From a virus, in the IMG/VR virus record IMGVR_UViG_3300027969_000279, positions 1-32,737 of that record: a DNA stretch of 32,737 bases. One strand, given 5' to 3'. The translations under genes and the position numbers were made by a program. This document shows, piece after piece, positions 1-32,737 of the stretch; position 1 is the first letter of the stretch; every line of letters begins with the position of its first letter. The notes beneath the pieces are model-generated. The model had not been told where the DNA came from, did not search any database, and worked only from the letters and a program-made list of their open reading frames with translations.

Positions 1-11
1 AGGTGTACGCA

Positions 12-908
12 TTACATTTCTCCAACAAAATTAGCAACTGCTGGCATATCTCCTTGGAAATGGTAAGTACCAATGTGTGCTGTTTTCATCCAAGGACACA
101 ACCAAATTTTACCGCCAATGTTACGCCAGTATTGGCAGAACATATAATCTTCTGATAGGTAACGATGTGATGCGCCTGATTCCATGTCTAATAATTTTTT
201 AAATCCATCTTTAACATCTTTACCTTCAGCTGCATCTTTCATTAAAGAATGTACATGGTCAAAAGGATAACCGTTATCAATAACAGTATCAAAATAGGCA
301 TGAATGTAACGTGAACCGTCAAAGTTGGCTTGGCCAACATGGTCTGGTTTGTAACGGAATTCAGGATAAGCTTTTTCCCATTTTGCAAACACTTCACGCT
401 TAATCATCATAAAGCCAGTACCAATCTCCATAACTTCTAATGGTTCTGTTACTTGGAATTGTGCCGTACCTTTAACTGGATTAAACACATAATCACCAGT
501 AACTTTTTCAAGCATACCTGGTTCTAAACCAGGATTCTTTTCAATGGCACGCTTAACTGCACGCCACTTGATTGCTTTCTTGGGATAAGGACCACCAGCA
601 ACATCTTTGTCTAGTGCCAACAAAGCAATTACATCTTGTGGATTAAAATGAATATCAGAATCGATGAACAACATATGTGTACAATCGGAACGATGAATAA
701 ATTCGTCAACCAAATAGTTGCGAGCTCTAGTAATTAAGGACTCATTAAACAAGAATGAGAATTTGACTTGTATGCCATATTGCATACACATACCCTGTAA
801 ATCAAGGCACGCTTTCATATACAGGCCATGATTTTGGCCACCATACATCGGTGTCGCCACGAATAACCGTTTATTTTGTAAATCTTCTTTTTTAATTGAT
901 ATTTCCAT
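12..908 (-). CDS. Glycosyltransferase-like protein (GT-A type)
   Basis: The 298-aa protein starts with a short basic stretch followed by VATPMYGG and has an acidic DxD-type motif in MLFIDSDIHF (about residues 79-88), the usual nucleotide-sugar/metal site of GT-A glycosyltransferases. An AGGPYP element follows, as in glycosyltransferase-like phage proteins. A late SEDYMFCQYWR segment could supply the catalytic acid. There is no signal peptide or membrane segment, so it should act in the cytoplasm on DNA, virion proteins or a host glycan; the acceptor cannot be told. The ATG lies just downstream of the terminator of the preceding winged-helix gene, and I see no strong promoter of its own, so readthrough is likely. 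The gene is complete, with TAA at 12-14. The fold is fairly sure; the substrate is unknown. Confidence 0.7.
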   Translation of the reverse strand: MEISIKKEDLQNKRLFVATPMYGGQNHGLYMKACLDLQGMCMQYGIQVKFSFLFNESLITRARNYLVDEFIHRSDCTHMLFIDSDIHFNPQDVIALLALDKDVAGGPYPKKAIKWRAVKRAIEKNPGLEPGMLEKVTGDYVFNPVKGTAQFQVTEPLEVMEIGTGFMMIKREVFAKWEKAYPEFRYKPDHVGQANFDGSRYIHAYFDTVIDNGYPFDHVHSLMKDAAEGKDVKDGFKKLLDMESGASHRYLSEDYMFCQYWRNIGGKIWLCPWMKTAHIGTYHFQGDMPAVANFVGEM

Positions 909-926
909 TTGGACCCCGATAATATT

Positions 927-949
927 AAAAAAGGGGACCTAAGTCCCCC
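927..949 (-). terminator. Rho-independent terminator of the winged-helix gene
   Basis: Read on the minus strand there is a 6-bp perfect GGGGAC/GTCCCC stem with a 4-base loop (933-948), followed at once by six T (927-932). It lies 9 bases after the stop codon of the small winged-helix gene. It should end that transcript before the glycosyltransferase gene. Confidence 0.88.
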
Positions 950-956
950 ACACAGA

Positions 957-1220
957 TTAGGCTAGTGAATAACCTGATTTGATAGCTGCACGAACTAAAG
1001 CCTTAGTTGGTTTGCCCATGCGATAGAAAGCAACTTTCTTACCATCTACAACTTTTTTGTTTGTGTAGATTACATGACCTTCTTGACGCAGTTCATCAAT
1101 GCGGGCTGTAACATTGGTAATGCCGAAACGGCGTTGTGCTTGTTTGACAGTAAAAGTGTTGTAACCTGAAGGTTGTTGTAAGGCGTTCAACATCTTTTCT
1201 TTAGCAGATAATTTGCTCAT
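957..1220 (-). CDS. Small winged-helix DNA-binding protein
   Basis: This is a basic 87-aa protein. Residues 5-45 look like a helix-turn-helix: KEKMLNALQQ, then FTVKQAQRRFGI as the first helices, then NVTARIDELRQEGHVI as recognition helix and turn. A short beta wing follows (IYTNKKVVDGKKVAFYRMG). It resembles the short phage helix-turn-helix proteins related to MarR-like winged helices. A GGAG sequence 7 bases before the ATG fixes the start. The gene has its own sigma70-type promoter (1275-1303), a 5' hairpin in its leader and its own terminator (927-949), so it is a stand-alone early unit. That suits a regulator of phage or host transcription, possibly self-regulated. The target is not known. 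Confidence 0.75.
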   Translation of the reverse strand: MSKLSAKEKMLNALQQPSGYNTFTVKQAQRRFGITNVTARIDELRQEGHVIYTNKKVVDGKKVAFYRMGKPTKALVRAAIKSGYSLA

Positions 1221-1252
1221 TGTAATACTCCATAGTAAAGTTAAAATAAATC

Positions 1253-1267
1253 CTTGCCTTAAGCAAG
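1253..1267 (-). promoter_or_regulatory. Inverted repeat at the 5' end of the winged-helix mRNA
   Basis: CTTGC and GCAAG arms enclose a 5-base spacer, right at the predicted transcription start (about 1268) of the promoter at 1275-1303. It could be an mRNA-stabilising hairpin or an operator half-site pair for the encoded winged-helix protein. Function is inferred only. Confidence 0.4.
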
Positions 1268-1274
1268 TTCACAC

Positions 1275-1303
1275 AGTATATCATTATGTATATGTGTTGT
1301 CAA
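1275..1303 (-). promoter_or_regulatory. Sigma70-type promoter for the winged-helix gene
   Basis: Minus strand: TTGACA (1298-1303), a spacer of exactly 17 bases, then TATACT (1275-1280), preceded by TGA as an extended -10. The predicted start is near 1268, about 48 bases before the ATG at 1220. It should be read by host RNA polymerase early in infection. Confidence 0.85.
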
Positions 1304-1307
1304 GCGT

Positions 1308-2567
1308 TTATCGACCAACTTGTGGTAAATATTTCGCTTTGGTATCTTCCCATGACAGGTAAATAAGGTCGTCATAGAAAAGAGTTTCGTAGGATACCGT
1401 ATTCTTTTTTTGTAATTGCCGAATACGGCCTTTGGCATATTTTGTTTTCCAAATATTACTTAATGCTTCTTCGCTGGTATCGAAAGACTTTACCAATGCC
1501 TCATCTGTAATTTCTTTACGGAGATATTCATTGGTATTATTGTAAAGTGGACTGAAATAGATACCACGTTGATGTTCGGTACGGATGAGTTGTTTAGGAA
1601 TACCTAATTTAGAATAAGCAAAGTTTAATGACCTATTTTTATGGTCACGCTTAAGTGGAAGGCCTTGAGTGTTCTTGGCTTCCCACCATTCAAAATATTT
1701 ACGAGTATGATTCTCTTTAATCCAGTCAAACACTAGCTTTTTGGTTGCTCTACTAGGTTCAAATGCCACAGAACCTGAGGAGAATCCCATTTTATTCCAA
1801 TGCTCTAATCCGTCATATTGAGATAGACCGCCAGACTTAGTATTCCCATAAAGACTAGTAGTAGTAACTCCAACGAGGACATCTCCATATTGTCTTTTCC
1901 AATCCTTTTGAACTGTATCAGATAAACACATTAATGCTAATAACTTACCACCCATGTAATTAAAACCAAGTGGTTGTAACGGAACGATTGTAGAACCAAT
2001 TGCAGTATGATTAATCATATGCTGTTGTGTCTTAATATCTCTCGACCATCCGATTGCGTTATCTCTCGGAGTCAAGTCCAGGAAGTCTGAGGAGATACAG
2101 ATAACACCAAGGTATTTATTAGTTACTTCATCGGTCAAAACATAGAATAGGTTACGACCAATGTTACTGTTATTCTTCATTGTAGAAGAAAAGGTACGAA
2201 TGGCATTCCATCTTTCGGCATCAGGACCATTTGAGAGAACCATAACAGGTTTTAATTTTTCATAATCATCAGGTTCTTGTGGCATCCAAAAATTAGATTT
2301 TACTTTATCAACTAATTTCTTTTGTTCAGGATCCACCATCATAGTTTCAGAACCAAATAGTGTAGATACCTCATGAACAGGATATCTTTCTTTTACTTCA
2401 CACCACTTTTGGTATAAAGTATATTCACGAACATCCATTTGTGAAGCGTATGTTAAGTCCTTGATAAGGACTTCTTTCATACCATTTTCATCAATATGTT
2501 CAAAGGTCGTATTATTTGCCGACCATTTTTTCCATTGCGATTCTACAAACTCAATTGGTGTTGCCAT
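1308..2567 (-). CDS. DUF4338/DruA-like protein
   Basis: The 419-aa protein has a central region (about residues 138-265) that follows the DUF4338 pattern named after DruA of Druantia defence systems: NLFYVL, YLGVICISS, a PRDNAIGW segment, N-containing helix, IVPLQPLG, LLALMCLSDTV, DWKRQYGD, then a beta strand with T and the end GLEHWNKMGF. The N-terminal 130 residues and the C-terminal 150 residues (basic, with many K/R) are not recognised. The ATG overlaps the deformylase stop as TAATG, so the two are translationally coupled, and this is the last gene of the gp47-gp46 chain. No other Druantia gene (for example DruE-type helicase) is nearby, so a defence role is not implied; a nucleic-acid role in the recombination operon is possible. 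The family call rests on motif pattern only. Confidence 0.6.
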   Translation of the reverse strand: MATPIEFVESQWKKWSANNTTFEHIDENGMKEVLIKDLTYASQMDVREYTLYQKWCEVKERYPVHEVSTLFGSETMMVDPEQKKLVDKVKSNFWMPQEPDDYEKLKPVMVLSNGPDAERWNAIRTFSSTMKNNSNIGRNLFYVLTDEVTNKYLGVICISSDFLDLTPRDNAIGWSRDIKTQQHMINHTAIGSTIVPLQPLGFNYMGGKLLALMCLSDTVQKDWKRQYGDVLVGVTTTSLYGNTKSGGLSQYDGLEHWNKMGFSSGSVAFEPSRATKKLVFDWIKENHTRKYFEWWEAKNTQGLPLKRDHKNRSLNFAYSKLGIPKQLIRTEHQRGIYFSPLYNNTNEYLRKEITDEALVKSFDTSEEALSNIWKTKYAKGRIRQLQKKNTVSYETLFYDDLIYLSWEDTKAKYLPQVGR

Positions 2568-3142
2568 TATTTTAAGCCGATTTTCTTCATTAATTTGTTA
2601 CGTTTCTTCATACCAGATTGTAATGCCATTGGTTTCACACGACTAGTATACACGATACCATTCATATGGTCAAGCTCATGTAGAAAACAACGAGCAGATA
2701 TACCAGAATAAGTTGCCGTTTTCTTTTCACCATTGAAGTCTTGGTATTCCACATCAATCATAGCAGGTCTGGTAATTGACAAACCTAAAAATGGAAAAGA
2801 AAGACATCCTTCCATCATATGTTTTTCATCGTATGTTTTTAATAATTTTGGATTGTAATGTGCCACAAAGTTATCTTCAGCACCCATAACAAAAACTCGG
2901 TATTTAAATCCACATTGGTTGGCAGATAATCCATAACCTTTGTGTAATTTACAGGTTTCAACCAAAGATGATGCAAACTCAGTTGGATCAACTGGTGGAG
3001 TTTTAAAGTCGAATTCAGGCATTACTTCTTTTAAAATTGGATGATCCTCAGACACCAATCTAAAAGTAGGAATACTTCCTTTAGGTAATGATACCGATTC
3101 TTTTACGGCATCTTCTGTATTAATTTTAAATAGTTCGGTCAT
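2567..3142 (-). CDS. def: Peptide deformylase
   Basis: This enzyme removes the N-formyl group from new proteins. All three deformylase motifs are present: GYGLSANQ (motif 1), EGCLS with the metal-binding cysteine (motif 2) and HELDH with two metal-binding histidines and the catalytic glutamate (motif 3). The C-terminus is Lys-rich. I chose the ATG at 3142, giving MTELFK, because it overlaps the heme oxygenase stop as ATGA and has GGGAG about 8 bases upstream. An in-frame ATG at 3157 inside the upstream gene would add five residues. The protein is 191 aa, slightly longer than typical bacterial enzymes through an N-terminal extension. Deformylase is a known auxiliary gene of aquatic T4-like phages. 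It probably supports high rates of phage or host protein maturation. Confidence 0.93.
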   Translation of the reverse strand: MTELFKINTEDAVKESVSLPKGSIPTFRLVSEDHPILKEVMPEFDFKTPPVDPTEFASSLVETCKLHKGYGLSANQCGFKYRVFVMGAEDNFVAHYNPKLLKTYDEKHMMEGCLSFPFLGLSITRPAMIDVEYQDFNGEKKTATYSGISARCFLHELDHMNGIVYTSRVKPMALQSGMKKRNKLMKKIGLK

Positions 3143-3684
3143 TTCATGTTCTCCCATAATTCGTCAAAGATACCTGCTGACAAATCAAAACCTAATAAGG
3201 CTTCATCAACAAGGTCTGTACTCAGTTTTGCATCAAGTGCTTTAATCAAAGCAGGTCTATCTTGAAATTGATATGCCAAGCCTGAACCAGGAACTCTCTT
3301 AGCAATAATTTTACCACCATATAAATCACCCATGTGTCTTACATAAACATGAGCCAATAATTTAGGCCGATTTTTTATATCATAATTTAATTCAACAAAT
3401 CTTTCACGATATTTTTCGGTACTTTTATATCTTGTTGTTGGATTCCACATATACAGTTCACCTAAGTCTTGTTCAATAAAATGTGCTCTACGGAGGTCAG
3501 GTAAATCCCAAGTAAGACCAGCAATTGAAGCATAATATTCCAGGTTACTATAAACAATGTACATCTGTTGTAAGTACATACCATAATGTTCTTTGGTGAT
3601 AGTACCACCTAATAAGTATTGCACAAAAGGATGTGCTTCTACTTCTCTGTGTTTGGCGTTGGTGTATTCTCTTAATATACTCAT
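3139..3684 (-). CDS. Heme oxygenase (biliverdin-forming)
   Basis: Heme oxygenase cleaves heme to biliverdin, CO and iron using ferredoxin or another reductant. The 181-aa protein aligns along its length with the HO-1 fold. The N-terminal helix LREYTNAKHREVEAHPF places H12 where the proximal heme ligand sits. The distal-helix signature appears as YVRHMGDLYGGKIIAKR (residues 114-130), with the flexible Gly residues. It is shorter than typical cyanobacterial enzymes (about 240 aa), lacking a C-terminal tail. The ATG overlaps the gp46 stop (ATGA), and its own stop overlaps the deformylase ATG. Cyanophages carry ho1 beside other bilin genes, but none is seen here. Release of iron from host heme, or bilin supply, are both possible roles. 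Confidence 0.88.
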   Translation of the reverse strand: MSILREYTNAKHREVEAHPFVQYLLGGTITKEHYGMYLQQMYIVYSNLEYYASIAGLTWDLPDLRRAHFIEQDLGELYMWNPTTRYKSTEKYRERFVELNYDIKNRPKLLAHVYVRHMGDLYGGKIIAKRVPGSGLAYQFQDRPALIKALDAKLSTDLVDEALLGFDLSAGIFDELWENMK

Positions 3685-5396
3685 CTTGCAATCTGACTAA
3701 AATTATTTTTCTTTTCAAAACGAATAACGGATCTAAACTTATCAAACAGTTGGTCACCTTTATGTGAGATAACAAATACATTGGATTCGCTTCCCATTTC
3801 ATGAATCAACTTCAAAAACTCCTCTGTACCCACACCATCTAAACTAGAATCAAATACTTCATCCAAAATTAATAGATTAGTATTTGTAGAATTCTTTAAC
3901 TTGGCAATCTGTCGCCATGTAAATAACAAGGCCAAGTCGATACGCATCTTTTCACCTTCTGAGAAATTGGCATAAGAGAACTCATCACGGTGCCTCGATT
4001 TGATTGTTTCTTCAAACGATTCATTGATGTTGAAGTTCACAAAGAAATCCATGGCAGTCAAATACTTGTTAATCAGTTTGTTCATGATAGGTAAGTATTG
4101 ACGGATAATCTTAGTCTTAATACCAGTATCTTTTAATAAAGAACCGGCATATTCATAATATTGTTTTTGTTCAGATATCTCTTTTTGTTTATTAACCAAC
4201 TCACCAAGTTCTTGTTGCAACTCTTTTAACTTATCATTTTCCGTTTCGATGCTCTCCCGTAAGGTAGATAGAGCTTCAATTTCTTTTTGGAGTTTATTAA
4301 TGTAAATATGTACTGCTGATATGGTTGAATTGTGTTTGACAATTTCATTGTTGTGTTCTTGAATATGTTTAACTATTTTTTGGATTTCTTCGATACGGTT
4401 GTTCGCCTCTTGGATTTTTGTTTCGATATCAGCAATTCCAACTCCAATTTCTCCTTTTGTTTTATCGATTCCACTAAGCTGGCTATGTCTGAAGGTGTCA
4501 GCGATACTTTGTTTACAGGTTGGGCAGTCGTGGTTTTCTTCATAGAACTTATACTCCTTATCTAATTTCTTTAAACGAGATTCTAGTTTGGATTCTAATT
4601 GAATTAATTTGGTACTTTTCTTTTCTATACTTAATTTATCTTGTATTTTACTTTGTAATACATCAATGTGTTTTTGAATTAAATCAATATCTCTTTGTAA
4701 AGTAAAGTTTTGGTCAATACTATCATTGATTTCTTTCTTTTTCTTTTCAATTTCGGTATCAGAACGAGTTTTATGTTCTTCTATGTTCTGTTTCTGAAAC
4801 TTAATCTTTTCAGCGGCAAGTTCCATTTGATACTTATTTGCCGTTGTTTGTTCTTTAATCTCTGACATTCTTTCTTTAACAACACCATTCATTGATGAGA
4901 AGATGCCGATGTCTAATAAATCTTCAATAATTGCTCTTCGGTCAGCGGGAGTAAGTTGCATAAATGGAACAAACGATGCAGAACCTAATATAACAACTTG
5001 AGTAAAGGACTTAAAATTTAATTTGAGAATGAATTTCTCTAAGTGTTCTTGATAATCTTTCGATGCGGCATTTTGGTCAACCATAACACCATTAGACCAC
5101 ACCTCAAATACATTTGGTTTAATACCACGAATTACTTTATATTCTTTTTTACCAATGGCAAATTCAATCTCAACAACCGCAGCTTGATTATTAATGGAGT
5201 TGAGTAGTTGTGGTTTGTTAATCTTACGAAATGGTTTACCAAAGAGACCAAAACATAAGGCATCTAGTATAGTGGACTTACCTGCACCATTATTACCAAT
5301 GATTAATGTGTTTGGTGACCTTTGAAAATCAATTTCTGTAAACGAGTTGCCAGTTGAAAGAAAGTTTTTCCACCTGACTTTTTGAAATATAATCAT
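3681..5396 (-). CDS. 46: gp46 recombination endonuclease, SMC/Rad50-like subunit
   Basis: This is the ATPase half of the T4-type gp46/gp47 (Rad50/Mre11) complex that resects DNA ends for recombination-dependent replication and host DNA breakdown. It has a Walker A (GNNGAGKST, residues 34-42), a long coiled coil broken by a zinc hook CPTC (about 290-293), an ABC signature FSEGEKMR (about 477-484) and a Walker B LLILDE (about 507-512) followed by a D-loop-like SSLDG. The 571 aa compare with 560 in T4. The start ATG overlaps the stop of the 73-aa gene as ATGA. The order 47, small gene, 46 with coupling supports equal production of the two subunits. Confidence 0.97.
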   Translation of the reverse strand: MIIFQKVRWKNFLSTGNSFTEIDFQRSPNTLIIGNNGAGKSTILDALCFGLFGKPFRKINKPQLLNSINNQAAVVEIEFAIGKKEYKVIRGIKPNVFEVWSNGVMVDQNAASKDYQEHLEKFILKLNFKSFTQVVILGSASFVPFMQLTPADRRAIIEDLLDIGIFSSMNGVVKERMSEIKEQTTANKYQMELAAEKIKFQKQNIEEHKTRSDTEIEKKKKEINDSIDQNFTLQRDIDLIQKHIDVLQSKIQDKLSIEKKSTKLIQLESKLESRLKKLDKEYKFYEENHDCPTCKQSIADTFRHSQLSGIDKTKGEIGVGIADIETKIQEANNRIEEIQKIVKHIQEHNNEIVKHNSTISAVHIYINKLQKEIEALSTLRESIETENDKLKELQQELGELVNKQKEISEQKQYYEYAGSLLKDTGIKTKIIRQYLPIMNKLINKYLTAMDFFVNFNINESFEETIKSRHRDEFSYANFSEGEKMRIDLALLFTWRQIAKLKNSTNTNLLILDEVFDSSLDGVGTEEFLKLIHEMGSESNVFVISHKGDQLFDKFRSVIRFEKKNNFSQIAR

Positions 5397-5614
5397 TTAC
5401 TAAAATGTTCTTTGATTGCTTCACATACTAAAATTTTACCACTATAATCTTTATTAATACCGGAATGGTCTAGTGTATATTTTCTAGCGGCATCCATACA
5501 TTCATTAATAATTAATTCTGCAAAGAATTCAATTTCTTTATCGGTTACTTCACGATTATCGTATGCAATGTATAATCCAGACTTTTCAGCTAAATCTTTA
5601 ATTTTATTATTCAC
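5393..5614 (-). CDS. Small conserved protein between gp47 and gp46
   Basis: This 73-aa protein starts with GTG, which overlaps the gp47 stop as GTGA; its own stop overlaps the gp46 start. The sequence is mostly helical: KIKDLAEKSGLYI, an acidic VTDKEIEFFAELIINECMDAA segment split over one amphipathic helix, and a C-terminal helix (LVCEAIKEHF). There are no cysteine pairs or recognisable catalytic motif. Similar short KIxxLAE-type proteins occur in marine T4-like phages, but I know no function. Tight coupling between two subunits of one nuclease makes an accessory or adaptor role plausible; this is inference. Confidence 0.75.
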   Translation of the reverse strand: MNNKIKDLAEKSGLYIAYDNREVTDKEIEFFAELIINECMDAARKYTLDHSGINKDYSGKILVCEAIKEHFSK

Positions 5615-6684
5615 GCTTGCTCCTGATTCAATGCCTCAACATACAGTTCTTTCAATACCGTTTTGAGTTTGCTATTATCAATATGTTCTTCTGAAATACC
5701 ATCCACAAACTTGTTAATGATTGTAATAGTATCTTCAGCTTCATTAATCATATCATCATCTACACCTTCTGTCAAGTCAGCAAAGTCCTCGGCAATGGTA
5801 ATATCGATTGGATTAACTTTGTATAACTTATCCATAAATCGGTCAAATAGATGTGGATTAGTTTTGTTGACTACCACAACCTTAACATATGTTCCGGTAT
5901 ACTTGTCTAAATCTTTGGCTAACATCTCCGAAATGGTGATTTCTTTATCATCATAGGTAATACGATGAAACATTACGTTGGGGTTCTCAATAAATTCCAA
6001 ATCAAGAGTATCAACATCAAACAAATGAAAGCCCCTCGGATCATTATAATCCTGCCAGGTGAGTTCGTAAGGATTGCCAAGATAACGGATATTGTCTTGA
6101 TTTGAACGGTGGTGATAATGACCTGAAAAAACAACATCAAACTTTTTAAATATTCCACGGTCTAATCCTTCGTGTGATGGCATACCACGATGCATGGCAA
6201 AGCCGGCAATTTCAAAATGACCCATACAAATGTTGGCATCGGTGTCAGATAATACAAACATACTATCATCGTGATTATCAGGACAAATCCAAGGCATCAT
6301 ACAAATAGGGTGTTTTTCTTTTAACCAAATTGTAGTTGGTTTATCTATTACAGTAATATTTTTGTACTCTTGTAGTAATAGGTTTACCGAATTTACATCA
6401 TTGGTATTTTTAAAATAGGTATCATGATTGCCAGCCAACATGAATACTTCAATATCCATATCTGACAGTTTATCAAAGAACATTTCTCTGGTACGTTTGT
6501 AAGTAAAGAAGTTTATATACTTACGGCGGTCAAAAGTATCCCCAAGGATAAGCACAGTATCAATACCTTGAGATTTAATAGTAGGAAAGAATGTTTCCGC
6601 ATAAAATTTTTCATAGTAATCCAGGAAATGAATTGAATCGTTTCTGGCTCCAAAATGTTGGTCGGTTATAATTGCTATTTTCAT
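5611..6684 (-). CDS. 47: gp47 recombination endonuclease, Mre11-like subunit
   Basis: This is the nuclease half of the gp46/gp47 complex. It shows the calcineurin-type phosphoesterase motifs in order: DQH (D8, H10), GDTFDRR (D49), GNHD (86-88), MGHFE (H156) and GHYHHRS (H189, H191). These residues bind two metal ions in the Mre11 family. The C-terminal third is acidic and helical, as expected for the capping and Rad50-contact region. Length is 357 aa against 339 in T4. It starts 12 bases after the gp55 stop and is coupled to the 73-aa gene by a GTGA overlap, so it heads the chain that ends with the DruA-like gene. Confidence 0.96.
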   Translation of the reverse strand: MKIAIITDQHFGARNDSIHFLDYYEKFYAETFFPTIKSQGIDTVLILGDTFDRRKYINFFTYKRTREMFFDKLSDMDIEVFMLAGNHDTYFKNTNDVNSVNLLLQEYKNITVIDKPTTIWLKEKHPICMMPWICPDNHDDSMFVLSDTDANICMGHFEIAGFAMHRGMPSHEGLDRGIFKKFDVVFSGHYHHRSNQDNIRYLGNPYELTWQDYNDPRGFHLFDVDTLDLEFIENPNVMFHRITYDDKEITISEMLAKDLDKYTGTYVKVVVVNKTNPHLFDRFMDKLYKVNPIDITIAEDFADLTEGVDDDMINEAEDTITIINKFVDGISEEHIDNSKLKTVLKELYVEALNQEQA

Positions 6685-6696
6685 CTTGTCATTATA

Positions 6697-7233
6697 TCAT
6701 TCGTCTAAGAACTTTTCAATCCCTTTTGGTTTCTTTGCCGCTTTTTTATTTTCTTTTGCCGTTTCAAAGTTTTCAATAAACTCAGAGATGTTATCATACA
6801 ATTCAAATTGCCTTGTGGTACCATCTTCCAATTCTAACATTTCAAACTCATCCAAAATACCCATTTGTTCAGTAGCTTTATACTTAACATAGGTTTGTTT
6901 CTTTTCTTTGGAGATTCTTCGTAGAAAGGCAAAGTAAATAATTTGGGTAAAATAAGCAAATGGATTTTTAGATTTGGTTGGATCAAAATTGGAAAAATAC
7001 ATTAAACAGTTTTCAATACCATCAGACATCATTTCATCACGGTAGGTATAGTTAATGAAGTTAGGTTTATGTGATAGACCTTCTGCAATCTTCATAAAAC
7101 ACTCACCAATGTAATTTGGTATAGGAGGTGGTTCTGTTTTATTTTTCTTTGCTTTTTTTACTCCCTCTTGATAATCCACCAAAGCCGCAAGAAAATCAGC
7201 ATTGTTTATATAATGTTTTTGCCTAGTTGCCAT
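6697..7233 (-). CDS. 55: gp55 late-transcription sigma factor
   Basis: gp55 is the small phage sigma factor that directs host RNA polymerase to TATAAATA-type late promoters. The 178-aa product (T4: 185) keeps the characteristic core: KIAEGLS, FINYTYRDEMMSDGIE, NFDPTKSKNPFAYFTQ and FLRRISKEKK. Its last residues (GIEKFLDE) match the hydrophobic/acidic sliding-clamp-binding tail of T4 gp55. Its presence agrees with the NATAAATA elements found upstream of structural genes in this window. The 5' end overlaps the end of the dehydratase gene by 11 bases. Confidence 0.95.
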   Translation of the reverse strand: MATRQKHYINNADFLAALVDYQEGVKKAKKNKTEPPPIPNYIGECFMKIAEGLSHKPNFINYTYRDEMMSDGIENCLMYFSNFDPTKSKNPFAYFTQIIYFAFLRRISKEKKQTYVKYKATEQMGILDEFEMLELEDGTTRQFELYDNISEFIENFETAKENKKAAKKPKGIEKFLDE

Positions 7234-8173
7234 TCTTTACCCAATCTATTGTTATTCTTAATCCATTTTCCAACCTATAATCTGGAGTATAACCCAATTC
7301 ATTTTTGATTTTGTCATAATTAATTGAATACCGTTTATCATGACCTAATCGGTCAGTAACAAAAGAAATTAGACTATGAGGTTTACCCATAATATCTAAT
7401 ATAGTTTTTGCCAAATTTAAATTTGAACCTTCTGTGCCACCACCAATGTTATATGTTTCACCAATACGGCCATTTTTCATAACCAGATTAATTGCTTTAC
7501 AATGGTCATCAACATATAACCAATCTCTGATATTATCACCAGTACCATAAATTGGTATTTCAATATCATTTAAAGCATTGTTAATAATTTTTGGTATTAA
7601 CTTCTCTTTGTTTTGTGCTGGTCCATAGTTATTGGAACAGTTTGTTATGACGGTTGGCAAGCCGTATGTAACATTAAATGCTCTTACCCAATGGTCGCTA
7701 CAGGCTTTAGATGCTGAATATGGACTGTTTGGTTTATATGCAGTGTTCTCTGTAAAACTATTCTCATCATCCAATTCTAAACTACCATATACCTCATCTG
7801 TGGAAATATGTACAAACTTTTTTAAATCTTTTAACTTGAGAGAACATTCTAATAAATTAATAGTGCCTAAGATATTAGTTTTAATAAAAGGTTGGTAATT
7901 ATGAATGGAGTTATCAACGTGAGATTCAGCGGCAAAGTTGACAATATAATCTGGATTAAACTCTGAGAATAATTTCTCCATAGTTTTCTTGCTAGAGATA
8001 TCTGCCTTACGAAAGATAACAAAACCACTATCAATCAATGGTTTGATGTAATCTAGATTGGAGGCGTAGGTGAGGTTATCAACACAGACAACCTGTCGCC
8101 TAGCATTTTCTTTGTACAAATGATGTAGGAAGTTCCCACCAATGAATCCGGCACTACCTGTTACTAAAATCAT
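7223..8173 (-). CDS. rfbB: dTDP-glucose 4,6-dehydratase (RmlB/RfbB type)
   Basis: This extended short-chain dehydrogenase turns dTDP-glucose into dTDP-4-keto-6-deoxyglucose. It has the NAD-binding GSAGFIG (residues 6-12), the VDNLTYA loop typical of RmlB, the active-site triple TDE in STDEVYG (about 125-127) and the catalytic Y-x3-K in YSASK (about 152-156). A PTVITNCSNNYGP segment and DWLYVDDH follow. I chose the ATG at 8173 because MILVTGSAGF is the usual N-terminus; a GTG at 8182 would add three residues. It sits alone between gp55 and an acidic small protein, with no other deoxysugar genes in the window. The product could feed the glycosyltransferase at 12-908 or alter host surface sugars. 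Confidence 0.93.
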   Translation of the reverse strand: MILVTGSAGFIGGNFLHHLYKENARRQVVCVDNLTYASNLDYIKPLIDSGFVIFRKADISSKKTMEKLFSEFNPDYIVNFAAESHVDNSIHNYQPFIKTNILGTINLLECSLKLKDLKKFVHISTDEVYGSLELDDENSFTENTAYKPNSPYSASKACSDHWVRAFNVTYGLPTVITNCSNNYGPAQNKEKLIPKIINNALNDIEIPIYGTGDNIRDWLYVDDHCKAINLVMKNGRIGETYNIGGGTEGSNLNLAKTILDIMGKPHSLISFVTDRLGHDKRYSINYDKIKNELGYTPDYRLENGLRITIDWVKNGN

Positions 8174-8191
8174 AATTACCACATAATGTTA

Positions 8192-8220
8192 TTGACATGC
8201 GCTTGACAAGTGTGTATAGT
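8192..8220 (+). promoter_or_regulatory. Sigma70-type promoter directed antisense
   Basis: Plus strand: TTGACA (8192-8197), a spacer of exactly 17 bases, then TATAGT (8215-8220). A second TTGACA lies at 8203-8208, one helical turn downstream, without a matching -10. It sits in the gap before the dehydratase but points the other way, so transcription would start near 8227 and run antisense to the 129-aa gene, uvsW and uvsY. No convincing plus-strand gene follows. Confidence 0.6.
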
Positions 8221-8244
8221 CGAGTATGTCCTTGGTTGAAAGTA

Positions 8245-8634
8245 TTAATGGATTGTATCTCCATCATTCCTTAAATCTTCAAATTCATCAAGCATCTCTT
8301 GTATCTCATCGTCATCCATTTCATCGACAAGAGATTTTGCTTTTAATAATTCTTTAATCTTATATACCGTATTAAGATAATATTCACAGAATTCATCCTC
8401 AGGTTCCATCACAGAAAGGACATCTTTGGTTTTAATCGAGATTGAATTCTTTTTTAATAATTGAACAGGTAACCAATGACGCATTACTAATCCAGATTCT
8501 CCTCTACCACGAAAATCAATATTGAACTCCATTGGTTCCTCTAAAACATATTCTTCGGCACTATTCAAAGCTACATTGGCAATTAAATCAGTTCCATTTT
8601 GTAGTTTAATTATTTGTGTTTTATACTCAAGCAT
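8245..8634 (-). CDS. Acidic protein downstream of UvsW, function unknown
   Basis: The 129-aa protein has a beta-rich N-terminal half (KTQIIKLQNGTDLIANV, then EEPMEFNID and VLSVMEP) reminiscent of an Sm-like small barrel. Its C-terminal half is helical and strongly acidic (DEMDDDEIQEMLDEFEDL). The gene overlaps the uvsW end by 8 bases and has AGGA about 7 bases before its ATG, so it is translated together with uvsW. Proteins of this shape occur in marine T4-like phages without known function. The Sm-like suggestion is weak and based on sequence pattern. A role linked to UvsW or RNA/DNA binding is inference from position. Confidence 0.75.
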   Translation of the reverse strand: MLEYKTQIIKLQNGTDLIANVALNSAEEYVLEEPMEFNIDFRGRGESGLVMRHWLPVQLLKKNSISIKTKDVLSVMEPEDEFCEYYLNTVYKIKELLKAKSLVDEMDDDEIQEMLDEFEDLRNDGDTIH

Positions 8635-10147
8635 TTTTTAATCCTATTTTGTATATTTTAAAAGGGAACTTCTCCTCATTATATATCTTTGTTCTTTCCA
8701 CGAAATGTTTTAAAGTATAGTTCATATGTTTTTTATATCTAAGGTCATCCGATATGTCATATAATGTGGCTATTTCTTTGCCTTCATTCTGTCGTAAGCC
8801 TCGTCCAATACTTTGCAAAGTTCGAATGCTCGATTTTGTTGGCATTGCAAATATAATGTTATGCAAATTCCTAATATTAATACCAGTACTAAAAGTCCCA
8901 AAACTAGCCACAATAATAGCATCTTGTTCTATCTCCATAATCTTTCTGATATCTTCACGGTCTGTTGTATCTACACCACCATGAATAAAAAAAACTTTTC
9001 TGTTGCCAATTTTCTCTGTATCCTTTATCATATCATACAGTATTTTGCCATGTTTGTCAACCATTTGATACAATACAAGTGTATTTTTACCTAGGCTAAC
9101 CGCCAGATTCTTAATGAATTTATTACGAGTTTCGTGTGAAATGAGATATTGAATTTCATCAGCATAAGTCTTATCTTTTACAAATAAACATTCTTCATCG
9201 GTATGTTTTAATACAAGGCATTTAATCTCAAAGTTGGACAGTTGGTCTTTATCAATCAATTCTTTTGTGGTAATAACTTTTCTTACAGAACCAAATAATC
9301 CTTCTAACACCAGCTTATGAGTTTTAGTACCATCTAATGTACCTGTAAGACCAATACGGTATTTGGCATTAACGCAGGAGGTAAGAATTGTGGTGAGAGA
9401 TTGTGCTTTGAATAAGTGTGCCTCATCACCAATCACATAATCAAACTGTTTGAAGTATTCTGGCGGCATTTTATACAAAGACTGCCATGTAGAAATAATT
9501 AAATCTTTATCTGATTCCTTTTCTTTGCCTTGGTAAATACGGTGAACATTGGTCATTTCACCATCATTGTAGTCACCAAAATCGGAGTACAACTGTTCAA
9601 CCAAAGAAGTGGTTGGAACAATAACAAGACCTTTAAGATTTTGGTATTTGTGTAATTGTTGAAACAGTAGATAGATGATAAGAGATTTGCCTGATGCAGT
9701 TGGTGAAACCAACAACGCTCGCCGTTTTTGCATGGCATGAACAAAGGCATTTAACTGGTGTTCTCTTACTTCAATCTGTTTACCATTAGAATGAATGTTT
9801 AAATCTTCTGCAAACTTTTTGGCATGATACAGAGAGAATTCATCTTCAACATCCACACCACCTTCAAATTCAAAAGTGTAATCTCTTTCTTCACAAAACT
9901 GTTCCACATAATTTAATAGACCACGATATAAAGTAAAACTTTGAAGATTGAAAAGTCTTATCTTTCCATCCCAAATTCGATTACGATAAGCAGGAACAAA
10001 TTGATAACCAGGAACAAAGAATGTGAAGAACTCTGATAACTCTCTAGCGATATGTTTCTCGCAAATTATCTTTACATATACTTCATCTTTTTTGGTGATT
10101 ATTAAATTACTGTCCGCCAATGAATTTTTCCCATGATATAAAGTCAC
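8627..10147 (-). CDS. uvsW: UvsW RNA-DNA/DNA helicase
   Basis: UvsW unwinds R-loops and branched DNA and moves T4-type phages from origin-dependent to recombination-dependent replication. Superfamily 2 motifs are all visible: Walker A SPTASGKS (148-155), DEAH (241-244), TGT (268-270) and motif VI QSIGRGLRQ (445-453). The N-terminal 100 residues match the small UvsW DNA-binding domain (ELSEFFTFFVPGYQF, RIWDGKIRLF). Length is 506 aa, close to T4 (503). The start is the GTG at 10147, 41 bases inside the uvsY end; a TTG at 10120 preceded by GGGA is another choice, and the conserved part begins only near residue 22, so this is not settled. Confidence 0.95.
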   Translation of the reverse strand: MTLYHGKNSLADSNLIITKKDEVYVKIICEKHIARELSEFFTFFVPGYQFVPAYRNRIWDGKIRLFNLQSFTLYRGLLNYVEQFCEERDYTFEFEGGVDVEDEFSLYHAKKFAEDLNIHSNGKQIEVREHQLNAFVHAMQKRRALLVSPTASGKSLIIYLLFQQLHKYQNLKGLVIVPTTSLVEQLYSDFGDYNDGEMTNVHRIYQGKEKESDKDLIISTWQSLYKMPPEYFKQFDYVIGDEAHLFKAQSLTTILTSCVNAKYRIGLTGTLDGTKTHKLVLEGLFGSVRKVITTKELIDKDQLSNFEIKCLVLKHTDEECLFVKDKTYADEIQYLISHETRNKFIKNLAVSLGKNTLVLYQMVDKHGKILYDMIKDTEKIGNRKVFFIHGGVDTTDREDIRKIMEIEQDAIIVASFGTFSTGINIRNLHNIIFAMPTKSSIRTLQSIGRGLRQNEGKEIATLYDISDDLRYKKHMNYTLKHFVERTKIYNEEKFPFKIYKIGLKNA

Positions 10148-10541
10148 GAAGTTGCCATGTTCTTTGTTTCAATTCATTCATAATTGATTCAACCACCGAA
10201 ATGGTTTCTTCATGATATACTTTCTTTTCCAATAGTTTAATTAAATCACTATCGGCCTCTAAGTATGTATTAATGTCGGATTTGAGGGTAAACTGAAAAG
10301 GTTCCCAACCATATTCGGCAAGTTCATCTTGTGACATTTTACCTGTATAGTATTCCCATTTCACCTTACGCATACGCAAGTAATCAAAGTGTGCCTTCTT
10401 AGAGGCAATTTTATGTTTGGTAAGAATGGAGAGGTATTTGTTGTGTAGTTTAGGAATCTTCAACAGTTCTTTGCCAGGTTCTGTCTGGTCCATATCTGCA
10501 TCTGATTCCCAATACTTTAATACTTGTTCTAAGTTTTCCAT
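10107..10541 (-). CDS. uvsY: UvsY recombination mediator
   Basis: UvsY loads the UvsX recombinase on gp32-coated single-stranded DNA. The 144-aa protein (T4: 137) is basic and helical, with the family's typical LDYxxG-type centre seen here as HFDYLRMRKVKWEYYTG. The C-terminal helix (SIMNELKQRTWQLRDFI) matches the oligomerisation region. Its place directly before uvsW is the T4 arrangement. A near-consensus sigma70-type promoter lies just upstream (10572-10600), so it can be expressed early, apart from the structural genes. Confidence 0.92.
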   Translation of the reverse strand: MENLEQVLKYWESDADMDQTEPGKELLKIPKLHNKYLSILTKHKIASKKAHFDYLRMRKVKWEYYTGKMSQDELAEYGWEPFQFTLKSDINTYLEADSDLIKLLEKKVYHEETISVVESIMNELKQRTWQLRDFISWEKFIGGQ

Positions 10542-10571
10542 AATATAATAAAAAAGTTATTCTAAACTTGT

Positions 10572-10600
10572 ATAATATCACATATACGTTATGTTGTCAA
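10572..10600 (-). promoter_or_regulatory. Sigma70-type promoter for uvsY-uvsW
   Basis: Minus strand: TTGACA (10595-10600), a 17-base spacer, then TATTAT (10572-10577) preceded by TGA. The -35 overlaps the stop codon of the tube-like gene. The start is predicted near 10565, about 24 bases before the uvsY ATG. It separates early recombination genes from the late structural block. Confidence 0.83.
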
Positions 10601-11127
10601 GCCAATTCAAAATTAAAATAGTCAAACCTAAAAGTGGCATCAGCAGTAATAATCTCATCTGCAGAACTTTTGGTGTCAAACTGGATGTCTGATAAGTCTG
10701 TTGGAAAGGTGTTAATAAAATGTACACGAATGATGGGATTATTTAACGCTGAAAGTACAGTCAAAGTGGCATCAGAAAAACCAGCTTTTCCTTTAGGACT
10801 ATTAGAATTCTGTAAGGCAGCAAGACGATTTCTTTCTTCTGTGCCTTCTGGTGACGCAATGGAACGGAACCAAGAGTGTATTTCTTGCCATGACTGTAAC
10901 TTCTCATCCACAGAAAAACTTATAGTAAGTGGCTTATAGGACATTTTATTACCAGGCGAGTATACATCTATGCCTGGAAAATTCAATGGGGCCTCTCCTA
11001 GTGAAACTCCTGGTATATTTACAGACTGGCAGAAGTATTGTACCGTAGGCATCCTATTAAAGACCAACAAGAATTTTGTTGGCTGTAAATAGTTAGTATT
11101 TTGGGGTTGTCTTGTAAGTGCATTCAT
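10597..11127 (-). CDS. Tail tube-family protein (gp54/gp19-like)
   Basis: The 176-aa protein begins with NYLQPTKFLLVFNRMPTVQY and continues FCQSVNIPGVSLGEAP, a start shared by baseplate tail-tube initiator proteins (gp54) of aquatic T4-like phages and related to the gp19 tube fold. The spacing PG-x-G-x-P, SFSVDEKLQSW and IHSWFRSI parallels gp19 of this same phage (PG-x-G-x-P, INDEDF, LESWMNAI). It would sit where the tube grows from the baseplate. It lies between the gp23 terminator and uvsY. No ribosome site is visible before the ATG; a NATAAATA element ends only 5 bases upstream. gp54 is the better call; a second tube protein is the alternative. Confidence 0.7.
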   Translation of the reverse strand: MNALTRQPQNTNYLQPTKFLLVFNRMPTVQYFCQSVNIPGVSLGEAPLNFPGIDVYSPGNKMSYKPLTISFSVDEKLQSWQEIHSWFRSIASPEGTEERNRLAALQNSNSPKGKAGFSDATLTVLSALNNPIIRVHFINTFPTDLSDIQFDTKSSADEIITADATFRFDYFNFELA

Positions 11128-11132
11128 ATGTT

Positions 11133-11140
11133 TATTTATG
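11133..11140 (-). promoter_or_regulatory. Possible late promoter of the tube-like gene
   Basis: Minus-strand CATAAATA lies between the gp23 terminator and the gene at 10597-11127. It is only 5 bases from the ATG, so a transcript would start at or next to the start codon. That makes it doubtful, or points to a leaderless mRNA. Confidence 0.35.
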
Positions 11141-11142
11141 AA

Positions 11143-11172
11143 CCAAAAAAAAGACCACCCGAAGGTGGTCTT
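11143..11172 (-). terminator. Rho-independent terminator after gp23
   Basis: Minus strand: a perfect 9-bp stem AAGACCACC/GGTGGTCTT closed by a TTCG tetraloop (11151-11172), followed by a run of T (11145-11150). It lies 37 bases after the gp23 stop. It is the strongest terminator in the window, as expected after the most highly expressed late gene. Confidence 0.95.
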
Positions 11173-11209
11173 TGAAATATCACTCTAAGGTGATTTATTT
11201 TCTTTTGGA

Positions 11210-12541
11210 TTACATCAAGTTCTTGACGCCAAACAAACGATAGTAAACGTTTGTACGAGCATTTAAGCGTCCAAAACCAGCGTCTTGACCTTGAGCAAAT
11301 GGGTTTGCTACCATGCCGTAACGAGTTTTGAATCCAATCTTTGGTTGGAATGTGAACTGGTCAACTGCACGAACCATTTGTAGAGGAACGTATGGGCAAT
11401 AGAAAATACCAGCATCGTAAGGTGAAGAGCCTTTGTATCCGATGGTGACTAATTCTTGGTTGCTTGTGTATCCACCAAAGTATGGGTCAATGTAAACCTT
11501 GATACGACCATGTAACATACCAGCAAATGTATTGCCTGTATCGTCAACTTGGAGGTCAGCTTGTAGAGCAGGAGTGTAAGAAAGAACACCAGCCATAGCC
11601 ATTGCAGATGCTACGTCAGATGAAACAATCAATACGTTACCTTTACCTCTACGAGTTTGCTTGGCAATTACGTTAGCGTCACGTTCAATTTGGAAAATCA
11701 AACCTTTGAAACGCTCAACAGACCAACGACCGTTTGAATCGGTATCTAAGTCGAAATAACCAGCAGTAGTTGTACCATACTGAGCACCAGCAACAGCACA
11801 GGTGTAGATTGTACGGATAACTTCACGGTTGATTTCAGCAAGGATCTCGGTAGACAGAATGTTTGACAATTCTGTTTCAGCGTCAAGACCATGAATTGCT
11901 TTTAAGTCTTGTGCTAGTTCGAGTGAGTACTCAGCTTTCAAGGCACGGGATTGAGCAGTTACAGTAACTTTCTCAATTGTAAATGCCATCTGCTGGAACG
12001 GTTGACCAACATCGGAACCTAATACTTCAGCTTGTGCTGTAGGAATAGCGATACCAGAAGTTGTTGTGCCAGAAGTAGGATTCTGAAACTGTGTAGATGT
12101 ATCAGATGCCAAGTTACCTTGGAAACCGTATGGGTTGTTGGTAGATGTATTACCAGAGAATACTGTGTTAGCCTCGTTGTAGAAAGCTTCAGTATTTGAT
12201 GTACCAGTCTGAGCATTGTAACGTGCACGCATTGCAAAAATCAAACCTGTAGGACCAGTCATTGGCTGAACACCAGCAACGTCATAAGCGATTAGATTTG
12301 GCAAAGCACGGCGTACTAATGAAATCAAGATTGGATCAAAGTTTTGAACACCACCAGCAATATTGGTAGGACCAGCATCTGCTAATTCGTTCAACTGCTG
12401 ACGGTCTTGAGCCATAGCTTGATGTTGATTTTCCAAAACAAGGGCTGTAACAGCTTTCTTGTATGGGTCTTTAATGGCTTCGAGTTCTGGATGCTCTAGA
12501 ACTGGATTCCATTTCTTTTGTAGTTCTTCAGTCATATACAT
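11210..12541 (-). CDS. 23: gp23 major capsid protein
   Basis: This builds the hexamers of the head shell. The N-terminal part (KKWNPVLEHPELEAIKDPYKKA) and the block FDPILISLVRRALPN then LIAYDVAGVQPMTGPTGLIFAM are hallmark gp23 sequences, and the C-terminal FGRLNARTNVYYRLFGVKNL is the family ending. Length is 443 aa against 521 in T4, typical of the shorter aquatic relatives. A prohead-protease site of the L-x-E type could be LNE at residues 50-52, just before the conserved core. The ATG at 12541 is followed by a second in-frame ATG at residue 3. It lies 33 bases after gp22 and is followed by a strong terminator. Transcription probably comes from the late promoter before gp22. Confidence 0.98.
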   Translation of the reverse strand: MYMTEELQKKWNPVLEHPELEAIKDPYKKAVTALVLENQHQAMAQDRQQLNELADAGPTNIAGGVQNFDPILISLVRRALPNLIAYDVAGVQPMTGPTGLIFAMRARYNAQTGTSNTEAFYNEANTVFSGNTSTNNPYGFQGNLASDTSTQFQNPTSGTTTSGIAIPTAQAEVLGSDVGQPFQQMAFTIEKVTVTAQSRALKAEYSLELAQDLKAIHGLDAETELSNILSTEILAEINREVIRTIYTCAVAGAQYGTTTAGYFDLDTDSNGRWSVERFKGLIFQIERDANVIAKQTRRGKGNVLIVSSDVASAMAMAGVLSYTPALQADLQVDDTGNTFAGMLHGRIKVYIDPYFGGYTSNQELVTIGYKGSSPYDAGIFYCPYVPLQMVRAVDQFTFQPKIGFKTRYGMVANPFAQGQDAGFGRLNARTNVYYRLFGVKNLM

Positions 12542-12574
12542 TTGTAGTTTTCCTTATGTTGTATATTTTTGGTA

Positions 12575-13732
12575 TTATTTTACCAGGGTTTGTGAAATGG
12601 TTTTTGCATAAAGTTCCATGGAAGGATCAGCAAAAGATGTTTTCTTAACTTCTTCTTCAATGGTAACTTCATCATCTAAAGCAGATGAATCAGCAACTTT
12701 AACTTCTGCCTTGAAATATGATTCTTTCAAAGTAGATAGTTTGTCAGCAAATTCTTCTTCAGTAGTAAATTCCACACCTTCTGCAAGTGCTTTTAATTTT
12801 TCTACTTGTGTCTGCGACAGGCCTTCACACGCTGTGTAGATAGCCTCAATTTTTTTCTGTTCGTTTAATTCTTTGGACAATTCGATACCTTTGTTGATTT
12901 GCTCATTCAAAGCAGCTTCTAATTCTTCTACTTTGGAAGCCATTTCTTCAACAACGTCAACCTTTTCGGCTGGAATGTCGATGTAATGTTCAACAAATAG
13001 GTTACGCAAACCTTCAATGAATTCTTCTGTAATTTCGGCTTTTAATCCAGTTTCGATTGCGAGTTCGTTGTCATTCATCCACTCCTCAACCATGTAGTTG
13101 AGATAGTCATCAACCTTAGCGGCCATTTCTTCTTTAACTTCTTCCAAAGCAACTTCAAATTGCTCCATCAACTCAGCTTGAATTTCTTCAACGATAGGAG
13201 TAGCACGAGCAACAACAGCAGCTTCAAAAATTGTGGCAGCTTTGTCTTTGAATTCTTCAGATAGTTCTTCACCTTGCATTAAGGCATCGATATCTTCGTG
13301 GTATGATTGGAATGTAGCACCTGGATTAGCTTGCATTGTTTGTGGTGCCAATTTACCAGCAATACGGTCACGAATAGCTTCGTAACCTGTGGCATCAGCT
13401 TGTGCAACATTGTGCAAATCAGCACGACCCATGTGGTCTTGTGGACCAGTAGCCTTAGAAGCACCAACACCGTCTTTTTGTGCACCTACAGGAGGTGTAG
13501 CACCTGGAGGAGTTGCTGACGGAGTGCCTTTGGTGTAATCAGGCAAAGTATCATCTTGGTCTGCTGGAGAAACTCCAATTTGACCAACATCCCCTTGGCC
13601 AGTGACCACGGAAGTTGACAATTTTTGTGGCTTATCTTGGCCACCTGATTTAGATGAAATGTTTGAATCAAACGTTTCTTTGGAACCTTCACCAAGTAAA
13701 ATGTTGGTAGCGGCGTCTGTTAATTTTCCCAT
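12575..13732 (-). CDS. 22: gp22 prohead scaffold protein
   Basis: This is the main internal core protein that shapes the prohead and is later cut to small peptides by gp21. The 385-aa protein (T4: 269) has a low-complexity N-terminal 110 residues rich in G, P, D and T, then a very acidic, coiled-coil centre (EEIQAELMEQFEVALEEV, EEMAAKVDDYL, EEMASKVEELEAALN), as in gp22 scaffolds. Several L/I-x-E sites for the protease occur. An AAGGAG sequence 8 bases before the ATG and a perfect TATAAATA 29 bases upstream give strong late expression. The longer N-terminal region is the main difference from T4. Confidence 0.9.
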   Translation of the reverse strand: MGKLTDAATNILLGEGSKETFDSNISSKSGGQDKPQKLSTSVVTGQGDVGQIGVSPADQDDTLPDYTKGTPSATPPGATPPVGAQKDGVGASKATGPQDHMGRADLHNVAQADATGYEAIRDRIAGKLAPQTMQANPGATFQSYHEDIDALMQGEELSEEFKDKAATIFEAAVVARATPIVEEIQAELMEQFEVALEEVKEEMAAKVDDYLNYMVEEWMNDNELAIETGLKAEITEEFIEGLRNLFVEHYIDIPAEKVDVVEEMASKVEELEAALNEQINKGIELSKELNEQKKIEAIYTACEGLSQTQVEKLKALAEGVEFTTEEEFADKLSTLKESYFKAEVKVADSSALDDEVTIEEEVKKTSFADPSMELYAKTISQTLVK

Positions 13733-13760
13733 TTTGAAAATCTCCTTGATTTATTGGATA

Positions 13761-13768
13761 TATTTATA
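13761..13768 (-). promoter_or_regulatory. Late promoter for gp22-gp23
   Basis: Minus strand TATAAATA is an exact match to the T4 late-promoter consensus read by gp55. It lies in the gap between gp21 and gp22, 28 bases before the gp22 ATG. Confidence 0.85.
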
Positions 13769-13769
13769 T

Positions 13770-14423
13770 TTAAAGTTTTTTCATGAAGTTTTCAAAAATG
13801 TGTAGACTTACACGCTCAATATCGGCTTTTGAAGCTTTGCGAATCTGTTGAATCGCTTGAGATTGATCCTGTTCTGTCCATACACCATTGACTAACATCC
13901 ATTCTTTGCCTTCCATAATACCTTGTACAAAAGCACCAGGTGCGGAAGGGTCTGCTACAATATCCGCCGCTGTGGCTAGATAAAAGTCGTTCTGAACAAC
14001 ATTAACACCGTTAACGTTTTTCAATGAACCCATACCTCTAGATGATACGCCCAATTGAGCACCGCCTTCAATTAATTGACGAGCAATGTTTCCCATTGGT
14101 GTATCGAGAACTTTGGCTTTACCGATCCATTGGTTACCATCTTCCCTCAAACCTTTGATAAGAATCGCCACTCGGTCCAAATTAATGGTTGGAGAATCAG
14201 GATGACCTAACTCACCAAATGCACGGTTCTTATTAATATATTCTTCTGTGTAACGATGAACTTCTTTTTTCATCGTATTAAATTCATACAAACGGCCGTT
14301 CTTATTTTTTCTTTCGGAAACTAAGAATGGACCTTCAATGAATAAAGACTTTTTGCCACTACCAGCGGCTTCTTCAATGTACTCATAACTAATGGTTTCA
14401 TTTACTTCTTTAATGAGTTTCAT
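13770..14423 (-). CDS. 21: gp21 prohead core protease
   Basis: This serine protease matures the prohead by cleaving core and shell proteins. The 217-aa product (T4: 212) has the S77/U9-type catalytic signature: H74 in GELGHP, the Ser in GVSSRG (127 or 128) and an Asp in IVADPSAPGAF (about 158). The N-terminal FIEGPFLVSERKNKNGRLY is also characteristic. It sits in T4 order before gp22. A weak GGAA precedes the ATG. It is probably transcribed from the promoter ahead of the 73-aa core gene. Confidence 0.95.
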   Translation of the reverse strand: MKLIKEVNETISYEYIEEAAGSGKKSLFIEGPFLVSERKNKNGRLYEFNTMKKEVHRYTEEYINKNRAFGELGHPDSPTINLDRVAILIKGLREDGNQWIGKAKVLDTPMGNIARQLIEGGAQLGVSSRGMGSLKNVNGVNVVQNDFYLATAADIVADPSAPGAFVQGIMEGKEWMLVNGVWTEQDQSQAIQQIRKASKADIERVSLHIFENFMKKL

Positions 14424-14435
14424 TTTATTTTTCCG

Positions 14436-14948
14436 TTAAGGTGTTACGCCGTATGGAGGATAGTTAAATGCAGCTGGATCTTGGAACTGACCGCCACTAT
14501 AAAATTGACCATTTTTGTGTAATTCAATAATAACTGTGTAAGCTGCATTGGTGGTTGTACCAACTGTTTTAATTGTTACATTACCTGTAGGACCAATTGA
14601 ATTATTTGTTATTGCTGGTAACTGATATTGTGGATTTGTATCAATAGCTCCAACACCTAAAGCATAAATTGTTGCACCTGTAGCGCCTTGCCACTTTAAT
14701 TGTAAATGGCCAACCTCAGCATCAACAGAAGCAACAACCCTTGAAATAGTAAATGCCGAATTGGCAAATCCTGTAGCAACTGTATTACCTGATTGGTACG
14801 GCAAGTTGTTGGCATTTAATGCGTATGCCAATGTTTTAGGGTCAATAATAACGGTTTCTAATTCATCAGAATCAATAATACCAATACGTTTAATAACGGT
14901 TCTTTTATTAGTATCAACTAAAATTTGTGAGCTGTTTGAAATAGCCAT
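14436..14948 (-). CDS. Putative virion or head-associated protein
   Basis: The 170-aa protein is beta-rich and uncharged in its second half: KRTVIKRIGIIDSDELETVII, YALNANNLPYQSGN, then LQLKWQGATGATIYALG and YTVIIELHKNGQFYSGGQF. It has no signal peptide or membrane segment. It lies between the gp67/68-like core protein and gp21, inside the late head operon, with AGGA 7 bases before the ATG. T4 has no gene of this kind here, while aquatic T4-like phages have proteins of similar size near gp20/gp21. A minor capsid or decoration role is plausible from place and composition. I cannot assign a family. Confidence 0.65.
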   Translation of the reverse strand: MAISNSSQILVDTNKRTVIKRIGIIDSDELETVIIDPKTLAYALNANNLPYQSGNTVATGFANSAFTISRVVASVDAEVGHLQLKWQGATGATIYALGVGAIDTNPQYQLPAITNNSIGPTGNVTIKTVGTTTNAAYTVIIELHKNGQFYSGGQFQDPAAFNYPPYGVTP

Positions 14949-14956
14949 TTTTTATC

Positions 14957-15178
14957 CTATTCTTCGCTTTGGTCAGATTGCTCTGATTCTACTGTTTCTG
15001 ATTCAAAATCAGATTCTTCCGTTTCAGGAGTAATAAAATTTTGTGCAACAACCTGTTTAGCGGCTTCAATATGGGCAGTCACTTTATCGTGGATTGCTCC
15101 ATACAATTCGCTTCTAAAATTTACTGCGTCTGCATCCATTGCGTAATCAACAATATTGCGGGTTGAAAATCCTGACAT
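14957..15178 (-). CDS. Prohead core protein (gp67/gp68-like)
   Basis: This is a small 73-aa protein at the gp67/gp68 position, directly after the portal gene. The N-terminal half is helical (VDYAMDADAVNFRSELYGAI) and continues DKVTAHIEAAKQVVAQNF, which is the pattern seen in short prohead core proteins. The C-terminal 25 residues are acidic (EESDFESETVESEQSDQSEE), a feature of internal core proteins cut by gp21. A good AGGAG site precedes the ATG, and a late promoter element lies 27 bases upstream. gp67 and gp68 cannot be told apart here. Confidence 0.72.
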   Translation of the reverse strand: MSGFSTRNIVDYAMDADAVNFRSELYGAIHDKVTAHIEAAKQVVAQNFITPETEESDFESETVESEQSDQSEE

Positions 15179-15204
15179 TTTTGTATCTCCTTATACCAAT
15201 TATA

Positions 15205-15212
15205 TATTTATC
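15205..15212 (-). promoter_or_regulatory. Late promoter for the core protein-gp21 group
   Basis: Minus strand GATAAATA is 7 of 8 identical to the T4 late consensus, 26 bases before the ATG of the 73-aa core gene. It overlaps no coding sequence and follows the portal gene stop codon. Confidence 0.72.
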
Positions 15213-15214
15213 AA

Positions 15215-16840
15215 CTATGCTTTTTCTTGGTCGGCTTTGCCTGTATCTTTGACAGGAACATCGGCCGGATTGGCTGGTTGTTGTGGTACACCAGACATCA
15301 TCATTTGTTGTGCCACATCATTACCAACTGCGACTGGTAATCCAAAACCATCTTTCTTCTCTTGGTTAATCTCTTTGTCCATCATCTCAATCTCATCATC
15401 AGATAAACGAAGAACATTACGTTGAATCCATGACTGTGAGAAGTAACGACCTGTGTATGGATCAACAGAACTTAACAACTGTAAACGGTTAGTCATTAAC
15501 TCTGCATCTTTAAGTTCAGAGAAGTTATTATCTTTAATGAAGTCATAGTAAATATGTTCCTTCATTTCTTTCCATTCATCATCGGTACAAATACCTTTGA
15601 GAACGCATTGGACACGAAGTGCTTGTTCAAACAAATCAGAAAACTTGTTGCGCATACGGTCAACAAATTTGGCAAACTTTAGTTCGTCACGGGTAATTTC
15701 ATTGCTACGGCCAAGTGAAAAACCATTCAATTCTGGATTTAAACGAGAAACTGGTACGTTTAAAGCTTTGTATAATTTCTTTTCAAAGTACTTAACATCT
15801 TCTAACTCACCTAAGTTTTGACCACCAGGTAATGTAGTAATCTCTGTGCCTTTTCCACCTTCACGGCGTGGCAACCAAAAATCTTCCATCATTGACAAGA
15901 ACTTGCGGTCATCACGGACTTCACCTGTATTGGCATCGTATACAAGTTTGTTCTTGTATTTTACCATGATGTCACGGAGGTATTGTTCTGCCTTTAACTT
16001 AGGTAAATTACCAACGTCAATATAAAAAATACGGCGTTCAGGAGCACGACTAATTCTGTAAATAACTGTAGCATCTTCAATCATCCTTAACTGATTTAAT
16101 GGTTTGATTGCTTTGTGTAGATACGACAATACCACGGCACGGCGAGAATCCATGAGACCAGAAACAACTGAGATAATGGAATCTGTGGTAATACGGACAC
16201 CAACAGGACCAAAGTTGCTAGAAGAACCAGTAGTAACCTTATCATTGAAGATATAATATTCATTAACAAGATCCATTACCTCCACGCCAGTGCGTTCATC
16301 TTTTTTCTTTTTAATCTCACGAACTTTACGCAGTTTGCGTGGATCAATATATCTTAATTCTTTAATGCCTTCTGTTGGTCTTTCACGGTCAATAATAACA
16401 TGGTAGAACATTCTACCATCCACATAGTATCTACGGAAAATATCGTGTGCCAAGCTTTTGTAATTCAGCATACGAAGAACAGTATTAAACTCAGCACGAA
16501 TGGCGTTTTTAATTTTTTCTGGTTGCTTTAATTCATCCATAATGATTTTGATATTTTTACCATCATCATCTTGGCAAATAGCTTCATTAACAATATCGTC
16601 AATGGCGGCTTCAATTTCTGGCTGCATAGCCATTTCACGGTATCGTGAGATTAGTTCAACTTCATTTTTAGCGGTGCCGTCTAGGTCAACATATGTTCCA
16701 TAATAAGCGGCTGATGTAATCGTTAATGCGCCATCGTCATTGGTTGGCGGCGAAAACGACTGTTGGACTCCAGCTTCGTCTTCCGACTTAGCTCGAGCAA
16801 TTGTAAAACCAAAAAGAGAGAATTTATTTAAAGCTGCCAT
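15215..16840 (-). CDS. 20: gp20 portal vertex protein
   Basis: The portal ring is the DNA entry channel and starts prohead assembly. The 541-aa protein (T4: 524) has family sequences along its length: YREMAMQPEIEAAIDDIVNEA, FYHVIIDRERPTEGIKELRYIDP, LPKLKAEQYLRDIMVKYKNK, EDFWLPRREGGKGTEITTLPGG and LNVPVSRL. A C-terminal tail (about 490-541) rich in Q, P and K follows. No late promoter was found before it; the gap to gp19 holds a terminator instead, so it depends on readthrough or on a promoter I do not recognise. Confidence 0.97.
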   Translation of the reverse strand: MAALNKFSLFGFTIARAKSEDEAGVQQSFSPPTNDDGALTITSAAYYGTYVDLDGTAKNEVELISRYREMAMQPEIEAAIDDIVNEAICQDDDGKNIKIIMDELKQPEKIKNAIRAEFNTVLRMLNYKSLAHDIFRRYYVDGRMFYHVIIDRERPTEGIKELRYIDPRKLRKVREIKKKKDERTGVEVMDLVNEYYIFNDKVTTGSSSNFGPVGVRITTDSIISVVSGLMDSRRAVVLSYLHKAIKPLNQLRMIEDATVIYRISRAPERRIFYIDVGNLPKLKAEQYLRDIMVKYKNKLVYDANTGEVRDDRKFLSMMEDFWLPRREGGKGTEITTLPGGQNLGELEDVKYFEKKLYKALNVPVSRLNPELNGFSLGRSNEITRDELKFAKFVDRMRNKFSDLFEQALRVQCVLKGICTDDEWKEMKEHIYYDFIKDNNFSELKDAELMTNRLQLLSSVDPYTGRYFSQSWIQRNVLRLSDDEIEMMDKEINQEKKDGFGLPVAVGNDVAQQMMMSGVPQQPANPADVPVKDTGKADQEKA

Positions 16841-16857
16841 ATTGTTCTAATCCAATT

Positions 16858-16891
16858 CAAAAAAACATGATGGAGAGGACTAAGCCTCTCC
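16858..16891 (-). terminator. Rho-independent terminator after gp19
   Basis: Minus strand: a 7-bp perfect stem GGAGAGG/CCTCTCC with a 6-base loop (16872-16891), then ATCATG and a run of seven T (16858-16865). The short interruption before the T-run may weaken it. It would reduce transcription from tail genes into the portal gene. Confidence 0.75.
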
Positions 16892-16900
16892 GTAAAATAA

Positions 16901-17446
16901 TTAAGTAGTAGTTGGCGCTGATTCCCACCATTGATAGGCAAATGTTGCCGAGTATTCTTCAATGGTATCGTTTGAACCCCAATCTAAATCAATTGGTGCC
17001 AAATCTAATGGGAACAAACCTACAAATTTATAAGATTTGATAATGTTACCGGTTTTACCATACTGGTCAACTTTTGCATCAACAGTATAACCTGATGGAC
17101 CACCAGCACTTGCATTACGCACATTACCTGTATGACTATTTATTGCGTTCATCCAGGACTCAAGTGCGTTACGAACTGTAAAATCTTCATCGTTAATAAT
17201 TTGTAGTGACCAATCAGTAAAGGTACGGTTACCAGCAAACTTGAGTTCACGACCAAAATAATACAAAGGTACAGTACCTACGGTAGAACCAGGTAACTGT
17301 GCCGATTTGGCCATAAATGTTGTTTTCTGTGAAGCGGCTGTGCCATTAGTTGCAACTGTTGGGAAGGATAGAGTTACTTGAAATAGATTGGGACGAGCAC
17401 CGTCACCAATCATATTTGCTCTAAATTCTGTTACATTGAATGCCAT
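16901..17446 (-). CDS. 19: gp19 tail tube protein
   Basis: This forms the inner tube of the contractile tail. The 181-aa protein (T4: 163) begins FNVTEFRANMIGDGARPNLF, the classical gp19 start, and has the AQLPGSTVGTVP and NRTFTDWSLQIINDEDF blocks plus the LDWGSNDTIEEYSATFAYQWWE ending split across the last strand. A strong AGGAG lies before the ATG, and a NATAAATA element is 20 bases upstream within the end of gp18. The next downstream feature is a terminator, matching the large amount of tube needed. Confidence 0.96.
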   Translation of the reverse strand: MAFNVTEFRANMIGDGARPNLFQVTLSFPTVATNGTAASQKTTFMAKSAQLPGSTVGTVPLYYFGRELKFAGNRTFTDWSLQIINDEDFTVRNALESWMNAINSHTGNVRNASAGGPSGYTVDAKVDQYGKTGNIIKSYKFVGLFPLDLAPIDLDWGSNDTIEEYSATFAYQWWESAPTTT

Positions 17447-17466
17447 TCTTTTCTCCTATTCGTTAG

Positions 17467-17474
17467 TATTTATT
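17467..17474 (-). promoter_or_regulatory. Late promoter for gp19
   Basis: Minus strand AATAAATA (7 of 8 to the T4 late consensus) lies 20 bases before the gp19 ATG and overlaps the gp18 stop codon. Such a promoter would let the tube be made in excess of the sheath. Confidence 0.6.
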
Positions 17475-19194
17475 GACCAGCTGCACCAACGACTGTTGTA
17501 AAGTTGACGCCAGTTCTTACAGCAACGAAATTCAATTGGATGTAATTGATTGAACGAGCAGGCTTGATGTAAATATCACCAACAAATTGATTAGAATCAA
17601 TAACTTGCGGTGTATTATTTGTAGTATCACAAACAACACGGAAGTCAGTAATACCACGGCGACCTTGAACATCTCGTAAGAATGGAGTTACCATGGCAAC
17701 AAAATCTGCTCTGGTAAAGTCATCATTGAATTCAAACAAAGAATATTTAGAGGCAGTAGAAATTGCTTTTTCGAGTACAATAAACAATCTGCGTACATTA
17801 ATACGGTCAAACGCTGATGGTTTGGCTTGTAATGTTTTATCGCCGTAAAGAACTGTTCCTTGACCTGGTAAAGAAACAACAGAATTAATACCTTTAGAAT
17901 ACAATGTATCTCTATCTGTTTGCTTTGGATTCCATGCCAAACGAACAACATTCTTTAATGCGCCACGATTTAATCCAGCAGGTGAGAACCATGGATCTGT
18001 AACTGAATCGGTGTACACACAAAGACCAGCAATGTCAGCATTTAGTGGAACATATTGGTAAGTATTGTTGTATTTGTTGAACATATACTTCCAACCAGAA
18101 TCGGCAACAGCGTAAGATGTTGTACGATTTAATCCGTTGTACCAATTAGTAATATTGGTTGTTTCAGAACCACTTTGATTTACTACGGCAGAAGATGGTG
18201 GTGAAATAAATGCTACACAATCTTTACGAGTATTAACAATGTTATCAATGACGTATTGTTGTACTGTATTACTTGCTGCACCAGTAATTACCAAAGAAAT
18301 ATCTACATCGTCTGGACTTTGGAAATAAGAATAACCAGTAATTGTATTTGCATCAACTGGAAGAGCATCGAAACCACCAAGTAGATTTACTGTATTTGCA
18401 GTTGAAATTGTTGCAAAACTAAAATTATTGGATGCTGGTTTGTTCCAAGTAGAATTCGTTGTTGCATAGTTTGGAGGATCCATTGCGTAGATATATTTGG
18501 ACTGATTCAAAATTACTTGTTTGTACCAGTTTGAATTACCTAATGAATCTGTGGTGTTAGTTGCTTTAGATAGGTATGGAAACGTTTCTAATACTGTACC
18601 TTTTGTACCAGTAAATGCGCCACCAGCGTCCACAACAGCAATGTGAACTTCATCGTTAGATGCGCCATATGCAGCTGCTTGAGCGGATGTACCAGGAGCA
18701 CCATTAAAGAAACTAGCAACACCGTAACCATTAATGTTCCATGTGGAAGTATATGAACCAGCATCAACAATAGAAATTGCTAAAGAGTTTCCTAAACTAC
18801 CAAGATATCTAGCTGCCCAAGGACCATATGCGTTAGCCGCATCAGCATTTAACACAGAATCAGTATAAACTTGTCGATTTGGAATATAAACTTGTTGACT
18901 TGATGGTGGAGCAGAAATAGCGTTAGTAGCAAAACCGTCTACAACACGAACAATTTTTAAATTGTTACCGTAAGCTAAGAAAGAAGCTGCTGTTAGGAAA
19001 GAAGTTGCTGTATTACTATTAGGTTTACCAAAAGTATTTACGAGATTTACTTCATCGGTAACTGTAACAATTTGAAACGCTGGACCCCATGCAAAGTTTC
19101 CAGAGTATGCACCGGCAGTAGTTAGTATTGAAGGAACAACCGTGGTTTGGTCGACTTCAGATACGGATACGCCTGGAGAGATTTGGATTGCCAT
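17470..19194 (-). CDS. 18: gp18 contractile tail sheath
   Basis: The sheath surrounds the tube and contracts on infection. The 574-aa protein (T4: 659) opens with ISPGVSVSEVDQTTVVPSI, a hallmark, and ends with the conserved core (RRGITDFRVVCDTTNNTP, FVGDIYIKPARSINYIQLNF) that joins neighbouring subunits. The shorter middle part is the variable surface region, here rich in S, T and N. The start has AAGGAG 8 bases upstream, and a late promoter element 50 bases upstream in a 76-base gap after gp17. Confidence 0.97.
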   Translation of the reverse strand: MAIQISPGVSVSEVDQTTVVPSILTTAGAYSGNFAWGPAFQIVTVTDEVNLVNTFGKPNSNTATSFLTAASFLAYGNNLKIVRVVDGFATNAISAPPSSQQVYIPNRQVYTDSVLNADAANAYGPWAARYLGSLGNSLAISIVDAGSYTSTWNINGYGVASFFNGAPGTSAQAAAYGASNDEVHIAVVDAGGAFTGTKGTVLETFPYLSKATNTTDSLGNSNWYKQVILNQSKYIYAMDPPNYATTNSTWNKPASNNFSFATISTANTVNLLGGFDALPVDANTITGYSYFQSPDDVDISLVITGAASNTVQQYVIDNIVNTRKDCVAFISPPSSAVVNQSGSETTNITNWYNGLNRTTSYAVADSGWKYMFNKYNNTYQYVPLNADIAGLCVYTDSVTDPWFSPAGLNRGALKNVVRLAWNPKQTDRDTLYSKGINSVVSLPGQGTVLYGDKTLQAKPSAFDRINVRRLFIVLEKAISTASKYSLFEFNDDFTRADFVAMVTPFLRDVQGRRGITDFRVVCDTTNNTPQVIDSNQFVGDIYIKPARSINYIQLNFVAVRTGVNFTTVVGAAGQ

Positions 19195-19244
19195 TTATTA
19201 TCTCCTTGATATATGATTTATTGGCACTTACGATACTATAATGA

Positions 19245-19252
19245 TATTTATG
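19245..19252 (-). promoter_or_regulatory. Late promoter for gp18
   Basis: Minus strand CATAAATA (7 of 8 to the T4 late consensus) lies 50 bases before the gp18 ATG in the gap between gp17 and gp18. Confidence 0.72.
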
Positions 19253-19270
19253 ATAGGCCGTATTTAGAGA

Positions 19271-20929
19271 TTACCTACTCATTTCTCTAAAAAAATCAGC
19301 ATAGATTTCTTTACCATCTGCTTTTTCCCATACATCTCCACCCTCCAACATAAATTCATGTTCTAATCCGTTCTCAATGACCGGTGCAGGTAGAGTTTCT
19401 TCGTCATACTGGTTCATATTTTCAAGTTGAAGTTGCTTACGAACATCATGAGCAACAATTTCTTTAAAAAGAACTTGCGTGGTTGCCCAAGCAAAAGTGA
19501 CCAGTCCCATAACCATATCATCATTGGCGTCATCTTCGGCAGCAAAAGAAGTCTTGCTTGCCACAAAAGTAGTCAATTCTGAAATGGTATCAAAATCGTT
19601 AATAATTAATTTATTACCTTCAATCAATGTCTTTAAGTTAGAACAACCAATTCTTTTAACCTGAGTAGACATTTTTAAACCCATCTGAATACCTCTGGCA
19701 AAACCAGCCGATAATTGTTGTGGTTTTTTGTTACCTGTAAATACTTTAAATAGATTTTCGTACTCTAAGTCTTGGTGAAGAATATCAGCAATCTGTGGAG
19801 TATTGTTAATTTCAATCAAAACATAGGCATCATTATACATTCTAGCCGCATTATAAATTACGGTTGGGAATAACAAGGTTGAGATAGAAGAACTCTTGTA
19901 TGTGGCAACCTGTTCGTATGGCATGGTTGTCATATCAATTATTGAGAATGTTGACGAATCTAATCCTTTGCCTTCTGAAACATCCACAAACATACCGTAA
20001 ATATGAGGTTTATCATCTTTAACTGGAGGTTTATAAATTTTAACTTTGTCGTGTTCGGCAACTGCTTCTTGGTAAACCAACTGTTGTAATTTTTGTGCTG
20101 AGATTAAAGTATTGGAAGAACCTAAGAACTCTGTTTCAAACTCCTGACGGAACTGGTGTTCAGAAGTATTTTTAATAGTTTCTTCTTTCCAAGCATCATC
20201 ACGACCTGGAACCATAGACCAATGAATTTCAAACGGAACATAATTGTTTTTCTTGTTTGTTGCATCTGTCCAAAGTTTGTAGAACAAATTCATACCATTT
20301 GGTGTAGATACAATAATAATCTTTGTTTTAGTACCAGCAGTAATAACTGGATAAACTGAGGTGATAAAGTCGTAGGCAATATTGGATGGTACGAAAGCAA
20401 ACTCATCTAAGAATACAATGTTAAACGAACCGGAACGAGCCGCTGAACCTGAAGTAGAAGAAGCAATAATTACAGAACCGTTTTCTAATTCAATACGACC
20501 TTTGTTCCACTCTACAACACCTTGTTGCATCCACATTGGTAGATTCTCATATGCCAATTGAAGTTTACCAAGAATGGCACGAGCAGTTTCACCACGGTTA
20601 GCAAGAACGGCAATCGATTGAGAATCTTTAAACAAAACTGTCCAAAGTAAATAGGCAACAGCAGTAGTAGTTTTACCAACCTGACGAGGACATTTAACAA
20701 TACTAAAACGATTATCATGAAAAGTACTAATCATATCTTTCTGAAAATCGTACATATTAAAAGGCACTAGACCTTCATCTAATGTAATAATATTCATGTA
20801 TTTGGTAAAGTAAATAGGATCTTGAGCGCATTTGACATACTCATCAAACTGCTCTTTTGTGTATTCAACTTTGACACCTACCCGTTTTAGTAAGGGGTTG
20901 TCACGGTACGATTCTTTATTTGTGGCCAT
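19271..20929 (-). CDS. 17: gp17 large terminase (packaging ATPase-nuclease)
   Basis: This motor cuts concatemeric DNA and pumps it into the prohead. The 552-aa protein (T4: 610) has an N-terminal ATPase with Walker A CPRQVGKTTT (about 80-89), Walker B IVFLDEF (171-177) and a coupling motif IVSTPNG (about 206-212). Its C-terminal RNase H-like nuclease has the acidic pattern FVDVSEGKGLD (D316) and a late DD pair in AEDDANDDMVMG. The gene overlaps gp16 by 14 bases, so both terminase subunits are coupled. Confidence 0.98.
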   Translation of the reverse strand: MATNKESYRDNPLLKRVGVKVEYTKEQFDEYVKCAQDPIYFTKYMNIITLDEGLVPFNMYDFQKDMISTFHDNRFSIVKCPRQVGKTTTAVAYLLWTVLFKDSQSIAVLANRGETARAILGKLQLAYENLPMWMQQGVVEWNKGRIELENGSVIIASSTSGSAARSGSFNIVFLDEFAFVPSNIAYDFITSVYPVITAGTKTKIIIVSTPNGMNLFYKLWTDATNKKNNYVPFEIHWSMVPGRDDAWKEETIKNTSEHQFRQEFETEFLGSSNTLISAQKLQQLVYQEAVAEHDKVKIYKPPVKDDKPHIYGMFVDVSEGKGLDSSTFSIIDMTTMPYEQVATYKSSSISTLLFPTVIYNAARMYNDAYVLIEINNTPQIADILHQDLEYENLFKVFTGNKKPQQLSAGFARGIQMGLKMSTQVKRIGCSNLKTLIEGNKLIINDFDTISELTTFVASKTSFAAEDDANDDMVMGLVTFAWATTQVLFKEIVAHDVRKQLQLENMNQYDEETLPAPVIENGLEHEFMLEGGDVWEKADGKEIYADFFREMSR

Positions 20930-21338
20930 TGTCTTTGAGTAACTTACCTAAATCAGCAGTTGAGCCAACAAAAATGGCTTTGTCAATTGTGGTATTATTG
21001 GTTTCTTTTTTGGTGTTGTCCATCTCACGCATTTGTTTTTGAATTGATAACAATTCTTTGTTGGCGTCTACCATATTTTTAAGTAGACCACCATAAACTT
21101 CAAATGCTCGAGGATGTTGTCCTGCTTTGGCAATCTCTAAAATCTCATGCATGGCTTCCTGACCTTGGTCAATAATACCTTGAAGATTTTCCCGTGATTG
21201 TTGGTAAGCATCCGTTAAATCGGATTCAATATCGGGTTTATTATATTTGGCAGACACCGTTGGAAGTTTTTCTTTCTTAACTTCTTCAATAGGTGTCACA
21301 TCAAATATATCAGATAAGTTTTTATTCAATTCGTTCAT
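20916..21338 (-). CDS. 16: gp16 small terminase
   Basis: The small subunit regulates gp17 and recognises DNA for packaging. The 140-aa protein (T4: 164) carries the family's central helical block (DLTDAYQQSRENLQGIIDQG, EAMHEILEIAKAGQHPRAFEV, then LKNMVDANKELLSIQKQM), which forms the oligomerising coiled coil. The ends are low-complexity. It overlaps gp17 by 14 bases and follows two accessory adhesin-like genes, whereas in T4 gp15 comes directly before it. Confidence 0.95.
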   Translation of the reverse strand: MNELNKNLSDIFDVTPIEEVKKEKLPTVSAKYNKPDIESDLTDAYQQSRENLQGIIDQGQEAMHEILEIAKAGQHPRAFEVYGGLLKNMVDANKELLSIQKQMREMDNTKKETNNTTIDKAIFVGSTADLGKLLKDNGHK

Positions 21339-21352
21339 ATAATTATATAGGT

Positions 21353-22090
21353 TTAATATCCAAATCTAGTTTTATATGCTGCGTGTTCTGCTTGAATTTC
21401 TGCTAAAGACAATTCTTTATTCCAAACTTTAACAAAACCCACATCTGCATCCACTTGTTCTGTGCTGGTAGTGCTGTTTACAAATCTTCCAAATAATCTC
21501 AATCCATTGAATCCATTGTTTGTGGAACTAGTGCCATTAGTTCCGCTTGGAGCTGTGTTAGTTGCTATATAACTTTTTCCTTTGCTTGCACCAGCAGATC
21601 CAGTATTAGTGACCCATATGAAATGCCAAGCAGTATCTGCGGTAGTTGAATTTGATCCAATAAAATTATCAGCATAAGCAAGGTTCATAACACCGCCATT
21701 GCCAGACCACAATCCCATTAGAAAATCAGGTGATGCTGAGTTAGCATTTAATAATCTCCCAATATTAGTGCCGTTCCACTTGTATGCCATACCCACAGTA
21801 AATGCTTGTGCGCTACCGTAATTTGGACCAAATGTCATAAAATTATTAGTACTAGCAGTTGTCACCCTAAACACACCACCGCTGGCACTATTCCAACTAA
21901 TTCTTGGAGTAGGATTAAGTACTGTTATGGCAAAACCACTTGCGCCGTTTATGACACTGCCATTTACTGGCACCGCAGAATAATTGGCAGCATCCAAATC
22001 AAGTACTAAGTTTGGAGATACAATAGGTGTACTTGTTGTCGCACTAACTCGTATTCCATTACCAAAAGTAATACCTGGACCAATAATCAT
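21353..22090 (-). CDS. LamG/concanavalin-like adhesin-type tail protein
   Basis: The 245-aa protein starts MIIGPGITFGNGI and then NLVLDLDAANYSA, a start common to LamG-like (laminin G/concanavalin jelly-roll) phage proteins. Typical strands follow: FTVGMAYKWN, TAWHFIWVTNTGS, GLRLFGRF, then DVGFVKVWNKELSLAEIQ, the last being the usual LamG ending of a beta strand and short helix. Such domains bind sugars or glycoproteins on receptors. It lies 14 bases before gp16 and 2 bases after the next tail-fibre-like gene, outside the T4 gene order. It is probably a virion surface or tail-fibre component. The host receptor is unknown. Confidence 0.75.
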   Translation of the reverse strand: MIIGPGITFGNGIRVSATTSTPIVSPNLVLDLDAANYSAVPVNGSVINGASGFAITVLNPTPRISWNSASGGVFRVTTASTNNFMTFGPNYGSAQAFTVGMAYKWNGTNIGRLLNANSASPDFLMGLWSGNGGVMNLAYADNFIGSNSTTADTAWHFIWVTNTGSAGASKGKSYIATNTAPSGTNGTSSTNNGFNGLRLFGRFVNSTTSTEQVDADVGFVKVWNKELSLAEIQAEHAAYKTRFGY

Positions 22091-22092
22091 AA

Positions 22093-22734
22093 TTATAGTG
22101 CTGCAATTGCAGCTTGAAATGCGGCATAGGTTGCAGAACTGGCAACCAATGATTTAAGTTGAGTTCGAGAAATAGAACCACCTATTTGAATGGTGTTGTC
22201 TGGAAATAATAAAGCTCCATTTGCAACAAATGTCCAAGTATTAGATACTGTTTGAAGTGATAAATTATAATTTTGAGTTGTAATTGTAGTTATGGAAGGA
22301 CTTGATGCTGGAGGTGATGTTGTGACTGTTAAAACATTATTTACATTTATTGTTCCCGCTACATTCAAATTACCATCAAATGTGCCTGATGTATTTGCAA
22401 GTGCATTATTGGCTTTATTAAACGCAGCTTGTGCCAAATTTGTTGCAGTTGTAATGTTGGTGTTCTGAGAAAGATTAACACCGATTCCATAATTACTCAA
22501 AGTTAGAGCTGAGTTAGCCGTAGTTCCAGCTGTATTGGCTTGATTAAAAGCCGCTTGAGCAAATGGATTAATTCCAACAAATCTTTCCGTGGCCAGTCTT
22601 GTACCGCCTGCAGTTGTGCCATCATGCACAGTAATAGTTTTGTTGGTGGTATCAACAATAAGTTCTCCTACTGCACCAGTAACACTTAAAAGTGCTGTAT
22701 TTGAATATCGTTTAAATTGTAATGTTCTGGACAT
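22093..22734 (-). CDS. Tail fibre-like protein with Mtd-type N-terminus
   Basis: The 213-aa protein begins LQFKRYSNTALLSVTGAVGELI, then VDTTNKTITVHDGTTAGG, which matches the small beta-prism N-terminal region of tail fibres and Mtd-type receptor proteins (ELxxDTTxxxxxxHDG). A repeat-rich centre follows, with two copies of AQAAFN(Q/K)AN about 50 residues apart and N-rich strands, then a C-terminal LFPDNTIQIGG element often seen before the tip of phage fibres. It has no obvious chaperone domain. It is paired with the LamG-like gene (2-base gap) and lies between gp15 and gp16, so it is likely a minor fibre or adhesin. Confidence 0.7.
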   Translation of the reverse strand: MSRTLQFKRYSNTALLSVTGAVGELIVDTTNKTITVHDGTTAGGTRLATERFVGINPFAQAAFNQANTAGTTANSALTLSNYGIGVNLSQNTNITTATNLAQAAFNKANNALANTSGTFDGNLNVAGTINVNNVLTVTTSPPASSPSITTITTQNYNLSLQTVSNTWTFVANGALLFPDNTIQIGGSISRTQLKSLVASSATYAAFQAAIAAL

Positions 22735-22743
22735 TTTAAGCCT

Positions 22744-23835
22744 CTAGTTAAAGTCTGTTTTGTTTTCTATTTCGGTTGATAAATCATCTACGCCAACTTC
22801 AGTCATTAAATCACCAGCAAATGTTGTTGATGTAGTAATAATAGATTGTGTATTTGGAGCTTCATTAATTACGGTAGTATATGTATACAATGAGTTTGCA
22901 TTAGCATCTGTTGGATTAGGCACAACAATAATTTGTGCCTGCACATTGGACTTAGTTTCATACGATGTAAACATATAATTGGCATTAGTAACAGTACCAA
23001 TAATAGGTAATGATGAAACAAAATTACCATTAATGTTTGTTAATCTTAATATTTTACCTACGCCATCCCAAAGAACTACTCTAGCCGTTGCTGTTGAAGT
23101 ACCCAAAGAATAACCTTGATATACATTTTCACCTTGTCGATATTTACCTAAACCTGTTGTTGTATTGAAATCAATTGTATCTGTTGGTGTTATCATTGGT
23201 AAAAAATTTGTAATCGAAGCATAAATTTGTTTTGCGGCAGATGTTTGACCATAAACAAAACCTTTAACGGTAAAATTTAATGTCCAAATAATCATTCGAG
23301 TTTCAGACATTCTATCACCTTCATACAACACTTCATATTGTGTATCATTTAAAATAACTGGTACTTCTTTAATGATACCCATTTCAGGAACCAAATTTAA
23401 TTTAATTGTGTAATCTGGTGTAAAATAAGGAAGAATATGTTCAATGATTTGTGTACCATCTTCAATGTTGCGAACATAAAGATATAAACTAAAATCAAAA
23501 TTATATGGTACAGGATTGTATTGAGATTTTACTACACCACCACTTGTAACCGCAGCATTTTTAATATTGGTATTTTGTTTTCTTGTAGCATCATATTGAA
23601 GTCCATTCATTTCGAATGACAAACGAGGTAATGTTGTTGAAACTTTTTTATCCAAATACGGATCACTTTCAAGTCTTTGTACATACAATTCTTTTGCTGC
23701 ATAAGCAATAGGCACAACAAATCTTTCTGCTTCAGAATTATCTCCGTTATAACGAACCAAAGTAATATCTTTAAATAGATTACCAAAACCTACTACAAGT
23801 TTACGAATGATTCGATTATATGATGTATTTGCCAT
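22744..23835 (-). CDS. 15: gp15 tail terminator/sheath stabiliser
   Basis: gp15 forms the ring at the top of the tail. The N-terminal 210 residues match T4 gp15 in order: SYNRIIRKLVVGFGNLFKDI, FVVPIAYAAKELYVQRLE, TTLPRLSFEMNGLQYDATRK, VKSQYNPVPYNFDFSLYLYV and IEHILPYFTPDY, then TRMIIWTLNFTVKGFVYG. Length is 363 aa against 272 in T4; the extra residues form a C-terminal extension. In it, residues 234-290 (GENVYQGYSLGTSTATARVV then LRLTNINGNF, IIGTVTN) form a small beta-domain that also appears in gp14 and gp13. It overlaps gp14 by 1 base. Confidence 0.95.
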   Translation of the reverse strand: MANTSYNRIIRKLVVGFGNLFKDITLVRYNGDNSEAERFVVPIAYAAKELYVQRLESDPYLDKKVSTTLPRLSFEMNGLQYDATRKQNTNIKNAAVTSGGVVKSQYNPVPYNFDFSLYLYVRNIEDGTQIIEHILPYFTPDYTIKLNLVPEMGIIKEVPVILNDTQYEVLYEGDRMSETRMIIWTLNFTVKGFVYGQTSAAKQIYASITNFLPMITPTDTIDFNTTTGLGKYRQGENVYQGYSLGTSTATARVVLWDGVGKILRLTNINGNFVSSLPIIGTVTNANYMFTSYETKSNVQAQIIVVPNPTDANANSLYTYTTVINEAPNTQSIITTSTTFAGDLMTEVGVDDLSTEIENKTDFN

Positions 23836-24716
23836 TAAATGTTACCAAAAGGATTTGTTTCAGAAAAATCAATTACAGACATAGCTGAATTGGCAATGTA
23901 TTCGTTATCATACTGTTCTTTATATGCTGGGTCCCTTAATGGGTCAAACTCAATTAAAGGTCCATAAGCTCCGCTTGTTTGTCCAATAATTGACTGACCA
24001 TTAATAAATTCACCGGCAACATTGGATATAGACAAAGTATTGGAAGAAGGAATCCAGGTTTGAACAGTACCAAGGCTAGTAGCGTTTGCATAGGTTGAAT
24101 CAGGTGACTGGAATACAATTTCGTTGATTGCATATAATCCTGTTACATGGCCGAGGTTTAAATGAAGTTGATAAGCCGATTCATATACAACATCATCAAT
24201 GTCTGCCACACCACTTGCAATAACTTCTTGTGAATACTTGAATTTCTCCATTCTAAGCTCATAGAAATATGGTTGCCTTCTACCAAGCATATGGAAATCT
24301 TTTGCTTGTTCAGTAAATGTTATTTCATATAATTCACCAGTACCATTTAAGAAAGGCACATAAATTAAATCACCTTCACGGGGTCTATTAAAAGTATTTT
24401 GTGGTACTCTTTGTGCAAAAGAATTTTTTGAACAGATAACATTTACAACATCTTTAATTTCTAAACCAAATTTAGAAAAAATCTCTTGTTGACCTTGGTA
24501 ATCTAAATGATCCGAAAGATAAAACTCCAAAGGAAATGCTGAAGTAAATGTGCGTAATGGATCTTCACCATATAATAAATCCCTAGCGCCATCATTATCA
24601 TTTGGTAAATAATAGGCATCAAATCCCATTATCTTAATGGATTCAATAATTAAATCTTCAATGACCCTTTGTTCATTGAGTGCGCCGTAATTATTAAAAT
24701 ATTGAGATACGGCCAT
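23835..24716 (-). CDS. 14: gp14 neck protein
   Basis: gp14 joins the head to the tail with gp13. The 293-aa protein (T4: 256) has the neck-protein start (QYFNNYGALNEQRVIEDLII, ESIKIMGFDAYYLPN) and the conserved FPLEFYLSDH, GLEIKDVVNVICSKNSF, RPREGDLIYVPFLN and FHMLGRRQPYFYELRMEKFKY blocks. Residues about 205-255 hold an insertion with the pattern of the gp15 beta-domain (SISNVAGEF, SIIGQTSGAYG). The stop overlaps the gp15 ATG by one base and the start is 1 base from the gp13 stop codon. Confidence 0.95.
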   Translation of the reverse strand: MAVSQYFNNYGALNEQRVIEDLIIESIKIMGFDAYYLPNDNDGARDLLYGEDPLRTFTSAFPLEFYLSDHLDYQGQQEIFSKFGLEIKDVVNVICSKNSFAQRVPQNTFNRPREGDLIYVPFLNGTGELYEITFTEQAKDFHMLGRRQPYFYELRMEKFKYSQEVIASGVADIDDVVYESAYQLHLNLGHVTGLYAINEIVFQSPDSTYANATSLGTVQTWIPSSNTLSISNVAGEFINGQSIIGQTSGAYGPLIEFDPLRDPAYKEQYDNEYIANSAMSVIDFSETNPFGNI

Positions 24717-24717
24717 A

Positions 24718-25716
24718 TTAATTTAAGAAGAATTCTAACGGCGCACCGTAATCATTCCCCATTTCCTGTTCAAGTCTTTCAATTTCAGCGGATGCTTCCT
24801 GGAAAATTTGGTCGCCATTTAAAGTTACACCACCTGGCAATTGAAGTCCGTTAAACTTTTTAAGGTTATTTCCCCAAGTTCTCTTAATCAAAGCGGTAGC
24901 ATATTCTTTTAACCAACGGTCATTCCATATCATATTATACACATCAGGATTAATTGCCGCATAACATTCGGCAACAACAACTTGACCAGCGGGTGCTTCC
25001 GAATCACCCCAATTCCAATCAATATACAATCTTTGCATATGTCTTTGGTAACGAATAGGAACCTCTCCAGTAAACATAATCTCCAGAGAGCGTAAGTGCT
25101 GTTGTGTTAAGGTATAATTGATGTATGATGCGGAGGTGAAGTCGTAGAGTTCGTTTAAGCGCAACTGATATCTTAGGTCAAACATATTGATAGTTGCCTG
25201 AGAATCTGAGATTGGAAATATACGAGAAATACCAACAATTTCCAACGAGTTGCCTTGAGCATCTGTAACACCATTTAAATCTAAAAACCTTTTATCAATA
25301 TCACCCCATTGAAAAGCAGAAACGGTAACATTGGTAGTTTGAAAAGTACCATTTGCATCATAATAATTTAATTTTTCACCAACGATAAATGATTTTTGTC
25401 CGCAACTAACATTGATAATAGAATTATTTTGTGTGGCTGTAACGGTAGCAGTTGCACCAGATGTGTTACCTACAATTTGACGAGTGGAATTAATCCATGT
25501 ATTTACATTAGCGGATGTGGTTAAAATTGAACCGGTCAACATTCGAATATAATAGACTTTTTGTAGTCCATCAAAATGGTAATCTTGCCAGTATTGCAAA
25601 GCGTCATCGACACGGTCATTCACCTGGTCATCATCCACGTTAATATCGATGACAGGAAAGCCTAATCTACGCTTACAATAGGTTGTAAAGTCAGCTCTAT
25701 TAGTAATTGTGGCCAT
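24718..25716 (-). CDS. 13: gp13 neck protein
   Basis: gp13 is the other neck component. The 332-aa protein (T4: 309) keeps INVDDDQVNDRVDDALQYWQ, YHFDGLQKVYYI, RFLDLNGVTDAQGNSLEIVGISRIF split over strands, YQLRLNELYDF, IRYQRHMQRLYIDWNWGD, ECYAAINPDVYNMIWNDRW and YATALIKRTWGNNLKKFNG. Residues about 78-135 carry an insertion (GNTSGATATVTA) like the beta-domain of gp14 and gp15. A GATAAATA element lies 22 bases before the ATG with AGGAG close to it, so this gene opens the late neck operon. Confidence 0.95.
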   Translation of the reverse strand: MATITNRADFTTYCKRRLGFPVIDINVDDDQVNDRVDDALQYWQDYHFDGLQKVYYIRMLTGSILTTSANVNTWINSTRQIVGNTSGATATVTATQNNSIINVSCGQKSFIVGEKLNYYDANGTFQTTNVTVSAFQWGDIDKRFLDLNGVTDAQGNSLEIVGISRIFPISDSQATINMFDLRYQLRLNELYDFTSASYINYTLTQQHLRSLEIMFTGEVPIRYQRHMQRLYIDWNWGDSEAPAGQVVVAECYAAINPDVYNMIWNDRWLKEYATALIKRTWGNNLKKFNGLQLPGGVTLNGDQIFQEASAEIERLEQEMGNDYGAPLEFFLN

Positions 25717-25737
25717 TGAAAACTCCTATAATGTAGG

Positions 25738-25745
25738 TATTTATC
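25738..25745 (-). promoter_or_regulatory. Late promoter for the neck genes
   Basis: Minus strand GATAAATA (7 of 8 to the T4 late consensus) lies 21 bases before the gp13 ATG, back to back with an early-type promoter on the other strand. Confidence 0.75.
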
Positions 25746-25779
25746 TACCACCAATCCAAGATATATACATATGTGTGGA

Positions 25780-25808
25780 TTGACACGCATCAATAATTAT
25801 TGTACAAT
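25780..25808 (+). promoter_or_regulatory. Sigma70-type promoter for the oxygenase pair
   Basis: Plus strand: TTGACA (25780-25785), a 17-base spacer, then TACAAT (25803-25808). The start would be near 25815, leaving about 20 bases to the ATG at 25836. This rules out the in-frame TTG at 25800 as a start, because it lies inside the promoter. Confidence 0.83.
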
Positions 25809-25835
25809 CAACCTTATTTTTTAACTGAAAATACT

Positions 25836-26402
25836 ATGAAACAAGATTATAAAGTAGTTCGTAATGTATTGAGTCCTGACACATTGGACTTACTCAAAAA
25901 TACCATATTAATGACCAGAACGGTTGAACACCATGAAAAAGGTGTATCCATGGACAACAAAACCAATTTTGGTGATGAACAAAGTCCAATCGGTTATCCA
26001 TTCTACGGTCACGTTATCTGTGATTCACTTGCCGTTTCTTTGTTACCTCTCATGGAACAAGAGACCGGTCTAGAACTTTATCCAACATATACCTATGGTA
26101 GAATCTATTGGAAGGGTTCTACACTAGCCAAACACAAAGACCGACCAAGTTGCCAATACAGCACTACACTTTGTATTGATATTGATGAAAAATCCAAACC
26201 ATGGCCAATCTTCATGGGTGGTAAAAAAATTCTACTTAACGCCGGTGACATGGCAATATATAAAGGTTGTGAGATAGAACATTGGCGGGAACCTTATGAA
26301 GGTAACCAACAGATTCAATTGTTTTTGCATTATGTGGATGCCAATGGTATCTACAAAGATTTTAAATTTGACAAACGAACCATATTAGGAATTAAAAAAT
26401 GA
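25836..26402 (+). CDS. 2OG-Fe(II) oxygenase (first of two)
   Basis: This is a 188-aa dioxygenase that would use 2-oxoglutarate, O2 and Fe(II) to hydroxylate a substrate. The facial triad is visible as HKD (H100, D102) in STLAKHKDRPSCQYSTTLCI and a distal His in IEHWREPYEG (H149). An extra N-terminal helix and a MDNKTNFGDEQSPIG loop precede the barrel. The ATG at 25836 follows the sigma70-type promoter by about 20 bases. The gene overlaps the second oxygenase as ATGA. Both are on the plus strand, against the direction of every other gene. The substrate (protein, nucleic acid or small molecule) is unknown; oxygenases of this class are frequent in aquatic T4-like phages. Confidence 0.85.
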   Translation: MKQDYKVVRNVLSPDTLDLLKNTILMTRTVEHHEKGVSMDNKTNFGDEQSPIGYPFYGHVICDSLAVSLLPLMEQETGLELYPTYTYGRIYWKGSTLAKHKDRPSCQYSTTLCIDIDEKSKPWPIFMGGKKILLNAGDMAIYKGCEIEHWREPYEGNQQIQLFLHYVDANGIYKDFKFDKRTILGIKK

Positions 26403-27217
26403 CTGAAAAGACTATGAAAAAACCAGCAAAAATTACTCCAGCTAAAAAACCTGTTGCCAAAAAACCGGTACTAAAAGTTGTTGAATCACCAGCAACCAAA
26501 GCTCGAGCAAAATCCAAAAAAACAGGACAAGCAATTATTGTTGGAGATACCACTCCTAAATTGGATCCAAAATTGCTTCCTAAACCAACTGCTGATTATG
26601 CCTCTTCATTTAATTGGTGGTTAGATGTTACTACAAATGAAAATTGGGCTTATGCACATAATATTTTTACACCAGAAGAATGTAAAAAAATTATTGAGAT
26701 TGGTACTTCAGGTAAAGACGCTTCACCTTTAACTTATGGAATTGTTGGTGATATGAGTGGTACAGAAGGAGATTTAGAAAAAGTTGCTAAAGTTCGCCGT
26801 AGTCCTATTGCTTGGATTCGTTCCGATGTTCCAGACAATCGTTGGATTTTTGAAAGACTAACTGCCAACATTAAAAATATTAATAGTCAATTTTTTAATT
26901 ATGAACTAACCGATATTCAGAGCCTACAATTTACTTCTTATGATGCCAAAGAAAAAGGTTTTTACGGTAAACACATTGATATGATGTACCAAGGTACAGG
27001 TACAAGAAAATTAAGTGTTACTATTCAATTGTCTGATGATAACGATTATGAGGGTGGTGATTTATTATTACATTATAAAGACCAACCAGATGTTGGCTTC
27101 CGTAATCTCGGCACAGCCACATTCTTCCCATCTTGGATGTTACATGAAGTAACACCAGTAACTAAAGGTAAGCGTTATAGTTTAGTTGCTTGGATTCAAG
27201 GACCAAGATTCAAATAA
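26399..27217 (+). CDS. 2OG-Fe(II) oxygenase with basic Lys/Ala/Pro N-terminal tail
   Basis: The catalytic part (about 85-272) resembles prolyl-4-hydroxylase-type (P4Hc/PKHD) enzymes: IFTPEECKKIIEIG at its start, YGKHIDMM with the HxD (H192, D194), EGGDLLLHY, then MLHEVTP (H249) and KGKRYSLVAWIQGP with the 2OG-binding Arg (R259). The first 45 residues are unusual, being mostly K, A and P (KKPAKITPAKKPVAKKPV and SPATKARAKSKKTG), like histone H1-type tails that bind DNA or RNA. The gene is coupled to the first oxygenase by ATGA and ends one base from the stop of the converging tail gene. It may act near nucleic acid. The substrate is unknown. Confidence 0.87.
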   Translation: MTEKTMKKPAKITPAKKPVAKKPVLKVVESPATKARAKSKKTGQAIIVGDTTPKLDPKLLPKPTADYASSFNWWLDVTTNENWAYAHNIFTPEECKKIIEIGTSGKDASPLTYGIVGDMSGTEGDLEKVAKVRRSPIAWIRSDVPDNRWIFERLTANIKNINSQFFNYELTDIQSLQFTSYDAKEKGFYGKHIDMMYQGTGTRKLSVTIQLSDDNDYEGGDLLLHYKDQPDVGFRNLGTATFFPSWMLHEVTPVTKGKRYSLVAWIQGPRFK

Positions 27218-27218
27218 T

Positions 27219-28784
27219 TTAAACTGTATAACTTCCTGGTGCTGGGTATTGTAACACAGTATAACCTGGTGCTGATGCTGGATTTGTTACAGTAGCACCA
27301 GGTGCAACACCAGGATATTGTGGTGTGAGTATAGCAAGCATTACCACGCCAGAACTTCCAGCACCACCATTGCTACTAGCATTTACTGGACCACCACCAG
27401 TTCCACCAAGACCAAATGGAGTTCCGCCTCCCGGTGCCGCTGGTCCGGCTGTTGGTGTAGTAACTTGAGCACCACCGCCACCAGATCCGTATACCAGTCC
27501 TGTAAATGGCCAAGTGAAACCGGCACCACCCGCTCCGCCTGCACCGGTTCGAGTTGGACTAAATGGTATGTTTGGACCAGACACACCATTACCGCCTGCA
27601 GCACCGGCACCTCCGCCGCCACCTCCACCACCACCATTAATTGCTGCTGGGAATGGAGGTCCACCTGCACCTCCGTTTCCACTACCTCCTGCAAATCCTT
27701 GTGAACCGGTACCTCCAGGTCCTGTTGTGAATCCTGCCGTGTTTGGGAAGGTGGAACTTACATATCGTGTCGCCCCGCCGCCGCCATTTCCACCAGGCTG
27801 ACCAGGAGTAGCTCCAAACGGCTGGAGTGGAGAACTACCTCCACCACCACCTCCGCCTAAAGCGGTAGTTGCACAAGTCAAAGTACTATTCAGACCATTT
27901 GTTCCAGTGCCTGAGGAAGGTGCTGTACTAAGCCCTCCAGCACCACCAGTACCAACAGTAAATGATAGTACTGAACCAGGAGTTTTTACAAAAGAACCAC
28001 GGATAACTCCTCCGCCACCACCACCGCCACCGCCAATTTGACCGCCGCCTTGAGGAGCATTTAAAACTGACCTTCCGCCGCCGCCGCCACCAGCAACAAC
28101 CATATAGTTGATTGTAACTGGTCCTTTAGTTGTGGCTTGCCTCGATGAACTTCGACCAGTTCCAACTGGAGTATTTACAGAAGCAGTAAATGTATATGTT
28201 GTAGACGGGCTTAATCCTGATGCATTAAATCCAAATGCACCTCCACATACGGAAGGACCAGGAGTAATAACACAACCAGTTCCTGTTCCAGCGCCCGAAA
28301 TATTTACAGTAGTTTGAAGAATAGTATTATTACCGCCCCTAAACGTAGGCATAGTAATTAATGCTGAAGCACCAGTACAAGTTGTGGTTATAGCACCAAT
28401 TACAGGAGCTTCGGCAATAGTTTGAATTGTAATTGCTGCACTACAACCAGAAACATCGGATTGTCCAATTCCATTAGTTGCATAAACTTGAAACTTGTAT
28501 ACTGTATTTGCAGCTAATCCGTTAACATCAATTTTATTTCCTCCTGATGATGCAGAAATTACACCAGTTTGTCCTGTGTTTGCTATCGCAGTATAAGTTA
28601 TTAATGGGTTATTACCATTAACACGACTATCACCATTGCATGGCGGAACATTTGGAAATACAAATGTCACATTCGCTGAATTTGCACTTGTCGATTGCAC
28701 AACAGAAATTACTGCTTTTCCACGGGGTCTAACAGGATTATTTGTACTACCAGTTAAAACTGCCGCAAAAGCCGATCCACCCAT
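27219..28784 (-). CDS. Glycine-rich tail adhesin with fibronectin III domains
   Basis: I chose the ATG at 28784, giving 521 aa; it overlaps the previous stop as TAATG and has AGGAG 7 bases upstream. The in-frame TTG at 28814 lies in the upstream gene. Two fibronectin III-like domains come first (about 20-120 and 120-220; the second ends with SPSTTYTFTASVNTPVGTG). Then comes a glycine-rich domain with long G runs alternating with beta strands (YMVVAGGGGGG, VLSFTVGTGGAGG), the Gly_rich_2 type of phage tail proteins. The end (GATVTNPASAPGYTVLQYP) is shared with two neighbouring genes. It is probably a distal fibre or adhesin, as polyglycine structures occur in adhesins such as gp38. The role is inferred. 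Confidence 0.78.
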   Translation of the reverse strand: MGGSAFAAVLTGSTNNPVRPRGKAVISVVQSTSANSANVTFVFPNVPPCNGDSRVNGNNPLITYTAIANTGQTGVISASSGGNKIDVNGLAANTVYKFQVYATNGIGQSDVSGCSAAITIQTIAEAPVIGAITTTCTGASALITMPTFRGGNNTILQTTVNISGAGTGTGCVITPGPSVCGGAFGFNASGLSPSTTYTFTASVNTPVGTGRSSSRQATTKGPVTINYMVVAGGGGGGRSVLNAPQGGGQIGGGGGGGGGVIRGSFVKTPGSVLSFTVGTGGAGGLSTAPSSGTGTNGLNSTLTCATTALGGGGGGGSSPLQPFGATPGQPGGNGGGGATRYVSSTFPNTAGFTTGPGGTGSQGFAGGSGNGGAGGPPFPAAINGGGGGGGGGAGAAGGNGVSGPNIPFSPTRTGAGGAGGAGFTWPFTGLVYGSGGGGAQVTTPTAGPAAPGGGTPFGLGGTGGGPVNASSNGGAGSSGVVMLAILTPQYPGVAPGATVTNPASAPGYTVLQYPAPGSYTV

Positions 28785-29806
28785 TAGTACGCTCCTGCAC
28801 CAGAAATATACCAAGTATCAGTAGCAACTTTAATCAACGAGGACATTGAATAACTTCCTAAAGTTACTGCAGTTCTTTGAACAGAATTTGAAGCAACCCA
28901 TAAAGATGGTGGGTTTGCTGCCGTTATGTTTGATGAAAACGATGGCCCCATAATTAAAAGAATTGTTGTGCCAAGTGGAAATGGTACTGCAGCATTGGTT
29001 GGTATAGCAACTGTACCTGTATTTGCACCTTGAGTTAAATAAATTGTTTTACCTGCATCAGTTAATTGTAATGTATAAGATGTTGCAGTAATATTATTTT
29101 GTGGAGCACCCAAATAACCAATGGTGTTATTTCCAAGAAGTGTTGAAGGCAGTAATGTTACGTTACCTGATATTTGATTTGCAGTTAAAATGTTGGCCGT
29201 TATAGTATTTGAAACAAGAATATTTGCTGCATTCATGTAAATATTATTGTTTGAACTAATAGTAATAGTATTGTTTGCAAAAATAGTTAAAAAGTTATTT
29301 GCAAAAATATTATTAGCCGTCAAATTGTTTGCTACAACTACGTTATTAGCGGTAAATACAACTGTACCATTGGCAACAAAAGTATAACTATTGACAGTAA
29401 TGTTATTGCTTAATGTAATATTATTGGCCGTAATACTATTAAATGTCCAATTTGCATTACCAAAAACAGTAGCATTACCAGTAACAGTAAAACTACCATT
29501 TGCACTAATATTATTTGCTGAAATAGTATTGGCTAAAATACTAACAGTATTGCTTGCTGTAATACTATTTGCTGATAAATTATTAAAAGTAAAGTTGGCG
29601 GTGCTACCAATAGTCACATTACCATTTGCACTAATATTATTTGCTGTGATATTCAACAACGAATTAATTACGTTGGCATTAAGAATGTTGACTACTGTAC
29701 CTGAAGGTGGTGTTCTTACCCATGCAGTTTTTAACGCATTATATGTGTAAGAGATATTATTTACAATAGCAACTTGATTGTTTATTGGGCTTGACGGAAA
29801 TGCCAT
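28784..29806 (-). CDS. Tail fibre protein with Asn/Ala-rich repeats
   Basis: The 340-aa protein begins MAFPSSPINNQVAIVNNISY, then TYNALKTAWVRTPPSG, a well-known start of phage tail fibres. Residues about 45-215 are a run of short repeats of the type (I/L)(S/T)AN(N/G/S), as in NISANGNVTI and NTISANNISANG, which suggest a regular beta-helix shaft. The C-terminal 110 residues (GYLGAPQNNITATSYTLQLT, DAGKTIYL, FPLGTTILLIMG, DTWYISGAG) match a domain found at the ends of many fibre proteins. A CATAAATA late promoter element lies 27 bases before the ATG. It is translationally coupled to the glycine-rich adhesin. Confidence 0.85.
   Translation of the reverse strand: MAFPSSPINNQVAIVNNISYTYNALKTAWVRTPPSGTVVNILNANVINSLLNITANNISANGNVTIGSTANFTFNNLSANSITASNTVSILANTISANNISANGSFTVTGNATVFGNANWTFNSITANNITLSNNITVNSYTFVANGTVVFTANNVVVANNLTANNIFANNFLTIFANNTITISSNNNIYMNAANILVSNTITANILTANQISGNVTLLPSTLLGNNTIGYLGAPQNNITATSYTLQLTDAGKTIYLTQGANTGTVAIPTNAAVPFPLGTTILLIMGPSFSSNITAANPPSLWVASNSVQRTAVTLGSYSMSSLIKVATDTWYISGAGAY
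29161..29674 (-). repeat. Degenerate Asn/Ala-rich repeat in the fibre gene
   Basis: The fibre gene has many imperfect copies of a short repeat coding for ISANN-type units, visible in plus-strand form as AT-rich attATTtGCtg-like blocks. Borders are approximate. Such arrays can change length by recombination and so change fibre length. Confidence 0.6.
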
Positions 29807-29832
29807 TTTATTTTCCTAAGATTCTTTATGAT

Positions 29833-29841
29833 ATATTTATG
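29833..29841 (-). promoter_or_regulatory. Late promoter for the fibre-adhesin pair
   Basis: Minus strand CATAAATAT, 7 of 8 to the T4 late consensus over its first eight bases, lies 26 bases before the ATG of the 340-aa fibre gene and overlaps the end of the previous tail gene. Confidence 0.65.
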
Positions 29842-31168
29842 ATAGTGTCAAGGTGAATGTGCCTGGTGTCGTTTGACCTGGACTATTGTATCTTAATACA
29901 GTCATACCAGGTGCCGCAGGTGGAGTTGTAACTGTTGCTCCTGGAGCGGAAAAATATTTATATTTGTCGGTTGGTACCGCTAAAATGACTGCACCTGATC
30001 CGCCGGCTCCACCTGGACCATTTGCAAAAGAACAAGTATTCAAACCGCCACCGCCACCACCGCCACCTAGACCATTTGTACCAGAACCAGTAGTTCTTCG
30101 ACAAGCTGGTGGACCTTGGCAATTTCCACCGTTTCCGCCACCGCCTGGTCCACCTAATCCATAAATTGTTTTACATTGTTGATAACTACCGCCACCACCG
30201 CCGCCACCATATGTAACGCCTGTATAAGGCCAAAGATATCCAACTCCGCCAGCACCAGTACCGTTGCCACCAGAAGCTGGAGCAACTGGTCCAAAATAAT
30301 TACCACCGGTTCCGCCAGCACCACCACCACCCGATAATACCGCTGGGAACACACCAAGAAGATTTGGTTGAGATCCACCTGGATATCCTTGTGTACCAGA
30401 TACATTATATCCTGGACTACCAAAAGCTAAAGCATTAGTAGGTCCGGTGCTCAATCCAAATCCACCGCCACCCGAACCGCCGCCGGATGGTTGTGCAATT
30501 GGCGTTACATTTATCATAGCTCCAGCACCACCGCCACCACCTCTGGCTGTTATAGTAGTAATTGAAGGACCAGAAATTGTGCTATTGGTTCCGGCCGCAC
30601 CAGGATTTCCAGCTGTTGGACCTGATGTGACTGTACCGCCAGTTCCACCACCTCCAACAACAATAGTAAAGGTGTTACTACGAACTAAATCCAAAGAACC
30701 AGTTAATACCCCGCCGCCGCCACCGCCGGCTCCACCGGTGTTTCCGTTATTGCCACTACCACCGCCTCCGCCACCGCCGAGAACAAAATAAAATACTGAT
30801 ATTGGAACTTCTGGTGGTATTGCATCTCCAAAATTGCTAAGACTAGAAATATCCACCCATTGAAATTTTCCTGTACCATCATCAATATATCTAAAAATAA
30901 TATCACTAAGAGTGTCGTACCATGTGTCATCAGGTACAGGATTTCTTGGTGGAGTACTTGAAGTTGTAAATGTAGAAAAAACATTACTTGTGGTAGGAAC
31001 TTGAATACCTAAACCATTTATTGAAAGTTTGTTATTTTGCCACAATAAAGCAGGATTAACAAGTTCTTTATTAGTTTGACCTTGAGTAAAATTCTGCACA
31101 GTCAAATAGTACTGTGAATCTGTATTACTTACAGTTTGAATAGGAAGTGAAGAATTAGTTAGTGACAT
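29837..31168 (-). CDS. Glycine-rich tail protein (paralogue 2)
   Basis: The 443-aa protein has an N-terminal region (YYLTVQNFTQGQTNKELVNP, PVPDDTWYDTLSDIIF, FQWVDISS) that matches the next gene upstream, including a (D/T)xWYDTxSD...W domain common in phage tail proteins. From about residue 125 it becomes a Gly_rich_2-type domain with long G runs between strands (FYFVLGGGGGGGSG, FTIVVGGGGTGG, YGGGGGGGSY). The C-terminus (APGATVTTPPAAPGMTVLRY) is shared with both glycine-rich neighbours. It has no fibronectin domains. It is a tail fibre or adhesin by likeness; the receptor is unknown. The start is 9 bases after the next gene's stop, without a clear promoter. Confidence 0.75.
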   Translation of the reverse strand: MSLTNSSLPIQTVSNTDSQYYLTVQNFTQGQTNKELVNPALLWQNNKLSINGLGIQVPTTSNVFSTFTTSSTPPRNPVPDDTWYDTLSDIIFRYIDDGTGKFQWVDISSLSNFGDAIPPEVPISVFYFVLGGGGGGGSGNNGNTGGAGGGGGGVLTGSLDLVRSNTFTIVVGGGGTGGTVTSGPTAGNPGAAGTNSTISGPSITTITARGGGGGAGAMINVTPIAQPSGGGSGGGGFGLSTGPTNALAFGSPGYNVSGTQGYPGGSQPNLLGVFPAVLSGGGGAGGTGGNYFGPVAPASGGNGTGAGGVGYLWPYTGVTYGGGGGGGSYQQCKTIYGLGGPGGGGNGGNCQGPPACRRTTGSGTNGLGGGGGGGGLNTCSFANGPGGAGGSGAVILAVPTDKYKYFSAPGATVTTPPAAPGMTVLRYNSPGQTTPGTFTLTLS

Positions 31169-31177
31169 AGTATATAC

Positions 31178-32737
31178 TTATATCGTAAAGGTATATACAC
31201 TTGGAGCAAGTGGTGTTGGAGTTACATAAGTTAATACGGTTATACCAGGTGCTGCAGGCGGAGTTGTTACAGTAGCACCTGGTGCCGAACCTGGATAACC
31301 AACAGTTGGCATTGCTAGAATAATTGTACCTGAACCTCCGGATCCACCGGGAGCCGCAGGTGAGCCACCTGCACCACCACCACCACCGCCACCTAGACCA
31401 TTTGTACCCTGTGTTCCTGCTGTACCTGGAATACCTGAGTTAGCACCTGGACCACCGCCACCTAGTCCGCCGGCACCTACGGTTCCTGGACCAGGACAAG
31501 AGAATGACCCGCCACCACCACCAGCATAATATAAATTGGTAATTGGCCAAAGATAACCATTACCACCAGGTCCACCAGCTTTTGGTGAAGCTACTCCATT
31601 ACCGCCTACAGCTCCAGCTCCACCTCCTCCTCCGGCACCATAAAGTGAGCAACTAGCAGAACCCATGATACCACCTGGATATCCTTGAGGGCCTGCTACA
31701 CCTACACCTGGACTTCCTGTGGCAATACCAGCAGTTCCGGCACCACCAGAAGAAGGATTGTTGGCAATTGGTTGTCCGCCTCCACCACCACCAGATCCAC
31801 CCGATTGACCAGGCGCATTTGCAACAGGAGCATTTACAGTTCCGCCACCGCCGCCACCGGTGGTCAGCGCATTATTAAATCCTGGAATATTTGGCGCAGT
31901 GAGGTTACTAGCACTTCCATTAACTCCTCTGGCTATTACCGGAGTACTACCGCCTGCGCCACCAATACCAACAGTTAAATTCAAAACACCGCCAGCTGGT
32001 AAATTGGAAGCTGTACCAAAAAGTAACCCACCTGCACCGCCACCACCGCCACGATCTCGACCACCACCACCGCCACCAGCAACCACAAGATATTGTATAG
32101 TAAGTGTTATACTGAAGCTGACTGTTGGTGATGTAACTGAATTATTAACAACATCTCTCACACCAAACACCACATTGGATGAAGATGCACGTGCAAAACC
32201 TGAAACTACACCGGTACTGGAATTTAAAGTTAATCCTGATGGTAATGATCCTGAAGCGATGTAATAAGTATAAGGATAAAAAGTATATCCTCCTGATACT
32301 GAAGTAAATGTACTAAAATTAACAGAAACTCCAGCTTCACCAGTTACACTAGTAATAGGATTAGCAGTTGCTGTAAAGGGTAGATAGGTAAAATTGTTGG
32401 TACTAACTGGTCCACCAATCGACATTGTAGGTCCTGTAACATCCACCCATTGGTAATTTACTCCATCATAAACATATTCAAATTGAGTATCACTAGTAGT
32501 ATCGTACCATAAATCACCTACAGCAGGTGACGGTGGTGGTGTTGGTGAAGTAACTACTGAACCTAATGAAACAACATTTGAAGTTGGAACTATTCTATTA
32601 TTAACAAAAAATTTACCTAAACCTGTGTTATATGTTAATAAAGGACTAACATAATCAACCGCACTTTTTCCAGTAGTTGCAGCTTGCAAAGTAACAAAAT
32701 AAGTTACATTACTATCAGGTGTAATTTGTTCAACAGA
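31178..32737 (-). CDS. Glycine-rich tail protein (paralogue 3), 5' end missing
   Basis: The reading frame is open to the window edge with no stop, and residues before 32689 (ITPDSNVTYFVTLQAATTGK) align with the N-terminal part of paralogue 2, so the real start lies beyond 32737. Visible domains are: the linker plus the LWYDTTSD...W domain; an Ig-like He_PIG-type domain (SGSLPSGLTLNSSTGVVSGF); then a Gly_rich_2-type domain (YLVVAGGGGGGRDRGGGGGA, LNLTVGIGGAGG) to the end. The last residues (APGATVTTPPAAPGITVLTY) are shared with its paralogues. It is the largest of the three as far as seen. A role in the distal fibre or adhesin is likely. Confidence 0.75.
   Translation of the reverse strand, partial: SVEQITPDSNVTYFVTLQAATTGKSAVDYVSPLLTYNTGLGKFFVNNRIVPTSNVVSLGSVVTSPTPPPSPAVGDLWYDTTSDTQFEYVYDGVNYQWVDVTGPTMSIGGPVSTNNFTYLPFTATANPITSVTGEAGVSVNFSTFTSVSGGYTFYPYTYYIASGSLPSGLTLNSSTGVVSGFARASSSNVVFGVRDVVNNSVTSPTVSFSITLTIQYLVVAGGGGGGRDRGGGGGAGGLLFGTASNLPAGGVLNLTVGIGGAGGSTPVIARGVNGSASNLTAPNIPGFNNALTTGGGGGGTVNAPVANAPGQSGGSGGGGGGQPIANNPSSGGAGTAGIATGSPGVGVAGPQGYPGGIMGSASCSLYGAGGGGGAGAVGGNGVASPKAGGPGGNGYLWPITNLYYAGGGGGSFSCPGPGTVGAGGLGGGGPGANSGIPGTAGTQGTNGLGGGGGGGAGGSPAAPGGSGGSGTIILAMPTVGYPGSAPGATVTTPPAAPGITVLTYVTPTPLAPSVYTFTI

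Follow-up and report, generated by a model that had tools for sequence, protein, structure and literature searches.

Paired genes for putative 2OG-Fe(II) oxygenases at a tail-gene locus of a freshwater T4-like phage

Two partner genes, A and B, stand side by side in a freshwater relative of phage T4. B encodes a 2OG-Fe(II) oxygenase, and A, by sequence motif and predicted fold, most likely encodes a second, divergent oxygenase of the prolyl-hydroxylase type. We propose, at a rough probability of 0.45, that the two enzymes hydroxylate proteins, most probably the phage's own tail-fibre or adhesin proteins encoded alongside. The genes match PHROG 2954 (T4-GC 615, labelled 'ferrochelatase') and PHROG 61, families that pair in pelagiphages and cyanophages and whose adjacency and co-occurrence have already been reported: a 'ferrochelatase' adjoining a 2OG oxygenase in HTVC023P-type pelagiphages (PMC9599517), and phrog2954 enriched together with phrog61 in seasonal viruses (PMC11561400). 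PHROG 2954 was there taken for a ferrochelatase, whereas gene A looks like a second 2OG oxygenase. What is new is this corrected label, by which both partners appear to be oxygenases, together with a variant of B that bears a basic tail.

Organization and predicted expression of the A-B locus

The window, that is, the whole stretch analyzed, comprises the 32,737 nucleotides at positions 1-32,737 of IMG/VR record IMGVR_UViG_3300027969_000279. Gene A (25836-26402, plus strand, 188 aa) and gene B (26399-27217, plus strand, 272 aa) share an ATGA stop-start overlap (26399-26402, plus strand) suggestive of translational coupling, so that the joined pair described at 25836-27217 in a first-pass annotation of the sequence is indeed present. 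The overlap is unchanged in six relatives; it also occurs with different surrounding bases in loci L009, L010 and L011, and is retained in L013. As the same annotation had stated, A and B are the sole convincing genes on the plus strand, the remaining plus-strand ORFs overlying minus-strand genes. Every other convincing gene of the window lies on the minus strand. Among them is a block of T4-like late genes, coding for major head, scaffold, portal, sheath, terminase, gp15, gp14 and gp13, to the right of which stand genes for glycine-rich tail proteins.

The pair is bordered on the left by a gp13-like neck or head-tail adaptor gene (24718-25716, minus strand; PHROG 211, Ad2) that is syntenic in relatives, and on the right by a gene for a glycine-rich, fn3-containing tail protein (27219-28814, minus strand; PHROG 2295, PF00041), which is a candidate substrate of A and B. 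Throughout the window clade, to about 52-65% identity, gp15-gp14-gp13 is followed by A-B on the opposite strand and then by the tail proteins. The window gp13 has 332 aa, with an insert at about residues 61-137 that is missing from relatives of 255-258 aa, and residues 232-301 of gp15 (22744-23835) match a C-terminal part of a head-closure (gp14-like) family, a hint that a small domain may be mobile among neck proteins.

A sigma-70-type promoter, TTGACA-17-TACAAT, precedes the pair (25780-25808, plus strand); it fits the consensus at 11 of 12 positions and is the best site within the 4.2 kb from 24700 to 28900. Its -35 element is intact in six close relatives, and the site as a whole reaches 12/12 in L008. 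The early promoter proposed in the first-pass annotation is plausible only within the close clade; in L010, L011 and L013 it has no clear equivalent. A TTG start for A at 25800 is unlikely, since it overlaps the -10 region of this promoter. ATAAATA, the T4 late-promoter core, lies before gp13 (25738-25744, minus strand); the minus strand carries all ten copies found in the window, several of them directly before structural genes, and their total is not above chance. Judged by these sequence signals, A-B is likely to have early or host-type expression, the tail genes being expressed late.

B begins with a 69-aa, K/A/P-rich extension (26399-26605, plus strand; net charge +12, pI 10.3), predicted to be disordered except for a weak helix at residues 31-41. 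The K/A/P-rich stretch proper spans residues 1 to about 45. The first-pass annotation had described a histone-like tail of 45 residues: its composition (basic, K/A/P-rich, predicted disordered) holds, but a C-terminal location is rejected, the stretch being N-terminal. The extension is not a chance product, because it recurs, with the conserved core (S/T)PATKARxKK, in relatives to about 52-65% identity. In the window this core reads ESPATKARAKSKKT (26483-26524, plus strand; about residues 29-42), and it is looser in two loci (ATEAR in L087 and ATIAR in L013). The extension was found only in the window clade, most B-type relatives lacking it, and in this feature B is, as had been claimed, unlike usual phage oxygenases. 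No K/A/P-tailed or SPATKAR protein besides B was found in the loci scanned, and tblastn of the extension alone against the phage collection gave no match. With a dN/dS of 0.44 (low dS) against 0.17 for the B domain, the extension is under weaker constraint than the catalytic part, over few sites. It may be a clade-specific docking arm, and nucleic-acid binding by it is possible.

Catalytic domains and partnership of A and B

The catalytic part of B (26606-27217, plus strand) matches the PF13640 2OG-Fe(II) oxygenase family (E 4e-15; 57 bits against a cut-off of 27) and PHROG 61 (E 5.2e-30). Its iron triad, H192, D194 and H249, and R259 at H+10 are invariant in 36 homologues; in 2OG-Fe(II) oxygenases, a basic residue (usually Arg) about ten positions after the distal His is the usual 2OG binder. 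The best Foldseek match is Pseudomonas putida PPHD complexed with EF-Tu (4iw3, E 7.4e-11), consistent with a double-stranded beta-helix fold. By sequence, B is related in the PDB to PKHD hydroxylases and to prolyl 4-hydroxylases (P4Hs), its best solved relatives being of the PiuC/PKHD type (9ghl, 3dkq). B stops where the PiuC profile match ends (residues 6-176 of 225) and so lacks the PKHD-type C-terminal part, whereas PiuC chains run about 45 residues further; B in turn has its N-terminal extension. B is therefore an oxygenase of PF13640 and PHROG 61 whose nearest matches are PPHD, PHD2 and PKHD hydroxylases. Phage genes labelled 'DNA endonuclease V' beside some cassettes (L106:4291-4809, L106:5414-5998 and L115:3798-4307) match PF13640, one of them above the cut-off, so that 2OG oxygenases seem to lie behind this label as well.

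Gene A belongs by profile match (E 2.8e-46) to PHROG 2954, a family common in marine phages. It also matches the two-domain PHROG 3531, the second half of which matches B, and the A sequence itself has no Pfam match. Its HxD...H triad (H100, D102 and H149) is invariant in 48 diverse homologues, along with Y85, R89, R103, C106, G144, W150, R151 and H165, so that both genes have the full set of iron ligands seen in the first-pass annotation. At H+10, A has a Gln in place of a basic residue; the invariant R89, R151 and H165 are candidates for contact with 2OG. The AlphaFold2 model of A (pLDDT 95.7) finds P. putida P4H as its best solved match in Foldseek (E 3.4e-8) and also matches Dictyostelium PHD, PBCV-1 collagen P4H and PHD2; the top P4H and PHD matches have TM-scores of 0.60-0.65, again consistent with a double-stranded beta-helix, and ALKBH5 ranks lower. 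Among viral models, it matches the S-SM1 'Ferrochelatase' and cyanophage P4H-like proteins. The A and B profiles align with each other across the HxD strand (E 5.8e-5). Predicted fold and triad are common to A, B, PPHD (4iw3/4j25) and PHD2, and B also has the H+10 Arg, although identities are about 14-20% and B adds its basic extension. The dN/dS of A is 0.11. In S-SM1, two A-type genes stand in tandem (L109:5986-7102).

Because both the sequence and the predicted structure of A are those of a prolyl-hydroxylase-type enzyme, the 'ferrochelatase' label looks wrong. The Pfam ferrochelatase profile is absent from all matches at E<=1 for the 48 A members, and the best 50 PDB matches listed for the model include no chelatase, all being of the 2OG-oxygenase type. 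The triad is likewise retained in isolate proteins that carry the label, including those of Mosig, HTVC008M, syn9, S-SM1, S-PM2 and P-SSM7. Accordingly, we reject the identification of A as a ferrochelatase; since A appears to be a second prolyl-hydroxylase-type enzyme, the pair is more likely to modify proteins than to make haem.

Partnership was counted in 48 non-redundant A loci from IMG/VR. A B-type gene lies within 1.5 kb on the same strand in 41 of them and within 150 bp in 30; the order is B-A in 34 of the paired loci and A-B in five, and two are fused. Five of the seven unpaired loci have A close to a contig end. One of these five, L087, has B 2.4 kb away; A occurs without B in L015 and L039. 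Single-ORF fusions of A and B number three (L028, L029 and S-SCSM1 ORF248, the last with two domains noted by its authors; PMC9602691). A and B are thus true partners. The suggestion that they act together is well supported, because the overlap is conserved, the pairing is widespread and fusions exist. Compared with the reported PHROG 2954/61 pairs, the freshwater clade is distinguished by the A-B order with its ATGA overlap, the opposite strand and the tailed B.

Placement and probable exchange of the cassette

In T4-like phages the cassette usually lies between the neck gene gp13 and the tail-fibre cluster. The oxygenase run is beside gp13 in HTVC008M, Mosig and S-RIM44 also, and near tail-fibre or tail-protein genes in syn9, S-SM1, S-PM2, S-SCSM1, HTVC023P and HTVC033P. 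In a descriptive tally of 51 loci, most of the recognisable nearest neighbours are either further 2OG oxygenases or proteins of the tail collar, fibre and Gly_rich_2 kinds. Exceptions are P-SSM7, with A inside the replication module, and CRP-810, with B near a Holliday-junction resolvase. The A-B slot lies within the host recognition cluster of pelagimyophages and cyanomyophages, described as a variable, tail-fibre-bearing island that borders neck genes; the passages describing the cluster do not single out these oxygenases as members (PMC7029224). Location alone is a weak argument, because the tail-fibre region, as described there, collects many accessory genes. In the cyanophages S-RIM44 and syn9, the oxygenase run is immediately preceded by a pair of tryptophan halogenase genes (L114:1-2011 and L112:16966-20071), the syn9 pair following the tail-fibre genes; the halogenases might have a protein-modification role.

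Collagen-like GXY repeats were searched for in the window's own tail proteins and none was found; they occur in only 1 of 60 A/B loci, a count for which alone the helicase loci served as control. Collagen-repeat proteins stand near B-type enzymes in L234, L235, L116, L029 and L134. In L235 the B-type enzyme is 16 bp from a PF01391 collagen-repeat fibre, and the collagen-repeat tail fibres at L235:433-1854 and L234:3023-4279 (-), near B-type oxygenases, have an S74 chaperone domain. This arrangement in relatives recalls the PBCV-1 collagen prolyl hydroxylase (5c5t), likewise a viral enzyme of the P4H fold, but the window has no collagen-like protein.

Among 20 related freshwater phage records reached via the window's helicase, none has an A-type gene and three have B-type genes without A. 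In nine of these relatives with gp13 the slot holds other minus-strand genes, and in two relatives lacking A a B-type enzyme is near collagen-repeat fibres (PF01391). Carriers and non-carriers are interleaved in the gp13 and gp14 trees (L013 pairs with the non-carrier L234, and L236 falls among carriers) and the slot contents differ; therefore, the cassette has probably been gained and lost at a fixed slot. The mobile cassette of the first-pass annotation survives as an accessory element with patchy presence at one slot, but no mobility gene was seen with it. HNH-like and GIY-YIG-like ORFs, recognized by eye, are inserted at the gp14-gp13 junction or at that of A and B (L086:2749-3321, L231:426-998 and L087:1892-2449).

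An A gene 74% identical to that of the window is located on a freshwater Rickettsiales MAG contig (L121:5001-5558), in bacterial-looking surroundings and yet nested inside the window phage clade. The B-type gene of this Rickettsiales genome is only 37% identical and sited elsewhere, so only A was exchanged. This phage-bacterium exchange gives at most a hint of the host. Other non-phage A homologues are single genes on Rickettsiales MAG contigs or members of cyanobacterial NRPS/PKS clusters (L123:4806-5474 and L124:3985-4704; Brasilonema, Rhizonema), and the cluster context fits amino-acyl or peptidyl substrates.

Candidate substrates

Hydroxylation of proteins, most likely of tail-fibre proteins, is the reading we favour: the predicted folds are those of protein hydroxylases, the partnership is steady, the slot adjoins fibre genes, and relatives have collagen fibres as neighbours. 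A and B would be made together from the host-type promoter through stop-start coupling and would hydroxylate protein side chains, most probably of the tail-fibre or adhesin proteins of the adjoining genes, either ahead of late assembly or in its course; in this clade, the basic N-terminal arm of B would serve docking. Against a tail-fibre target count the lack of collagen repeats in the window, the placements in P-SSM7 and CRP-810, A without B in L015 and L039, and the missing basic residue at H+10 of A. More tentatively, PHROG 2954 and PHROG 61 may serve phages widely as a protein-hydroxylation module for tail-fibre adhesins (which in some relatives are collagen-like), and not as a ferrochelatase-oxygenase metabolic pair, the tailed B having a clade-specific docking arm.

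It is rather unlikely that the pair tunes translation by hydroxylating a protein of the host, for example EF-Tu or one of the ribosome, with the arm of B binding the ribosome. The EF-Tu-bound PPHD structure matched by B, the basic, unstructured arm and the host-type promoter would all suit such a role, but the likeness to PPHD is at the level of fold (~20% identity), most B-type relatives have no arm, and the recurrent placement at tail-fibre genes is left unexplained. We also think it unlikely that the enzymes act on small molecules such as free amino acids, or that bulk consumption of 2-oxoglutarate reprograms host nitrogen metabolism, as proposed by Sullivan et al. 2010 (PMC3037559). That published proposal, the A homologues in NRPS/PKS clusters and the many 2OG oxygenases per cyanophage genome (PMC9602691) speak for it; bulk consumption, however, would not predict close A-B pairing, fusions or the fibre-gene location.

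Modification of DNA or RNA, with the tail of B as a nucleic-acid tether, had been suggested by the first-pass annotation and now appears quite improbable. The tail's composition and the lower-ranked ALKBH5 match of A are compatible with it, as is a match of one distant A member to PF13532, an AlkB-like family (8.8e-4). However, this match is confined to 1 of 48 members, protein (prolyl) hydroxylases rank first for both folds, most homologues lack the tail, and the genomic partners are tail-fibre genes, with no nucleotide-modification gene adjoining the pair in the window clade. A role of A in haem or iron supply as a ferrochelatase, with B as its iron-dependent partner, is scarcely credible: the database label and the published adjacency (PMC9599517) speak for it, but the lack of a Pfam ferrochelatase match in all 48 members, the invariant HxD...H and the confidently predicted P4H-type fold of A speak against it.

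An ocean time series (ISME J 2024; PMC11561400) used phrog2954 by number and counted it as viral 'ferrochelatase'. As PHROG 2954 is most likely a 2OG oxygenase family, inferences on viral haem or iron metabolism drawn from it need revision. The A-B pair, with its fusions and its steady place by the tail-fibre genes, raises the question of whether phages of marine and fresh waters hydroxylate the receptor-binding proteins that they themselves encode.
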